Positions 1 to 64,000 of a stretch of 64,000 nucleotides of DNA are shown in pieces; position 1 is the first letter of the stretch, and every line of letters starts with the position of its first letter. The position numbers were made by a program, and so were the translations under genes. Under the pieces are notes generated by a model. It was not told the DNA's origin, made no database searches, and saw nothing but the letters and a program-made list of their open reading frames with translations. The stretch is from Rhizobium oryzihabitans (GTDB lineage: Bacteria > Pseudomonadota > Alphaproteobacteria > Rhizobiales > Rhizobiaceae), in the NCBI RefSeq assembly GCF_010669145.1, contig NZ_CP048632.1:2046001-2110000 (forward strand), given 5' to 3'.

Positions 1-482
1 GTCGAGCAGCAGGATTTTCGGGCCGTTCGCCAGGGCGCGGGCAATCGCCGTTCTCTGCTGCATACCGCCCGACAGTTGTTTCGGCCAATGGTTCTCGAAG
101 CCCCGCAGGCCGACCTTGTCGATATAGCTATCGACGATCTCCCACTTCTCCTTCTCGGCCACGCCGCGTTCGCGCAGGCCGAAGGCGACGTTTTCGCGGA
201 TCGTCAGCCAGGGAAACAGCGTGTAGGACTGGAACACCATGCCGCGATCCGCCCCGGTCCCGTAACCGCACTGCCGGATAGCAGGACCTCGCCCGTCGTC
301 GGGCGATCAAGACCGGCGATAATGCGCAGCAGGGTCGATTTTCCGCATCCCGAAGGGCCGAGAATGGTCACGAAATCATTGCGGGGGATATCCAGATCAG
401 TCGGCTGCAAGGCCAGTGTCGGCTGCCCGCCCTGTACACCCGGAAAGGTGCGGCTGACGCCCTTGATAACGAGTTCGCTCAT
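1..482 (-). pseudogene. ABC importer ATP-binding protein (SsuB/TauB/NrtD type), frameshifted and cut by window edge
   Basis: This is the ATPase of an aliphatic-sulfonate/taurine/nitrate-type importer; it would hydrolyse ATP at the inner membrane to drive the adjacent permease. From the ATG at 482 one reads a Walker A motif (GPSGCGKST). The frame breaks near 252-255, and the next frame continues with the Q-loop region (MVFQSYTLFPW) and the signature LSGGMQQR, running open to base 1. Adding one base to the C run at 252-255 rejoins both halves (…TGPGADRGMVFQ). The start codon overlaps the permease stop (ATGA), so the genes are co-transcribed. The Walker B/H-loop region lies off the window. A sequencing error is more likely than true decay, because both halves are well conserved. 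The substrate is not determinable from sequence. Confidence 0.85.
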
Positions 483-1255
483 CAGGCAAGCCTCCAGGAG
501 AAAAGCTTCCGGTTCAGCGATTTGAACGCGAAGTCAGAAATAAGTCCGATAACACCGATGACGATGATGCCGAAGATGATCTGCCCGGTCGCCATCAGCG
601 CCTGGCTGTTGATGATCATATAGCCAATGCCTGAGGAAGCGCCGATCAGCTCCGCAACGATGACGTAGGTCCAGGCCCAGCCGAGGACGAGACGGAGGAT
701 TTCAGCAATATCGGGTGCATTGGCGGGAATGAGAACGCGGCGCACCACGCCCCGGTCCTTCGCGCCCAGCGTATAGGCCGCCTCCACCAGATCGCGTCTT
801 GTCCCCGCAACCGCCACGGCTACCATCAGAATGATCTGGAAAACCGCGCCAATGAAGATCACCAGCAATTTCTGCATCTCGCCAATGCCGGCCCATAGAA
901 TGAGCAGCGGCACGAAGGCGGAAGCCGGAAGATAGCGCGCAAAAGATACGAAGGGCTCAAGCAGCGCCTCGACAGGCTTGTAAGCCCCCATGGCGATGCC
1001 GACCGGCACGGCAACGAGCGATGCCAGCACGAAGCCGCCCACCACGCGCCAGATCGTCATGCCTATATCGCCGGCAAATCCCTGATCGGTCAGCAGATAG
1101 ATGCCGTCCTTGAGCATGGTGATGGGGTCGGCCAGAAAGGTTGGCGATACGAAACCGCCCAGCGTGGCAAAACCCCAGGCGGAGAAAAAAAGCACGAAGA
1201 ACAGAATGCCGAGAAAAATCCTCGTGCTGTTCTTTATGGGTTGAAGAGGTTGCAT
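482..1255 (-). CDS. ABC transporter permease, SsuC/TauC family
   Basis: The 257-residue inner-membrane permease belongs to the BPD_transp_1 type used for sulfonates, taurine, nitrate and related anions. It has about six hydrophobic segments, the first at residues 14-38 (FLGILFFVLFFSAWGF). The cytoplasmic EAA loop that docks with the ATPase is visible as VEAAYTLGAKDRGVVRRVLI. Length matches the family. Its stop overlaps the ATPase start, and the binding-protein gene lies about 140 bases upstream on the same strand, giving the order binding protein-permease-ATPase. What it carries is unknown; the family name alone does not decide it. Confidence 0.9.
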   Translation of the reverse strand: MQPLQPIKNSTRIFLGILFFVLFFSAWGFATLGGFVSPTFLADPITMLKDGIYLLTDQGFAGDIGMTIWRVVGGFVLASLVAVPVGIAMGAYKPVEALLEPFVSFARYLPASAFVPLLILWAGIGEMQKLLVIFIGAVFQIILMVAVAVAGTRRDLVEAAYTLGAKDRGVVRRVLIPANAPDIAEILRLVLGWAWTYVIVAELIGASSGIGYMIINSQALMATGQIIFGIIVIGVIGLISDFAFKSLNRKLFSWRLA

Positions 1256-1398
1256 CCTGTCGCCTGTCTGGAGAACCGGCGCGGCACTTCTGACGCCGCG
1301 CCATCAAAGCGCCGTGCGTCGTCCATGACGCACAAGACGCTGTAACGCTTCTGACCGGCCGCAATATCCCCGAAGGAAAATGCAGCCGCCTGCTTCTG

Positions 1399-2340
1399 CT
1401 ACTTGATGAAGGAGGTGTCCGCGAGTGTCGAAAGATCGGGCTTCGCCTTTATCACGCCGATTTCCAGAAGCAGATCAGCCGATTTTTCGGAGAATGTCTT
1501 GAATTCGCCCTCGAAGAATTTCTGGTTGGCGGCCTTGTCCTGCCATTCCAGGAATTTTGCCGAGGCTGCGAATGCCTCTCCTGCCTGCTTCACATCCGCT
1601 CCCATCGTCTCATAGGACTTTTCGGGGTCGGACTTGATGAGGTCGAGAGCCTGGAAATAGCTGTCCGCCAAGGCTTTCGCCGCCTGCGGATTGTCCTTCA
1701 GGAAATCCGGTGTGCAGCCGAACGTATCCATGACGGCGGGATAATCTAGCGTCGTGGCGAGGATTTTTCCCTTGTCTGGCGCGGCGCGCACGGTGGACAG
1801 ATAGGGCTCATAGGTCATGGCCGCATCGTTCTGGCCGGCGACAAATGCTTGCGCGGCCGGTCCCGGCTCAAGGTTGACGACCTTGACGTCCTTCAGGGTG
1901 AGGCCGTTTTCCTTGAGTATCCAGGCAAGGAAGAAATAGGGGGACGTGCCCGGTGCAGAAGCGGCAACCGTCTTGCCCCTGAGGTCCGCGACCTTTGAAA
2001 CGTCACTGCGCACCGCAATGCCGTCGGCACCGTGCGACTTGTCCATCTGGAAAATCTGGGTGGATTTCACACCATTGGCATTCCACGCGATCCAGGTTTC
2101 GACCGTGGTGGCGGCACACTGGATATCACCGGAAGCAAGCGCCAGATGCCGGCTTGCCTGCGGAATTTTCTTGATATCGACCTTCAGGCCATTTTTTTCG
2201 AAAATGCCCGCCTGCTTGGCAAGTGTCAGCGGCGCAAAGCCGGTCCAGCCGGACATGCCGATGGTTACAGATGTTTCTGCATAGGCGGAAGCGGATGAAG
2301 CAAGCGCTGCGATTGTGGCGAGAACCCACGTTTTTTTCAT
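1399..2340 (-). CDS. ABC transporter substrate-binding protein, TauA/SsuA/NMT1-like
   Basis: This is a periplasmic solute-binding protein of about 313 residues with a signal peptide (MKKTWVLATIAALASSASAYA, cleaved near residue 21). The mature part has the NMT1/TauA-like layout: GMSGWTGFAPLTLAKQAGIF near the start, then RGKTVAASAPGTSPYFFLAW, where the ligand pocket of the family forms. I chose the ATG at 2340, preceded by AGGGG at proper spacing; an upstream ATG at 2376 would place 12 residues before the signal peptide. It is first in the transporter operon and carries a palindromic operator-like site upstream. Sulfonate, taurine, nitrate and pyrimidine-precursor binders share this fold, so the ligand is open. 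Confidence 0.88.
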   Translation of the reverse strand: MKKTWVLATIAALASSASAYAETSVTIGMSGWTGFAPLTLAKQAGIFEKNGLKVDIKKIPQASRHLALASGDIQCAATTVETWIAWNANGVKSTQIFQMDKSHGADGIAVRSDVSKVADLRGKTVAASAPGTSPYFFLAWILKENGLTLKDVKVVNLEPGPAAQAFVAGQNDAAMTYEPYLSTVRAAPDKGKILATTLDYPAVMDTFGCTPDFLKDNPQAAKALADSYFQALDLIKSDPEKSYETMGADVKQAGEAFAASAKFLEWQDKAANQKFFEGEFKTFSEKSADLLLEIGVIKAKPDLSTLADTSFIK

Positions 2341-2419
2341 GATCGGAACCCCTTTTGATTTATTTTTGTGCGACATTTTTTATCGCTTTATTTGAGGCAT
2401 CGTAGGCAGGGATTTTCTA

Positions 2420-2433
2420 TTTGTCTAGACAAA
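2420..2433. promoter_or_regulatory. Perfect 14-bp palindrome, GntR/HutC-like operator candidate
   Basis: The sequence TTTGTCTAGACAAA is a perfect palindrome between the divergent binding-protein gene and the YoaK-like gene. A related half, TTCTAGACAT, lies about 60 bases further right near 2484. The centre GTCTAGAC fits the GTnTAnAC core described for HutC-subfamily GntR regulators. That a regulator of this type controls the transporter is inference; no GntR gene is in the window. Confidence 0.45.
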
Positions 2434-2545
2434 ATGGAATGGCTGGTAACGCATCGGGAAAGATTGCAAACGGGCCTTCCGGCATTCTAGACATAGGATA
2501 GCACGGCCCGGCGCATCGGCCGATGTTTTTCATATCGAGCTTTTC

Positions 2546-3253
2546 ATGACCAGACAAAGACGTCGAAACATCATCAGGGCAAGGCGCACCGGAACCGGCA
2601 TTGCGCTCGTCGCCGCCATTTCCTTCATTGCCGGGATGACGGATGCGGTGGGTCTTTATATTTCCGGAGATTTCGTCTCCTTCATGACCGGCAACACCAC
2701 CCGCGCCGCCGTATCGATGGAGGCGGGCATCTATTCCCATGCGCTAAAACTGCTTTTCGCAATCGTTGCCTTCGTGGCGGGCAATGCCGGGGGCATTGTG
2801 GTCGCACACAAATTCGACCGGCGCATCTTTGCCGTTCTCACGGGCGTGGGGGCGCTGATGGCAATTGCAGCACTGTTGCGGAACGAGGCAGGTCTCGCGC
2901 AGTTTTATCTCGTCGTTTTTGCCATGGGCATGGTCAATGCCGCGGTCGAGCATATTGAGGGGCTACCGATCGGCCTTACCTATGTGACCGGTGCTCTTTC
3001 CCGCTTCGGCCGCGGCATCGGCCGCTTTCTCCTGGGCGAGCGGAGCCTCGATTGGGGTATTCAAATCGTACCGTGGCTTGGCATGATATGCGGGGCGATC
3101 TGCGGCGCGGTGCTCGGTGCCACACTCCAGTCGGATGCCCTGTGGGTGGTGGCGGCAACGGTTTTTGCCGTCGCCATTGCCACCCTCGTCATTCCGCGTT
3201 CGCTACGCCATCGCTACAATCAGAGGGTCAAAATCAGGCGTATCGTGCCGTGA
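2546..3253 (+). CDS. YoaK/DUF1275 family membrane protein
   Basis: The 235-residue polytopic membrane protein matches the DUF1275 (YoaK) family. The family pattern is clear near the N-terminus: FIAGMTDAVGLYISGDFVSF followed by MTGNTT. About six hydrophobic helices follow, with a basic C-terminal tail (RSLRHRYNQRVKIRR). Members are inner-membrane proteins of unknown function. It is transcribed divergently from the ABC importer and shares the intergenic region containing the palindrome at 2420, so the two units might share a regulator. Confidence 0.85.
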   Translation: MTRQRRRNIIRARRTGTGIALVAAISFIAGMTDAVGLYISGDFVSFMTGNTTRAAVSMEAGIYSHALKLLFAIVAFVAGNAGGIVVAHKFDRRIFAVLTGVGALMAIAALLRNEAGLAQFYLVVFAMGMVNAAVEHIEGLPIGLTYVTGALSRFGRGIGRFLLGERSLDWGIQIVPWLGMICGAICGAVLGATLQSDALWVVAATVFAVAIATLVIPRSLRHRYNQRVKIRRIVP

Positions 3254-3280
3254 CCGCCCTTGCCGTCACAGGCTGCGCCG

Positions 3281-3754
3281 TTACTTGCGCGAAATGGTGA
3301 CGAACTTCGTGCCGCGCACCCTGACCGTCATCAGGCAGGGTTCCTTGTCGGTGCGCTCGCAATAACGCGGGTGCATCTTCAGTACAAAGACCATGTTGCC
3401 GAAACGCTTGATGAAATCGTAGCCATATATCCGGGCCGTCGCGATCATCAGATATCCGCCCTCTTTCACCTGGACGTAAAAATTATAAGGGCAACCTTCC
3501 TCATCGCAGCTGCGGCCCTTTTCGCCGTCGCAATCCAGAACACCATGATTGACGACAGCATCCATCAGGCCGTCATTGTTGATATCCAGCCTGGTGACGA
3601 AATCATCGCCGAAGGCCGCTACCTTGCACTCGTTGCGGAAATGATCCTTTTCATAGATCTCGGGATCGTTCACCAGTTGCTGCTGTGCTGACAGCGCCGC
3701 CGGAAACATCAAGAGGACCAGCGCCTGAAGAGCGACAACGATAGCGATTCGCAC
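3281..3754 (-). CDS. Hypothetical secreted protein with EF-hand-like loop
   Basis: I do not recognise the family. The likely start is the GTG at 3754, preceded by AAGGAAAA; an in-frame upstream ATG would overlap the divergent gene. The product has about 157 residues with a signal peptide (VRIAIVVALQALVLLMFPAALSAQ). The mature part contains RLDINNDGLMDAVV, a DxNxDGxxD pattern like a single calcium-binding EF-hand or integrin-type loop, and a cysteine-rich stretch (LDCDGEKGRSCDEEGC). It ends in a basic beta-rich segment. A periplasmic calcium-responsive protein would fit, but no function can be assigned. It converges with the YoaK-like gene. Confidence 0.65.
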   Translation of the reverse strand: MRIAIVVALQALVLLMFPAALSAQQQLVNDPEIYEKDHFRNECKVAAFGDDFVTRLDINNDGLMDAVVNHGVLDCDGEKGRSCDEEGCPYNFYVQVKEGGYLMIATARIYGYDFIKRFGNMVFVLKMHPRYCERTDKEPCLMTVRVRGTKFVTISRK

Positions 3755-3875
3755 GGCATTTTCCTTTGCATCCGTTTCGGTTATGGATGTTGCGATCATC
3801 CGGGCGGCCAGCCTAGAGTTTAGTGCTTGCGCGACACTGACGCGCCTGCATTCAGTTTTCCGGGGGAACCTTTTC

Positions 3876-4514
3876 ATGACACTGCTGGGTTTTCTCGATT
3901 ATGCCGGCGTCGCCGTCTTTGCCGCGACCGGCGCACTGGCAGCTTCACGCAAGCAGCTTGATTTGATCGGCTTCCTGTTTTTCGCGGCAGCGACCGGCAT
4001 CGGTGGCGGCACGGTGCGCGATCTCGTGCTGGGCAGGGCGCCGGTGTTCTGGGTGGTGAACCCCACTTATATTCTCGTCTGCGTATCGGTCGCGGTTCTG
4101 CTCTTCTTCACCGCACATCTTTTCGAATCCCGCTATCGGGTGCTGATCTGGCTCGATGCCATTGGCCTTTCCGCGTATTGCGTCATGGGAGCGGCGAAGG
4201 GCCTCGCCGCCAGCGGCTCCGCAACCGTCGCCATCGTCACCGGCGTTCTCACGGCGACGTTCGGCGGTGTACTGCGCGATATTCTCGCCGGCGAACCATC
4301 CGTGCTGCTGCGCCCTGAAGTCTATATCACCTGCGCCCTTTTGGGCTCTTCCATCTTCATCGGAACCTATTTCCTCGGTGCGCCGCTTTATGTCGCATCA
4401 GGTATTGGCGTGCTGACAGCTTTTGGCGTCCGCTCGGGCGCACTGATCTTCGGATGGACTTTTCCACCCTACAAGGCCAAGCCCGGCAGACGGCCGGAAG
4501 ATATATTGAAGTGA
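3876..4514 (+). CDS. TRIC-type cation channel family protein (UPF0126, YicG-like)
   Basis: The product is an approximately 212-residue membrane protein with two homologous three-helix repeats, as in the UPF0126/YicG/YadS family related to TRIC monovalent cation channels. The family glycine motifs are present twice: ATGIGGGTVRDLVLG in the first repeat and TFGGVLRDILAGEP in the second. The ATG at 3876 is chosen because it follows a GGGGGA ribosome-binding site and begins a helix directly. The C-terminus is basic and cytoplasmic in style. It ends at a strong palindromic terminator shared with the convergent irr gene. Potassium or glycine transport roles have been proposed for the family; none is shown here. 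Confidence 0.88.
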   Translation: MTLLGFLDYAGVAVFAATGALAASRKQLDLIGFLFFAAATGIGGGTVRDLVLGRAPVFWVVNPTYILVCVSVAVLLFFTAHLFESRYRVLIWLDAIGLSAYCVMGAAKGLAASGSATVAIVTGVLTATFGGVLRDILAGEPSVLLRPEVYITCALLGSSIFIGTYFLGAPLYVASGIGVLTAFGVRSGALIFGWTFPPYKAKPGRRPEDILK

Positions 4515-4551
4515 TGTGTCGATAGATGAGCGCAAGGGCGCCTGAAAACAG

Positions 4552-4576
4552 AAATGGCGCCTGCAGGCGCCATTTT
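4552..4576. terminator. Bidirectional intrinsic terminator between TRIC-type gene and irr
   Basis: A perfect palindrome reading AAATGGCGCCTGCAGGCGCC and onward forms a GC-rich hairpin flanked by A and T runs on both sides. It lies between two convergent genes, so it can stop transcription from either side. Confidence 0.85.
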
Positions 4577-4600
4577 CATATCCAGTATCAGACGAAAGCG

Positions 4601-5020
4601 TCAGCCGCGTTTGCGGCGAAGGCGGATGACAACGTCCACATGGGCGATTTCCATGCCCTCGGGCGCCTCGGGCAAATTGCCGATCTGGAGATTGTTGACG
4701 GGAATATCGAGAACCTCGTTCTCTCCCTCAACGAAGAAGTGATGGTGATCGGACACATTGGTGTCAAAATAGGTGCGGGCACCCTCCACGGCGAGAACGC
4801 GGATGAGACCGGCCTCGGTGAACTGATGCAGCGTATTGTAAACCGTTGCCAGAGAAACCGGCACGCCAGCGGTAACCGCCTCATCATGCAGCTCTTCAAC
4901 CGTCAGGTGGCGATCGCCCTTTGCGAAGAGGAGATCGCCCAGCGCCACGCGCTGGCGCGTGGGGCGCAGCCCCGAGCGCCGCAGCCTCGTTCCGATATCC
5001 AGTGTGGCGTCAAATGCCAT
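4601..5020 (-). CDS. irr: Iron response regulator Irr (Fur family)
   Basis: Irr is a haem-responsive Fur-family transcription factor that controls iron genes in Rhizobiales. The 139-residue product has the winged-helix part (RLRRSGLRPTRQRVALGDLL) and the dimer/metal part with the His-rich DHHHFF segment. The ATG at 5020 follows GGAATGGGA; a TTG five codons upstream is possible. The GCPVH haem regulatory motif of Bradyrhizobium Irr is absent, as is usual in Rhizobium/Agrobacterium. It is divergent from fabA with a roughly 320-bp shared upstream region, a gene order I associate with Rhizobiaceae. Distinguishing Irr from Fur/Mur rests on the neighbour and the HHH motif. Confidence 0.9.
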   Translation of the reverse strand: MAFDATLDIGTRLRRSGLRPTRQRVALGDLLFAKGDRHLTVEELHDEAVTAGVPVSLATVYNTLHQFTEAGLIRVLAVEGARTYFDTNVSDHHHFFVEGENEVLDIPVNNLQIGNLPEAPEGMEIAHVDVVIRLRRKRG

Positions 5021-5337
5021 GCAATCCCATTCCAAGTACAGGGGTGAAACTTGCCAATTGCATTAGCATATATCTTTTGCAGCGAATGCTTTCAATAGTT
5101 TCAGCGCCGTCCAGTGCTGCAAATGGCCGCAAACCGGCCATTCCTGCAAATTTCCTCTGGTTCCTGCCGGATGGTTCCTGTATGCGGACGGCATATTGAG
5201 GTAATGACTTCTGCAAAGAAGGTTCGAAGACAAAGATATGGGGGCTGAGCGGCCTCTGCCCTTGCAGCGCTTCATTTTGAACCTAACTTGCTCTAGTGAA
5301 GTCAATCAACACCAGTAATTGGGGAAGTGAAAGCGGT

Positions 5338-5853
5338 ATGGCAACGAGGCAATCAAGTTACAATTATGAGGAGATCCTTTCCTGCGGTCGCGGCGAATTG
5401 TTCGGCCCGGGAAATGCCCAGCTTCCATTGCCCCCCATGCTCATGGTTCACCGCATCACCGAAATTTCCGAAACCGGCGGCGCGTTCGACAAGGGTTTCA
5501 TCCGCGCCGAATATGATGTGAGCCCCGACGACTGGTATTTCCCCTGCCACTTCCAGGGCAACCCGATCATGCCGGGTTGCCTCGGCCTTGACGGCATGTG
5601 GCAGCTGACCGGCTTCTTCCTCGGCTGGCTGGGTGAAGAAGGCCGCGGCATGGCGCTGTCGACCGGCGAAGTCAAATTCAAGGGCATGGTCCGCCCGAAT
5701 ACCAAGCTCCTCCAGTACGGCATTGACTTCAAGCGCGTGATGCGCGGTCGTCTCGTGCTTGGAACCGCCGACGGATGGCTGAAGGCGGATGGAGAAACCA
5801 TTTATCAGGCGACTGACCTTCGTGTCGGGCTATCGAAGGAAAAGGCCGCCTGA
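5338..5853 (+). CDS. fabA: 3-hydroxydecanoyl-ACP dehydratase/isomerase FabA
   Basis: FabA dehydrates 3-hydroxyacyl-ACP and isomerises trans-2-decenoyl-ACP to cis-3-decenoyl-ACP, the branch point of anaerobic unsaturated fatty acid synthesis in the cytoplasm. From the ATG at 5338 (after GGGGAAGTG) the protein is 171 residues, the family length. The active-site His and Asp are in [20 protein letters not shown], at about residues 70 and 84. It is first in a tight fabA-fabB-fabI cluster whose partners extend and reduce the same intermediates. Its upstream region is shared with divergent irr, so iron-linked control is possible but unproven. Confidence 0.97.
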
Positions 5854-5929
5854 AGCAGACGGAATAAGTCCTGGCAAAAGCCGGGCGGCTTCGGTCGTCC
5901 AGCCGAAATCTTAAGAAAAGGTCCCTTTC

Positions 5930-7153
5930 ATGAGACGAGTTGTTGTCACCGGCCTCGGTATTGTTTCTTCCATCGGCGGTGATGCCGCTGAAGTCACCGC
6001 ATCGTTGCGCGATGCCAAATCCGGCATTTCATTTTCGCCGGATTTCGCCGAACACGGTTTCAAATGCCAGGTCTGGGGCAAACCGTCTCTCGACCCGACA
6101 GAACTGGTCGACCGCCGCGCCATGCGCTTCCTGTCGCAGGGCGGCGCCTGGAACCATGTCGCGATGAAGCAGGCGATCGCCGATTCCGGTCTGGAAGAAA
6201 GCGACATCAGCGGCAATGAGCGCACCGGCATCATCATGGGCTCTGGTGGTCCCTCCACCCGCACCATCGTTGAAGCCGCCGATATCACGCTGAAGAACAA
6301 CAGCCCGAAGCGCATCGGACCCTTCGCCGTACCAAAGGCCATGTCCTCGACCGCCTCGGCCACGCTTGCGACCTGGTTCAAGATCCACGGCGTCAACTAT
6401 TCCATCTCGTCGGCCTGCTCGACCTCGGCGCATTGCATCGGCAACGCCGCTGAAATGATCCAGTGGGGCAAGCAGGACGTGATGTTCGCAGGCGGCCATG
6501 AGGATCTGGACTGGTCGATGTCCAACCTCTTCGACGCCATGGGCGCGATGTCGTCCAAATACAACGAAACACCCGGCGTTGCCTCGCGCGCCTATGACGT
6601 CAACCGCGACGGTTTCGTGATCGCCGGCGGTGCGGGCGTTCTGGTTCTCGAGGAACTGGAACATGCAAAGGCGCGTGGTGCGAAGATTTACGCAGAGATC
6701 GTCGGCTACGGCGCGACCTCGGACGGTTACGACATGGTCGCTCCTTCCGGCGAGGGCGCAATCCGCTGCATGCGTCAGGCCCTTTCCACCGTCAAGGGCG
6801 ATATCGACTACATCAATACCCACGGCACCTCGACGCCGGTTGGTGACAGCAAGGAAATCGGCGCGATCCGGGAAGTCTTCGGCGACAAGATCCCGCATAT
6901 CCAGTCGACCAAGTCGCTCACCGGCCATTCGCTCGGTGCTGCCGGCGTTCAGGAATCGATCTACGGCCTGCTGATGATGCAGGAACGCTTCATCGGCGAA
7001 AGCGCGCATATTTCCGAGCTTGACCCGGAATTTGCAGGCGTTCCGATTGTTCGCAGCCGCATCGACAACGCCAAGATCGACACCATCCTTTCCAATTCCT
7101 TCGGCTTCGGCGGCACCAACGCCACGCTCGTCTTCCAGCGTCATAACGGATAA
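5930..7153 (+). CDS. fabB: Beta-ketoacyl-ACP synthase I FabB
   Basis: FabB condenses malonyl-ACP with acyl-ACP and is needed to elongate the cis-3-decenoyl product of FabA. The 407-residue product has the thiolase fold with the catalytic Cys in [14 protein letters not shown] (about residue 162), the first His in [14 protein letters not shown] (about 300) and the second in [12 protein letters not shown] (about 335). The start ATG at 5930 has an AAGAAAAGG site upstream. Only 76 bases separate it from fabA and 6 bases from the fabI start, so one transcript is likely. Confidence 0.97.
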
Positions 7154-7159
7154 TTGCCC

Positions 7160-7966
7160 ATGAACGGCATCATGCAGGGTAAACGCGGCCTCATCATGGG
7201 CGTCGCAAACAATCACTCGATCGCCTGGGGCATCTCCAAGGCGCTCGCAGCACAGGGCGCGGAACTCGCCTTCACCTATCAGGGAGAGGCACTCGGCAAG
7301 CGCGTGAAACCGCTCGCCGCGGAACTCGGGTCCGATTTCATCGTGCCTTGCGATGTCGAGGATATTGCCTCGGTAGACGCGCTGTTTGCGACGATCCGGG
7401 AAAAGTGGGGCTCGCTCGATTTCGTTGTTCACGCCATCGGCTTTTCCGACAAGAACGAGTTGAAAGGTTTCTACGCCGATACCACCCGCGAGAATTTCAG
7501 CCGCACCATGGTCATCTCCTGTTTCTCGTTCACGGAAATCGCCAAGCGCGCCGCTGAACTGATGACAAATGGCGGATCAATGCTGACGCTGACCTATAAT
7601 GGTTCGCAGCGGGTCATTCCGAACTATAACGTCATGGGTGTCGCCAAGGCGGCACTTGAGGCGTCCGTTCGCTACCTCGCCGCCGACTACGGTCCACGCG
7701 ACATCCGCGTCAACGCCATCTCGGCCGGCCCGGTCCGCACACTGGCAGGTGCAGGCATCTCGGATGCGCGTGCGATCTACGCCTGGAACCAGAAAAATGC
7801 GCCGCTACGGCGGACGGCAGATATCGACGATATCGGCGGATCCGCGCTTTACCTGCTGTCGGGCATGTCACGCGGCGTTACGGGCGAATGCCATTATGTG
7901 GATTGCGGCTACAACATCACCTCGACGCCCACCCTTGAGGTTCTGTCGAAAGCGGACGCTGAATAA
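7160..7966 (+). CDS. fabI: Enoyl-ACP reductase FabI (NADH)
   Basis: FabI reduces the enoyl-ACP double bond in the last step of each fatty acid cycle and is the classic diazaborine/triclosan target. The 268-residue short-chain dehydrogenase shows the FabI nucleotide-binding pattern GVANNHSIAWGISKAL and the Tyr-x6-Lys active site in YNVMGVAKAALEAS. The ATG at 7160 is chosen; a TTG two codons upstream is less likely. Translational coupling to fabB is suggested by the 6-base gap. A clear intrinsic terminator follows at 7991, closing the fabA-fabB-fabI unit. Rhizobia often have a second FabI copy elsewhere, which the window cannot show. Confidence 0.95.
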   Translation: MNGIMQGKRGLIMGVANNHSIAWGISKALAAQGAELAFTYQGEALGKRVKPLAAELGSDFIVPCDVEDIASVDALFATIREKWGSLDFVVHAIGFSDKNELKGFYADTTRENFSRTMVISCFSFTEIAKRAAELMTNGGSMLTLTYNGSQRVIPNYNVMGVAKAALEASVRYLAADYGPRDIRVNAISAGPVRTLAGAGISDARAIYAWNQKNAPLRRTADIDDIGGSALYLLSGMSRGVTGECHYVDCGYNITSTPTLEVLSKADAE

Positions 7967-7990
7967 GCCGCCATTTATCCCTGTTCAATA

Positions 7991-8017
7991 AAGGCCCGGC
8001 AATATGTCGGGCCTTTT
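7991..8017 (+). terminator. Intrinsic terminator after fabI
   Basis: AAGGCCCG and CGGGCCTT pair around a 9-base loop and are followed by a short T run, 25 bases past the fabI stop. Confidence 0.85.
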
Positions 8018-8157
8018 GCATTTATAGACTGTGCCACTTTTGTGAATCACTAAAGTATAAAATATCGAGGTAACTGAATGTAAATACCGGCTGGTTATGG
8101 TCCGCAACAAATTCAACGGTTGCGCCTGGCGCATATTCTAGAGATCGAAACAACCAC

Positions 8158-8754
8158 ATGCGACTGGCCAGACTGAAGCCATTGCTGGAAAAATTCGGCG
8201 TCTCGCGAGACGGGACAGCGGCCATCGAATTCGCGATCCTCGCGATTCCCTATTTCCTCGTCGTTTTTGCGATCATCGAGACCTTCCTCGCCATGATGGC
8301 GGAACAGGTCGTCGCCAATGCCACGGAGAATATGGCGCGGCGTCTGCGCACTGGGCAGATCAGCAGTTCGATCTCAAAAGAGGATTTTCGCAAGAGTTTC
8401 TGCAATGAAGTTTCGGTGATGATCACCTGCTCGGCAGATGAGATCAAACAGGAACAGAAGCTCTATATCGACCTTCGCTCCTTTACCGCCTTCAAGGATA
8501 TTCCAACGACGATACCCTTGAGACCTGCCGGCGAATATTACGTTCTCGACACATCACAATTTGGTTTCAAGCCGGGCGGCCCGGAGACGATCAACATGCT
8601 GCGTGTCTATTATCGCTGGCGCGTTACTGCCGATATCATCCGGCCGTATCTCACCAAAGTACGTCCGGCTGACGGATCGATGCCCTCGCATTTCCTCATT
8701 GTCGCGACCGATGCTTTCATGAACGAGAAATACACCACAAGCGGGGGCTCATAA
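8158..8754 (+). CDS. TadE-like pseudopilin / Tad-pilus associated protein
   Basis: The 198-residue protein starts with a basic leader and the TadE-type hydrophobic segment (DGTAAIEFAILAIPYFLVVF; the Ala-x-x-Glu-Phe pattern is the prepilin-like processing motif) at residues 19-38. The rest is an extracytoplasmic domain. TadE and TadG are minor pseudopilins of tight-adherence (Flp) pili, processed by TadV/CpaA peptidases. It overlaps the next gene by one base (TAATG), so the two are made together. No other tad/cpa genes are in the window. Confidence 0.85.
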   Translation: MRLARLKPLLEKFGVSRDGTAAIEFAILAIPYFLVVFAIIETFLAMMAEQVVANATENMARRLRTGQISSSISKEDFRKSFCNEVSVMITCSADEIKQEQKLYIDLRSFTAFKDIPTTIPLRPAGEYYVLDTSQFGFKPGGPETINMLRVYYRWRVTADIIRPYLTKVRPADGSMPSHFLIVATDAFMNEKYTTSGGS

Positions 8755-9344
8755 TGGCAGGGTTGTTGGTCGCCGTCATGAACGGCAAACTGCGTCTCAT
8801 CGCGCTCATTGCACGCTTCGCAAAAGATCGCCGCGGCGTTGGCGCGGTAGAATTCGCAATCCTTTTCCCGATATTGCTCGCGCTTTATGTGACGTCTTTC
8901 GAACTTACGATCGGCTACAATACTTTTAAGCGATCAACGAGCGCCGCCGCCACGATCAACGACCTGATCTCGAAAACGGGCTCCGTCGACAAGGCCTATC
9001 TCAAAAACATGCAGAACGTCGCGGCAGCTGTCTTTGCGCCTTACAGCACGAAAGGTCTGCAACTGACAATCAGCGGTATCACGATCGACAAGCAGAAACA
9101 GGCTAAAATCGCCTGGTCATGGAATGAGAAAGATCAGAGGCCTTATGCCGTTGGATCGTCAGTGGCGGTTCCGACACGCTTGCTGGTAGCGGAAAGTTTT
9201 CTCATTCATGTCGAGCTTTCCATCCCGCATGAATTGCTGATGTTCATGACGGACCTCTCCTCCACTGGTGTTAAGTCGATCACGATCGGGCGCGACTATT
9301 TCTTCAAGCAACGCGACGCGGAAACCACCTGCTCCAATTGCTGA
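8754..9344 (+). CDS. TadE/TadG-like pseudopilin
   Basis: The 196-residue partner of the preceding gene has the same architecture: a basic N-terminus (residues 1-25), then GVGAVEFAILFPILLALYVT with the conserved Glu-Phe of the TadE-type segment, and an extracytoplasmic beta-rich domain. The only cysteines are near the C-terminus (TTCSNC). Its start overlaps the stop of the upstream gene. It converges with cysJ. A role in Flp-pilus assembly or surface attachment follows from family knowledge; the missing Tad machinery must be elsewhere if the pair is active. Confidence 0.82.
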   Translation: MAGLLVAVMNGKLRLIALIARFAKDRRGVGAVEFAILFPILLALYVTSFELTIGYNTFKRSTSAAATINDLISKTGSVDKAYLKNMQNVAAAVFAPYSTKGLQLTISGITIDKQKQAKIAWSWNEKDQRPYAVGSSVAVPTRLLVAESFLIHVELSIPHELLMFMTDLSSTGVKSITIGRDYFFKQRDAETTCSNC

Positions 9345-9383
9345 GCTTTCTGGAGCAGGGCAGTCCTGTGCTATCGGTAATCT

Positions 9384-11150
9384 CTAATAAACATCGCGCA
9401 GATAGCGTTTCTCGCGCTTCAGCCGGTTCAAGTAGTCGCTCGCAGCTTCCGCCGAGATGCCCGCTTCTTCAATAACGATCCGGTGCAGAGCGTCGTCGAC
9501 ATCCTTCGCCATGCGGGTTGCATCACCGCAGACGTAGAAATAACCGCCCTCTTCAAGCCATTGATAGAGCGCCTTGCCGTTCTGCCGCATGCGGGTCTGA
9601 ACGTAGATCTTTTCCGCCTGATCGCGCGAAAAGGCGAGATCGAGACGTGTGAGCACGCCATCACGGCTCATGTCGCCGAGCTCGTTTTCATAGATGAAAT
9701 CTGACTGCCGGTGCTGATCGCCGAAAAACAGCCAGTTTCGGCCCTTTGCGCCCCGCGCCTGCCGTTCCTGCAAAAATGCCCGGAACGGCGCGATACCCGT
9801 GCCCGGTCCCACCATGATCATAGGCGCATCATTATCCTGCGGCACACGAAACGCCTTGTTCGGCGAGACGAAAACCCCGGCATTCTGCCCCGCCTCCACC
9901 CGGTCAGCGAGATAGGTGGAGCATACACCACCACGCTCACGGCCTTCTGCGCGATAACGCACGCTGGCGATGGTCAGATGCACACCGTTTTTCGCAACCA
10001 GAGGGCTGGAAGAGATGGAATAGGCGCGATGCTGCAATGGCTTCAGGAACGTCACGAATTCGGCAAGGTCGAATACGAACTTTCCGCCGAGATCAAGCAG
10101 GTCGAGAATATCCTTGCTCCAGAGAAAGGCGGAAAGCTGTTCCCTGTCTCCATTCGCAAGGATGTGGCTGAGTTCTTCATGTCTTGCACGCTTGCCAATT
10201 TCGGCGACCAGCTCTCGTGAGGGCGTCGAAATCTCGAACATGTTCAGAAGCGCATCACCGATCGGCCGGTCCAGCCCGGCGACTTCGCTGTCTGTACCAG
10301 CTCCGAAGCGTTCGAGCAGCGCACCCACCAACTTTGGGTCGTTGAGGGGAACGACGCCAAGAGCATCGCCCGCCTCGTAATCGAGGCCACTTTCGCCGAG
10401 ATCAAACTCGTAGTGGCGAATTTCCTTCGACGATGCAGGTCCGGAAAGAAGGCGATTGACGCTTACCTTAGCCGAATAGGGATTCTTGCGGCTCCATCCC
10501 TGTTTTGCCCGTGCCGGCGGCTCGGCGACGACAGACATGGCCGCCGCCGCGCTGCCGCCATCGATGGCGCGTGCAAGCGGCAGGGTCTCACCGATCCATG
10601 CTGCGGCCGCATCCTCGAAGTCGATATCACAATCGATACGCGTCTTCATGCGCTTGCCGCCGAGTTGTTCGAACCGCGTGTCGATGAGCTTGCCCGCCTG
10701 GCAGAAGCCGTCATAACCGGTGTCGCCCAGCGCGAGGACGGCGAAATTCATCTCGTCCAGCCGCGGGGCGTTTTCAGCGGCGAGCGACTCCCAGAAAAGC
10801 TGGGCATTATCAGGCATTTCGCCTTCGCCATAGGTGGAGGTTACGACGATGACCCGCTTCATGGAGCCGAGACTGTCCATTGAGACATCATCCAGCGCCG
10901 TCACTACGGGCTGCATGCCCTGTGCACGGGCCGCAGCAGCGATATCCATCGCCAGCGCTTCGGCATTGCCGGTCTGGGTGCCAACGAGGACATTCAGGAC
11001 GCTGGCCGCTGCTTTTGGAGCGGCAGCGGCAACCGATGTCTCCAGGCCGATGGCGGTACGGGAGTGAAGACCGGCCAGAAAACCGGAAAGCCAGGCACGC
11101 TGATCACCGTTAAAGGGTGCGTCCTGCGGAATATAAGGTATCTTCATCAT
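9384..11150 (-). CDS. cysJ: CysJ-like diflavin reductase (sulfite reductase flavoprotein alpha type)
   Basis: The 588-residue NADPH-FMN-FAD electron-transfer protein is of the CysJ/cytochrome P450 reductase type. An N-terminal segment of about 50 residues precedes the flavodoxin domain (GTQTGNAEALAMDIA, STYGEGEMPDNA). The FAD domain follows (RAYSISSSPL, GGVCSTYLAD), then the NADPH domain (MVGPGTGIAPFRAF, YVCGDATRMAKDVD) and the typical C-terminus KRYLRDVY. The ATG at 11150 overlaps the stop of the GltB-like gene (ATGA), so the pair is translationally coupled. No cysI haemoprotein gene is nearby. CysJ is the closest name by domain order, but the context suggests electron delivery to the glutamate synthase-like neighbour instead of sulfite reduction. 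Confidence 0.85.
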   Translation of the reverse strand: MMKIPYIPQDAPFNGDQRAWLSGFLAGLHSRTAIGLETSVAAAAPKAAASVLNVLVGTQTGNAEALAMDIAAAARAQGMQPVVTALDDVSMDSLGSMKRVIVVTSTYGEGEMPDNAQLFWESLAAENAPRLDEMNFAVLALGDTGYDGFCQAGKLIDTRFEQLGGKRMKTRIDCDIDFEDAAAAWIGETLPLARAIDGGSAAAAMSVVAEPPARAKQGWSRKNPYSAKVSVNRLLSGPASSKEIRHYEFDLGESGLDYEAGDALGVVPLNDPKLVGALLERFGAGTDSEVAGLDRPIGDALLNMFEISTPSRELVAEIGKRARHEELSHILANGDREQLSAFLWSKDILDLLDLGGKFVFDLAEFVTFLKPLQHRAYSISSSPLVAKNGVHLTIASVRYRAEGRERGGVCSTYLADRVEAGQNAGVFVSPNKAFRVPQDNDAPMIMVGPGTGIAPFRAFLQERQARGAKGRNWLFFGDQHRQSDFIYENELGDMSRDGVLTRLDLAFSRDQAEKIYVQTRMRQNGKALYQWLEEGGYFYVCGDATRMAKDVDDALHRIVIEEAGISAEAASDYLNRLKREKRYLRDVY

Positions 11151-14100
11151 GCTGCCCTGTTGTGGCTGGATGCGGTGGCAAGATCTGGAATGGCGCGCGC
11201 TGCGAAAAGCTCTTCGAAGCCCGGCAGACGGCCGATCTTCTCGATGTTTTTCCGGTTCTGCTGGATAATCCAGCCATAGGTGCCGGGGCTGTCCACCGAC
11301 CAGATGTTCCGGCGCGCCAGCGCCTGCTTGTAGTCGTCAAGCCGCTTGGCGGCGATCATCACCGCAAGCTGTTCATCGCTATGGTCCGAAAGCGCCTCGC
11401 GCGCATATTTCAGCAGCCGTTGCATCAGCGCATAATCTTCCGTGAGGATGAGATTACGCACGGCTTTTTCGATGGCGGGATCGGAAGGGCCCGAGGCCAG
11501 CGGCAGCCGCTGCAAGGCGATGGCCTGCGCCATGCTCAACACGGTATAATTATTGAGCAGTGCATACATGTCTTCCGTATCGGTCTCGCCATAACCCGGC
11601 ACCGTTCCGTTCAGGACGGCCTTGCGGTCGCGATAGGCGAGCTTGAACTTGCGCAGCTGGTGGGCGGCAAGCGCGGATGCCAGTTCTTCCAGCAGCTCCT
11701 TGCGGGGCTTCGCCTTCAGAATCTCGTCGCTGTCCTGATAAAGCAGCAGGGCGCGCGGCATGCCATAGACGAAATTGTGCTGTTCACTTTCCCAGTTTTC
11801 CAACAGCCATGTCGCCTTGGCCGAGCCGGTCTCCGCGACATGCAAGGTCAGAAGCTGGTGGACTGCCTGATTGTGGATCGCGGCCTGCTCATCCTCTCCC
11901 GTGATCGCGCCGAGCAGGATGGAATCATGGCTGACCTTCTTCGGCAAATCGCCATAGGGATCATACTGATAAACGAAGCCGCCGCTCATGCCGTTGCCGA
12001 AACCCTTGCCGAAGCTGCCGAGGTTCAGCACCGCGCCGTTGGTCATGTATTCGCAGGCGAAATCACCCACGCCTTCGACGACAGCAGTGGCTCCGGAATT
12101 ACGCACTGCGAAACGGTCACCCGCCTGCCCTTCCACGAAGGTGCGGCCGCCGGTGGCGCCGAACAGCGCGAAATTGCCGACCAGCACATTGCCGCCCGCC
12201 TCTTCCGAACCGCCGCCCGGGAGCGCACGACGATGGTGCCACCGCATGCGCTTTTGCCGACGCCGTCATTGCAGGTGCCAGTATGGACCATGACCATGCC
12301 GTCATTGCAGAAGGCGCCGAAAGACTGCCCGGCCGAACCTGATGTATCGATGCGCACAGATCCTGCCTCCAGGAACCGACGGCCACGGCTATCGCGTTTT
12401 ACGGCAGGAAGTGCATCGGTCTCTTCGTCGGAAAGCTCGTGGTTCAGCATGCGCTCGATATCGACGGCGAGCTGGCCGCCGACGCTCTTGTTGCAATTGT
12501 TGAGGAAACGATTGCCGCCAAGCTCGATGTTCTCCCGCTTGCTGTCGATCAGAGCCGAGCGCACGAGTTCGATGAAGGCATCGTCGAGTGCGAAGTCCTT
12601 TTCCATATAGATGGGGCTGTCGATCTTCACCTCTTCGACCACGGCAAGCATTGCCCGGAGGTCAAGCTGGCCGACGCTCGCCGGATGATCGAGGAGATGA
12701 AGAAGGTCGGAACGACCACGGGCTTCCCGCAGCGAGGCAACCCCAAGCCCGGCCAAAATCTCGCGCGTTTCATGGGCAATGTTCATGAGATATTGCGCCA
12801 GCGCGCGCGGATCGCCGTTGAAGGCCTCCTGGTTTGTGGTGAGACCGGCCGGGCACTTGATGTTGCAGTTCTTCGCCATGACGCATTTCAGCATCATCAG
12901 CGCCGTCGTGCCGAACTCGAAACTGTCGCCACCGAGAAGCGCTGATTTCACCACGTCGCTCGCCGTCTGGTGCGCGCCGGAGCAACGCAGCAGTACCTTG
13001 GCGCGAAGTCCGGTGGCGCAGAGCGCCTGATGCACCTCGGCGATGCCGATTTCCGCCGCACGGCCGGTATATTTGAGGCTGGTGACGGCCGCCGCACCCG
13101 TGCCGCCGGTATTGCCGGCGACATTGATGACATCCGCACCCGCCTTGGCAACGCCAACCGCAATCGTGCCGATGCCTTCCGACGAGACCAACTTGACGAT
13201 GACCCGCACGCGCGCTGCCTTGGCGTCATGGATAAGCTGGGCCAGATCCTCGATGGAATAGGTGTCGTGATGCGGTGGCGGCGAGACGAGTTCGACGCCA
13301 GGCGTGCCTCCGCGTGCCGCCGCGATTTCCACCGTCACCTTGGGAGACGGCAACTGCCCGCCCTCGCCGGGCTTTGCGCCCTGGCCGATCTTGATCTCTA
13401 TTTCTTCCAGCATCGGATCGGCAAGATAGCCTGCCCAGACGCCGAAACGGCCGGAGGCGAACTGCTTGATGCGCGAGGCGCGGATGGTGCCGTAACGGGA
13501 AATATGCTCGCCGCCCTCACCCGAATTCGACATGCCGCCGACCATGTTGGTGCCATGCGCCACCGCCTCATGGGCCGCGGCAACCAGCGCGCCATGGCTC
13601 ATGGCGCCCGATGCTAGGGTCCTGGTGATCTCGCTCGCCTTCTGAACGGCATCGAGCGGAATGCTTTCCGGCGCGGTGCGGATAAGCGAGAGATAGGCGG
13701 AGGCTTCACCCTTTGCCTGAACCATGAGCGCGCCGCCTTCCAGCCAGTGGCCGGGAATATCCGCACCGAAACGGTCGAGCAGCGACTGGCCGAGCGCGGC
13801 AAGGCGGGCAAGCTCATGACCATGCGGGCCGGTCAGCTGCAGCCGGAATGCGCCGTCTCCCGCCTCTTCGCAACGCAATCCGCGCACCATGAAGCTGTTA
13901 TTGCCCTGTCGGGAAAAACGGCCCATTTCCCGGCGGAATTCTTCTGCGGAACCGGCGAATGTCACATCAGCCGGCAACTCCAGAACATCGCGCAGGGCGG
14001 CGGGGCGGCGCGACCTTTCTTCCGCCATCATGCGCGCGAAGGCACGGTAACCGGGGGTTACCTCGAATGCGTCGATCGCCTCAGGCGTCAACCGGTCGAA

Positions 14101-16650
14101 GCTGTTGTGATAATAGGCCGCATCGTTGAGACCGAAAGCATCCTCCAACCGGTTGAGCGGCAAAAGACGCAGCATCTCCTCGTTTTCGGTTCCCTTGTCG
14201 AAACCGATCTTTTCTTCCGTCATGTCCACGAAACCGCGCACCGCCGTTGTGCCATAGGAATGGCCGGCGCCTTCCGCGCGTTCCTTGAAGAGGCCGAGCA
14301 GCGGAATGTCGTTTTCGCCCTTCACCGACAGCGCCTTGCGATGCCAGTCGGCCACCGCCTGCGCGATAACGGCGAAGGTGACGCCACCGACCGGGGTCTT
14401 CACATTCGGGAAATAGCGCTTCAGCACCGGATCGTTGGTATCGAGGAAGTTCGGTTCGAAGAACTCGCCGCCGATATAACTTTCCGCCGTGCACAGGCCG
14501 ACCTTGCCCATGGTCTTCATCAGCGACTTTTCCGCCGCCTTGGCAAAACGCTTGAAGGCCTTGTCGGCATCGGCACCGAATTTCTCCTCAGCGCGGAACT
14601 GCACGCCAAGCGGATAGACGGCAGAAGCGCCGAAGCCGAGGCCGGCTGCTATGTGATGCGAGGAGGAAAACTGTCCGCTTTCAACGATCAGGGAAACGCG
14701 CAGCCGCAGGCCTTCTTCGATCAGCCGCTGGTTGATGGCGGAGACGATCATGATCATCGGTAGAGCCGCGCGGCCTACCGAGACGTGCCGGTCGGTGATG
14801 ACTGCGATGCCGCCTTCCTCTGCCGCGAAAGCCACAACCTCATCGCAGAGGTCATCAATTGCCTGCCGCAGGGCCGTTTCATTGGCCTCCGCAACATCGA
14901 AGACCGGCGAATAGAGCATTTCAAAACGGCGAAGGGGCGTCTCCGACTGTTCGCGAATACGCAGCATATCGAGATGGGTCAGGATCGGAGAGCGCACGAC
15001 GATCTGGCGGGCCTTCTTCGCGCCGCTGTTCGGCTTCGCGCCCAGCGCCACACGCAACGTCATGCCATCGGCCTCGCGAATGCTGTCGAGCGGCGGATTG
15101 GTAACCTGCGCGAAGCGTTGCGAGAAATACTTCGCCACCCCGCCTTCTTGATCGGAGAGCGCGTTGATGGCATTGCCATAACCCATGGCCGAGATTTTTT
15201 CCGCGCCTGATGCCAGCATCGGGTCCATCAGGAACTTGAAGCTTTCCTGATTATGCGAATAGGCGACGTAGCGCTGATGCCGTTCCAGATCGCCATTGTA
15301 ACGAAGGGGCGAGCCCTGCTTTTCCGCCGGCACTTCCGGCAGGTCCTCAAGCATTACGCGCGCTTCAGACAATAGCGACGGATAGTCCCGGCGCGAGGCC
15401 AGAAGCTCTAGCGCCTCGACCGTGGAAAAAGCACGACGCTCGGCGTGATCGTAATAAAGCATGCCGCCCGCCTCGATGCGGCCGCGACGGATGACGCTTT
15501 CCGCCGGAAACGCGATCTGCCCGGCCTCCGACATGACGCAGAGATAATCTTGCGTCTCGACGGTGCGCAGCGGGCGCAGGCCGAGGCGATCGAGCCGCGC
15601 ACCGATGATGGTGCCATCGCCGAAGATCAGCGCGGCCGGGCCGTCATTCTTCTCCTCATAAAGCGAGAAATATTCCAGCATCGCCTTCACGGCCGGTGAC
15701 AGGGTATCGTCATTTTCCCAGGCTGGCGGCATCATCGAGACCACGGCGGTGACGAGGTCGAGACCGTCTTCCATTACCCGTGCCTGCAGGGTCTGATCCA
15801 GACGGCAGCTATCCGACTGGCCCTTCGGCCGGATGATGCTGGCATTCTTCGCCAGCGCCACGGCCGCTTCCGACAGCCGGTTCTTCTTGTCGGTATTGAG
15901 TTCGCCATTATGCGCCATCAGGCGGAAGGGCTGTGCCATGGAGGGGTGCGGATCGGTATTGGTGGAAAACCGCGTGTGGAAATACATCGTATGCACTTCA
16001 TGGCGCGGATCGGTAAGGTCACAGAAATAGGGCATGACCTCATGCGAGTTCAGACGCCCTTTCAGAACCTGCGTGCGGGCGCTGAGCGACAGCGGATAAA
16101 AGCCGGCAAGTTCCGGCACGGTATAGGCAAACGCCTCGATGGCCAGCAGCGCCTTGTGGATGCGCCAGTCGAATTCGGCGAGGGTTGCGCATTCGGCAGG
16201 AGCCGAAAAGACCCATTGCCGGATCGGCAACTGGTAAGGGATGGCGGCGGGGCGGATAGCCGCGTCATTGACCGGCACATCGCGGGCAAGCAGGACCGAA
16301 AACCCCTGCTCCTTGAGGGCGTTTGCGATGATACCGACCGCCTCACCGTGGAAAGCGGAATTCTGCGGCAGGAAAAAATTGCCGACGCCGAAGCGACCGG
16401 CCTGCAAGCCGGCCTCACCGGTCAATTCCCGAAAGAAGGAGGGCGACAAATCCAGCGACACGCCGGCACCATCGCCGACACCTTCCGCCGACATGCCGCC
16501 GCGATGTGGCACGGCACAGAGCGCCTCGTGGCCGCGCTTCAGCACATCATGCGTCTGCACGCCGTCCTTGCGGGTGATGAAACCGACGCCACAGCTGCTT
16601 TTTTCAAAAGCCGCATCGTAAAGGCCGAATTTTTGCTCCGTCACACTCAA
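11147..16650 (-). pseudogene. gltB: GltB-like glutamate synthase large subunit with C-terminal extension, one-base frameshift
   Basis: GltB hydrolyses glutamine and transfers ammonia to 2-oxoglutarate. The N-terminal glutaminase nucleophile is Cys20 (SSCGVGFITRKDG), followed by the central domain, the FMN/synthase domain (VAKAGADVINVAGNTGGTGA) and the GltB C-terminal beta-helix (FVEGQAGDRFAVRNSG). The frame breaks at the CCCGGG of 12216-12221 (about residue 1476); one extra base rejoins it and gives about 1834 residues, far longer than the usual near 1500. The extra C-terminal stretch of about 195 residues is unrecognised. The iron-sulfur cysteines are C1256, C1262 and C1266, with spacing x5 and x3 rather than the usual x5 and x4. 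The start is taken as TTG 16650 after AGGAG; GTG 16644 is an alternative. No gltD is adjacent. The break is probably a sequencing error. Confidence 0.8.
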
Positions 16651-17057
16651 GGCACTCTCCTCTCGTTGCGCATTTCGCGCGGCATCGCCCTCTTTCCCGA
16701 AACCCGGCGCATCAGCCGGCACTCTGCGGGCGGAGCCGCAGGCGACCTGGCTGCTCCTCATTCTTCTGCTTATCGGCGTTTAATGGCGCGAACGGTCGTT
16801 TTGCGGCCGTCAAACGGCGCGGCGGCAATGGCCGCTTTCTCGCAAATAATGATCGTCATCGTTCGCATGGCGTTCCCTGATGGCCGGCAATTCCGACAAT
16901 GAGACACACTGAATTACGTCAGTATTGCTTACATAATATTTCATGAAGGACCGAGTCAAGATTAAAATCGATCCGGCGCAATAAAAAAACAAAAACGCCG
17001 CGAAATCCGACAGGATTCCGCGGCGCAATGGCTGCAAGGGTTGTTAAATTGCCCTGT
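16651..17057. other. Intergenic region upstream of gltB-like gene and downstream of MFS gene
   Basis: This 407-base stretch holds the leader of the GltB-like gene on its left and the MFS terminator on its right. An AT-rich segment around 16915-16985 (for example TTGCTTACATAATATTTC) is the likely promoter region. The short open frames here have no coding character. Confidence 0.6.
16996..17025 (-). terminator. Intrinsic terminator after the MFS transporter gene
   Basis: CGCCGCGAAATCC and GGATTCCGCGGCG form a 13-base stem around GACA with one non-Watson-Crick position. On the minus strand it is followed by TTTTTGTTTTTTT. It lies about 30 bases past the MFS stop. Confidence 0.9.
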
Positions 17058-18386
17058 TCACTCCGACGGCATGTCCAGCGTTCGACTGAACCAGAGGGCT
17101 ACCAGCGTGCAGACCGCACCGGACATGAGGTAAATTCCGACCGCAAACAGTCCGAATTTGGACGAAAATCCAAGTGCGACAAGCGGGGCGAAACCGGCAC
17201 CGATCAGCCAGGAAATATCCGAGGTGAGCGATGCGCCGGTGTAGCGGTACTCGCGGCTGAAGCGGGAAGCTAGCGCACCGCCCGCCTGACCGAAGGACAG
17301 ACCAAGCAGCGCAAAGCCGATCAAGACGAAAAGATAGCGACCGATATCGCCCGAACTCAGAAGCAGCGGTGCCACAAGGCTGAAAAGACCGATCAGCACT
17401 GCGGCGAAAGCTAGAAGCTTCCGTCGGCCGATCCTGTCAGCGAGAACACCAGACACCACGATCATGCCGCCGGCGATGATGGCGCTGACGAATTGCACAA
17501 ACAGGAAGTCTGAAACGCGCTGGGTGGTGTTGAGGGAAACCCAGCTCAGCGGGAAAACCGTGACCAGATGGAAGAGCGCGAAGCTTGCCAGCGGCACGAA
17601 CGCACCCGTGACCACGACTGGAAACTGCGAGCGCAGCATTTTGAACATGGGGCGCGGCTCCAGCTCATGCTGCTCCAGCATGGCCTGGAATTCCGGCGTC
17701 ACGATCATGCGCAGGCGGGCAAAGAGCGCGAGCACATTGAGCGCCAGCGCCACAAAGAACGGGAAACGCCAGCCCCAGGCGAGGAATTCCGCATTGGAAA
17801 GCTGTGTGACGAAAACGATGAAGAACGCGCTGGCGAGACCGAAGCCCATCGCCGCGCCGATCTGCGGCATCATGGCGTACCAGCCGCGCTGCTTCGGCGG
17901 TGCATTCATGGCGAGCAATGAGACGAGACCATCCCATGCGCCGCCAAGGCCGAGACCCTGACCGATGCGGAATACCGCCAGAAGACAGGGAGCGAGCATG
18001 CCGGCTTCCGCATAGGACGGAAGGAAGCTGATCGCCATCGTTGAACCACAGAGCGTGAACAGCGCGGCCATCAGCTTGACGGCGCGGCCGAACTTTCGGT
18101 CGATCTGGAGGAAGATCAGCGAGCCGATCGGCCTTGCGATAAAGGCCAGAGAGAAGACCGCAAAAGAATAAAGGGTCGCCGTCAGCGGATCGACGAAGGA
18201 GAAGAAAACATGCGGAAAAACGAGCGCGGAGGCAATGGCGTAGATAAAGAAGTCGAAAAACTCCGTCATTCTCGCAAGAATGACCGCAATTGTGATGCGA
18301 TCCGGATCGACCTTGACCGGATCGGTTCCATGACCGTTGGCTTCCGGCGCCTGCCCAAAAGATGGAGCAGCATTGCTATAACTCAT
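17058..18386 (-). CDS. MFS transporter, metabolite:H+ symporter (MHS) family
   Basis: The 442-residue inner-membrane protein has about 12 hydrophobic helices. The MHS group pattern is visible: ILARMTEFFDFFIYAIASAL in the first helix, ARPIGSLIFLQIDRKFGR as the loop 2-3 motif, and RIGQGLGLGGAWDGLVSLL in helix 4-5. This group carries organic acids, proline, betaine or related solutes with protons. The ATG at 18386 follows AGGAGGG. It is divergent from cyoA with a 304-base gap and has its own terminator, so it is a single-gene unit. The substrate is not determinable. Confidence 0.88.
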   Translation of the reverse strand: MSYSNAAPSFGQAPEANGHGTDPVKVDPDRITIAVILARMTEFFDFFIYAIASALVFPHVFFSFVDPLTATLYSFAVFSLAFIARPIGSLIFLQIDRKFGRAVKLMAALFTLCGSTMAISFLPSYAEAGMLAPCLLAVFRIGQGLGLGGAWDGLVSLLAMNAPPKQRGWYAMMPQIGAAMGFGLASAFFIVFVTQLSNAEFLAWGWRFPFFVALALNVLALFARLRMIVTPEFQAMLEQHELEPRPMFKMLRSQFPVVVTGAFVPLASFALFHLVTVFPLSWVSLNTTQRVSDFLFVQFVSAIIAGGMIVVSGVLADRIGRRKLLAFAAVLIGLFSLVAPLLLSSGDIGRYLFVLIGFALLGLSFGQAGGALASRFSREYRYTGASLTSDISWLIGAGFAPLVALGFSSKFGLFAVGIYLMSGAVCTLVALWFSRTLDMPSE

Positions 18387-18690
18387 AATATCCCTCCTGC
18401 GTCATGGACGAACCATTTCCTGTAACGCGCCGGCTCCTCTTCCGTTGCGTTACGATGCGACGGATTGTCACACGCACCTTCCGTAAGGTCAAATGAAGTT
18501 TGATAAGAAGGCTTGCCCAGGAAGCTCGCTATGCGATAATGCAGCCGCTCCGTCTTCAAACGCAGCTCTGCCCGCACATGGTGCATCGCGAAGGTTTCGC
18601 TGCACCGCGACAATATACCTCATTTCAAAAATGATGTTCGGCAATTAATCGCGGCATAATCCAAACTGTACGAGTCCAAAGAACGTGCGC
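18387..18690. other. Divergent intergenic region between MFS gene and cyoA
   Basis: About 304 bases hold the ribosome-binding site of the MFS gene at the left and must contain both divergent promoters. I see no convincing RNA gene or clear operator. A minus-strand open frame (18383-18613) has no coding character. Confidence 0.5.
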
Positions 18691-19764
18691 ATGATCAAAA
18701 AACTCCCGTCCGCCCTTCTGGCAATCCCGGCACTGCTGTTGCTCAGCGGCTGCAACCTCGTGGTGATGAACCCTTCGGGTGACGTCGCCATCCAGCAGCG
18801 CGACCTCATCATCACGTCCACGGTTCTGATGCTGCTTATCATCGTTCCGGTCATCGTGCTTACGCTGTTCTTCGCGTGGAAGTATCGCGAATCGGCGAAA
18901 GCGGAGGATTACGATCCCGAGTGGCACCACTCGACGCGCCTTGAAATGGTGATCTGGTCGGCCCCGGTCGCCATCATCCTGATGCTCGGCACGGTCACCT
19001 GGATTTCCACCCACCGTCTTGACCCCTACCGCCCGCTGGAGCGTATCGACGAAAACCGTCAGGTCACCGCCGAGACCAAGCCCATCACGGTCGAGGTAGT
19101 GGCGATGGACTGGAAGTGGCTGTTCTTCTATCCCGAACTCGGTATCGGCAGCGTCAATGAATTTGCCGCTCCTGTTGATGTTCCGATCAACTTCAAGATC
19201 ACCGGCACGACGGCGATGAACTCCTTCTTCGTTCCGGCGCTCGCAGGCCAGATCTACGCCATGGGCGGCATGCAGACCAAGCTGCACGCCGTCATCAACA
19301 AGGAAGGCGTCTATGACGGCTTCTCGGCCAACTTCTCCGGTCCCGGCTTCTCCCATATGCGCTTCAAGTTCCATGGCCTGAGCCAGCAGGGCTTCGACCA
19401 GTGGGTGGCCAAGGCGAAGGAAGGCGGCAAGGGTTTCGGCCGTCAGGAATATCTCGAATTCGCCAAGCCGTCGGAGCGTGAGCCGGTTCAGTATTTCGCT
19501 TCCGTCGATCCGGAACTCTACAGCGCCATCCTCAACCGCTGTGTCGAGCCGAACAAGCTCTGCATGCGCGACATGATGCATATCGACGCCAAGGGCGGCG
19601 GCGGCAAGGAAGGCATCGACATCGCCAAGGCGCTGAACTCCGTCGTCTGCACGCCGCTTGCGCCTTATGGCGTCGCCAGCGGTCCTCAATCCACTCCGGC
19701 TGCCATCGAAGGTCAGACTTTCGAGCCTGCGGCGCTGCCGGAAACGAAACAAGTCGCTGGCTGA
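18691..19764 (+). CDS. cyoA: Cytochrome bo-type ubiquinol oxidase subunit II
   Basis: CyoA is the membrane-anchored subunit II of the haem-copper quinol oxidase, which reduces oxygen to water and pumps protons. The 357-residue product has a lipoprotein signal (LLLLSGC, Cys21), two membrane helices (residues about 40-65 and 85-105) and a periplasmic cupredoxin domain (VVAMDWKWLFFYPELG) lacking the CuA Cys/His ligands, which marks a quinol rather than a cytochrome c oxidase. The start may be ATG 18691 or GTG 18685. It leads the cyoABCD set, spaced 76 bases from cyoB. Confidence 0.94.
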   Translation: MIKKLPSALLAIPALLLLSGCNLVVMNPSGDVAIQQRDLIITSTVLMLLIIVPVIVLTLFFAWKYRESAKAEDYDPEWHHSTRLEMVIWSAPVAIILMLGTVTWISTHRLDPYRPLERIDENRQVTAETKPITVEVVAMDWKWLFFYPELGIGSVNEFAAPVDVPINFKITGTTAMNSFFVPALAGQIYAMGGMQTKLHAVINKEGVYDGFSANFSGPGFSHMRFKFHGLSQQGFDQWVAKAKEGGKGFGRQEYLEFAKPSEREPVQYFASVDPELYSAILNRCVEPNKLCMRDMMHIDAKGGGGKEGIDIAKALNSVVCTPLAPYGVASGPQSTPAAIEGQTFEPAALPETKQVAG

Positions 19765-19840
19765 CGGATACGTCCCGGCATTATGCGGCGCGGCCAATGG
19801 CTGCGCCGATCTTATGTCTTAGAATCGCAAGAGGCTAAAA

Positions 19841-21844
19841 ATGATCGTCAATTCCGATCAAACGTCGTTCCTGTTCGGGAAGCTGACATGGGAGTCCATC
19901 CCGCTTCACGAGCCCATTCTCGTCGCGACCTTCGCGGCCGTGGCTCTGGGCGGTATCGCCGTCGTCGGCGCGCTTACCTATTTCCGCCTCTGGGGCTATC
20001 TCTGGAATGAATGGTTCACGAGCATCGATCACAAGAAGATCGGCATCATGTACATCATCCTGGCGCTGGTCATGCTTTTGCGCGGTTTCGCCGATGCCAT
20101 CATGATGCGCGTCCAGCAGGCGATCGCTTCCGGCGGATCGGAAGGTTACCTTCCGCCACACCATTACGACCAGATCTTCACGGCCCATGGCGTCATCATG
20201 ATCTTCTTCATGGCCATGCCGATGATCACGGGTCTGATGAACTTCGTCGTGCCGCTGCAGATCGGCGCACGCGACGTTTCGTTCCCCTTCCTCAACAACT
20301 TCTCCTTCTGGATGACCACGGCCGGCGCCGTCATCACCATGATCTCGCTGTTCATCGGTGAATATGCGCAGACCGGCTGGCTTGCCTATCCGCCGCTTTC
20401 CGGCATTGACGGCAGTCCGGGTGTGGGCGTGGATTATTACATCTGGGGCCTACAGATCGCCGGTGTGGGAACGACGCTCTCAGGTATCAACCTGATCGTC
20501 ACGATCATCAAGATGCGCGCACCTGGCATGACCATGATGCGCCTGCCGATCTTCGTCTGGACGTCGCTGTGTTCGAACATCCTGATCGTGGCCTCGTTCC
20601 CGATCCTGACCGGCACGCTCGCGCTTCTCACCCTCGACCGCTACGTTGGCACCAACTTCTTCACCAACGATCTCGGCGGCAACCCGATGATGTATGTCAA
20701 CCTCATCTGGATCTGGGGCCATCCCGAAGTTTACATTCTGGTACTGCCGGCATTCGGCGTCTTCTCGGAAATCGTCTCGACCTTCTCCAACAAGCGCCTT
20801 TTCGGTTATGCCTCGATGGTCTACGCCACGGGCGTCATCACCATCCTCGCTTATGTCGTGTGGCTGCACCACTTCTTCACCATGGGTTCCGGCGCAAGCG
20901 TGAACGCGTTCTTCGGCATCACCACGATGATCATCTCGATCCCGACGGGTGCCAAGATCTTCAACTGGCTCTTCACCATGTATAAGGGCCGCATCAAGTT
21001 CGATGTCCCGATGCTGTGGACGATCGGCTTCATGATCACCTTCGTCATCGGCGGCATGACCGGCGTTCTTCTCGCCGTTCCGCCGGCGGACTTCGTGCTG
21101 CACAACTCGCTGTTCCTCATCGCCCACTTCCACAACACCATCATCGGCGGCGTTGTGTTCGGTGTGCTCGCGGGTATCGTCTACTGGTTCCCGAAGGCCT
21201 TCGGTTACCGCCTCGATCCTTTCTGGGGCAAACTGTCCTTCTGGTTCTGGTTCATCGGCTTCTATTTCGCCTTCATGCCGCTCTATATTCTCGGCCTGAT
21301 GGGCGTGACCCGCCGTATCAGCCAGTTCGAGGACAATTCGCTTCAGATCTGGTTCGTGATCGCGGCCTTCGGCGCCTTCCTGATCGCGCTCGGCATCGCC
21401 TCCTTCGTCATCCAGCTCATCGTCAGCTTCCTCAAGCGCGACCAGCTCCGCGACGTTACCGGCGATCCCTATCACGGGCGTACGCTGGAATGGTCGACCT
21501 CGTCGCCGCCGCCGGCCTACAACTTCGCCTTCACGCCGGTCGTCCATGACGTCGACGCCTGGGCGGATATGAAGAAGCGCGGTTATGTTCGTCCGCTTGA
21601 AGGTTACATCCCGATCCATATGCCGAAGAATACCGGCGCAGGCGTGATCATCAGCGCCATCAGCGTGGTGCTCGGCTTTGCGTTGGTGTGGCACATCTGG
21701 TGGCTGGCGGCCCTGTCCATGCTCGCCATCATCGCGGTCTCGATCGCCCATACCTTCAACTACAACCGCGAATATTACATTCCGGCTTCCGATGTTTCGA
21801 CAGTCGAGGCGGAACGTACGAAGCTGCTTGCTGAACAGGCGTAA
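19841..21844 (+). CDS. cyoB: Cytochrome bo-type ubiquinol oxidase subunit I
   Basis: The 667-residue catalytic subunit carries the low-spin haem and the haem-CuB oxygen site. Recognised elements are the first haem ligand region ([15 protein letters not shown]), the CuB His and cross-linked Tyr helix ([17 protein letters not shown]), the CuB His pair (WLHHFFTMG), the K-channel region and the haem ligands [17 protein letters not shown]. About 15 membrane helices are present, matching CyoB length. The start ATG at 19841 follows AAGAGG. The gene lies 5 bases from cyoC. Confidence 0.97.
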
Positions 21845-21849
21845 CGAAT

Positions 21850-22476
21850 ATGGCTCATGCACCTGCACAAAGCGTCGACGGCGCTGAACCACCGGTCTTC
21901 TACCTGAAGGAAGACCACCACCCGGAGAACGGCACTTCGCTGGGCTTCTGGCTCTACCTGATGAGCGACTGCCTCATCTTCGCGACCCTGTTTGCCACCT
22001 ATGCCGTTGTCGGCCGCAACTATGCGGCCGGTCCTTCGGGCGCCGACCTGTTTGATCTCAAGCTGGTGGCGATCAATACCGGCTTCCTGCTCTTCTCCTC
22101 CATCACCTATGGCTTTGCCATGCTGGAAATGGAAAAGAAGAAGGTGAAGTCGACACTGGTGTGGCTTGGCGTGACCGGCCTCTTCGGCCTCGCCTTCCTT
22201 GCCGTGGAACTTTACGAGTTCCATCACCTGATCGCGGAAGGCGCAGGCCCGCAGCGTTCGGCCTTCCTCTCCGCCTTCTTCGCGCTGGTCGGCACGCACG
22301 GTCTGCACGTTACCTTCGGCATTATCTGGCTCGTCACGCTGATGTTCCAGGTCTCCAAGCACGGTCTGATCGCGGCCAACAAGCGCCGTCTGATGTGCCT
22401 GTCGATGTTCTGGCACTTCCTTGACGTCATCTGGATCGGCGTCTTCTCCTTCGTCTATCTCATGGGAGTTCTGTGA
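21850..22476 (+). CDS. cyoC: Cytochrome bo-type ubiquinol oxidase subunit III
   Basis: The 208-residue inner-membrane subunit III has five hydrophobic helices, as in CyoC. Family features are LGFWLYLMSDCLIFATLFAT near the N-terminus and WHFLDVIWIGVFSFVYLMG at the C-terminus. It stabilises the oxidase core next to subunit I. Its stop overlaps the cyoD start by four bases, and it starts five bases after cyoB, so it is part of one transcript. Confidence 0.96.
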   Translation: MAHAPAQSVDGAEPPVFYLKEDHHPENGTSLGFWLYLMSDCLIFATLFATYAVVGRNYAAGPSGADLFDLKLVAINTGFLLFSSITYGFAMLEMEKKKVKSTLVWLGVTGLFGLAFLAVELYEFHHLIAEGAGPQRSAFLSAFFALVGTHGLHVTFGIIWLVTLMFQVSKHGLIAANKRRLMCLSMFWHFLDVIWIGVFSFVYLMGVL

Positions 22477-22868
22477 TGAGTTCCGAAGCACACGCACACC
22501 ACGACGCGCATGGCGGCGACCATCACCATGATGGCGCGAGCCACGGCACCTTCAAGAGCTACATGATCGGCTTCGTCCTGTCGGTTATCCTGACGGCGAT
22601 CCCCTTCTGGCTGGTTATGGGCGACGTTCTTGAAAACAAGACCCTGCTGGTCATCGCGATCATGGGTCTCGGCGTCATCCAGATCTTCGTGCACATGATC
22701 TACTTCCTGCACATGGACACCAGGTCCGAAGGCGGCTGGACCTTCATGGCGCTGATCTTCACCGTCGTGGTGCTCCTGATCACGCTCTCCGGCTCGCTCT
22801 GGGTCATGTACAACATGAACAAGAACATGATGCCGCTGCACATCGAAGATGTGAAGAACCTGCCCTGA
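22473..22868 (+). CDS. cyoD: Cytochrome bo-type ubiquinol oxidase subunit IV
   Basis: The 131-residue subunit IV has a His-rich N-terminus (HAHHDAHGGDHHHD) and three membrane helices; the motif IQIFVHMIYFLHMD is typical of CyoD. It helps assemble the CuB site of subunit I in the characterised enzyme. It overlaps cyoC by four bases. The His-rich start might bind metal, which is inference. The usual next gene, cyoE (haem O synthase), is absent here, and a SURF1 gene follows instead. Confidence 0.95.
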   Translation: MMSSEAHAHHDAHGGDHHHDGASHGTFKSYMIGFVLSVILTAIPFWLVMGDVLENKTLLVIAIMGLGVIQIFVHMIYFLHMDTRSEGGWTFMALIFTVVVLLITLSGSLWVMYNMNKNMMPLHIEDVKNLP

Positions 22869-22920
22869 GCAGCATAAACGGCCTGCCGGGTTTCCGGCGG
22901 GCCGGCCAACGCACCAACAC

Positions 22921-22957
22921 ATAACCCCATGAATCGTGGTGCGATTTATGGGGTTAT
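22921..22957. terminator. Hairpin between cyoD and SURF1 gene
   Basis: ATAACCCCATGAATCG pairs with CGATTTATGGGGTTAT around TGGTG, giving a 16-base stem with one G-T position. It lies 50 bases after cyoD and could reduce read-through into the SURF1 gene. The T run after it is short. Confidence 0.6.
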
Positions 22958-23033
22958 TTGCTGGAAGACCGGATGCCTGCGGCCGAAAGCGCTGCCGCGG
23001 CAAGCCGCATGGCCTTGCAAGGACTGTGAAATC

Positions 23034-23804
23034 ATGACCGATCCATCGACAACCGCCCCGCAAAAGCACCGTATCCGCCCCGCGGCGATCGTCGTCCTGT
23101 TTTTAACCATCGTCCTGACGGGCTCTCTGCTTGCGCTCGGGACATGGCAGGTCAAACGTCTTTCCTGGAAGCTCGACCTTATCGCGCGTATCGAAGCCCG
23201 CGCCCATGCCGCCCCCGTCGAAGCCCCTGCTGCTGCCGAATGGCCGGCCCTAACCGATCCCGCGGGCTATGAATATCGCCGTGTAAAACTGTCCGGCACC
23301 TTCCTTAATGACAAACAAGTTCAGGTCTATACGGTCAGCGATCTCGGCCCCGGCTACTGGGTGATGACGCCGCTCAGACGCGAAGACGGTTCAAGCGTCA
23401 TCGTCAATCGCGGCTTCGTGCCTTCCGACAAACGGGACCCGTCCTCGAGGCTGGAAGGCGAACCCGCCGGAGATGTCGAGATCGTCGGATTGATGCGTGC
23501 GCCGGAAACCGGCGGGCTTTTCCTTCGAACCAACGATCCGGCAAATGGGCGCTGGTACTCCCGCAACATCCCGCAGATATCGCAGGCATCCGGCCTTTCC
23601 GATGTCGCGCCGTTTTATGTCGATGCCGATGCGACGCCCAATCCGGGCGGGCTGCCTGTCGGCGGCAAGACCATGCTCACCTTCCCCAACAACCATCTGT
23701 CCTATGCCGTGACCTGGTATATTCTGGCGGCCATGGTGGTTGCGGCCGGCTGGTACGTCCTGCGCAATCTCAACGCGCCGAAATCGAAACGGGACGAGGA
23801 TTGA
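23034..23804 (+). CDS. SURF1 family oxidase assembly protein
   Basis: SURF1 proteins help insert haem into subunit I of haem-copper oxidases. The 256-residue product has an N-terminal helix (VVLFLTIVLTGSLLALGTWQ, residues about 17-38), the family GTWQVKRL motif, a periplasmic domain with the VIVNRGFVP motif, and a C-terminal helix (WYILAAMVVAAGWYVL). The ATG at 23034 is chosen because it begins a standard basic N-terminus; earlier in-frame codons cover the hairpin region. Its place after cyoD ties it to this quinol oxidase. Confidence 0.92.
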   Translation: MTDPSTTAPQKHRIRPAAIVVLFLTIVLTGSLLALGTWQVKRLSWKLDLIARIEARAHAAPVEAPAAAEWPALTDPAGYEYRRVKLSGTFLNDKQVQVYTVSDLGPGYWVMTPLRREDGSSVIVNRGFVPSDKRDPSSRLEGEPAGDVEIVGLMRAPETGGLFLRTNDPANGRWYSRNIPQISQASGLSDVAPFYVDADATPNPGGLPVGGKTMLTFPNNHLSYAVTWYILAAMVVAAGWYVLRNLNAPKSKRDED

Positions 23805-23917
23805 GCATCTGGTTTTACCAGATGGTTCATAAAATCACTTCCTTCTTCACGTTTTGCTGATCTATAACGACAGTTCGGCCTGACATTGCCCGTCGGCGCA
23901 ATTTGTTTCGGTGAGTT

Positions 23918-25138
23918 ATGGCAAGAGCATTTCTTCTCGTTCTGGATTCCTTCGGCGTCGGCGGCGCGCCTGACGCGGAGCGTTATGGCGATCTTGGCGC
24001 CAATACGCTCGGCCACATCGCCGAATTCTGCGCGGCGGGTGCAGCAGACAAAGCGGGGCTTCGGTCAGGTCCGCTGAAACTGCCGAACATGTGCTCGCTT
24101 GGCCTGCTCGAGATTGCCAGCCAGTCAAGCGGCGACATTCCCGCCGGCATGGAGCGACCGGAGCGTATTTTCGGTCTGCATGGCTCCGCCAGTGAAATCT
24201 CCAAGGGTAAGGATACGCCCTCCGGACATTGGGAAATCGCGGGCACGCCCGTCACTTTCGACTGGGGATACTTTCCGACCGAGGGGGACGCCTTTTCTCC
24301 GGAACTGGTGGAAGCCATCTGCAAAGAGGCCGATATTCCCGGCATCCTCGGCAATTGCCACGCTTCCGGCACCGAGATCATCGCCAAGTTTGGCGAAGAG
24401 CACATCAGGACCGGCAAGCCGATCTGCTACACCTCTTCCGATTCCGTGTTCCAGATCGCTGCACATGAGACCCATTTCGGGCTGCAGCGGCTTATCGCGC
24501 TCTGCGAGATAGTGCGCAAACTGCTCGATCCGCTGAATATCGGCCGTGTCATTGCCCGCCCCTTCATCGGCGAGACAATCGCCACTTTTGAGCGCACCGG
24601 CAACCGCCGCGACTTTTCCGTTCCGCCGCCCGAACCGACGTTGCTCGACCGCCTTGTCGAAGCTGGCCGGAAAGTGCACGCGATCGGCAAGATCGGCGAT
24701 ATCTATGCCCATCAGGGTGTTTCGCGTGTCATCAAGGCAAACGGCAACGCCGCCCTGATGGATGCGACGCTGCACGCCATCGACGAGGCCGAAAACGGCG
24801 ATCTCGTCTTCACCAATTTCGTCGATTTCGACATGCTTTACGGCCACCGCCGCGACGTTGCCGGTTATGCCGCTGCCCTTGAGGCTTTCGACGCCCGTAT
24901 TCCCGAAATCCATCGCAAGATGAAACCGGGCGACATTGCCATTCTTACCGCTGACCACGGTTGCGACCCCACATGGCGGGGCACGGACCATACACGCGAG
25001 CGAGTGCCGATCATGGCATTCGGACCGGGCATCCGCTCGCGCGACGTCGGCATCCGTTCAAGCTACGCCGATATCGGCGAAAGCATCGCCCACCATCTTG
25101 GCATCGAGGCCGGTTCACACGGCAGGAGCTTCATTTGA
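23918..25138 (+). CDS. deoB: Phosphopentomutase DeoB
   Basis: DeoB interconverts (deoxy)ribose 1-phosphate and 5-phosphate, linking nucleoside phosphorolysis with sugar catabolism. The 406-residue alkaline-phosphatase-superfamily enzyme has the metal/nucleophile site [20 protein letters not shown] at the N-terminus and the metal ligands [14 protein letters not shown] and [20 protein letters not shown] near the C-terminus, matching the family length. It overlaps the add start and is on the opposite strand to the deoA-deoC-punA genes a few kb away, so the salvage regulon is split into two units. Confidence 0.97.
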
Positions 25139-26112
25139 CATCACATTTGCTGAAAGCGGAAATTCACTGCCACATCGAAGGCGCGGCACCCCCTGCCCTC
25201 GTTGAGAAACAGGCGGAGAAATACGGCATAGACACCAGCGGCTTCCTGCGTGACGGCCAATATGTCTGGTCGGATTTTGCCGAATTCATCCAGTGTTATG
25301 ACGCGGTGGCGCAGGTGTTCAAGACGGATGAGGATTATGCGGTCCTGACGGAAACCTATCTGACCGAGCTTGCGCAGGCCAATACCATCTATAGCGAAAT
25401 TATCATCTCGCCAGATCATGGTGACCGCATCGGGCTCGGCGCAGACGCCTATCTTGCCGGTATCGCCGAAGGCATCCGGGTTGCGAAAGAAAAAACCGGC
25501 ATCGAAACCCGCATCATCGTAACCGGCGAGCGGCATTTCGGTCCTGAACGGGTGATCGCGGCGGCGGAATATGCGGCCCGCGCCCGGCATCCGCTGGTGA
25601 CCGGCTTCAATATGGCCGGCGAAGAGCGCATGGGCCGGGTTGCAGACTACGCCCGCGCCTTCGATGTTGCCCGCGATGCGGGCCTTGGGCTGACCATCCA
25701 TGCGGGTGAGGTCTGCGGCCCGGAAAGCGTTGCCGATGCGCTCGATCTCGTCAAGCCGGCGCGGATCGGCCACGGCGTGCGCGCCATCGAAGATGCCGAT
25801 CTCGTTGCCCGGCTGGTTGAGACGGGAACGGTTCTGGAGGTTTGCCCGGGTTCGAACATCGCGCTTGGCGTCTATCCCGATTTCACCAGCCATCCTTTGA
25901 AAAATCTCAGCGATTTAGGGGTACGCGTCTGCATCAATTCCGACGATCCGCCGTTCTTCTTCACCTCGCTTGCCCGCGAATATGCGCTGGCCACGGACGC
26001 ATTCGGCTTCAGCGATGCCGAGATCAACCGTATGACACGGACCGCACTGGAATGCGCCTTCGTGGACAAGGAAACACGCTCGCGACTGCTTGCGAAACTC
26101 GATGGCGCCTGA
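25135..26112 (+). CDS. add: Adenosine deaminase
   Basis: Adenosine deaminase converts (deoxy)adenosine to (deoxy)inosine. The product has about 325 residues from a TTG at 25135, which overlaps the deoB stop and follows GGAG; an earlier frame start would run deep into deoB. The zinc and catalytic residues are all visible: HCHIEGA (metal His pair), HAGEVCGP (His and catalytic Glu), GHGVRAIED and INSDDPPFF (metal Asp pair). Inosine made here is the substrate of PunA in the neighbouring unit. Some members of the family act on adenine, and the distinction needs a phylogeny. Confidence 0.92.
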
Positions 26113-26209
26113 CGCTGCGGTTCGCATGGGTAAAACCGCGAAGAAGGCTTGCGAAAAGCGCTCTTTCGGTGAATGACAGGGGCATAAGATAAAAAGGAAG
26201 GCCAGTTTC

Positions 26210-26839
26210 ATGGACGGCGTCACAGTCATCGAACATCCGCTGGTGCGGCACAAACTTACCATCATGCGCAAGAAGGAAACCTCGACGGCCGGCTTCCGCC
26301 GCCTGCTCAGGGAAATCTCGACGCTGCTCTGCTATGAAGTGACGCGCGACCTTGAAATGACGATGGAAACCATCGATACGCCGCTCGAAACCATCGAGGC
26401 TCCGGTGCTTGAGGGCAAGAAGCTGGTTTTCGCCTCCATCCTGCGCGCCGGAAACGGCCTGCTGGAAGGCATGCTCGAGCTCGTGCCGTCTGCCCGTGTT
26501 GCCCATATCGGTGTCTATCGCGACCACGATACGCTGGAGGCCGTCGAATATTACTTCAAGGCCCCGGAAAGCCTCGATGCGCGCCTCATCATCGTCGTCG
26601 ATCCCATGCTGGCGACCGGCAATTCCTCCATCGCTGCAGTTGAAAAACTGAAGGAGCGGGGCGCAAAGAACATCCGCTTCCTGTGTCTGCTAGCCGCACC
26701 CGAGGGCATCAAGAATTTCCGTGAAGCACATCCCGATGTGCCGATCTACACCGCCGCGATCGACAAGAAGCTGAACGAAAAGGGCTATATCGTTCCCGGT
26801 CTCGGCGATGCGGGCGACCGCATGTACGGCACGAAATAA
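26210..26839 (+). CDS. upp: Uracil phosphoribosyltransferase
   Basis: Upp makes UMP from uracil and PRPP. The 209-residue product has the PRPP-binding loop [20 protein letters not shown], the substrate region [13 protein letters not shown], and the C-terminal uracil-binding segment [17 protein letters not shown], all at family positions. It is the third gene of the plus-strand salvage unit, 97 bases after add, and is closed by a strong terminator at 26868. Uracil would come from cytidine/uridine breakdown by the opposite-strand genes. Confidence 0.97.
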
Positions 26840-26867
26840 GACCGTTCATCATCGTTTAACCGTTTGC

Positions 26868-26909
26868 GCCATTCGCCGCCCCGACAAGCGGCGAATGGCT
26901 TTTTCTTTT
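26868..26909 (+). terminator. Strong intrinsic terminator after upp
   Basis: GCCATTCGCCGC and GCGGCGAATGGC form a 12-base perfect stem with an 8-base loop, followed by TTTTTCTTTT. Confidence 0.93.
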
Positions 26910-26974
26910 AAGATTTCAGCATGTTTTACGTCTATCCTGCCCAAGGATAACCCTGCCCTTTCAGGAGCGACGAT

Positions 26975-27491
26975 TTGCTGACGCGCACAATTTTTCTGCT
27001 TATCGGCCTTTCGGTCAGCGCCACGCAAATTCCGGCGCTGGTGGAAAAGTTTCAGCCGCGTCCGGCCGCTGAAGCTGAAAAAGCTGAAGTGAAATCCGAA
27101 ACCGCGAAGCCCGAAACCGTTTCGCTCGGCGGTGGCGTCAATTTGAAGGCGGATGCTCGCGGCCATTTCAACGCCGCCTTCCGCATCAACGGCAAATCTT
27201 TCGACGGGCTTATCGATACCGGCGCCTCCATGGTCGCCATCAACGAGACAATCGCCCGGCGACTGGGTTACGGCGTCAACAGCCTCGATTACAAATATGC
27301 GATCTCGACCGCCAACGGCCAGACCATGGCAGCCTATGTAAAGCTCGACCGGGTGGAAATCGGCGCGATCCGCGTTCAGAATGTTGACGCCATGGTGCTG
27401 AAGGACAATGCGCTGAGCAACATGCTTGTTGGCATGAGCTTCCTGAAACAATTATCGTCTTTCAAGGTATCGGGTAGCGAAATGCGGCTGG

Positions 27492-27499
<8 letters not shown>
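26975..27499 (+). CDS. Retropepsin-like aspartic protease, TIGR02281 / clan AA
   Basis: The 174-residue protein has an N-terminal hydrophobic segment (residues 2-18), a linker, and a single retropepsin-like domain with the active-site motif LIDTGASMVAINE and the flap/second-strand pattern GMSFLKQLSSF. One Asp per chain implies a dimer, as in this family. The start is a TTG at 26975 after AGGAG; no ATG gives the signal segment. It is probably exported to the periplasm. Its 3' end overlaps deoA by eight bases on the opposite strand. The substrate is unknown. Confidence 0.85.
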
Positions 27500-28804
<1,305 letters not shown>

Positions 28805-28808
<4 letters not shown>

Positions 28809-29578
28809 TACCCGCTGGCGGCCTTGGCGGGCTCACCGCCGGCCAGCACGTTCAGCACATCATCGAGAACGCCCGAAGCGCCGAACCGGAAGGTGGACGG
28901 CATGGCCCAGTTGGGCGCCATGATGGTTTCCGCCAGCCTGAGGTAAAGCGTGGCGTCTTCCACCGTGCCGATGCCGCCAGCGGGCTTGAAGCCCACCTTC
29001 TGCCGGCTGTCGCGGATCGCCTGCAACATGATGTCGGCTGCTTCCAGCGTGGCATTGATGGCAACCTTGCCGGTCGAGGTCTTTATGAAATCGGCCCCTT
29101 CGGCAATGGCGAGTTCGGATGCGCGACGGATCAGCGCCTTGTCCTTCAGCTCGCCGGTTTCGAGAATGACCTTGAGAAGCACCGGCGCGACGCAGACCCT
29201 GCGCACGGCGGCCACCATCTCGGAAACAGCCGATTCATCGCCTGCTATGAATTTACGATAGGGAATGACCAGATCGATTTCATCGGCACCGTCGCGGATC
29301 GCCGCTTCGGTTTCCGCAACCACGGTCGCAACATGCAGATCGCCCGATGGGAAATTAACGACCGTGGCGATACGGATCGCATGGTCTTTTCCGAAAGCGG
29401 CACGTGCCTGCGCGACGAAACGCGGCCAGATGCAGATTGCGGCGGTGTTGCCATATTCGGTGTGCGCTCTCTGGCACAAAGCAGCAATCTGCTCGGGCGT
29501 GCAATCTTCCTTGAGGTTGGTCAGGTCCAGCAAGGACAATGTGAGGGCAGCCGCTTCGCGCGGACGCTGGAGTTCCAT
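28805..29578 (-). CDS. deoC: Deoxyribose-phosphate aldolase DeoC
   Basis: DeoC cleaves deoxyribose 5-phosphate to glyceraldehyde 3-phosphate and acetaldehyde. The approximately 257-residue TIM barrel shows the Schiff-base lysine in EGADFIKTSTGKVA and the second lysine in KVGFKPAGGIGTVEDA. The ATG at 29578 is preferred since AGGAGG lies 9 bases upstream; a GTG two codons earlier is too close. It runs into deoA with a four-base overlap and follows punA directly, so deoxyribose 1-phosphate from both phosphorylases is taken on via DeoB and DeoC. Confidence 0.96.
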
Positions 29579-29580
29579 GG

Positions 29581-30381
29581 TCACGCTCCTCCTGCGATCA
29601 TTTCCTTTAAGATAGCGGCAAGCCTCTTGCCGCCTATGGGAGCCATATCCTTGGTTTCTTCATGGCTCAGCTCCGCGCCGGTCATGCCGGCACCGTAATT
29701 GGTAATAACCGATGCGGCGGCAACGCGCATCCCGAAAAAGCGGGCGAGGATGACTTCCGGCACGGTGGACATGCCGACGGCATCGGCCCCCAAAAGCCGC
29801 GCCATGCGGATTTCCGCTGGTGTTTCGAAGCTCGGGCCGGAAAACCACATATAAACGCCGCCGAACAGAGGCACCGTCGCGCGGATGGCGGCATTGCGCA
29901 TGGCGAGCATCAAATCCGGATCGTAAGCCGTGGTCATGCCGACAAAGCGGCGGTCGCTTTCTTCGCCGATCAGCGGGTTCATGCCGGAATAATTGATGTG
30001 ATCGGTGATCTGCATGACCGAGCCGGGCGGCATATCCTGCCTGACCGAACCTGCCGAATTGGTGAGGATGAGCGACTGCACGCCGAGCCCTGCGAGCGCC
30101 TCGATGACCGGACGCATGGCGGCCGGATCGCCCTTTTCGTAGAAATGCACCCGGCCGGACAGCATCATGACAGGCTCGCCGCCGAGATAACCCGCAACCA
30201 GTTCGCCCGCATGGCCGGAAACGCCACCGGCGGGAAAGCCAGGGAGATCGGCGTAGGGCACACGGATCGGATCGCTGACTTCCTCCACCAGCGATCCCAG
30301 GCCGGAACCAAGGACAATGGCGACACGCGGCATCAGGCCGTTCAGGCGTTCCACCAGAATATCGATCAAACCATCCGTCAT
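29581..30381 (-). CDS. punA: Purine nucleoside phosphorylase, trimeric PunA type
   Basis: The enzyme splits (deoxy)inosine and (deoxy)guanosine to base and sugar phosphate. The 266-residue product has the trimeric-PNP phosphate motifs LGSGLGSLVEEV and GRVHFYEKGDP, the base-binding region LTNSAGSVRQDM, and MSTVPEVILARFFGM near the C-terminus. It overlaps the cdd stop (ATGA) and ends against the deoC ribosome-binding site. In rhizobial annotations such genes are sometimes named deoD, although this is the trimeric, not the hexameric, family. Confidence 0.93.
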   Translation of the reverse strand: MTDGLIDILVERLNGLMPRVAIVLGSGLGSLVEEVSDPIRVPYADLPGFPAGGVSGHAGELVAGYLGGEPVMMLSGRVHFYEKGDPAAMRPVIEALAGLGVQSLILTNSAGSVRQDMPPGSVMQITDHINYSGMNPLIGEESDRRFVGMTTAYDPDLMLAMRNAAIRATVPLFGGVYMWFSGPSFETPAEIRMARLLGADAVGMSTVPEVILARFFGMRVAAASVITNYGAGMTGAELSHEETKDMAPIGGKRLAAILKEMIAGGA

Positions 30382-30800
30382 CAGGGCAGCTCGGTCTTGA
30401 AGACGGATGGCAAAAGCTCTTCCATGGTCATGACCTTCTGGACGCCGGTTTCATCACAGAGATAGATCCTCGTCTCCGGCGAGGCGAATTCGGCGATCTT
30501 CTGGCGGCAGCCGCCACAGGGCGTGCAGAGCGGCAGCTTTTCGGCGATGACGGCGACTTCGCTGATCTTCTTTGCCCCGCCCATGATCATGGCGCTGATG
30601 GCTGATGGTTCCGCGCACCAGCCCTGCGGGAAGGAGATGTTTTCGATATTCGCGCCCTTGTAGATTTTGCCGTCATCAGCACGGATCGCTGCGCCGACCG
30701 GAAATTTCGAATAGGGCGCGTAGGCAAAGGCCATGGCCTCCACCGCCGCCTCGAACAGGGCATGGGATTCAGGGTGGGCGGATTTGGAGTCGGAGGACAT
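30381..30800 (-). CDS. cdd: Cytidine deaminase
   Basis: Cdd converts (deoxy)cytidine to (deoxy)uridine. From the ATG at 30800 the product is 139 residues, the usual size of the tetrameric class. The zinc motif is clear: WCAEPSAISAMIMGG (Cys; the His-Ala-Glu of many homologues is Cys-Ala-Glu, as in tetrameric enzymes) and PLCTPCGGCRQKIAEF (Cys pair). It lies between the nucleoside permease, which ends 4 bases upstream of its start, and punA, which it overlaps. Confidence 0.94.
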   Translation of the reverse strand: MSSDSKSAHPESHALFEAAVEAMAFAYAPYSKFPVGAAIRADDGKIYKGANIENISFPQGWCAEPSAISAMIMGGAKKISEVAVIAEKLPLCTPCGGCRQKIAEFASPETRIYLCDETGVQKVMTMEELLPSVFKTELP

Positions 30801-30804
30801 AAGC

Positions 30805-31776
30805 TTAACGCTCCTTCGCATAGGCAACGCCACCGGCCTTGGGGGGCTTGGCAACGCCGATGAAACCGGCAAGCAGGATGCAGGTCAGAATATAGGGCAT
30901 GGCCTGGAAGATCTGCACCGGCACTTCACCGATGCCAGGCACGGATTTGCCCTGCATGAAGTTGGCGAAAGCATCCAGAAAACCGAAGAGCAGGCAGGCG
31001 AACATGACCGGCACCGGCTTCCATTTCGCAAAGATCAATGCCGCCAGCGCGATATAGCCCTTGCCGGCCGACATGTTGGCGATGAAGGCCGCCGATTGCG
31101 CCACCGCGAGATAGGCGCCTGAGAAACCGCAAAGGAAACCGGCGACGATGACCGCGCGGAAACGCATCCATGTGACCGAAATGCCTGCCGTATCGACCGC
31201 GCCCGGGTTTTCACCCACCGCGCGCAGGCGAAGGCCGAAGCGGGTGCGATAAAGCACCCACCAGGACAGCGGAACCGCCAGAAAGGCGAGATAGGTAAGG
31301 ATGTTGTTGCCGGAAATGACATTGGCGTAGAGCGGGCCGATGAAAGGCACTTCGCGCATCGCATCCGCACCGGGCAGGATGATCGGCGCAAAGCGGCCTT
31401 CGGACGGCAATTGCGGCGTGCGGCCGCCCTGCCCGAACCATGCCTGCCCAAGAACCACCGTCAGACCGGCGGCGATGAAGTTGAGCGCCACGCCCGACAC
31501 GATCTGGTTGCCACGATTGGTGATGACGGCAAAACCGTGGATCAGCGAAAACAGGATGGAAACGGTAATGCCCGCCAGCAGACCCGCCCATGGATCTGCC
31601 GTGAGATAGGCGACGCAGGCGGATGCGAAGGCCGCCGCCAGCATCTTGCCTTCAAGACCGATATCGAACACGCCCGCGCGTTCGGAAAAAAGCCCGGCAA
31701 GAGCCGTGAACAGAAGCGGGATGGTCAGGCGGACGGTCGAGCCGAGGATGCTGACCAGCATATCGAAAAAATCCAT
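30805..31776 (-). CDS. Nucleoside-type ABC transporter permease 2 (BmpC/NupQ-like)
   Basis: The 323-residue inner-membrane permease is of the BPD_transp_2 class (about nine helices), as in BMP-type nucleoside importers. Typical signs are LFSERAGVFDIGLEGKMLAA near the N-terminus and the coupling region RTRFGLRLRAVGENPGAVDT. It lies six bases after the first permease gene and four before cdd, in one operon with the purine and pyrimidine salvage enzymes. That supports nucleosides as the cargo. Confidence 0.92.
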   Translation of the reverse strand: MDFFDMLVSILGSTVRLTIPLLFTALAGLFSERAGVFDIGLEGKMLAAAFASACVAYLTADPWAGLLAGITVSILFSLIHGFAVITNRGNQIVSGVALNFIAAGLTVVLGQAWFGQGGRTPQLPSEGRFAPIILPGADAMREVPFIGPLYANVISGNNILTYLAFLAVPLSWWVLYRTRFGLRLRAVGENPGAVDTAGISVTWMRFRAVIVAGFLCGFSGAYLAVAQSAAFIANMSAGKGYIALAALIFAKWKPVPVMFACLLFGFLDAFANFMQGKSVPGIGEVPVQIFQAMPYILTCILLAGFIGVAKPPKAGGVAYAKER

Positions 31777-31782
31777 ATCAGC

Positions 31783-32886
31783 TCACCCCTTTGCCAAACG
31801 CTGGTAGATGCGGACGACCGCCGGCCGATACATATATTCGAGAGCACCGGCGAACAGGATCACCAGACCCTGGATCACCACGATCATCTCGCGGGTAATG
31901 TTCGGCATCTCAAAGGAAAGGTCAGCGCCGCCCTGATAAAGAATGCCGAACAGCAACGCCGAGAAGATGATGCCGAGCGGGTGGCTTCGCCCCATCAGCG
32001 ACACGGCGATGCCGACGAAGCCCGCACCACCGACGAATTCCACCTGCAGGCGGGCGGAAGCACCCATGACCGGGTTCAGCGCCATCATGCCCGCCAGACC
32101 GCCGGAAATGAGCATGGCGATGATGACGGTGCGCGCATAGGGAATGCCGGCATAAACGGCTGCCGATGGGCTGACGCCGAGCGTGCGCATCTCGTAACCG
32201 AGCTTGGTGCGCCAGATCAGCACCCAGACGAGAAAACACATGACCAGCGCGATGAGGAAGGACACGTTGAACGGTGCCGGCCCGAGCTTGAGGCCGAACA
32301 GCGCCATCAGCCAGTCCAGCTTCGGCAATTGCCCACCTGACAGAAAGGTGCGCGTTTCCGGCGCCATCTTGCCGGGCACGATCAATACATTCACCAGCAG
32401 ATAGACCATCAAGGCCGCTGCAATGAAGTTGAACATGATGGTGGTGATGACGACGTGGCTGCCGCGCTTGGCCTGCAGCCAGGCTGGAATGAAGGCCCAG
32501 GCCGCGCCGAAAAGCGCGGCACCGATGACGGCGAAAGGCATCGTCACATACCATGGCACGTAACGGTCGAGCGCCAGCGCCACCAGCGCGGCACCCAGAC
32601 CGCCAATATAGGCCTGACCTTCGGAGCCGATGTTGAACAGGCCGGCATGAAAGGCGACTGCGACGGAAAGGCCGGTGAAGATGAAGCTCGTCGTGTAAAA
32701 CAGCGTGAAGCCGATGGCGTCACCACGGCCGAGCGCGCCTTCAATGAGCAGACGAAGTGCTGCCAGCGGGTTTTCACCGATGGACCAGACGACGAGGCCG
32801 GAAATCAGAAAGGCGGTGACGACGTTCAGCAACGGCAACAGGCCGTAGCTGATCCAGTTTGGTAGGGGTACGGAAGCGGTACTCAT
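31783..32886 (-). CDS. Nucleoside-type ABC transporter permease 1 (BmpB/NupP-like)
   Basis: The 367-residue partner permease of the BPD_transp_2 class has about ten hydrophobic helices. Characteristic parts are FHAGLFNIGSEGQAYIGGLG and the coupling segment RTKLGYEMRTLGVSPSAAVY. The start ATG at 32886 lies seven bases from the ATPase stop. Together with the second permease it forms the heterodimeric channel. The operon ties it to nucleoside uptake; basic-membrane-protein systems of other bacteria can carry related solutes. Confidence 0.92.
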   Translation of the reverse strand: MSTASVPLPNWISYGLLPLLNVVTAFLISGLVVWSIGENPLAALRLLIEGALGRGDAIGFTLFYTTSFIFTGLSVAVAFHAGLFNIGSEGQAYIGGLGAALVALALDRYVPWYVTMPFAVIGAALFGAAWAFIPAWLQAKRGSHVVITTIMFNFIAAALMVYLLVNVLIVPGKMAPETRTFLSGGQLPKLDWLMALFGLKLGPAPFNVSFLIALVMCFLVWVLIWRTKLGYEMRTLGVSPSAAVYAGIPYARTVIIAMLISGGLAGMMALNPVMGASARLQVEFVGGAGFVGIAVSLMGRSHPLGIIFSALLFGILYQGGADLSFEMPNITREMIVVIQGLVILFAGALEYMYRPAVVRIYQRLAKG

Positions 32887-32893
32887 TCATGCC

Positions 32894-34399
32894 TCATGCG
32901 GCGATGCCGGCCATCATCAGGCCCAGCGTCTGTTCTTCGGCTTCCGCCGTTTTCTCTCCAACGACACGCCCGGCGAACATGACCATGATCCGGTCCGAAA
33001 GGGAACGGATTTCATCGAGCTCGACCGAGACCAGCAAAATCGCCTTACCGGCATCGCGCATTTCAATGATGCGGCGATGGATGAATTCGATGGCGCCGAT
33101 ATCCACGCCGCGGGTCGGCTGGCCGATGATCAGCATCTTGGGGTCGCGTTCGATTTCGCGGGCCACGACGATCTTCTGCTGGTTGCCGCCGGAAAAATTG
33201 GCGGTCTTCAGCTGCGGGTTCGGCGGACGGATATCGTATTTCTCGATTTTTTCGACCGCATCCTTGCGGATCGCCTCGGGGTTTAGGAAAGGCCCTTTGC
33301 CGTAACGCTCGTCATGGTGATAGCCGAGGATGGAGTTTTCATATTCTTCGAATTTCAGCACCAGACCCATATGGTGCCGGTCTTCGGGGATATGCGCGAG
33401 ACCGAGCTCGCGCAGAATGGCCGGATCGGGACGGTCGACCTTCTGCCCGGCAACCCATATCTCTCCCGAATAGGGCTTGCGGATGCCCGCAATCGCTTCG
33501 AGAAGTTCGGACTGACCATTACCCGCCACACCGGCGATGCCGACGATTTCACCGGCGCGGACATCGAGAGAGACATCATCCACCATGGTGACGCCGCGGC
33601 TGTCCTTGACGGTCAGATTGCGGATGGAGAGGAGAACCTCGCCCGGGGTCGTTTCGCCCTTTTCCACCCTGAGCAGCACGCGACGGCCGACCATCAGTTC
33701 GGCCAGTTCCTCGACGCTGGTTTCGGAGGTCTTGCGGGTCGCCACCATTTCGCCGCGGCGCATGACGGAGACGGAATCCGTGATCGCCATGATCTCGCGC
33801 AGCTTGTGGGTGATGAGGATGACGGTCTTGCCCTGGTCGCGCAGGACGCCGAGGATCTTGAAAAGGTGATCGGCCTCCGCGGGTGTGAGAACACCGGTCG
33901 GCTCATCGAGGATAAGAATTTCCGCGCCACGATACATGGCTTTGAGGATTTCGACGCGCTGCTGCAGACCGACCGGCAATTCCTCGATCACCGCATCGGG
34001 ATCGACTTCCAGCCCGTAATCGTCCTCGAGACGCTTCAGCTCCTTACGCGCCGCCGCCCGGCCCTTTGCGAGCGATGCACCGCCTTCCGCGCCGAGCATG
34101 ACGTTTTCCAGCACGGTGAAATTTTCCACCAGCATGAAATGCTGATGCACCATGCCGATGCCCGCATTGATTGCCGCCTGGCTGTCACGGATGACGATCG
34201 GCGCGCCATTCACCCGGATTTCGCCGGCGTCGGCCTGGTAAAAACCGTAGAGGATCGACATCAGCGTCGATTTTCCGGCGCCGTTTTCCCCGATGATGCC
34301 GTGGATCGTGCCCTTGGCAACGGTCAGATTGATATTCTTGTTGGCGTGAACGGCACCGAATTTCTTATCGATGCCCACGAGTTCGATTGCTGGGTCCAT
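32894..34399 (-). CDS. Nucleoside-type ABC transporter ATP-binding protein (BmpA-system, NupO-like)
   Basis: The approximately 501-residue product is a tandem ATPase with two ABC domains. The first has Walker A GENGAGKSTLMSILYGF and LPVGLQQRVEILKAMYRGA with Walker B ILILDEPTGVLTP. The second has GVAGNGQSELLEAIAG, a degenerate Walker A, and the signature NFSGGNQQKIVVAREIER. The ATG at 34399 starts MDPAIELVGIDKKFGA. A hairpin at 34438 separates it from the upstream binding-protein gene, so binding protein may be made in excess. Membrane-associated, it powers the two permeases that follow. Confidence 0.92.
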   Translation of the reverse strand: MDPAIELVGIDKKFGAVHANKNINLTVAKGTIHGIIGENGAGKSTLMSILYGFYQADAGEIRVNGAPIVIRDSQAAINAGIGMVHQHFMLVENFTVLENVMLGAEGGASLAKGRAAARKELKRLEDDYGLEVDPDAVIEELPVGLQQRVEILKAMYRGAEILILDEPTGVLTPAEADHLFKILGVLRDQGKTVILITHKLREIMAITDSVSVMRRGEMVATRKTSETSVEELAELMVGRRVLLRVEKGETTPGEVLLSIRNLTVKDSRGVTMVDDVSLDVRAGEIVGIAGVAGNGQSELLEAIAGIRKPYSGEIWVAGQKVDRPDPAILRELGLAHIPEDRHHMGLVLKFEEYENSILGYHHDERYGKGPFLNPEAIRKDAVEKIEKYDIRPPNPQLKTANFSGGNQQKIVVAREIERDPKMLIIGQPTRGVDIGAIEFIHRRIIEMRDAGKAILLVSVELDEIRSLSDRIMVMFAGRVVGEKTAEAEEQTLGLMMAGIAA

Positions 34400-34437
34400 A
34401 TTCAAACCGAAACCTCTCCGAAGGCTGGATATGAAAA

Positions 34438-34467
34438 GGGCGCAAGATGAAAAATCATCATGCGCCC
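34438..34467 (-). terminator. Hairpin between BMP binding-protein gene and ATPase gene
   Basis: GGGCGCAAGATGA pairs with TCATCATGCGCCC around AAAA with one mismatch. On the minus strand it is followed by TTTTC and lies just past the binding-protein stop. It may act as a partial terminator or a 3'-end stabiliser, keeping the binding protein abundant. Confidence 0.7.
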
Positions 34468-34482
34468 CAGTCACATATCATA

Positions 34483-35475
34483 TCATTTCGGGCAGGAATT
34501 GTCCGCCATATAGTCATGAACCTTGACGGTGCCGGCAATGATGTCGGCCTTGGCCTTATCCACGGCGGCGGTCATTTCCGGCGTGATCAGGGCCTTGTTG
34601 TTGTCGTCGAGGGCGTAGGCGACGCCGTCTTCCTTGACGCCGAGCGCAACGATGCCGGGGGTGAACTTGTCTTCCTTGGCATCCTTGTAGGCATTGTAGA
34701 CGGCCAGATCGACGCGCTTGACCATGGAGGTCAGAACCGAGCCCGGATGCAGGTGGTTCTGGTTGGAATCGACGCCGATCGAGAACTTCTTGTTGTCGGC
34801 CGCGGTCTGCAGCACGCCGATACCGGTCGCACCGGCTGCCGCGTAGATCACGTCAGCGCCCTGGTCGATCTGGTTCTTGGTGAGTTCACCACCGCGCACC
34901 GGATCGTTCCAGGCAGCACCCGTGGTGCCGGTCATGTTCTGGAAGACTTCGATCTTGTCGTTTGCAGCCTTCGCGCCCTGCGCATAACCACAGGCGAACT
35001 TACGGATCAGCGGAATATCCATGCCGCCGATGAAGCCGACCTTGCCGGTCTTGGAGGCCATGCCGGCCAGAAGACCGACGAGATAGGAGCCTTCGTGCTC
35101 CTTGTAGACGACGGAGCGGACATTCGGCAGTTCGACGACGGAATCGACGATGACGAACTTGGTATCGGGGAATTCGGCTGCGACCTTTTCCATGGCCGAG
35201 GTCCAGGCGAAGGACACGGCGACGACCGGATTGAAGCCCTTGCTGGCGAAGTTGCGGATGGCCTGTTCGCCCTGCGTGTCGCTGGTCGGTTCAAAGTCAC
35301 GGTACTCGATGCCCGTTTCCGCCTTGAACTTTTCAGCGCCGGCCGCAGCGGCTTCATTGAACGACTTGTCGAACTTGCCACCCGTGCCATAGACCAGCGC
35401 CGGCTTGATATCTGCCGCGAGCGCGGAAGCCGACATTGCGGCAAGCGCAAAAAGTGTCAGAAGGGATTTTTTCAT
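34483..35475 (-). CDS. BMP family nucleoside-binding lipoprotein/periplasmic protein
   Basis: The product has about 330 residues and belongs to the Bmp/Med family (PnrA-like) of nucleoside-binding proteins. A signal peptide is clear (MKKSLLTLFALAAMSASALA), with cleavage after Ala-Leu-Ala and no lipobox cysteine, so it is periplasmic, not lipidated. Family motifs are KPALVYGTGGKFDKSFNEAA and GVDSNQNHLHPGSVLTSM. The ATG at 35475 follows AGGG. It heads the importer and salvage operon and has a hairpin directly after it. Confidence 0.92.
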   Translation of the reverse strand: MKKSLLTLFALAAMSASALAADIKPALVYGTGGKFDKSFNEAAAAGAEKFKAETGIEYRDFEPTSDTQGEQAIRNFASKGFNPVVAVSFAWTSAMEKVAAEFPDTKFVIVDSVVELPNVRSVVYKEHEGSYLVGLLAGMASKTGKVGFIGGMDIPLIRKFACGYAQGAKAANDKIEVFQNMTGTTGAAWNDPVRGGELTKNQIDQGADVIYAAAGATGIGVLQTAADNKKFSIGVDSNQNHLHPGSVLTSMVKRVDLAVYNAYKDAKEDKFTPGIVALGVKEDGVAYALDDNNKALITPEMTAAVDKAKADIIAGTVKVHDYMADNSCPK

Positions 35476-35626
35476 TGTGCAGCCCTGTTGTTGCAATTGA
35501 TATTTTAAGGGTCCTCCCGCAAACCCGTTGACCGGGAATGTCTGCGGAACCGCCAGCCGTTTCCCCGGCTGTGCTTGGCTCATATCCTTGCATGGCTCAA
35601 TGAAAAATTCATCCGGTTTTTTTGAC

Positions 35627-35672
35627 CCGGTGGAAAAACTTTAATCTGGCGTTTTTTTAGTCTTTCCACCGG
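35627..35672. repeat. Inverted repeat between bmp and msrA genes
   Basis: Two perfect 10-base arms, CCGGTGGAAA (35627-35636) and TTTCCACCGG (35663-35672), flank 26 bases with a T7 run. The site lies after msrA and before the BMP gene on the minus strand. It could be the msrA terminator or an operator; I cannot tell which. Confidence 0.5.
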
Positions 35673-35689
35673 TGCGACGTGCAAAAAAT

Positions 35690-36340
35690 CTAGTCGATAT
35701 TGCAGCTTACGCCCGTTCCCCTGAGGCCGCAGTAGCCACCCGGGTTCTTGGCAAGATATTGCTGATGATAGTCTTCCGCGTAATAAAACGTTTCAAGCGG
35801 TCCGATTTCGGTGGTGATGGCGCTGCCGTGACCCGCCGCCTCCAGGGCCTCCTGAAAAGTATCACGCGCCTTCTGCGCCTGCTGCAGCTGGCCTTCCGTG
35901 TTGGCATAAATGGCGGAACGATAGGTCGTGCCGACATCGTTGCCCTGTCGCATCCCTTGTGTCGGATCGTGCTCCTCGAAGAATATCTTGAGCAGACCTG
36001 ACAGCGAGATTACGGCCGGATCGTAGACGACCTTGACCACTTCAGCATGGCCCGTCTGGCCGGTCGTCGTCTCCTGATAGGTGGGATTGGGAGTGAAACC
36101 GCCGGCATAACCGACCGCCGTTACCCATACGCCCGGCGTTTTCCAGAACAGCCGCTCGGCACCCCAGAAGCAACCCATGCCGAGATAGATGGTTTCAAAA
36201 CCATCGGGATAAGGTCCCTTCAGAGGTCGACCATTGACGAAATGGGATTCCGGCACCGCAAGCGCCTCTTCGCGGCCGGGCAAAGCCGTCTCTTCGGTCG
36301 GCATCGTCGTCTTTTTTGAAAGCGTATCGAACAGGAACAT
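35690..36340 (-). CDS. msrA: Peptide methionine-S-sulfoxide reductase MsrA
   Basis: MsrA repairs S-methionine sulfoxide in proteins and free Met-SO. The 216-residue product has the catalytic motif [13 protein letters not shown] (Cys near residue 56), the family segment [15 protein letters not shown] and the C-terminal resolving part ([15 protein letters not shown]). The length with an N-terminal extension of about 50 residues fits the larger alphaproteobacterial MsrA. The ATG at 36340 follows GAGGA. It stands alone between the BMP gene and a small membrane protein gene. Confidence 0.95.
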
Positions 36341-36430
36341 TCGGTCCTCCGTGCGGCAAGCTCCGCCGCGTCTCGTGGTTCACATCCGCGGGCGCCAACC
36401 CTCCAGGCCTCCAGAGGCAGGCCGACAAAG

Positions 36431-36748
36431 TCAGGCCGGCAAACGCCTCATCGCCTTGTATCTCCTGTAACCGGCCATCCAGCAAAGCAGGGACAACGCG
36501 AGGAAAAAAGCGAATGCGGGCAATGCCGACAGGGCATTTTCAATGAAGCGCCACGCTTCAGGGTGAATATAGTGCGCCAGGGCCGCTTCCACCATGGTGC
36601 GTGAGGCAGGAAGAAGATAGTCCCAGACGGACAGGATGCCGGTAATGTTGACCGAGGATGTGGAAACCGAGCGGATCGAATCCAGTACACCCATGAAAAC
36701 CGCCGCAACGAGGAACAGAAAGCTCAAAAACCGCAAAAAAGCTTTCAT
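36431..36748 (-). CDS. Small conserved-looking membrane protein
   Basis: I do not recognise a named family. From the ATG at 36748 the product has about 105 residues with two hydrophobic helices (FLRFLSFLFLVAAVFMGVLD near the start, FAFFLALSLLCWMAGY near the end) linked by a roughly 45-residue loop (SSVNITGILSVWDYLLP). The C-terminal tail is basic (RRYKAMRRLPA), so both ends probably face the cytoplasm. It lies on the same strand as msrA with a 90-base gap and could be co-transcribed. The start at 36748 is chosen over an upstream codon since it begins the first helix directly. Confidence 0.65.
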   Translation of the reverse strand: MKAFLRFLSFLFLVAAVFMGVLDSIRSVSTSSVNITGILSVWDYLLPASRTMVEAALAHYIHPEAWRFIENALSALPAFAFFLALSLLCWMAGYRRYKAMRRLPA

Positions 36749-36968
36749 CAGGGACACCTCGGTTACGGCCCGTCGTTTCGACAGCCACATTTTGACAGAT
36801 ACATTGCATCGATAAAGGCCGGAAAACCGGTTTGCAATCGCATCCGAACGCAGGAAATTGCCGACAATTCAAAAAACTGTCAGATTCGTGTTGATCCCTG
36901 CGAATTCATCGGTATATATCGCGCCGTTCCAGTGATTTGCATTCTTCCAAACATGCAGATTTCAAAAA

Positions 36969-37058
36969 GGACAGGTGGCCGAGTGGTTTAAGGCGCACGC
37001 CTGGAACGCGTGTGTGCGTGAAAGCGTACCGTGGGTTCGAATCCCACCCTGTCCGCCA
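36969..37058 (+). tRNA. tRNA-Ser(GGA)
   Basis: A 90-base class II tRNA with acceptor stem GGACAGG/CCTGTCC, anticodon loop CTGGAAC (anticodon GGA), a long variable arm, the T-loop GTTCGAATC and an encoded CCA end at 37056-37058. Its 3' end is the insertion site of the mobilizable element, and the tRNA stays intact. Confidence 0.97.
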
Positions 37059-37063
37059 CTTCA
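37051..37063. repeat. attL-like core at the 3' end of tRNA-Ser
   Basis: GTCCGCCACTTCA at the tRNA 3' end matches GTCCGCCATTTCA at 61559 in 12 of 13 positions and, without the first two bases, the copy at 59342. This is the likely left junction of the island. No core of this size has been tested; the pairing is by eye. Confidence 0.6.
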
Positions 37064-38696
37064 GTCCCTGAGTGGGCACTGAGTTTACACCACTTCCCGC
37101 CACAAGCGTCTGTAGCAGCCGGGACTTCGATCCCATGATGCGAACCTCGCCCTCCGCGACCTCGACACGCTGTGCAAGCGCGCGCAGGTGGTCGCGGCGA
37201 TAGCCGCCACTTTCCAGCCGGATACGGTCGCGGGCGGTTGCGGCGAACTTCCGCAGCATCTGCGGCGTCACCGCCTTCTGTCCTGTGTTCTGGAGCATCG
37301 CCTGCGCACGCTCTGCGTCCGCCTTGGCCTGATCGCGGATGGCCTTGAGTCCCTCGATGCGGTCTTTCAGCGCCGGGTCGTCCAGATCGGCAATGCCCGC
37401 CTCGATGGCGTCGTAAAGCCGCTTGAGGCGCAATTCCGATTCGGCTGAGCGCTTGTTCAACTCGGCGATATGCTCGCGGCGGCGCTCGGCGTGTTCTTCC
37501 CTGCGGTCCAGCGCGGCGGCAAGGACGGTTTCCAGCCGCTCGGGTTGGAGAAGCTGGCCCTCAAGGTGGTCGGCGACCAGATCGTCCAGCTTGTCCATCG
37601 GCACGGCCATGCCGCTGCACGCGGTCGGCCCCTGCCGCGCCTTCATCGAACAAGCATAGTAGCGATAGCGCCCGCCCTTGCCGGTGCGGATGGTCATGGC
37701 CCCGCCGCACTTGGCGCAATGGATCAGGCCGGTCAGCATGGTCGGGCCGCTGATGACGCGGGCTGGCATGACCTTGGGATTGCGCGCCTTGAGCAGTTTC
37801 TGAACCGCGTCGAACGTCTCTTTGTCGATGATCGGCGGAACAGGGACGGTGACGATCTCGCTCGTCGGCTTCAATTCCTTGGTCTTGCTACGCTTGTTGA
37901 ACTCATGCTCGCCCATATAGGTGCGGCGGGTGAGGATGCGGTGAACCTGACCGATGCCCCAACGCCCGCCGTCGCGGGTAAAGATGCGTCGGCTGTTGAG
38001 GTAAGAAACGATATTCTTGACGCCCATTTGGCCGGTCGTGCCGTCGCCTTCCAGCGCGAGGCGATAGATCAGGCGCACCGTGTCGGCGTGGAGCGGGTCG
38101 ATTTCCAGCTTCTTCTTGACCTTGGCTCCGCGCTGCTCGGCGGCGACGGTGCGATAGCCGATAGGAGGAAGCGAGCCGTTCCAGAAGCCTTGCCGGGCAT
38201 TCTCCTTCAAGGCTCGCATGACGTGCTTGGCGTTCTCCTTGGACTGGTATTCATCGAACAGCGCCATGATCTGCCGCATCATGACGTGCATGGGGTCATC
38301 CCCATTTCCTGTGTTATCGAAACCAGCTTGACGCCATTCTTCGCCAGCTTGCGGACATAGAACTCAAGCTCGAAGTGATCGCGGAAGAACCGGCTGAACG
38401 AGTGGACTACAACAACATCAAATGGCGCGGGCTTCGACGTTCCGGCCTCGATCATGCGCTGAAACTCGGGGCGGCGGTCGTTGGTGGCCGATGCGCCGGG
38501 TTCGATGAAGGTTTCGACCAGTTGCAGCCCGCGTGACTCGCAATAGGCTTCACCCTGCCGCTTCTGGTCGGGAATCGACACGTCATGCTCGGCCTGCCGC
38601 GCCGTCGAAACACGCAGATAGAGGGCGGCGCGTAGCGGCACGGAAGAAGCGGTCATAATCAGTCCCCTTTCAAACCCGGTCGAACGAACGAGGCCG

Positions 38697-39029
38697 CTAC
38701 TCAGCGGCCTCCCGGATCGTCCCGACGATCCATTCATTCAGGCTCTTGCCCGATGCTGCGGCGGCAATGACTGCGGCGGCATGGTCGTCAGGCGTGAGGC
38801 GGACATTGAACTTGCCGGAGAACTTCCGGCGCGGCTCAATCCCCTTTTCCCGGCACATTTCAAGATAGACGGCCAGCGACTTGCGGCCTTCCTCGATCAG
38901 ATCGTGGACGCTTTCGGCATAGAAGTCGGCCCCGCCATTGAGGCCGACAAACTCGCCGCGCAGCATCTGAATCTCGGGATCGAAAGCGATAACCGCCTTC
39001 TCGCCATTGATTTCAACGACATTGTTCAT
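38697..39029 (-). CDS. hicB: HicB family antitoxin
   Basis: HicB antitoxins neutralise the RNase HicA and repress their own promoter. The 110-residue product has the partial RNase H-like HicB domain (GLNGGADFYAESVHDLIEEG and the following AVYLEMCREKG) and a C-terminal ribbon-helix-helix/Arc-like part (KFNVRLTPDDHAAAVIAAAA). The ATG at 39029 overlaps the hicA stop (ATGA). An upstream in-frame codon is less likely. It lies just after the integrase gene on the same strand and would help keep the element in the cell. Confidence 0.9.
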   Translation of the reverse strand: MNNVVEINGEKAVIAFDPEIQMLRGEFVGLNGGADFYAESVHDLIEEGRKSLAVYLEMCREKGIEPRRKFSGKFNVRLTPDDHAAAVIAAAASGKSLNEWIVGTIREAAE

Positions 39030-39279
39030 GGCTTTACTCCGTGTTCGTCCAGCCATTTACGGATGCTGGCAACCGCACCTTTGTCCGTATCCGGTGACGG
39101 ATGCGGGCGATGAAAGACGCGCACTTCGCCGAACAGGAACACGCCGACGCGCGAACCTTCCCGCTCACTGACTTCCGCCCGAGGCTTAAAAACAGCGCCT
39201 CTATGTCGGCCCAGCGGATCGAACCGTTGACCGGGCGGGCGAAGATCAGTTCCAGCGTGGCTCTGTGACGCTTTTTCAT
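39026..39279 (-). pseudogene. hicA: HicA family toxin, one-base frameshift
   Basis: HicA toxins are small mRNA interferases with a double-stranded-RNA-binding-like fold. From the ATG at 39279 one reads KKRHRATLELIFARPV and IRWADIEALFLSLG. The frame then breaks at the CCC run 39178-39180, and the adjacent frame continues with GSRVGVFLFGEVRVFHRPHP, which contains the catalytic-type His, to the stop overlapping hicB. One added base gives an 84-residue HicA of normal length. A real loss would leave a toxin-free antitoxin, but a sequencing error is more likely. Confidence 0.82.
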
Positions 39280-39292
39280 GGAGCATCCAGTA

Positions 39293-39610
39293 TCATTTTC
39301 TAGTACCGTTTTCAAGGTCGATTTCGGTCCCGGCGTCAGGCAAGGCAATGTCGGGGCCGAACAGTTCATCGAACAGGTCGCCGAACCATCGCTCGAACAC
39401 CTCGATTTCGGCCTCCGTAACCGGAACGGGGTCGGGCCAGTCGTCGGTGACTGTCCATGTGCTGAGGTCGTGTTTGGGCGGCCTGCCGGGGAACGGCCAC
39501 GGATAGCCCAGCAGTTCCTCAAGCTGTTCCGATGCCGTGGGCGGGCGTTCGGCGTGCCGGGAACGGGATGCTGTCTCGGGCTTGTCGTCGTTCCTGCGAT
39601 CAATAGTCAT
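39293..39610 (-). CDS. Hypothetical acidic protein of mobile-element type
   Basis: I do not recognise a named family. From the ATG at 39610 the product has 105 residues and a strongly acidic C-terminal half (VTEAEIEVFERWFGDLFDEL). The N-terminal half is polar and proline-rich (ERPPTASEQLEELLGYPWPF) with no membrane segment or signal. Its start overlaps the stop of the AlpA-like gene (11 bases), and hicA follows after 13 bases, so the four genes form one minus-strand unit. Such proteins often accompany AlpA-type regulators in rhizobial and sphingomonad islands, though that is recollection rather than a search. Confidence 0.7.
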   Translation of the reverse strand: MTIDRRNDDKPETASRSRHAERPPTASEQLEELLGYPWPFPGRPPKHDLSTWTVTDDWPDPVPVTEAEIEVFERWFGDLFDELFGPDIALPDAGTEIDLENGTRK

Positions 39611-39827
39611 CGAGGAAGTCGAACTCGTTGCGCGGACGCTGCCGCCACCCGGCGGGATCGGCAATCCATCGGTTGATGTCGGATTCCCGCCATCCCGCGC
39701 CGTTGGTGCTGATCTTGAGTTGGGCCGGGAACGTGCCCTCTGCGATCTTGCGGTAGATGGTGGACCGCGACAGGCCGGTGCGGGCGCGGACGGTGTTGAA
39801 GCGGATGATGCGGTCTGGTTGACGCAT
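39600..39827 (-). CDS. AlpA family DNA-binding regulator / excisionase-like
   Basis: The 75-residue winged-helix protein is of the MerR/excisionase-like AlpA family: RARTGLSRSTIYRKIAEGTF is the helix-turn-helix and GWRESDINRWIADPAGW is the wing-side motif. AlpA-type proteins control integrase or excision genes in mobile elements. It precedes the acidic hypothetical gene, hicAB and the integrase on the same strand. In this island it is the best candidate for the switch between integration and excision, which is inference. Confidence 0.9.
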   Translation of the reverse strand: MRQPDRIIRFNTVRARTGLSRSTIYRKIAEGTFPAQLKISTNGAGWRESDINRWIADPAGWRQRPRNEFDFLDDY

Positions 39828-39957
39828 GGCTGCGCTGCCTCCTGCTGGCTGTTTCTGGCGATTACAGAGACCAGACAGAGCAACGATTTGTCGTTGTGCA
39901 AGAAGTATTTAGCCGTCGTAGTGCTGCGGCGTACAAAGGGCGGCAAAAAGGTAGGTT

Positions 39958-42918
39958 CTACGATCTACAAACCGATGCCCCGGCCCTGCCGAGACCGTGA
40001 CTGAGGGCGAGTTGCCGACCAAGCCTCATGCCTGAGTCGAAATCCATGCTGATGCCGAGTTGCTTCTTGCGGCCTTCGAGCAGGGATTCCATCTGCGGAT
40101 CGCGTTCGAGGCTCATCGCCATGTTGCCCATCTCCGCCCGCGCGGCTCTGTGGCCGGAATAGTCGCCAGCCGCATATCTGTGTTCGCCCGCCTGCCCGAG
40201 TTCCTGAAAGCGCTCCACGAAACGATCCGCGCGCCAGTTCGGATCACGGGCCGGATCGGTGCGGATTTCTGTTTCGAGCTGGAGGGCGCGGATGGCGCGG
40301 TCGATCCTGCCGCCGCCCGCCTCGCGGGCAAGGCTGTTGTCCTTGCTGTAAGCCGCCTCCGCATCCTGCCAGCCGTGCGGGCGGACTTCCTCGAAGGCCC
40401 GCCGTGCCGCGCCCAACTCACGCCGCTGCTCGTCGGAAGGCGTGAGACCCTGTTGCTTGGCGTCAAGGATCGCATCGGAGGCGCGGGCATGGCGGACAAG
40501 CGCCTGCCTGCGGGCGCGGCGCAAGGCGGCTTCCGGGTCTTCCTCATCCTTCCTTTCCGGCTGCCTAACCGCGTCCGAAACGGCTGCACCGTCTGCGGCC
40601 AGGTGCAGGCCATCAAACATGCCGCGCACCTTTTCGGGAACCCGCTTGACGATCTTGACAACCCGCTCCATCCGCTCGCGGAAAGTGATGCCGCGCCGCT
40701 CGGCAAAGCTTTGGGCCGGGTCGGCGCGCTCGTAGTCCGACGCCATGTCCTTGGCCCGGTCGCGCGACAGGGTGCTGATGAGCTTGTCCTGACTGGCGAA
40801 GTCGTCGCGGCCATAATGCAGGTCCATGCCGTCACGGTGCCGAGACAGGGCGACATAGCTGCCGTGGGCGTCCATGCCGGGCGTTGCCAGCACATGCGTC
40901 CGGTCCACGGTCATGCCCTGCGCCTTGTGGATGGTCGCGGCATAGCCGTGGTCGATCCGGTCATAGTCCTTCAATTCGAACGAGACGTTGCGCCCGTCAT
41001 CGGTGCGAACCGTCATGCTCTGGGTGCTGACTTGTTCGATTGTGCCGAGCGTGCCATTCTTCACGCCAAGCCCGCGTTCGTTTTGCAGGAACATCACGCG
41101 CTCGCCACTGGCGAAATTTCTGTCTCCGCGCTCGACCTTGACGCGCACATCCTCGCCCAGATCGCCAGCCTCCCGCATCCGGTCACGGGCGGCCTCGTTG
41201 AGTTCTCGCACCTCGGCATTGGTGTGGGTGAGGATGATGCGGCTTGCGTCGGGGTTAGCCTGCCGGTCGCGGTCCCAGCGGTCGATCAGATCGCCGCGTG
41301 CCTGTTCGCGGGTTTCAGCGGAATGCACCATGTCGTGACTATCATAAGCGTTGATCGCTTTGCCGGTCCTGTCGCTCGCCAGATCGCGGGTGGCGTCGCG
41401 CTGCCAATCCTCGCGCTGGCGGCGCACCTCGCCGATTTCCGCGCCGCCGTGGCGCTCATGGATCGACCGGAATGCCGCGCCTGCCTCAATGGATTGCAAC
41501 TGCTGCGGATCGCCGACCAGCACCACCTTGGCCCCGGCTTCGGCCGCATAGGACAGGACGCGCTCCATCTGCCGCGTGCCGACCATGCCCGCCTCGTCGA
41601 TCACCAGCACGTCGCGCGAAGTCAGCATGTCGCGACCGTTTTTCCAGCCGTGTTCCATGCTGGCGATGGTGCGGGACGCAATGCCAGAACCGCTTTCCAG
41701 ATTCTCGGCGGCGATACCCGACAGGGCCACGCCGCGCACCTCGTAGCCTGCCGCCTCCCATGCCTCGCGCGCCACACCGAGCATGGCGCTCTTTCCCGTT
41801 CCGGCGTAGCCGACGACAATACCAAGGTCGCGCCCGTCCGTGACATGCGCCAGCGCGTCGGCCTGCTCGCCGGACAGGACAAGGCCGCGCTGTTCGGCGC
41901 GGACCAATGCGGCTTCGCGGTCCCGGTCGCTGACTTCGTGCAACTGCTTCTCGGCCATCATTTCCGCCGCGCGGTGCAGGCGCTGTTCGGCCTCGATCAT
42001 GTCGCGCGTGGTGAACCGATCCTCGCCACGAGAATCCTTGCCGAGTTCGATCAGGTCAGGGGCGTTTCCCATCGCGCCCATGACCTCGTTGAACTGGTCC
42101 AACCCGTCGCTGTGGCGATGGGCGAACTTCGCCATGTCGCGCCGCGTGAAGGTTGATTGCTGCTGCGTGATCGCGTCCAGTGCAATGGAAGGATCGGCAA
42201 TGATCCGCTCGCCATTGTTGCGGGCAATCTCGCGGTGCATGTCCGTGCGGTCGGCGGCTTCAACGCCTTCGCCCTCGATGCGCTGCGCCGGTGCGCCAAT
42301 CTGGCTTTGCGGCTCAAGGCCGATGCCCTGTGCTTCTAGGCTGCGGTGATCGATGCGCGCGTCAATGTCGAGTTCGGCAAGCCGCTCGTTGACATGATCG
42401 GCCCAGCGTTCCCGCCAGCGCTCGACCATCTCCGTCCGGTTCCAGTCGCGCACCTTCTGGCCGAAACCGTTTTCATCCACGCTGCGCATGGTGAGCATCA
42501 CATGGGCATGGGGCTTGGGGTTGCCGTCCTCGGCAAAATCCCAATGCACATTCAGATCGGCGATCATGCCCTGATCGACGAATTCCGACTGTGCGAAGTC
42601 GCGGGCAAGGGAAATCCCTTGTTCCTCGCTCATCTCGCGCGGAATGGCGAATTCGACCTCGCGCGCAAGCTGCGCATCCTTGCGCACCTCGAATGCCTCC
42701 ACATCGTTCCAGAGGCGTTCGCGGTCGGACCAGACTTCGGGCGCACCGTCCGGCAATAGCACCTCGGAATGGACGACGCCGCGTTTGTTGGAAAAATCCT
42801 GCACGCGGTCGATGCGCTCGTCGCGCATTCGCGAGGCCGAGCGGTAGGCGGCGGAGGCCACCGCGCTGCTTCCGGCCTTACGGCCAATGACCTTGACGTG
42901 AAGATGATAGATCGCCAT
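39958..42918 (-). CDS. traA: TraA-type MOBQ relaxase/helicase
   Basis: TraA nicks at oriT and unwinds the transferred strand. From the ATG at 42918 the product has 986 residues. The MobA/MobL relaxase domain is N-terminal (IYHLHVKVIGRKAGSSAVAS; HAHVMLTMR supplies the metal His). A RecD/UvrD-like helicase follows, with Walker A GYAGTGKSAMLGVA at about residue 390, Walker B VLVIDEAGMVG and motif VI-like TIHKAQGMTVDRTHVL. The C-terminal part is alpha-helical. The gene faces away from traC/traD across an oriT-like region, as on Ti plasmids. It is shorter than the roughly 1100-residue plasmid TraA. Confidence 0.93.
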   Translation of the reverse strand: MAIYHLHVKVIGRKAGSSAVASAAYRSASRMRDERIDRVQDFSNKRGVVHSEVLLPDGAPEVWSDRERLWNDVEAFEVRKDAQLAREVEFAIPREMSEEQGISLARDFAQSEFVDQGMIADLNVHWDFAEDGNPKPHAHVMLTMRSVDENGFGQKVRDWNRTEMVERWRERWADHVNERLAELDIDARIDHRSLEAQGIGLEPQSQIGAPAQRIEGEGVEAADRTDMHREIARNNGERIIADPSIALDAITQQQSTFTRRDMAKFAHRHSDGLDQFNEVMGAMGNAPDLIELGKDSRGEDRFTTRDMIEAEQRLHRAAEMMAEKQLHEVSDRDREAALVRAEQRGLVLSGEQADALAHVTDGRDLGIVVGYAGTGKSAMLGVAREAWEAAGYEVRGVALSGIAAENLESGSGIASRTIASMEHGWKNGRDMLTSRDVLVIDEAGMVGTRQMERVLSYAAEAGAKVVLVGDPQQLQSIEAGAAFRSIHERHGGAEIGEVRRQREDWQRDATRDLASDRTGKAINAYDSHDMVHSAETREQARGDLIDRWDRDRQANPDASRIILTHTNAEVRELNEAARDRMREAGDLGEDVRVKVERGDRNFASGERVMFLQNERGLGVKNGTLGTIEQVSTQSMTVRTDDGRNVSFELKDYDRIDHGYAATIHKAQGMTVDRTHVLATPGMDAHGSYVALSRHRDGMDLHYGRDDFASQDKLISTLSRDRAKDMASDYERADPAQSFAERRGITFRERMERVVKIVKRVPEKVRGMFDGLHLAADGAAVSDAVRQPERKDEEDPEAALRRARRQALVRHARASDAILDAKQQGLTPSDEQRRELGAARRAFEEVRPHGWQDAEAAYSKDNSLAREAGGGRIDRAIRALQLETEIRTDPARDPNWRADRFVERFQELGQAGEHRYAAGDYSGHRAARAEMGNMAMSLERDPQMESLLEGRKKQLGISMDFDSGMRLGRQLALSHGLGRAGASVCRS

Positions 42919-42948
42919 CGCGATCAAATCATCTACACCTCTGAGCGC

Positions 42949-42977
42949 ACGTCGGAACGACGTATAAGCGCGCCCTC
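42949..42977 (-). other. oriT-like site (Q-type/Ti-type nic region)
   Basis: An inverted repeat ACGTCG-GAA-CGACGT (42949-42963) is followed directly by ATAAGCGCGCCCT. This matches the RSF1010/pTi-type nick-region layout of a short hairpin and a TAAnnGCGCCCT block. It lies between divergent traA and traC/traD, the expected place. The strand and exact nick base are inferred. Confidence 0.75.
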
Positions 42978-43089
42978 GAAATGAATTTCTCGGGACATCC
43001 CGCGCCGTTTCAGCTTGTCTCGGCAACCTTACAGCATTGCGGCAGACGCTCAACTATCATCGCTCCAGCAACAGCTTATGGAGATGGCG

Positions 43090-43416
43090 ATGCGCAAGCC
43101 ACGGGACTTCGATGCGGAACTGAAGTCGCTGGAAGACAAGGCGCGAGACCTGAAAGCCCGCAAAGTGCAACAGCTTGGCGAGCTGGTCATCTCGACTGGC
43201 GCCGACGCCCTCAGCGCCGAGGAACTGGCGGGCGCGCTGATCGTGCTGGCCGAAACCAAGGAAGCCGGAAAGAGGGAGGCGTGGGCGAAGCGCGGGGCCG
43301 CGTTTTTTCAGGGCCGATCGCGGCGATCTGCTCCGGCATCTGAGCGCGACAACGGCGGCGCTCCGGCGCAATCGGGCGGCGCGCAACCGCCATCAGGCGG
43401 CACGGGCGCGGCATGA
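43090..43416 (+). CDS. traC: TraC-type relaxosome accessory protein
   Basis: The 108-residue protein matches the TraC-type accessory proteins coded opposite traA on agrobacterial plasmids (start PRDFDAELKSLEDKARDLKA and the conserved VQQLGELVISTGADALSAEE). It would bind oriT and aid TraA. The ATG at 43090 follows GGAG at eight bases; further upstream in-frame codons (TTG 43015, ATG 43078) are possible. The C-terminus is Gly/Pro/Ser-rich and looks disordered. It is two bases from traD, so they are co-translated. Confidence 0.85.
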   Translation: MRKPRDFDAELKSLEDKARDLKARKVQQLGELVISTGADALSAEELAGALIVLAETKEAGKREAWAKRGAAFFQGRSRRSAPASERDNGGAPAQSGGAQPPSGGTGAA

Positions 43417-43417
43417 C

Positions 43418-43690
43418 ATGCGAAGCTGGCAGGTCGAGCGCCGCAAGCGCACGCGGCATCTGATTGAGCTGGGTGGTCTCGTCGTCAAAGCCGGGATCGT
43501 GGACCTGACCGGCGACGATCGCGCCATGATCTACGGCGCGATGATCTGGATGGCGGACAAGTTGCAGAGCGAGGACAGCGAACGGGCGCGGGCGCTGTGG
43601 GCCGGAAAGGGGAAAGAGGCGTTCGAGGCGGAACGTGACGGCATGAATCTCACTTCGGTTGCGACCAGCACGACAGGGCGTGAGCGATAG
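43418..43690 (+). CDS. traD: TraD-type conjugal transfer protein
   Basis: The 90-residue product matches the small TraD proteins of Ti-type transfer regions: RRKRTRHLIELGGLVVKAGI near the N-terminus is the family hallmark, with IYGAMIWMADKL following. It probably assists the relaxosome; its exact role is not settled. The gene starts two bases after traC and is the last transfer gene here. The usual traG coupling-protein gene that follows traD on Ti plasmids is missing. Confidence 0.88.
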   Translation: MRSWQVERRKRTRHLIELGGLVVKAGIVDLTGDDRAMIYGAMIWMADKLQSEDSERARALWAGKGKEAFEAERDGMNLTSVATSTTGRER

Positions 43691-43925
43691 CGGGCGGTGC
43701 GGAGACCCCACATATCGCAGCGCCGCCCGCTATCGCGCGGCTTGCCGCGCAAAATTGATGTGGATCAGGAAGTCGGAGTTTCGCATACCTCGCGTAAGGT
43801 CCGACTGAAGAGATGGTTGAAGATGCGATCGCGATCTTCCGCGTTGTCCCGGATCAGCGCCCTTGCGATTGAAGGCGATTGGCGTCGTCTCGGGCGCAGA
43901 TGTGATAAGAGTCGTTGACCCAAGG

Positions 43926-45292
43926 CTATGCCTTTTGAGATTCGAATAGTGGGAAGCGGATTTCTACACGGGCTCCGCCTTCGGGACGGTTGCCTAGAAC
44001 TATCGTCCCGCCTTGGGCTTCTACAAGGTTTCTAACCACAGCAAGGCCAAGCCCGGCCCCACCGGTTTTGCGGGCACGCGAGGGCTCCGCGCGAACAAAC
44101 GGTTCCAAAAGAAGATCGATTTCGCCTTCAGCAATGCCCGGACCATTGTCTTCGACCAGGATGACCGCTGTGTTGTCGCGCTCCTTTAGCGTAACATTTG
44201 CGATCTGCCCATACTTCATGGCGTTGTCGACGAGGTTCGCGAGGATTCGCCTGACTGCGAGGCGATCGACTATAACGAGTATCTCTCGATATTGTGGCGG
44301 GGATTTCAGGGCCACATTCCAGCCCGATGCCTTCAGATCGGCGGTCTCCTGCTCGACAAGGGCGACGAGATCCAGAAGCTCTTCATCGAGTGCGCCGACG
44401 CCGGCCCGGGCGGTCAGCAGAGCGTTGTCGAGAAGGTCAACCATATCGGCGATATCGCGGATCGCCTTCTCCCGCTCTGTCGGATCGCAGATGTGGTCGA
44501 TTTTCAGCCGCAGACGCGTCGCAAAAGATCGCACGTCATGTTGAACGCCGCTGATGAGCGCGAACCGGCTGCTGATTATGGACTGAAGCCGGTTCTGCAG
44601 CCGCTCGAATGCCTTCACGAGAGCAACGGTTTCCGGCGTCCGGAAAGGGATTTTGGTCAACTGCACCGGCTCCACGGAGGGATCCATCCTGTCCACCGCG
44701 GCTGCAAGCTGGGTCAACGGTCGTATTTCCCGGTGAAGAAGAATGAAGGCAGCCAGCGCGAAAAGCGTTCCCACCAAGCCGGCACCCATGCCGGCCGGAA
44801 GACCGAACAGTGTGACGATAAACGGCGTCTTTGTTTGCAGCCGCGCGATGGCGCCATCGTTCAGCCGCACCCGGAACTCGATGGGGTCTATCGCTCCTGC
44901 CAACAAACGCGGCCGCCTGGCACCGGATTCGGCAGCGCCAAGTCTACTGATCGAAACAAGCCTCTCTCCCAGCGCATCGCGGTAGCCGGCAAACTCCGGC
45001 AGATCTTCCATATGCTCGCGCGTGACCGGTTCCGGCGCCGTCACGCCGGGCGGATCGATCTCCACGGTCAGGACGGACGAACCGATCGCCGCAGCAAGTT
45101 TTCTGCGCGCTTGCGGTCCGGCCTCCGACAATACATCTGCCACCATGAGAATCTGGGTGGTGGGGGATAGGTGGAGATGCGACTGAGGCCGTTCGACCAG
45201 TAGTAAAACGCCACGAGCGCGATCCAGGCGGTCAAAAGGAACGTTACGCCTACGCCGAGGATCCGAGCGGACAGCCCAAGACGGAACATCAT
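43926..45292 (-). pseudogene. Sensor histidine kinase, one-base frameshift
   Basis: The membrane sensor partners the adjacent regulator. The N-terminal helix (GVGVTFLLTAWIALVAFYYW) starts from ATG 45292. The frame breaks near the GGG run at 45155-45157, where one extra base joins YPPPPQILMVADVL. Then come a periplasmic domain, a second helix (LVGTLFALAAFILLH), a HAMP-like linker, the H-box (ISGVQHDVRSFATRLRLKI) and the ATPase motifs NLVDNAMKYG, VEDNGPGI and AGLGLAVVRNL. The repaired length is about 455 residues. The start overlaps the regulator stop. The sensed signal is unknown; the break is probably a sequencing error. Confidence 0.85.
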
Positions 45293-46005
45293 AGTACCTG
45301 CCGCACCGGCACCGTCAGCAGATAGCCGCCGTTGCGGACCGTACTGATCAGGGTGTTGCCGGGGCTGAGACTCTCCAGTTTCTTGCGCAGCCGCGACACC
45401 AGGATGTCGACCGTCCGGTCGAGCGGATCGGCATTGCGGCCATGCGTCCAGTCGAGAATCTGATCGCGAGAGAGAACGCGGCGAGGGCGCAGCACGAAGC
45501 ACGTCAGAAGGTCGAATTCCGCGCTCGTCAGTGTTGCCGGTTCGCCGTCCTCGTCAGTCAATTGGCGAGCATCGAGATCGATGATGAAGCGATCGAAACC
45601 GTACCGCCGGCTCGCGGCCTGGAGAGGCTGGGACTGGCTGCGGCGAAGAAGGGCGCGCACGCGCGCAAGGAGTTCGCGCGGTCCGAACGGTTTCGAAACA
45701 TAGTCGTCGGCACCGACCTCCAGTCCCACCACCCGATCCATTTCGTCGTTCTTGGCGGTCAGCATCAGTATGGGAAAAGCGCCCTCGGAGCGCATGCGAC
45801 GACAGATCGAAAGCCCGTCCTCTCCCGGCAGCATCAGGTCGAGGATGATCAGATCCGGCCGAACCCTGCGCAGAACATCGTCCAGTTCCAGGCCGTTTTC
45901 GGCGGTTCGGACGTCGAAGCCTTCGCGTGACAGCAAGGCTGCGACGAGTCGCCTTATCTCCGGATCATCGTCCACGACGAGGATTGTGCGTACCAAGTCT
46001 TCCAT
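45289..46005 (-). CDS. OmpR-family response regulator
   Basis: The 238-residue regulator has a receiver domain (VVDDDPEIRRLVAALLSREG, phosphoacceptor Asp in LIILDLMLPGEDG near residue 54, Lys in YVSKPFGPREL) and a winged-helix DNA-binding domain (TSAEFDLLTCFVLRPRRVLS, VDILVSRLRKKLE). It overlaps the downstream kinase gene by four bases (ATGA). It is divergent from a small secreted protein gene, whose promoter region it faces, so control of that gene and the exporter is plausible. This is inference from position. Confidence 0.93.
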   Translation of the reverse strand: MEDLVRTILVVDDDPEIRRLVAALLSREGFDVRTAENGLELDDVLRRVRPDLIILDLMLPGEDGLSICRRMRSEGAFPILMLTAKNDEMDRVVGLEVGADDYVSKPFGPRELLARVRALLRRSQSQPLQAASRRYGFDRFIIDLDARQLTDEDGEPATLTSAEFDLLTCFVLRPRRVLSRDQILDWTHGRNADPLDRTVDILVSRLRKKLESLSPGNTLISTVRNGGYLLTVPVRQVL

Positions 46006-46224
46006 GGCCGGAAAATGAACCGAAACCAGAGTGCGATCAAGAATGCGGAGGCCGCTGCTACAATTCTCTACACGTCAGCAACAAAACCGAACATCTCGAC
46101 ACAGGCTGTTTATCGGCGTGATACCGAAAGCGTCGAATCTTGTCCGTATGTCGAATGCACCCGGCTTTCGGCATTCCTGCAAAGTCTCATTCCTGCAAAG
46201 TCTGATGACAGAGAGGACAAGATC

Positions 46225-46530
46225 ATGATGAAGACCATCACCGCCGCGGTTCTGGCCGGCACATTTGCATTGACGGCAGCCGCTGACGCAAATGCGTGGA
46301 GCCGCGATCGTTCGGTGAGCGGCGCCAACGGCACAGCCTCGATGCACGCAAGCGGCGGCTGCTCGGGCGGCTCCTGCTCGCGCGATGTGACCCGAAGCGG
46401 TCCGGACGGCCAGACCTATTCCCGGTCACGAACGGTAACCTGCCAGGAGGGTGGCTCCTGCAGCGGATCGGCGGCCACGACAGGCCCGAACGGCAATACC
46501 GTCACCCGTCAGGGGAGCGTCAACTGGTAG
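46225..46530 (+). CDS. Small secreted Gly/Ser/Cys-rich repeat protein
   Basis: No named family is recognised. The 101-residue product has a signal peptide (MKTITAAVLAGTFALTAAAD, cleaved near ANA-WS). The mature part has SGANGTASMHASGGCSGGSC then TRSGPDGQTYSRSRTV and CQEGGSCSGSAATTGPNGNT, a repeat of Gly-Pro-Asn/Asp-Gly units with paired cysteines. The ATG at 46225 follows GAGAGG. It is divergent from the response regulator and related in pattern to the larger protein at 52406. Extracellular or envelope location is likely; the function is unknown. Confidence 0.75.
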   Translation: MMKTITAAVLAGTFALTAAADANAWSRDRSVSGANGTASMHASGGCSGGSCSRDVTRSGPDGQTYSRSRTVTCQEGGSCSGSAATTGPNGNTVTRQGSVNW

Positions 46531-46620
46531 TCGACCATAGCCAGTCCGCACCGTGACGAGCCGGCGGCACGCCGAACCCCAGGAAGCCGCCGGCTTGCAA
46601 TTTCATGATCATCTCGCGCG

Positions 46621-47154
46621 ATATCGAGGCTCGGCCATGCAGTCCTTCGTCCCTTTGTATTGCCGCTGGCCTTTCTTGGCTTTCATCCGTTCGCCATCGT
46701 CGCGACGCTCGCGGCAAACCTTGCCTATCAGTTCTTCCTTCATACCGAGCTCTCACCCGGCTTCGGCTCGTTCGAATGGATATTCAACACGCCTTCCCAT
46801 CATCGGGTGCACCATGCTTCGGACGCCGAGTACCTCGACAGGAACTTCGGCGGCATACTGATCGTCTTCGACCGGCTGTTCGGCACCTTTGCCGAAGCGC
46901 CGGACGGCAAGCCGCTGACCTACGGTCTGCGTGGCGGCTCGGCATCGCATCATCCGCTGCGCATCGCGTTTTCCGAATGGAGCGCAATGATACGAGATGT
47001 GCGCGCAGCTTCCACGCTCAAGCAAAAAATCGCCGTTCTCTTCGGCCCCGTCACGCGCAAAAAGGCGTCGGCAGCCAAACCTAAATCGCCCACAACCGGG
47101 CGAGCGAAGGCTGATGCTCCCCAACAGACAGATCAATGGAAGGAAATATTATGA
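46621..47154 (+). pseudogene. Truncated fatty acid hydroxylase / sterol desaturase family protein
   Basis: The sequence resembles the C-terminal half of a membrane di-iron fatty acid hydroxylase. The frame is recognisable from about 46621 (RLGHAVLRPFVLPLAFLGFH) and has the last His box HHRVHHASDAEYLDRN and the GGILIVFDRLFGTF segment. The N-terminal half with the earlier His boxes is missing: the upstream 90 bases are unrelated and no proper start exists. A basic tail follows (RKKASAAKPKSPTTGRAKAD). It was probably cut by a rearrangement. The stop overlaps the start of the next gene by four bases. Confidence 0.75.
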
Positions 47155-47429
47155 GTGCCATCAATCGCCTGACCCCGACCCGTTGGCTGAGCATTGCGCT
47201 GCTCGCCGCTGCTTGCGCAGCGCCCGCAGCCGCTATGGCTCAAAGCCAGATGACCCCCGAAATGCAGGCGCTGGCGAGGAAAGTCGTCCAGGCTTGCAAG
47301 GCTGATCTCAAGCAGTATTGCCAGGGCATTCAGCCGGGTGGCGGCCGGATTGCCGCTTGCCTTCAGGCAAATCGGGCGAACCTCACGCCGAGCTGCCAGG
47401 CCGCGCTCGCTGAGGCTCTTCCGAAGTGA
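47151..47429 (+). CDS. Secreted cysteine-rich repeat protein
   Basis: The 92-residue product has a signal peptide (WLSIALLAAACAAPAAAMAQ) and a short mature part with four cysteines in two blocks: VVQACKADLKQYCQGIQPGG and RIAACLQANRANLTPSCQAA. This spacing is the single unit of the cysteine-rich GLG1-like repeat found in small bacterial exported proteins. The ATG at 47151 follows GGAAGGAA. Six bases separate it from the HlyD-like gene, so it sits in the exporter operon and may be a cargo or accessory protein; that role is inference. Confidence 0.8.
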   Translation: MSAINRLTPTRWLSIALLAAACAAPAAAMAQSQMTPEMQALARKVVQACKADLKQYCQGIQPGGGRIAACLQANRANLTPSCQAALAEALPK

Positions 47430-47435
47430 CGGCTC

Positions 47436-48733
47436 ATGGATCAGACGGTTGAAGATGCGCGCGCTCGGCACAAGCGAACGGCCAAGGACAAGGACGCCGG
47501 CAGAAATGCCGGCGCCCCGCCGGACGGTTTCGCTTCCAATGATGCCAAGGTCATCGGTTCCCGGCCGCCCTCGCGCCCCGGCGGGCGGTTCAGACGTGTT
47601 AGCGCCGTCACCATGGCGCTCGCGGTCCTTTGCGTCGTATGGCTGGGCAACCGCTATCTGGTCTCGCACGCCGTCGACCAATTCACCGTGAAACCTGTCG
47701 ACCTGACTATCGAATTGACCGGCCCCGGCACGCTGGACGCGACGCGCATAAGCGCGGTCAGCTCCCGACTGCAGGGGTGATCGCGACGATGCGGGTCGAT
47801 CGCAACGACCAGGTCAGCCAGGGGGATGTCATTGCCGAGATCGTCACCGACGATCTGAAGAGTGAGCTTGGCGCATCGCTGGCCTCGGTCGACGCCGCCC
47901 GCAAGGCCGTCGATCTGGCCAACGCCGACCGTGAGCACGCCGAAGCGGTACTCGCCAATGCCCAGCAGAATTTCGATCGCAAGAAAAGGCTACTCGAAAA
48001 AACCATCGCAAGCCAGGAATCCTATGATACCGCGGTGGCCACGCTCCGGCAGGCCGAAGCCGATCTCAAGCGGTCACGGGCGGCGATAGAGCAGGCCAAG
48101 GCTCAGGAAACCTCGGCCGCCGCGACTGCGGAGGCCCAGGGGGTTAAACTCGCTGAAGGAACCATTCGCGCACCCTTCGACGGCGTTGTCGTCTCACGCG
48201 ATCACTATGTCGGCGACACGATCACACCCGGCGCCGAGATTGTCCGGCTCGTTGATCCGGCTTCGGTCATCCTGTCGGCGCGCTTCGACGAGAGCGCGAT
48301 TTACCGCCTTTCGCCAGACCAAAAGGCCGTCATCCGGTTCAACGGCGCCGGCAAGGGACATTCGGTGACGGCGACCGTGCTGCGCGTCAGCCGGCAAGTC
48401 GACACCGAAACGCGCGAATTTTCCGTCGATATGCACCCTGGAACACTGCCGCCAAACTGGGCCTTGGGTCAGCGTGCGATGACGACGATCGAAGTCGGCA
48501 CCAGGAAAGGTGTCCTTGCCGTGCCGGTCGGCGCGATCGAAAGGCGACAGGGAAAATCGGGCGTCTGGATCATCGAGAGCGGTCGGGCCTACTGGATCGT
48601 GGTGACGCTCGGAGACACCGGCGGGCCGTTCGTGGAGGTCGTGCATGGACTTCAACCGGACGATGTCATTCTGAGCGAGCCGCGCGATGCCTATTACGGC
48701 ATGAAGATAGCCGAAGGTGGAACAAGGCGATGA
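47436..48733 (+). pseudogene. HlyD/DevB-like periplasmic adaptor, one-base frameshift
   Basis: The adaptor would span the periplasm for the FtsX/LolD-type exporter. The N-terminus is cytoplasmic, then a helix (VTMALAVLCVVWLGNRYLVS), the first barrel strand (PVDLTIELTGPGTLDATRIS) and the frame break at the GGGG run 47774-47777. The next frame continues with VIATMRVDRNDQVSQGDVIA, a long coiled coil, the lipoyl half (GTIRAPFDGVVVSRDHYVGD) and the C-terminal barrel. One added base gives about 432 residues. The gene is followed after a four-base overlap by the permease gene. The break is probably a sequencing error. Confidence 0.85.
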
Positions 48734-49892
48734 ATCTTGCCTTCAAGGACGTCAAATACAATTTCCTGCGCTTTCTGCTCACGACGGCAGGCGTCGGCTT
48801 CCTGATCATGGCCTCGACCGGAATGGTCGGTCTTTACCGGGGTATCGTCGGAGATGCGCTTCTCGTGGTGGATAAGATCGGCGCGGATCTCTGGGTGGTC
48901 CAAGGGGCCGGGCCGGGCCCTTCTCCGAAAGCTCTGCCGTTTCAGCAAACATGGACCGGCGCGTCGAGGGTATCGCCGGCGTATCTGTGGTCCGGCGCTT
49001 TGTTCAGATCAGTCAGCAATTCAGCTTCGAAGGACGTGATTTGCGCGCCTCCATCACCGGCCTCGATTTTCCAAAGGATCGAGGAGAGTGGGTTGAGCTG
49101 CAGCGAGGACGGTATCTGACTGCCGGGCACTTCGAGGCGATCGCCGACGAAAGTATCGGGCTCTCGCTGGAGGACCGGGTGCGCCTGGGTCAGGATGACT
49201 ACCTGATCGTCGGTCTGACGCGCGGCATGGTCGACGCCAGCGGCGATGGACTGATGTTCGTTACCGTCAACGACGCGATGGCGATCGCAAAGCGGCGCAC
49301 CAGCGAAGAGGTCTTGCTGGCGCGCAACGCGGCGGGCAGGACGGGAGCTGCGGATGCCTCCGAAAGTTCCGTGCCGCAGGACAGCAAGATCGCCGCCGTT
49401 CTCGTCAGCCTCGACAAGGGGGCGAACGAGGATCGGGTCCGAGCCGATGTCCTTGCATGGGGCGATGCCAACATCCTGTCGCGTGCGGACCAGCGGGACC
49501 TTTTGCTGAACCAGCGCCTCTGGCGCCTCAGACTGCAGATTCTGGCTTTTACCGGCGTCCTGCTGGTGGTGATGGCGATCGTCATCTCCCTCATCATCTA
49601 TATGCTGACGATGGAAAAGCTTCATCAGATCGCCATGCTGAAGCTCATCGGTGCGCGAAACAGCGTCATCGTCGCGATGATCGCCCAGCAGTCCTTCCTG
49701 ATCGGCGCTGGTGCGCTTGTTCTCGGATTGGCGATGTCGAAACTGGTTTTCCCGTTCTTTCCGCGAAGGGTTGTCATCGATCCATGGGATTTCGCGGGTC
49801 TTGCGCTCGCCGTAGGAGCCGTTTGCGCCTTTGCGAGCCTGCTCGGGATCTGGAGGGCGCTGAAAGTCAGGGCGCAGGAGGTGCTGTCGTGA
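48730..49892 (+). pseudogene. FtsX/DevC-like ABC permease, one-base frameshift
   Basis: The MacB/DevC-like permease has one N-terminal helix (FLLTTAGVGFLIMASTGMVG), a large periplasmic domain (ISQQFSFEGRDLRASITGLD) and three C-terminal helices with the FtsX-type core (MLKLIGARNSVIVAMIAQQ). The frame breaks at GGGG 48904-48907; one base restores WVVQGGRAGPFSE and a 387-residue product. It overlaps the adaptor gene (four bases) and the ATPase gene (GTGA). This family exports or extracts envelope molecules by a mechanical cycle instead of substrate import. The break is probably a sequencing error. Confidence 0.85.
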
Positions 49893-50608
49893 CGGCCGAG
49901 CCGATCCTGTCGGTGCGCGATGCCACCCGGCATTACCGCAGCGGCGACAGCATCGTCAAGGCGCTCGACGGGGTCTCGCTGGATATCAATGCCGGCGAGC
50001 TGGTTGCGATCCTCGGACCGAGCGGATCGGGAAAAAGCACGCTGCTTCTGATCGCCGGCCTGCTGGAGCCGCCAACCGAAGGCGAGGTGAGAATTCGCGG
50101 CGCCCTCGTTTCGAAGGCAGGAGAAGAGCTCGACAGGCTGCGCGACTTCCGACGACGTAATATCGGTTTCGTGTTTCAAAAGGCCAACCTCATTCCCTTC
50201 CTGACGGCTTCGGAAAATGTGGCGCTGGCAATGGAAATCGATGACGTGCCTGCCCGCGATGCCCGCCGCCACGCCGAGCGGCTGCTGGCAGGGCTCGGTC
50301 TCGGACATCGCATCGGCAATCGCCCATCGCGGCTTTCCGGCGGCGAACAGCAACGCGTGGCGATTGCCCGCGCTCTCGCCAACGATCCCACCCTCATCCT
50401 GGCGGACGAGCCGACCGCAGCGCTCGACGGTGTTCGCGGGCGTCAGGTGATCGAACTCTTCCGTCAGATTGCCGACACGAGGGGAGCCGGGATCGTGGTT
50501 GTGACACATGATCCCCGGTCGCTCGATCTCTTTGACCGGACGATCGAGCTGACCGATGGTCGCGTCGTCGGCGAACGAGCGGGGCCGGACCGCCTGCAGG
50601 TTCTCTGA
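49889..50608 (+). CDS. ABC exporter ATP-binding protein, LolD/DevA-like
   Basis: The 239-residue ATPase powers the FtsX-like permease. Walker A is [14 protein letters not shown], the Q-loop [19 protein letters not shown], the signature [17 protein letters not shown] and Walker [14 protein letters not shown]; the H-loop His is in [12 protein letters not shown]. It starts at a GTG overlapping the permease stop. The adaptor-permease-ATPase order matches DevBCA exporters, and the context of small secreted proteins suggests it handles an envelope or secreted product. The cognate substrate is unknown. Confidence 0.92.
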
Positions 50609-50678
50609 GTCCGGCCATGCAACAAAAAGCTACAAATTTCTACGTCCGCGAGATGGGCGAGCGATGTTCGGGGCCTAG

Positions 50679-52263
50679 CCTCGCGGTTGGAAGGCTCCGC
50701 AGTCGCGGTCCATCATCCCACATTCTCCAAGTAAGTCGCTGATTTCGCTGTCGTAATCGTGATATTTCGCATATAAATCATGGCGTTGACGGCTGCGAGG
50801 GGCGCGTTTCATGGATCACCTGGAGGGTGCGGGCTTGGCGCGGGGAGATCGGGTTGATTTCGACCGCCGTGTGCGTCTGGAGTTCCGTGGTGCGCAGATC
50901 AGTTCAGACGGTGGCCTGCTGGTGATGCGCGAGCTTGATGACGTGCTCGGCCTGTCCAATCTGGCGTCGGAGGCGCTGCGAGACAGCCGCACCGGGAAGA
51001 ACACGCTCCATCGGCTTGACGGATTGTTCCGGCAATCGGTGTTCGGACGACTGGCCGGATACGAGGATGTGAACGATGCCGACCGCTTGGCCCTCGATCC
51101 CGTGATGCGTCAGGTCGTTGGCGGCAGGGCCGTCGAGGCGCAAGCTGCTTCGGCATCGCAGATGGGACGGTTCGAGACCGAGACGCTGGCTCTGGCCGCG
51201 AACCGGGCGGCGCTGGCCGATCTGAACGGCCAATGGATCGACCGGTTTCATGACCGCAACGGGTTGAAATACATCGTGCTGGACATGGACAGCTCGGTCA
51301 GCCCCACCCACGGCGATCAGGAAGGTGCTGCCTGGAACGGGCATTTCGACTGCACCTGCTATCACCCCATCTTCTTGTTCAACCAGTTTGGCATGCTGGA
51401 GCGCTGCGCCCTGCGTAACGGCAATGTCCACAGCGCCGATGGCTGGCGGGATGTCCTTGATCCCGTCATTGCCCGATATGCTGGCCGCGACCTTGGTGGA
51501 CGCTTCTTCCGGGCCGACGCTGCCTACGCGATCCCCGCGATCTATATGCGGCTGGAAGAAGCCAGGTTCTTCTACGCCATCCGTCTGCCCGCCAACGCCG
51601 TCTTGCGCGAGAAGATCGCGCATCGGCTGACACGGCCCGTGGGACGGCCTTCGCTGACCAAGGTCAAACGGTTCTTCGAGGACTTCGAGTATCAGGCGGC
51701 GTCCTGGGACAAGCCGCGCCGCGTCATCGCCAAGATCGAATGGCATCCGGGCGAGCTGTTCCCCAAAGTCGGCTTCATCGTCACCAACCTGCCGATGGAG
51801 CCAGACTGGGTGGTGAGGTTCTACAACCAGCGCGGCACCGCAGAGCAGCACATCAAGGAAGGCAAATATGCCTTTCGCTGGACGCGGCTGTCATGCCGGA
51901 AGTTCCGGCACAACGAGGTGCGGCTGCAACTGCACGCGCTGGCCTACAACCTGGCAACCTTCCTGCGCTGCATCGAACTGCCCGAGGCCATGGCGGACTG
52001 GTCGTTGACCAGCCTGCAACTCAAGCTGATCAAGATCGGCGCCCGCGTCGTCCGCCACGCCCGCGCCATTACCTTCCAGTTGGCCGAGGTCGCCGTCACC
52101 GGCCCGATGGTGCGGGCCGTCCTTGCCGCCATCCGCCGTCTTCGAACGCCTCCGTCATGCGCATGACCACGATCCATGCCCAAGCTGAACGAAAGCGGCA
52201 GGACAGGTCCGTCTGCCGCGCGGAAAAGCGGCTCTGCCGGGCCAGAATGCTGCGGGTTCGAGG
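50679..52263 (+). mobile_element. IS1380-family insertion sequence (ends tentative)
   Basis: A single transposase gene fills an element of about 1.6 kb. Candidate ends are CCTCG at 50679 and its complement CGAGG at 52263, flanked by CTAG and CTTG, which would be a near 4-bp duplication. The ends are short and uncertain; the transposase is clear. Confidence 0.5.
50811..52166 (+). CDS. IS1380-family transposase
   Basis: The 451-residue DDE transposase resembles IS1380/IS1247-type enzymes. Recognised segments are RGAQISSDGGLLVMRELDD, the RNase H-like core with YIVLDMDSSVSPTHGDQEGA (first Asp), FFRADAAYAIPAIYMRLEE (second Asp), and YNQRGTAEQHIKEGKYAFRW with the catalytic Glu region. It is full length and looks intact, so the element may be active. 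The start ATG at 50811 has no strong ribosome-binding site, as is common. It separates the exporter genes from the two secreted protein genes that follow. Confidence 0.9.
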   Translation: MDHLEGAGLARGDRVDFDRRVRLEFRGAQISSDGGLLVMRELDDVLGLSNLASEALRDSRTGKNTLHRLDGLFRQSVFGRLAGYEDVNDADRLALDPVMRQVVGGRAVEAQAASASQMGRFETETLALAANRAALADLNGQWIDRFHDRNGLKYIVLDMDSSVSPTHGDQEGAAWNGHFDCTCYHPIFLFNQFGMLERCALRNGNVHSADGWRDVLDPVIARYAGRDLGGRFFRADAAYAIPAIYMRLEEARFFYAIRLPANAVLREKIAHRLTRPVGRPSLTKVKRFFEDFEYQAASWDKPRRVIAKIEWHPGELFPKVGFIVTNLPMEPDWVVRFYNQRGTAEQHIKEGKYAFRWTRLSCRKFRHNEVRLQLHALAYNLATFLRCIELPEAMADWSLTSLQLKLIKIGARVVRHARAITFQLAEVAVTGPMVRAVLAAIRRLRTPPSCA

Positions 52264-52405
52264 CTTGATCCACCCGACTTCGGCCGTTTGCGCGACGACA
52301 GACACCGCTCGGGGCGAAAAACGCTTGCCCAGCGAGCAAAATCAGGCGATCTTGAAGTCAAGCGGCAGGCCACTTGGGGAATGTCGGATCATAAGGGATA
52401 GGGAT

Positions 52406-53041
52406 ATGATCAAGAGATTATGCATCGCGATCGTCATGGTATTTGCCATGGCATCCATGGCTGCGGCGGCGACCGTTGCAGTTGCCACCGGCAACGTCAA
52501 TCTAAGGGCCGGACCCTCGACGGGATATCCTGTCGTTGTCGTCGTTCCGGTCGGCGCACGCATCGTCACCCATGGCTGTCTGCCGGGCTACACCTGGTGC
52601 GATATCGGTTTCGGCAGCTACCGGGGCTGGGTGTCGGCACGCTATGTTCAGGTGGTCTACAATGGTGCCCCGGTCGTCCTGTCGCCGGCCGTTGCCGCAA
52701 GTGTCGGGGTCGCCGTTGTTGCCTTCAACAAGGCCTATTGGGACAACCACTACGCCAGCTATCCCTGGTACTATCGCGGCCCCGCCTATTACGGCCAGGC
52801 GGCTCGCAGCTGCGGACCAAACGGCTGCTCCGGCACGGTAACAGGCCCCTATGGCGGCACCGCCTCCGGAGCCCGTGGATGCGGTCCCCGCGGCTGTGCT
52901 GGCGCTGGCACAATCATCGGCCCCAATGGGGGTAGTGTCCAGGGCGCCCGTAGATGCGGTCCCTATGGTTGTGTCGGCGGCTATCGCGCCGTCGGTCCGA
53001 ATGGCGGCACGCGAAGCGGCGCAGGGCATTTCCGTTGGTAA
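52406..53041 (+). CDS. Secreted SH3-domain protein with Gly-Pro-Asn-Gly/Cys repeats
   Basis: The 211-residue product has a signal peptide (IKRLCIAIVMVFAMASMAAA), a bacterial SH3 domain (GNVNLRAGPSTGYPVVVVVP to RGWVSARYVQV, residues about 28-80), a hydrophobic/Tyr-rich linker and a C-terminal repeat region: CGPNGCSGTVTGPYGGTASG, then CGPRGC, then CGPYGC. The repeat spacing is about 26-27 residues. The ATG at 52406 follows GGGATA, a weak ribosome-binding site. The N-terminal SH3 domain suggests cell-wall or envelope binding. The repeats resemble those of the small protein at 46225. The role is unknown. Confidence 0.8.
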   Translation: MIKRLCIAIVMVFAMASMAAAATVAVATGNVNLRAGPSTGYPVVVVVPVGARIVTHGCLPGYTWCDIGFGSYRGWVSARYVQVVYNGAPVVLSPAVAASVGVAVVAFNKAYWDNHYASYPWYYRGPAYYGQAARSCGPNGCSGTVTGPYGGTASGARGCGPRGCAGAGTIIGPNGGSVQGARRCGPYGCVGGYRAVGPNGGTRSGAGHFRW

Positions 53042-53053
53042 AGGAGACTGCCC

Positions 53054-53374
53054 ATGTCGTCTCACCGCGTGCGATGGACGCTGCTTTTATTGACGTTGTT
53101 TCTGGCTGGTGCTGGTCCGTTTGAACTGGCACTTGCCGGAATGGACGGCAGCGAATTCGAGGAAGAGCCGTTGGAATTTTTTTGCATCACGCCGGATGGC
53201 GGTCGGGGAGAGGTATGCGTGAGTCTCTATCTTGACGAGGATGGATACCAGGTCTGCCTTTCCGACGAGGCTGCCGAAACGGAACGCTGCGTGAGCTACT
53301 ATAGTCAACCGGACTATCCGGGCGATGACTACGATTCTCTAGCGACCTCAACCGTCCGCCTGATCGATTGCTAA
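53054..53374 (+). CDS. Small acidic secreted protein
   Basis: No family is recognised. The 106-residue product has a signal peptide (VRWTLLLLTLFLAGAGPFEL, ending near ALA-GM) and a very acidic mature part with five cysteines (FFCITPDGGRGEVCVSLYLD, VCLSDEAAETERCVSYYSQP and a final IDC). The ATG at 53054 follows AAGGAGA, 12 bases after the SH3-protein stop, so the two are co-transcribed. It ends just before the IS66 left end. A role as a cargo or partner of the SH3 protein is only a guess. Confidence 0.7.
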   Translation: MSSHRVRWTLLLLTLFLAGAGPFELALAGMDGSEFEEEPLEFFCITPDGGRGEVCVSLYLDEDGYQVCLSDEAAETERCVSYYSQPDYPGDDYDSLATSTVRLIDC

Positions 53375-53408
53375 CCCTCGGTACGGTTCTTATTCGTAAG
53401 CGCTGTTG

Positions 53409-54941
53409 TCAGGCCACGGCCCTGAACTCGGGAGCCTGAATGTAGGCCCAGGGGAGGAGATCGTCGATCTGGCTGTTGGGGTGGCCGTTGACGATCCTGG
53501 TGAGCACGTCGGCGAGGTAGCCGAGCGGCTCGACGCCGTTGAGCTTGCAGGTTTCGATCAGCGAAGCGACGACGGCCCAGTGCTCGGCGCCGCCATCCGA
53601 TCCAGCGAAGAGTGCATTCTTGCGGTTCAGCGCGATCGGGCGGATCGAGCGTTCGACGGTGTTGCTGTCGATCTCGATGCGACCGTCGTCGAGGAAGCGC
53701 GAGAGGCCATCCCGGCGCGAGAGCGTGTAGCGGATCGCCTCGGCGAGCTTTGTCTTCTGGCTGATCAGCTCGAGCTTCTCGCGCAGCCAGGGTACGAGAT
53801 CGGCGACGATCGGGAGGCTCTTTTCCTGGCGCACGGCACGACGCTGCTCCGCCGATCGTCCACGAATGTCATCTTCGATTCTGTAGAGCTCCGCGATCCG
53901 CCGGAGCGCCTCGCTGGCGATCGGCGCGGGACCGGCTGCGGCAAGTTCGTAGAAGCGGCGGCGCACATGTGCCCAGCAGAAGGCGAGCGTGGCACCGCTC
54001 TTGTCGGCGAGCACGCGATAGCCACCATAGCCGTCGACCTGCAGGATGCCAGTAAAGCCCGCCAGATGAGTGATCGGACGTTCGGCCTTTCGGTCCGGCG
54101 CATAGACATAGGCGACGCCCGGCGGGTCGGCTCCTTGCCACGGCCGATCATCGCGGGCATAGGCCCAGAGTTGCCCGGTCCTGGTCTTGCCACGGCCGGG
54201 ATCGAGCACCGGCGCCGTCGTCTCGTCGGCGAACAGTTTTGGCGAAGCCTTCAACTTCGCCAGCAGTCGCTCGTGCACCGGACGCAGGTGCCAGGCGGCG
54301 CGGCCGACCCAGTCGGCGAGCGTCGAGCGGTCGAGATTGATGCCCTGCCGGGCGTAGATCTGCGCCTGGCGATAGAGCGGCAGGTGATCGGCGTATTTGG
54401 AGACCAGCACCTGGGCGACGGTCGCATCGGTCGGCAGGCCGCCTTCGATCAGCCGGCCGGGAGCCGGAGCCTGAACGACCACATCGTCGCAGGCGCGGCA
54501 GGCGTATTTGGGCCGGCGCACCACGATCACGCGCAGCTGCGCCGGAACGATGTCGAGCCGCTCGCTCACATCCTCGCCGATCCGGTGCAGGCCATTGCGA
54601 CAGCACGGACAGACGTGATTGTCGATGTCGACGATCGTTTCGATGCGAGGCAGATGCGCCGGCAGCGCGCCACGGTTGGCTCGCCGCTTTGTGGCGCGCT
54701 CATTGCGTTCGCGCGGGTCGACACGTTCGGCCTCTTCCTCGCCGGCGGCCTCGATCTGCTCGGCCTCTTCGAGGCCCAGCAGCAACTGGTCTTCCGGCAG
54801 CGTCTCGGCGCGCCGGCCGAAGCGGTGACGCTGCAGTTCCCTGATGATCTGGATCAGCCGCGCATTCTCGACGTCGCGCGCCAGGACCATCGCCTTCAGC
54901 GCATCCGGATCGTCGGGAAGCTGGTCCGCCGTCATCGCCAT
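53409..54941 (-). CDS. tnpC: IS66-family transposase TnpC
   Basis: The 510-residue main IS66 transposase has an N-terminal coiled coil (RLIQIIRELQRHRFGRRAET), a zinc-finger region (VCPCCRNGLHRIGEDVSERL), the DDE core (ADETTAPVLDPGRGKTRTGQ, VDGYGGYRVLADKSGATLAF) and the C-terminal domain (SIRPIALNRKNALFAGSDGG). It is complete. The start ATG at 54941 lies after the tnpB remnant. It is expressed in the element orientation, but tnpB is broken by an insertion, so transposition of this copy is likely disabled unless helped in trans. Confidence 0.92.
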   Translation of the reverse strand: MAMTADQLPDDPDALKAMVLARDVENARLIQIIRELQRHRFGRRAETLPEDQLLLGLEEAEQIEAAGEEEAERVDPRERNERATKRRANRGALPAHLPRIETIVDIDNHVCPCCRNGLHRIGEDVSERLDIVPAQLRVIVVRRPKYACRACDDVVVQAPAPGRLIEGGLPTDATVAQVLVSKYADHLPLYRQAQIYARQGINLDRSTLADWVGRAAWHLRPVHERLLAKLKASPKLFADETTAPVLDPGRGKTRTGQLWAYARDDRPWQGADPPGVAYVYAPDRKAERPITHLAGFTGILQVDGYGGYRVLADKSGATLAFCWAHVRRRFYELAAAGPAPIASEALRRIAELYRIEDDIRGRSAEQRRAVRQEKSLPIVADLVPWLREKLELISQKTKLAEAIRYTLSRRDGLSRFLDDGRIEIDSNTVERSIRPIALNRKNALFAGSDGGAEHWAVVASLIETCKLNGVEPLGYLADVLTRIVNGHPNSQIDDLLPWAYIQAPEFRAVA

Positions 54942-55010
54942 GAGCGGATCAGACCATATTCGCCGGCACCGGGCGACCGTGGAATCCGGGCTGATTCACT
55001 TGGTCGCGGA

Positions 55011-55163
55011 TCAACCCGCCTGCGCCGGAACGCGCGTCGGGCGGGCTTCATGGACCCGTCGCCAGTCGAGACCTTCGAGCAGCGCCGACAGCTGCGCGGC
55101 GGTCAGCCGCATGATCCCGTCCTGCACCTTCGGCCAGCGGAACTCGCCATCCTCCAGCCGCTT
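55011..55163 (-). pseudogene. tnpB: TnpB C-terminal fragment of IS66
   Basis: The fragment codes for KRLEDGEFRWPKVQDGIMRL and on to the stop (RPTRVPAQAG). It is the C-terminal part of TnpB, cut from its N-terminus by the inserted element. The N-terminal part lies at 58544-58749. Confidence 0.9.
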
Positions 55164-55219
55164 GTACCTCATCTGAGAATGCAGCCCCGACCAGCGCAGG
55201 TCAGCAGTTAGTGCGGGTC

Positions 55220-55462
55220 ATGCACCCGTTTCATCCCCTTTTTGGACAACAGCTTCCTTGCGTCGGCGAGCGAGCTAACTCGCAGGGCAAACGTTTGCTG
55301 TTGCAGACCGAGGATGCCACCGTTTGGTCCGTTCCCCCGCAATGGACTGACCTTATGAGCCCAGATCCTGAAGTTGTCATGGGTAACGGACGGTCGCTCT
55401 TGCGGGTCGCCGACTTAATGGAATTGGCCGCCCTGGTAGAGCGCCTTTCCAGAACACGATGA
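55220..55462 (+). CDS. Small DUF5372-like protein of the recombinase element
   Basis: The approximately 80-residue product (HPFHPLFGQQLPCVGERANS at the start, then WSVPPQWTDLMSPDPEVVMG) resembles the DUF5372 group that I recall next to transposases and recombinases in rhizobia. There is no membrane segment. Start ATG 55220 or GTG 55211; no good ribosome-binding site is visible. It is first in the element, followed after about 175 bases by the helix-turn-helix gene. The family name is from memory and would need a profile search; the function is unknown. Confidence 0.7.
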   Translation: MHPFHPLFGQQLPCVGERANSQGKRLLLQTEDATVWSVPPQWTDLMSPDPEVVMGNGRSLLRVADLMELAALVERLSRTR

Positions 55463-55637
55463 TGGGCAGAGCTGTAAAGATAAATATGCCGCATCTGTAA
55501 AGCTGATTATGCCGCATGGGTCTTATTTTCGTGGAATTTATCCCGCAATTACAGGGCTTATCTAATGCTAAATCATGAGGGTTGCCTTGACGAGGCAGTA
55601 AAATGCGTCATAATTAGCATTACGATAACGCCGCTTC

Positions 55638-56117
55638 ATGTCCTCGGAGCCATCGATGTCTGCGAAGTACGACAGCAAGCGCACAAAGACGGATGTCCTC
55701 ATCGAAGAGGGCACGTTCAATCCCACCCCCGAGAAGGTGCGCGATCCAAAGTTCCGGGGCAGCGAGTTCTTCGATCCGCACGACGCCGTGCAGGTCAAAT
55801 ACGAGATGCTGCGGCGCGTCTCCATCGACAAGGTGTCGGTGACGGAGGCCTCCGACGAGTACGGTGTTTCCAGGCCGACCTACTACCAGGCCAAGGTGAA
55901 CTTCGATATGGCCGGGATTGCCGGACTAGTGCCGACAAAGCCGGGGCCCCGCGGTCCCCACAAGATCGACGACAAGGTCGTGGCATTTCTGCGGGCGCAG
56001 CTCGCTCCAGGAGAACCCGTTCGCGCCCGGGAACTTGCCAAGCTGCTCCGCCAGGAACTCGATATCGAGCTTCATCCCAGATCGATCGAGCGGGTTCTAA
56101 AAAAAAGCGGCAGGTAA
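55638..56117 (+). CDS. Helix-turn-helix protein of the recombinase element
   Basis: The 159-residue product has two predicted helix-turn-helix parts: KVSVTEASDEYGVSRPTYYQ in the middle and VRARELAKLLRQELDIELHP with RSIERVLKKSG at the end. It resembles the DNA-binding N-terminal part of IS transposases (IS481/IS630 type) without a catalytic domain. The start ATG at 55638 may be replaced by ATG 55656. It probably binds the element ends or regulates the recombinase gene, 293 bases downstream. It is coded between the DUF5372-like gene and the recombinase. Confidence 0.75.
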   Translation: MSSEPSMSAKYDSKRTKTDVLIEEGTFNPTPEKVRDPKFRGSEFFDPHDAVQVKYEMLRRVSIDKVSVTEASDEYGVSRPTYYQAKVNFDMAGIAGLVPTKPGPRGPHKIDDKVVAFLRAQLAPGEPVRARELAKLLRQELDIELHPRSIERVLKKSGR

Positions 56118-56409
56118 ACCTTGCCGCGACGGCGGCATGCCCGATCCTACCGTCGACCATCGCGTCCCAGTACGAGGTCTTGCGCAAGGCTGCTCTCGGC
56201 GCAGCGCTGCCACTTATGGCCCGTAGTGGCCTGATGCTCTTTTTGCGCCGGGGCATGTGGGGATGGGCTCAGACGCTGACCGCAACAGCAAGCACCCCGC
56301 GAGAGCAGAATTACCCATCGTCAATTGCTTGGCCGCTGCACCGCGGACACAGCGCCGTCGTTCACGTCCTTGCGACAATCGCCATGAGCATCAACGATCG
56401 GAGATCACG

Positions 56410-58509
56410 ATGAATGTACATCTCAAAGTCCAGCCTCATCACCTCGAACGCAGCGCCTACCTCTACATCCGCCAATCTTCGATGCGGCAAGTCATCGACA
56501 ATACCGAGAGCGCCATGCGGCAATATGCGCTTCGCGGGCGCGCTATCGCCCTTGGTTGGCGCGAGGAGCAGATTATCGTCATCGATAGCGATCAAGGTGA
56601 ATCCGGCGCATCGGCGGTCTGGCGTGAGGGATTTCAGCGGCTGGTCAGCGATGTCGGCATGGGACATGCCGGGATCGTCATGGGCCTGGAGGTCTCCCGT
56701 CTGGCGCGCAACAATGCCGACTGGCAGCGTCTACTCGAGATCTGCGCCCTTGCTGACACCCTGATCCTCGACGAGGACGGTGTCTATGACCCGGCAAGTT
56801 TCAACGACCGGCTCCTGCTCGGCTTGAAGGGAACAATGAGTGAGGCCGAACTGCATGTGATCAAGGCGCGGCTGCGCGGCGGCATCCTCAATAAGGCCCG
56901 GCGTGGCGAGTTCCGTTGCCCGCTGCCAACCGGGCTGGTCTATGACCACTCCGGCAATGTAACGCTTGATCCGGACATGCAAGTCAGAGAGACGATCGCC
57001 CATTTCTTCGAGACGTTCTCTCGCGTCGGATCCGCCTCCCAGACCGTCAAGGCCTTTCGGCAGGAAGGCATTCTCTTTCCCTCTCGCTTGCACGACAGCC
57101 AGACGGTTTTCCGGCCACTGACGCCTTCGACGGCGATGCGCGTGCTGCACAATCCACGTTACGCCGGAGCCTATGCCTATGGCCGCCGTCGCTATCGACG
57201 AACCATCGATGGCAAAAAGCTCGTGCGCAAACAAGGTAGTGACGATTGGACAGCATGCATTCCAGATGCCCATCCCGGCTACATCAGTTGGGAGCAACAT
57301 CAGGAGAACCTGAGGATTCTGAAGTCGAACATCTGCCATAAATGGAACGCGGCGGTCGCATCACCTCCGCGGGAAGGCCCGGCGCTGCTGCAGGGGCGCG
57401 CCGTGTGTGGGCAATGCGGCAGGCATTTTCACATGCGCTACGCTGCCCGACGCGGTCGGCAGGAAGCCTGGTACGTTTGTGATCGCGCCCGTACCAATCG
57501 CGGTGAACCCCTCTGCCAGGCGATCGCTGCACCTCCTGTTGACGAAGCCATCGGCATGCTGATCGCCGAGCAGATGACGCCGGCAGCCATCGAACTGGCG
57601 ATTGAAGTCCGCAAAGAGATCGAAGCGCGACATGAAGAGGCGGACCGGCTGCGCTGTCGCGCAATCGAGCGCGCGCAAACGGAAGCCGATCTCGCCCAGC
57701 GCCGTTTCATGCTCGTCGATCCCAATAACCGCCTCGTCGCCGACACGCTCGAAGGCGAATGGAACGAGAAGCTCCGCATCTTGGCTAATGCCCGCGAAGA
57801 GCGCGAGCGCGGCTGGGAGCACGATCAATTCATCCTCGATAAGGCCGTCTACGAGCGGTTGGTCGCAATGACGGCGGACTTCAAAAAACTCTGGACCAAC
57901 CCAGAGACCCCGAACCGCGAACGAAAGCGCTTGCTTGCCCACATCATTGAGGACGTCACCCTCCTCAAACTACCGAAGAGAGGCACAACCAAGGCTCATA
58001 TTCGCTTCAAAGGCGGCAAAACCCAGACACTCGTCACCATCAGCCCAAAATCGCCCAGCCAGCAGGTCAAGACGAACCCCGACATCATTGCACTGATCGA
58101 TAAGCTCCTCGACGATCATATTTTTTCCGAGATCGCCGACATTCTCAACAATCAGGGATACCGTCCGGGCTCGGTGACGCGCCGTGACCAGCGCAACGCC
58201 CGCTTCACAACCAAACGCGTCACCTATCTTGTTCGCGAATACAAGCTGAGATCACGCTATGACCGGCTCCGGGATCGTGGGATGTTGACAAAGAAGGAGG
58301 CGGCTGCACACCTCAATATCCATGAGCATACCCTCGCCAGATGGGCTGAACATGGCCTCGTCACCAGCCATGCCTACAACGGACACTACTACCTGTACGA
58401 GCTTCCGAAGACAGATTTACCGCAAAAGCAATCCAGTCGATGGAACCAGCTCGTCGATCGCCTCGCCGCTCATAAGGAAAATGCCAGCCAAGCCAAAACC
58501 TTCAACTGA
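56410..58509 (+). CDS. Large serine recombinase of the inserted element, with C-terminal MerR-like domain
   Basis: The 699-residue recombinase starts with the resolvase domain (AYLYIRQSSMRQ; catalytic Ser23), then GMGHAGIVMGLEVSRLARNN. The recombinase domain includes YAGAYAYGRRRYRRTIDGKK and a zinc-ribbon-like CGQCGRHFHM with the later CDRARTNRGEPLC. A coiled coil follows (about residues 400-480), and the C-terminus carries a MerR-type helix-turn-helix (TKKEAAAHLNIHEHTLARWA). The ATG at 56410 is the natural start, with GGAGATCACG upstream. It probably moved the whole element into tnpB. The stop lies about 35 bases from the right end. Confidence 0.9.
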   Translation: MNVHLKVQPHHLERSAYLYIRQSSMRQVIDNTESAMRQYALRGRAIALGWREEQIIVIDSDQGESGASAVWREGFQRLVSDVGMGHAGIVMGLEVSRLARNNADWQRLLEICALADTLILDEDGVYDPASFNDRLLLGLKGTMSEAELHVIKARLRGGILNKARRGEFRCPLPTGLVYDHSGNVTLDPDMQVRETIAHFFETFSRVGSASQTVKAFRQEGILFPSRLHDSQTVFRPLTPSTAMRVLHNPRYAGAYAYGRRRYRRTIDGKKLVRKQGSDDWTACIPDAHPGYISWEQHQENLRILKSNICHKWNAAVASPPREGPALLQGRAVCGQCGRHFHMRYAARRGRQEAWYVCDRARTNRGEPLCQAIAAPPVDEAIGMLIAEQMTPAAIELAIEVRKEIEARHEEADRLRCRAIERAQTEADLAQRRFMLVDPNNRLVADTLEGEWNEKLRILANAREERERGWEHDQFILDKAVYERLVAMTADFKKLWTNPETPNRERKRLLAHIIEDVTLLKLPKRGTTKAHIRFKGGKTQTLVTISPKSPSQQVKTNPDIIALIDKLLDDHIFSEIADILNNQGYRPGSVTRRDQRNARFTTKRVTYLVREYKLRSRYDRLRDRGMLTKKEAAAHLNIHEHTLARWAEHGLVTSHAYNGHYYLYELPKTDLPQKQSSRWNQLVDRLAAHKENASQAKTFN

Positions 58510-58543
58510 GTGCGAAAGAGAGATGCAGTATGAATGCAGATCG

Positions 58544-58749
58544 TTCGCATAGAGGCAGACGCCGGTGCCGTCCCAGAAGATCAGCTTGATCCGGTCCGTG
58601 CGCTTGGCACGGAAGACATAGACCGCACCGCTGAACGGATCGGCGCCCATCGTCTCGCGCACCAGCGCGGCCAGCCCCTCCGCGCCTTTGCGGAAGTCCA
58701 CCGGCTTTGTCGCCACCATGACCTTGACGGCGCCAGTCGGCCCGATCAC
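58544..58749 (-). pseudogene. tnpB: TnpB N-terminal fragment of IS66
   Basis: The fragment begins at a GTG overlapping the tnpA stop and reads IGPTGAVKVMVATKPVDFRK, then FRAKRTDRIKLIFWDGTGVC, up to LYA where the insertion begins. The remaining TnpB codons are at 55011-55163. Confidence 0.9.
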
Positions 58750-59192
58750 GACGTTGCCTTCAACGCACGGATCACCGTCGCAACCGTCCTGGCGTCGGCG
58801 CCACGGCCGACCCGCATCGCAACGCCGTCGATCTCCAGCTCGATCACGCCGGCGTCTGGCGCGGCCTTCCGCTTCCGCGTCGATCTCGCGCGCTTCCCCG
58901 ACGGTTCAGGCTCCGGCGCCGCAATCACCGCCGGAACAAACAATGGCTCCGGTGCCGGCGCTCCCGCCAATGGCTGACGCGCGGCCCGACGCCAGGCGAA
59001 CAACTGCTGCGGGGACAATGCATATCGCCGGGCCACTGCGCTCACGGTCTCGCCGGCATCGTAGCTTTCCGCCACGATCCGAGCCTTCTCCTCCGGCAAC
59101 CATTCGCGCCTCCGGCCGGAACCCGTGAAAACCTCGAACCGCCGCGCGGGCTCAGGATCGCTGGATTTAAGCGTAAACTCTGAAATCGTCAT
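58746..59192 (-). CDS. tnpA: IS66-family protein TnpA
   Basis: The 148-residue TnpA-type protein has a helix-turn-helix (EKARIVAESYDAGETVSAVA, RRYALSPQQLFAWRRAARQP) and a proline/alanine-rich linker to a short conserved C-terminus (IELEIDGVAMRVGRGADART). It is needed with TnpB and TnpC for IS66 movement. It overlaps the tnpB start (GTGA). Its start codon is about 75 bases from the IS66 right end. The gene is intact. Confidence 0.9.
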   Translation of the reverse strand: MTISEFTLKSSDPEPARRFEVFTGSGRRREWLPEEKARIVAESYDAGETVSAVARRYALSPQQLFAWRRAARQPLAGAPAPEPLFVPAVIAAPEPEPSGKRARSTRKRKAAPDAGVIELEIDGVAMRVGRGADARTVATVIRALKATS

Positions 59193-59341
59193 GTGTCGAA
59201 GCCCTCAAAGGCTCCGAACATCGTCGCTCACGACCACGCGCGAAAGGTGCCGCCGGAACAGCGCTTACGCTCAAACCACTTTCAGGCGTCATTTTGTAGG
59301 GCTATAGCGTAAGCGTAGTGATCATCACTATCGGTCGCGGC

Positions 59342-59357
59342 CCGCCATTTCACGCCA
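59342..59357. repeat. 16-bp direct repeat copy 1 (attR-like)
   Basis: CCGCCATTTCACGCCA is repeated exactly at 61561-61576. Its first part matches the tRNA-Ser end (CCGCCACTTCA at 37053). It may be the right end of the main element or of an earlier insertion. Confidence 0.6.
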
Positions 59358-59410
59358 GCCGCGAGACAATGGACCGAACCCTCGTCACGCCAGAGGCGTG
59401 CCGCCTCTCC

Positions 59411-59719
59411 TCATTGACGATATAAGATCATGCCGGCGTGATGCAGGACGTCGCCGATGAAATCGCCATCCGCGGTAAAGCCGGTGTCGTCCCAATATTC
59501 GATGTGCGTGCCAGTAACTTCGTAGCGTCCTTCATAGGCGCGCTCGCGTGTCCCACGCGCTTCGACGTAGCGGCCATTGGGGAGAAGCTCGTGTCGGATA
59601 CGGTTGTCCTCAGTGACCCAGAGGCCGACATAGGGGTGGTTGGCCTGCAATTCTTTTTCCTCGGCTATCGCGGGTTGGGCCAGAAGCGTTGCTGCGATAA
59701 GGGCTGCAAAGCTGCGCAT
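59411..59719 (-). CDS. Atu4866-family small secreted protein
   Basis: The 102-residue product has a signal peptide (MRSFAALIAATLLAQPAIAE) and a single beta-rich domain with NHPYVGLWVTEDNRIRHELL and TGTHIEYWDDTGFTADGDFI. This matches the pattern of the Atu4866 structural family of Agrobacterium, which has no established function. It lies beside the SnoaL-like gene on the same strand, with an 84-base gap, and near the LysR regulator on the opposite strand. Co-control by the LysR protein is plausible. Confidence 0.82.
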   Translation of the reverse strand: MRSFAALIAATLLAQPAIAEEKELQANHPYVGLWVTEDNRIRHELLPNGRYVEARGTRERAYEGRYEVTGTHIEYWDDTGFTADGDFIGDVLHHAGMILYRQ

Positions 59720-59803
59720 GGTCGAACTCCTCGTTTCATATGTTGGTGGTGACAGTTAAGAGGACGACCGCCGTTACGGCCGTCCTCGGTGGGCCATGAC
59801 GGC

Positions 59804-60337
59804 TTAGGGCTGGCGCGGCTCGTTGTTGTCGACGACCTGCTGATAGGCGACGAGGTCCAGGAAGGCCTCGGCCTCAACGACCGAGCCGCCCTCCATCCGA
59901 AATATCCAGACAAACTGGTTGCGATAGGGTGCTCCCGACGTCGTGGTGGCCGAGGCGTCGAAGCGAATGATGACCCTGTCCCCGACGGCCCAAATATGAT
60001 GCACTTGCGGTTTCAGCGGGCCTGCTAGACGGCTGACAAGGGGGACGGAGCCCCGTTGCAGGAAATCCTCGACTCCGTTGTAGGTGTCGGCGACCGGGCC
60101 GGAACCATGGATCGTCCAGCGGACGTTGGGTGCCAACAGATCGAAGACATTGCCGCGTCCGGCCGCCCATCCATCAAAGGCGTCGCGAACGGCGGCTTCG
60201 TTTCGGGTTTGGGTTTCCGCGGCTGGTGCCGTGGTGGTGCTGGCCTGTGCCGGTACAGTGATAGCCGTCAGGGCAAGGGCAATCATCAGACTGCGCGCAC
60301 CCGTTATGGTGCTTTCGGCAAGTGACACAAAACTCAT
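59804..60337 (-). CDS. Exported SnoaL/NTF2-like protein
   Basis: The approximately 177-residue product has a signal peptide (ITGARSLMIALALTAITVPA, near AQA) and a cone-shaped SnoaL/NTF2-like domain (RDAFDGWAAGRGNVFDLLAP, VRWTIHGSGPVADTYNGVED, FVWIFRMEGGSVVEAEAFLD). Such domains bind small hydrophobic molecules or act in ring-forming and dehydration reactions; no catalytic set can be assigned. The ATG at 60337 is chosen over a far-upstream codon because it starts just before the signal segment. It is divergent from the LysR gene, which may control it. Confidence 0.85.
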   Translation of the reverse strand: MSFVSLAESTITGARSLMIALALTAITVPAQASTTTAPAAETQTRNEAAVRDAFDGWAAGRGNVFDLLAPNVRWTIHGSGPVADTYNGVEDFLQRGSVPLVSRLAGPLKPQVHHIWAVGDRVIIRFDASATTTSGAPYRNQFVWIFRMEGGSVVEAEAFLDLVAYQQVVDNNEPRQP

Positions 60338-60615
60338 GGGATGACTCCGTTCTGTTAAGGTTGCTGCGGATCGGCTTCTCGGCCGGGCATCAATTGCCCG
60401 ATGCGCTCGGCCGGGTGGTGATTTCGTGGTGACCACTTTCAGCGGCGCGTCGGTGGCGCAGTGGACCGCCCCTCGTCGGCTCAACCGGCAGCGTTTCGAT
60501 GGGGGCGCCGGCGACGATGATCTTTCATGCCGTTTTTCCTGCAAAGAAGATGGACGATTACCGACGGTTCCGGTAGCTATCGACTGCTTTACTGGATGGT
60601 TAGCCAGGCTTGACA

Positions 60616-61503
60616 ATGAAGATCGACCTCAATCTCCTGCCGCTCTTCCTCGCTGTCGCGGAGGAGCACAATTTCCGCGCTGCCGCTGATCGTCTCGGTG
60701 TGACGCGGTCGGCCGTCAGCCAGGGGATGCGACGGCTTGAGGATGCTTTGGGAACGGCATTGGTGATGCGCACCACGCGTTCCGTGCGCTTGACGGAAGC
60801 GGGCGAGCAGCTTTTTGAAGCCGTATCGCGACCGCTCTGCGATCTCGGCACGGCGCTTGAGGATATAGCGACGGAAAACGCACCACGTGGTCTCCTCAGG
60901 ATTGCAGCAACCTCAATCGCAGAGACGTTTTTGTCAGGTCCGTTCATCGCTTCGTTCGCAGCGGCCTATCCCGGCGTGACCATCGACGTCACTGTCACGG
61001 ACGAAGAGTTCGACATCGTTGCCGCCGGTTACGATGCAGGCATCAGGCTGGGCGAGGTGATCGAGCAGGACATGATCGCGATCCCCCTCACTCGCGAACA
61101 AAGGGAAATGGTCGTCGCATCCCCCGCATATCTCGCTGCCCACGGCGCACCGGCGCATCCACGTGATCTGGTCCATCATCGGTGCATCGGCTGGCGCCCG
61201 GCACCGAACGTCGCGCCCTACCGCTGGGAGTTCGAGGAGAACGGCGTGCCCTTCGACGTGGCTGTCGAGCCACAGATTACCACCAATGATCTGCGTCTGA
61301 TGCTGCGCGCCGCACTTGCCGGGGGCGGGATCACCTTTGCGTTGGAGGAAACCTTTCTGCCATTTGTGGAAAACGGGAAACTCGTCCCCCTGCTCGAAGA
61401 CTTCCTGCCGCCCTTTCCCGGCTTTTTCGTGTACTTTCCCCAGCGTCGCAACATGGCACCAAAGATGCGAGCACTGATCAAGCATGTACAAGATTCGCGG
61501 TAG
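60616..61503 (+). CDS. LysR-type transcriptional regulator
   Basis: The 295-residue LysR regulator has an N-terminal winged helix (FLAVAEEHNFRAAADRLGVT, RSAVSQGMRRLEDALGTALV) and an effector-binding domain (TVTDEEFDIVAAGYDAGIRL, MIAIPLTREQREMVVASPAY). The ATG at 60616 is chosen. It is divergent from the SnoaL-like gene with a 278-base shared region, the usual setting for a LysR protein that controls its neighbour. The inducer is unknown. It ends 55 bases before the right 16-bp repeat. Confidence 0.92.
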   Translation: MKIDLNLLPLFLAVAEEHNFRAAADRLGVTRSAVSQGMRRLEDALGTALVMRTTRSVRLTEAGEQLFEAVSRPLCDLGTALEDIATENAPRGLLRIAATSIAETFLSGPFIASFAAAYPGVTIDVTVTDEEFDIVAAGYDAGIRLGEVIEQDMIAIPLTREQREMVVASPAYLAAHGAPAHPRDLVHHRCIGWRPAPNVAPYRWEFEENGVPFDVAVEPQITTNDLRLMLRAALAGGGITFALEETFLPFVENGKLVPLLEDFLPPFPGFFVYFPQRRNMAPKMRALIKHVQDSR

Positions 61504-61558
61504 TGCGCCGGTCCAGTGAAAACGATTTTAGAGGGTTATGGGGTGGACGTCGTTGCCC

Positions 61559-61576
61559 GTCCGCCATTTCACGCCA
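61559..61576. repeat. 16-bp direct repeat copy 2 / attR core
   Basis: GTCCGCCATTTCACGCCA contains CCGCCATTTCACGCCA, an exact copy of 59342-59357, and its first 13 bases match the tRNA-Ser end with one mismatch. It is the best candidate for the right island boundary. Confidence 0.65.
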
Positions 61577-61748
61577 TCTCCATCAGCGCCAGAACCAAGA
61601 TTCGCCAGCGCTCAACCCGGCGGCACAGAACGACGGCACGGCATACCGCCAAAGTCGCGTTTTGCCGCTTCCGCAAGCGTTGATGGCTATGCTTCTGCAA
61701 AGAAAGGGATTCATCCGCTTTTTTGCTGCGGTTCGCCCGCTCTTGCGC

Positions 61749-61777
61749 CTTGCAGCAGGAAAAATCGCTCCTTATAT
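61749..61777 (+). promoter_or_regulatory. Sigma32-type heat-shock promoter of dnaK
   Basis: CTTG at 61749 and CTTATAT at 61771 are separated by 18 bases, fitting the alphaproteobacterial RpoH consensus CTTG-N17/18-CYTATNT. It lies about 100 bases before dnaK. Heat-shock control follows from the known regulon. Confidence 0.85.
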
Positions 61778-61876
61778 ACGCCGCATAACTGCAGCGAATA
61801 CTGCAAATCCAAGTCAAGGAGCTGTCCATGGAATGCCTCACGGGGTTCCGACAGCTCGCTTCAAGGAGAGAAGAGC

Positions 61877-63781
61877 ATGGCAAAAGTAATCGGTATCGAC
61901 CTTGGCACGACCAATTCCTGCGTCGCAGTGATGGACGGCAAGGACACGAAAGTCATTGAAAACGCGGAAGGCGCGCGCACCACGCCGTCCATGGTGGCAT
62001 TTTCCGACGATGGCGAACGCCTTGTCGGCCAGCCGGCCAAGCGCCAGGCGGTCACCAACCCGACCAACACCCTGTTTGCGGTCAAGCGCCTCATCGGCCG
62101 CCGTTACGAAGACCCGACCGTTGAAAAGGACAAGGCCCTCGTCCCCTTTGAAATCGTCAAGGGCGACAATGGCGACGCATGGGTGAAGGCGCAGGACAAG
62201 AATTATTCCCCTTCGCAGATTTCCGCGATGATCCTTCAGAAGATGAAGGAAACTGCTGAATCCTATCTCGGTGAAAAGGTCGAGAAGGCCGTCATCACCG
62301 TTCCGGCCTACTTCAACGACGCCCAGCGTCAGGCAACCAAGGATGCCGGCCGCATTGCCGGTCTGGATGTTCTGCGCATCATCAACGAGCCGACCGCGGC
62401 AGCCCTCGCTTACGGCCTAGACAAGAAGGACGGCAAGACCATCGCCGTTTACGACCTTGGCGGCGGTACCTTCGATATTTCCGTTCTGGAAATCGGCGAC
62501 GGCGTCTTCGAAGTGAAGTCCACCAATGGTGATACCTTCCTTGGCGGTGAAGACTTCGACATGCGTCTGGTCGAATATCTGGCCGGCGAGTTCAAGAAGG
62601 ATCAGGGCATCGACCTGAAGAACGACAAGCTCGCCCTGCAGCGCCTCAAGGAAGCTGCCGAAAAGGCGAAGATCGAACTTTCGTCCTCGCAGCAGACCGA
62701 AATCAACCTGCCGTTCATCACGGCGGACGCTTCCGGTCCGAAGCACCTGACGCTGAAGCTGACCCGCGCCAAGTTCGAAAGCCTGGTGGACGATCTGGTG
62801 CAGCGCACCGTCGCTCCCTGCAAGGCAGCCCTCAAGGATGCCGGCGTTACCGCTGCCGAGATCGATGAAGTTGTTCTCGTCGGTGGCATGAGCCGCATGC
62901 CGAAGGTACAGGAAGTCGTTAAGCAGCTGTTCGGCAAGGAGCCGCACAAGGGCGTGAACCCTGACGAAGTGGTTGCCATGGGCGCCGCCATTCAGGCTGG
63001 CGTTCTGCAGGGCGACGTCAAGGACGTTCTGCTGCTCGACGTGACCCCGCTGTCGCTCGGCATCGAAACACTGGGTGGCGTCTTCACCCGTCTGATCGAT
63101 CGCAACACGACGATCCCGACCAAGAAGAGCCAGACCTTCTCGACCGCCGAAGACAACCAGTCGGCCGTGACCATCCGCGTTTCGCAGGGCGAGCGCGAAA
63201 TGGCGCAGGACAACAAGCTGCTCGGCCAGTTCGACCTCGTCGGCCTGCCGCCGTCGCCGCGCGGTGTTCCGCAGATCGAAGTCACCTTCGATATCGATGC
63301 CAACGGCATCGTGCAGGTTTCGGCCAAGGACAAGGGCACCGGCAAGGAGCAGCAGATCCGCATCCAGGCCTCCGGTGGTCTTTCAGATGCCGACATCGAA
63401 AAGATGGTCAAGGACGCCGAAGCCAATGCCGAGGCCGACAAGAAGCGTCGCGCCGGTGTCGAGGCGAAGAACCAGGCCGAAAGCCTCATTCACTCCACCG
63501 AGAAGTCGGTGAAGGAATATGGCGACAAGGTTTCCGAGACGGACCGCAAGGCCATCGAAGACGCCATTGCCAGCCTGAAGACCGCCGTTGAAGCTTCCGA
63601 ACCGGATGCAGACGACATTCAGGCGAAGACCCAGACCCTCATGGAAGTTTCCATGAAGCTCGGTCAGGCCATCTACGAAGCGCAGCAGGCCGAGGCCGGC
63701 GACGCTTCCGCAGAAGGCGGCAAGGACGACGTCGTTGACGCCGACTATGAGGAAATCAAGGACGACAAGAAGTCCGCGTAA
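61877..63781 (+). CDS. dnaK: Chaperone DnaK (Hsp70)
   Basis: DnaK folds nascent and stressed proteins with DnaJ and GrpE. The 634-residue product has the nucleotide-binding domain ([19 protein letters not shown], phosphate loop [15 protein letters not shown]), the linker [14 protein letters not shown], the substrate domain ([20 protein letters not shown]) and a C-terminal [12 protein letters not shown] acidic tail. The ATG at 61877 follows AGAGAAGAG. It is preceded by an RpoH-type promoter and followed by dnaJ after 90 bases, the standard order. Confidence 0.98.
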
Positions 63782-63820
63782 TCGCGTGACTTCCGGTCTC
63801 TTCTTTATATATGCAAGACA

Positions 63821-63843
63821 TCCGGCTGCCGACGTGCAGCCGG
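63821..63843 (+). other. Hairpin between dnaK and dnaJ
   Basis: TCCGGCTGC and GCAGCCGGA form a nine-base stem with a five-base loop and no T run after it. It could protect the dnaK message 3' end or reduce dnaJ read-through. Confidence 0.6.
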
Positions 63844-63871
63844 AAATCCATTTGCGGGGCTTGTTATCTTA

Positions 63872-64000
63872 ATGGCGAAAGCAGACTTTTACGAAACACT
63901 TGGCGTCAGCAAGACCGCGGACGAAAAAGAGCTGAAAAGCGCCTTCCGCAAACTCGCGATGAAATACCATCCGGACAAAAACCCTGATGATGCCGATTCC
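63872..64000 (+). CDS. dnaJ: Chaperone DnaJ, N-terminal part (cut by window edge)
   Basis: DnaJ stimulates the DnaK ATPase and delivers substrates. Only 43 codons are in the window: [20 protein letters not shown] at the start, then the helix leading to [10 protein letters not shown], the J-domain His-Pro-Asp loop. The ATG at 63872 is 90 bases after the dnaK stop. It is likely co-transcribed from the heat-shock promoter. Confidence 0.96.

Follow-up and report, generated by a model that had tools for sequence, protein, structure and literature searches.

A compact serine recombinase element in a conserved codon of IS66 tnpB and its relatives in other transposon genes

Described systems and the present locus

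Among the closest described systems are the integrative elements of large serine recombinases (LSRs), i.e., phage integrases and transposases of the TnpX/TndX type. The element reported here, found in the window (the whole 64,000-nucleotide stretch of Rhizobium oryzihabitans DNA that was analysed), resembles them in the Resolvase, Recombinase and zinc ribbon order of its recombinase, in a 2-bp core common to both ends and the empty site, in the lack of terminal inverted repeats and in its insertion into a conserved gene. It departs from them in its size of only 3.4 kb with three genes, in its target, a codon of a transposon gene, and in a MerR/HTH_17-like C-terminus. LSR groups targeting one gene family were reported in the survey of Durrant et al. 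2022 (PMC10083194), the main text of which, supplements aside, contains neither 'IS66' nor 'insertion sequence'. The same text gives DUF4368 in 63% of the TndX/TnpX-like multi-targeting clade, whereas DUF4368 is not among the Pfam matches of the element proteins at E 0.001. In helper-embedded satellites (HE-PICI; Tommasini et al. 2023, PMC10111431), a single integrase clade is reported to comprise subclades, each with its own site inside the genes of another mobile element, and the clade described below is built in the same way; however, HE-PICI integrases are reported to target prophage late genes, while the present clade has serine recombinases and inhabits IS elements and group II introns.

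The group II intron RmInt1 in ISRm2011-2 (PMC4238363) is likewise a rhizobial mobile element inside an IS, which it may restrain according to that report, but it moves by RNA-based retrohoming instead of site-specific DNA recombination, whereas no reverse transcriptase domain was found by Pfam in the three proteins of the present element. Like our recombinase, IS607-family transposases combine a serine recombinase catalytic domain with a MerR-like domain for DNA binding. In IS607 the MerR-like domain precedes the catalytic domain, whereas in the present recombinase, which has a fixed target, the catalytic domain comes first and the helix-turn-helix (HTH) is C-terminal. IS607 transposases are described in PMC4058570 as having an inverted domain order and little target specificity. 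Unlike IS66 elements with passenger genes, which keep tnpA, tnpB and tnpC intact, the IS66 studied here has its tnpB interrupted in the coding frame. A literature search of open-licence PMC papers recognised no published description of such an element.

Extent and genes of the element

An earlier note made from the DNA letters had described a 3.38-kb serine recombinase element inside IS66 tnpB, the removal of which restores the gene, and the comparison with relatives bears this out. The removable unit is 3,382 bp long and consists of one TT (55162-55163 or 58544-58545) and 3,380 bp (55164-58543); the left junction reads ...CAGCCGC-TT-GTACCTCATC... and the right one ...AATGCAGATCG-TT-CGCATAGAGG... 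When the flanks are joined at one TT, the TnpB frame ...GVCLYA[K]RLEDGEFRW... is open, and the joined junction is exactly the sequence of the Aminobacter tnpB around the site. The empty site claimed earlier is thus known from two uninterrupted genes, that of Aminobacter sp. MSH1 plasmid pUSP2 (91.2% over 501 bp, with CAGCCGCTTCGCATAG letter for letter) and that of Mesorhizobium loti (91.0% identity, with the site reading GCTTGGCATAG). A natural difference of IS66 at this position, which the note had raised as a counter-explanation, was not seen, as IS66 genes lacking the element are uninterrupted at this position. No terminal inverted repeat occurs among the repeat pairs listed for the element (25 of 35), and the two subterminal GAATGCAG copies have the same orientation, both as the note had stated. 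The window genome carries a single copy of the element. A 23-bp tandem pair lies inside it, between the first two genes.

Table 1. Features of the element and its host IS66 (window positions)
Feature	Position	Strand	Basis or detail
Whole element including both TT core copies	55162..58545	+	Empty-site comparison, joined frame, identical-copy comparison
Left core dinucleotide TT (= AA of Lys codon AAG of tnpB)	55162..55163	.	Ends aligned across relatives
Left subterminal GAATGCAG	55177..55184	+	Window sequence; mostly kept in relatives shown
DUF5372 protein, 83 aa, GTG start	55211..55462	+	PF17342, E 5.8e-20
Helix-turn-helix protein, 159 aa	55638..56117	+	PF13518, E 7.9e-7
LSR, 699 aa	56410..58509	+	Resolvase, Recombinase, zinc ribbon; C-terminal HTH_17/MerR-like stretch at about residues 622-668
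Right subterminal GAATGCAG	58532..58539	+	Window sequence; degenerate in many relatives shown
Right core dinucleotide TT	58544..58545	.	Ends aligned across relatives
IS66 tnpC (transposase) of host IS, intact	53409..54941	-	ORF and Pfam
3' part of interrupted IS66 tnpB	55011..55161	-	End taken from joined frame
5' part of interrupted IS66 tnpB	58546..58749	-	ORF, Pfam, joined frame
IS66 tnpA of host IS	58746..59192	-	ORF and Pfam

The three-gene set (DUF5372, HTH protein, LSR) proposed in the note was recovered by Pfam, while its MerR-like C-terminus of the recombinase received no Pfam call in the window protein at E 0.001 and has the annotation PF12728 (HTH_17) in part of the listed homologues. 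The Pfam domains of the recombinase follow each other as PF00239 (residues 16-167), PF07508 (194-306) and PF13408 (326-381). The catalytic Ser motif of LSRs is Y-x-R-x-S; the window recombinase has YIRQSS, and Y19, R21, Q22 and S23 are nearly invariant in an alignment of 17 rows, including L072 with its non-homologous N-terminus. The predicted fold of DUF5372 is a small beta-barrel with a C-terminal helix (mean pLDDT 88), for which the PDB gave no match with E <= 0.001 and weak Tudor/SH3-like matches. The DUF5372 protein, the HTH protein and the C-terminal HTH of the recombinase are only candidates for a recombination directionality factor.

Target codon and core dinucleotide

Relatives down to about 64% protein identity occupy the Lys codon of the same motif, LYxK-R/K-LE, in many distinct tnpB genes. 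Among the 57 family loci scored, a tnpB piece adjoins the junction in 36 of the 42 loci with enough right flank and in 34 of the 38 with enough left flank, the remaining six right and four left flanks having no TnpB match by the scoring criteria; L034 carries a further TnpB piece on the right beyond these counts. Every scored TnpB piece is antisense to the recombinase. The same codon was read in 30/32 distinct left flanks and in all 29 distinct right flanks, and this sharing goes beyond chance. Of 18 two-ended loci, 13 have TnpB as the longest junction-spanning frame, with Lys at the join, and five have another frame. Two left flanks are not IS66, i.e., L043 from Paracoccus with an alpha/beta-hydrolase-like frame and L048 on a MAG contig, so that either the element tolerates other targets or these contigs have undergone rearrangement. 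Two plasmids of Rhizobium sp. C104 (L144, L062) carry copies that are identical over 3,386 bp, have different tnpB flanks and share 0 bp of further identity past the TT on either side. In Rhizobium lusitanum P1-7, identical copies of 3,388 bp occur on three contigs, and the comparable flanks are different tnpB alleles. Judging from these flanks, the element is a specialist for one conserved tnpB codon.

Since the flank patterns behind these codon counts contain TT, the dinucleotide itself was tested on ends located by alignment alone. It is present at 24/24 left and 24/25 right junctions, several of which are the same insertion seen twice, in agreement with the earlier proposal that the shared TT is a 2-bp crossover. 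The sole right junction without TT, that of L012, appears to have suffered a small deletion; apart from it, no longer target duplications or shifted ends, the other signs that the note had set against its reading, occur at the aligned ends. These alignment-located ends replaced a pattern count with free dinucleotides (non-TT in 4/43 left and 10/47 right cases), in which chance matches were mixed in: the printed left and several right non-TT cases fall elsewhere than at the ends, for instance at the start codon of the recombinase, and one correct end (L035) was overlooked. Because TT and its complement differ, only a single orientation is possible, with the recombinase antisense to tnpB. The related subclade in IS66 tnpC has GC at most printed junctions (AC at one L069 junction, GG at the L075 junction) and occurs in both orientations, with 13 antisense and three sense distinct loci as determined by motif. 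The palindromic GC core used both ways and the TT core used one way are what a 2-bp crossover predicts.

Sequence comparison thus establishes the exact ends, the shared 2-bp core, the empty sites and the use of one codon across many tnpB alleles. Very probably, the locus is an integrative element of the LSR type that uses this conserved codon of IS66 tnpB as its attB. The recombinase would cut at TT with a 2-bp stagger and release the element as a circle, which would restore tnpB; the circle would then insert into another tnpB that has TT (AA in the coding strand, Lys codon) in matching sequence. The recombinase alone may suffice, and its C-terminal HTH and/or one of the small proteins could set the direction or aid target binding.

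Relatives in other transposon genes and competing explanations

The LSR clade of the window element contains subclades in other conserved transposon motifs. Besides LYxK-R/K-LE of IS66 TnpB, the targets are two sites in IS66 tnpC (ERxIRxxA and LFAGSDxGA), YN in WRxxYNxxRPH of IS3 orfB, two sites in IS21 istB (Walker A and IGDP) and xDIxxxFD of the group II intron reverse transcriptase; only 9/26 further loci of the clade were placed in transposon genes. Both tnpC target sites are empty in the intact tnpC of the window. The targets follow the recombinase tree, with the 21 tnpB rows forming one side of a branch with support 100/100. In annotated examples, the IS3, tnpC and istB members consist of an ORF of about 60 aa, with no Pfam family above the cut-off, and the recombinase, and lack DUF5372 and HTH. 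The two small genes may therefore be dispensable, and the 'minimal autonomous element' of the earlier note was not borne out. Neither the recurrence of one target codon across many unrelated tnpB alleles nor the existence of subclades specific to other transposon genes had been described in that note.

Identical or near-identical elements (100%, 99.94% and 98-99%) in clearly different tnpB alleles, together with the existence of uninterrupted tnpB genes about 91% identical to that of the window, contradict a single ancient insertion in an IS66 ancestor, which would have been carried by IS66 transposition and host descent and would make the shared site a matter of inheritance. Carriage with host DNA does occur, since the element, the complete IS66 and additional DNA are 100% identical among the window, Aureimonas sp. 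SK2 and Consotaella salsifontis, but as an explanation of the fixed codon it is very improbable. An assembly or annotation artefact could be suspected because some loci come from MAG contigs or break off within the element; its probability is negligible, as complete plasmids carry the element with the same ends and these finished records already refute it.

The target preference could also come from DUF5372 or the HTH protein instead of the LSR, as their genes travel with the tnpB-type recombinase (each in 36/46 family loci, many of the others being incomplete contigs). We consider this unlikely, because the targets follow the recombinase tree and the IS3 orfB, tnpC and istB subclades have equally fixed sites in annotated examples without the two genes. 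The exact restoration of the tnpB frame on excision, as judged from the joined sequence and the empty-site match, and the reported limitation of host IS spread by RmInt1 (PMC4238363) would fit a domesticated switch, in which reversible insertion toggles tnpB to the benefit of IS66 or the host cell. The spread of copies over different tnpB alleles and plasmids resembles that of a selfish element, and related subclades live in unrelated transposons, which makes such a switch distinctly improbable.

Because the element and several relatives each occupy sites within transposon genes, they appear to be specialised parasites of parasites. We hypothesize, with fair rather than firm confidence, that a guild of serine recombinase hyperparasites radiated by switching between codons of conserved motifs in transposon genes. 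Inteins and homing elements likewise use conserved motifs. If the guild reading is true, conserved protein motifs are predictable attB sites in abundant selfish DNA, and insertions should curb the spread of the host transposon until excision; whether insertion restrains IS66, IS3, IS21 or group II introns is a testable question. The element also extends to serine recombinases the range of mobile DNA that exploits other mobile DNA. Since it is compact, its ends and empty sites are known and natural insertion alleles are numerous, LSR target choice can be read from nature, and dozens of diverged attB sites for one enzyme family, along with related enzymes using another core and site, provide data on how LSR specificity changes.

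An IS66 composite with its own target duplication was also considered. The ends near 53395 and 59269 are inverted, but by eye the 8 bases next to them do not match, and the DNA in common with Aureimonas and Consotaella extends beyond both ends; the composite could therefore not be shown to have transposed. Among individual clade loci, the right-flank ORFs of L083, L099 and L100 match a nucleoside hydrolase, peptidase M15 and an amylase-related domain, respectively, while L073 adjoins an IS5-type transposase and L097 an IS91-type domain.

Ends of the element and its empty site

The IS66 element of the window lies on the minus strand, and its tnpB is split by a removable unit with TT at both ends that carries a large serine recombinase (LSR) gene and two small genes. 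The left TT core is followed after 48 bp by the DUF5372 start, while the right core lies 35 bp past the recombinase stop codon. Genome searches found one copy each of the recombinase and of DUF5372 in the window's genome, and three TnpB profile matches, i.e., the two split halves and one other, intact tnpB. A 23-bp unit between the DUF5372 and helix-turn-helix (HTH) genes forms a tandem pair (CTGTAAAG...ATGCCGCAT, 87%), which could be a candidate regulator site.

Features of the window locus (window positions)
Feature	Position	Strand	Basis or remark
IS66 tnpC	53409-54941	-	gene calls and profile matches
DUF5372 protein (PF17342), 83 aa	inside element	+	profile match
23-bp tandem pair	55472-55517		between DUF5372 and HTH genes
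HTH protein, 159 aa	inside element	+	profile match
LSR, 699 aa	inside element	+	profile match
IS66 tnpB	from 58749 downwards	-	split by element
IS66 tnpA	58746-59192	-	gene calls and profile matches

The earlier note had claimed that removing the element restores an IS66 tnpB and that the shared bases are TT, and both claims were borne out. Over all 501 bp, the joined window flanks matched uninterrupted plasmid tnpB genes of Aminobacter sp. MSH1 (91.2%) and Mesorhizobium loti (91.0%), and 16 letters around TT at the Aminobacter junction are the same as in the window. At least 80% of the query was covered in 4 of 20 records of the plasmid search; some match to the joined flanks occurred in 65 of 199 genomes of the family, where the two best matches from other genomes were continuous over nearly the whole query. 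In an alignment of element ends only, TT stood at 24/24 left and 24/25 right junctions, several of these loci being repeats of one insertion. The exception, locus L012, has the right end GATCG-AAG, likely through a deletion between short repeats, because its tnpB has its own GATCGAAG nearby. The left element end is lost in L008-L011. The cleanest proof of the element ends comes from Rhizobium sp. C104, where plasmids g and f carry copies without a single difference in 3,386 bp, the match ending exactly at TT on either side; plasmid a holds a third copy, whose length differs by 2 bp. Rhizobium lusitanum P1-7 has identical 3,388-bp copies in three contigs, each of which breaks at one element end, so that one side or none is comparable per pair.

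One lysine codon of tnpB as the target

Strict end patterns, which themselves include TT, gave 38 left and 39 right ends with 32 and 29 distinct flanks, and tnpB was present at the same Lys codon in 30/32 left and 29/29 right ones. The proteins around this codon differ widely (e.g., GVCLYA-K-RLEDGEF, GACLFT-K-KLERGRF, GFWLMT-K-RLEASRF, and GLVMAY-K-RLEEHTF). By tblastn, a TnpB piece adjoined 36 of the 42 loci having a right flank and 34 of the 38 having a left flank, and every piece scored was antisense to the recombinase. No piece was detected this way in the right flanks of L024, L026, L031, L039, L062, and L104 or the left flanks of L043, L046, L048, and L104; among these, L062 has an annotated tnpB, L039 a short TnpB piece, and L104 a tnpB recognized by eye. 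The non-IS66 left flanks belong to L043 (position 1040, alpha/beta hydrolase-like frame) and L048 (position 3180, frame without assigned family), both with AAG at the core and TT next to the left element end, and represent either off-target insertions or contig rearrangements.

Transposon targets in the wider recombinase clade

At about 30-40% identity, further recombinases have the same architecture and a C-terminal HTH-like stretch, and their targets were assigned by reading the DNA on both element sides.

Targets of clade elements (slash as division of the motif)
Target	Both halves	Right half only
IS66 tnpC site 1, ERxIRxxA/LxRK	L002, L012, L069, L075, L092, L095/L096	
IS66 tnpC site 2, LFAGSDxGA/	L008, L078	
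IS3 orfB, WRxxYN/xxRPHSSLG	L055, L064, L065, L094	L053, L063
IS21 istB, Walker A motif	L066, L079	
IS21 istB, IGDP	L081	L071
Group II intron reverse transcriptase (RT), xDIxxxFD	L070, L072, L098	

In L068, another tnpB site was seen clearly on one side only, as was RT in L074. As to how REPRESENTATIVE, 13 plasmid loci (L063-L075) were selected by us, and 26 loci (L076-L102 minus the window's own copy) came from class and phylum searches with the top 2-3 candidates per genome scored. A transposon target was found in 12 of the 13 (all but L073; for L068 and L074 the evidence is weak and from one side) and in 9 of the 26 (L078, L079, L081, L092-L096, L098); several of the remaining loci are truncated or lie beside ordinary genes. 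The guild of transposon-targeting elements is real, but the clade as a whole may not be confined to transposons. Two LSR elements, one tnpB-type and one tnpC-type, share one IS66 in L008, L009, L011, and L012. In L072, an IS630-type transposase gene lies on the element's left side. On a Streptomyces plasmid (L074, 3101-3349), DUF5372 directly precedes a 908-aa clade recombinase, and the flanks look like a split RT. In L090 (676-1137), a tnpB frame ending at the C-terminal FEGI adjoins a clade element, perhaps a third tnpB site.

The target follows the recombinase tree. Among 59 representatives selected by us, with near-copies and fragments excluded, the 21 tnpB-codon, 8 tnpC-1, 5 IS3, 2 tnpC-2, and 2 istB-IGDP rows each make up one whole side of a branch; the istB-Walker and RT rows require two changes each. 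The labels need 10 changes in total (minimum 8, shuffled mean 34.1, as low in 0/200 shuffles) on a tree with 14 rows without known target, 12 open forks, and long branches including L046, L074, L068, and L101.

Mechanism and distribution

The element shows every LSR sequence feature that could be tested, and site-specific recombination by its own LSR is very probable. The LSR would excise the element as a circle and insert it at another tnpB, with AA/TT in the Lys codon serving as the core. Its insertion disrupts tnpB, and its excision makes the gene whole again. Insertion by a serine recombinase is limited to one orientation if the 2-bp core is non-palindromic, but can occur in both if the core is palindromic. 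In the TT group, all scored pieces are antisense. In the tnpC-1 group, GC is the core next to the same element ends whichever way the element points (L012, L002, L093 versus L092, L095), and motif reading gives 13 distinct loci in antisense and 3 in sense; counter to the GC core, L069 has AC at one junction and L075 has GG at the core position. The IS3 group shares TACAA or TATAA, compatible with more than one core position. The recombinase probably suffices for choosing the site, because annotated examples of related subclades have fixed sites but neither DUF5372 nor HTH; the C-terminal HTH or a small protein is a speculative candidate for the control of direction.

The nearest concept is the helper-embedded satellite clade, which targets prophage late genes (PMC10111431), and within rhizobia it is RmInt1, a group II intron living in an IS (PMC4238363). 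At least two papers mention both "large serine recombinase" and IS66; DUF5372 named together with a serine recombinase was not found in a search of the main texts of open-licence PMC papers.

The window is identical to Consotaella salsifontis over at least 8.9 kb (region 50410-59347; compared loci L006 and L005) and to Aureimonas sp. SK2 over about 6 kb; both identities extend beyond both IS66 ends, which points to recent transfer between genera. The protein search gave at least 7,998 recombinase homologues. Matches to the element occurred in 48 plasmid records; in 35 of them, mostly Rhizobium, 80% or more of it was covered at a single location. A search of one genome per species gave 46 distinct loci in Rhizobium, Ensifer, Aureimonas, Consotaella, Shinella, Leisingera, Paracoccus, Burkholderia, and Paraburkholderia, and in MAGs labelled Acidobacteriota and Elusimicrobia; DUF5372 and the HTH gene were each detected in 36/46 (four and one matches partial, respectively). 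The 3,391-bp Shinella contig L007 (1-3391) consists of the element and a few bases only, which fits a collapsed repeat with several copies.
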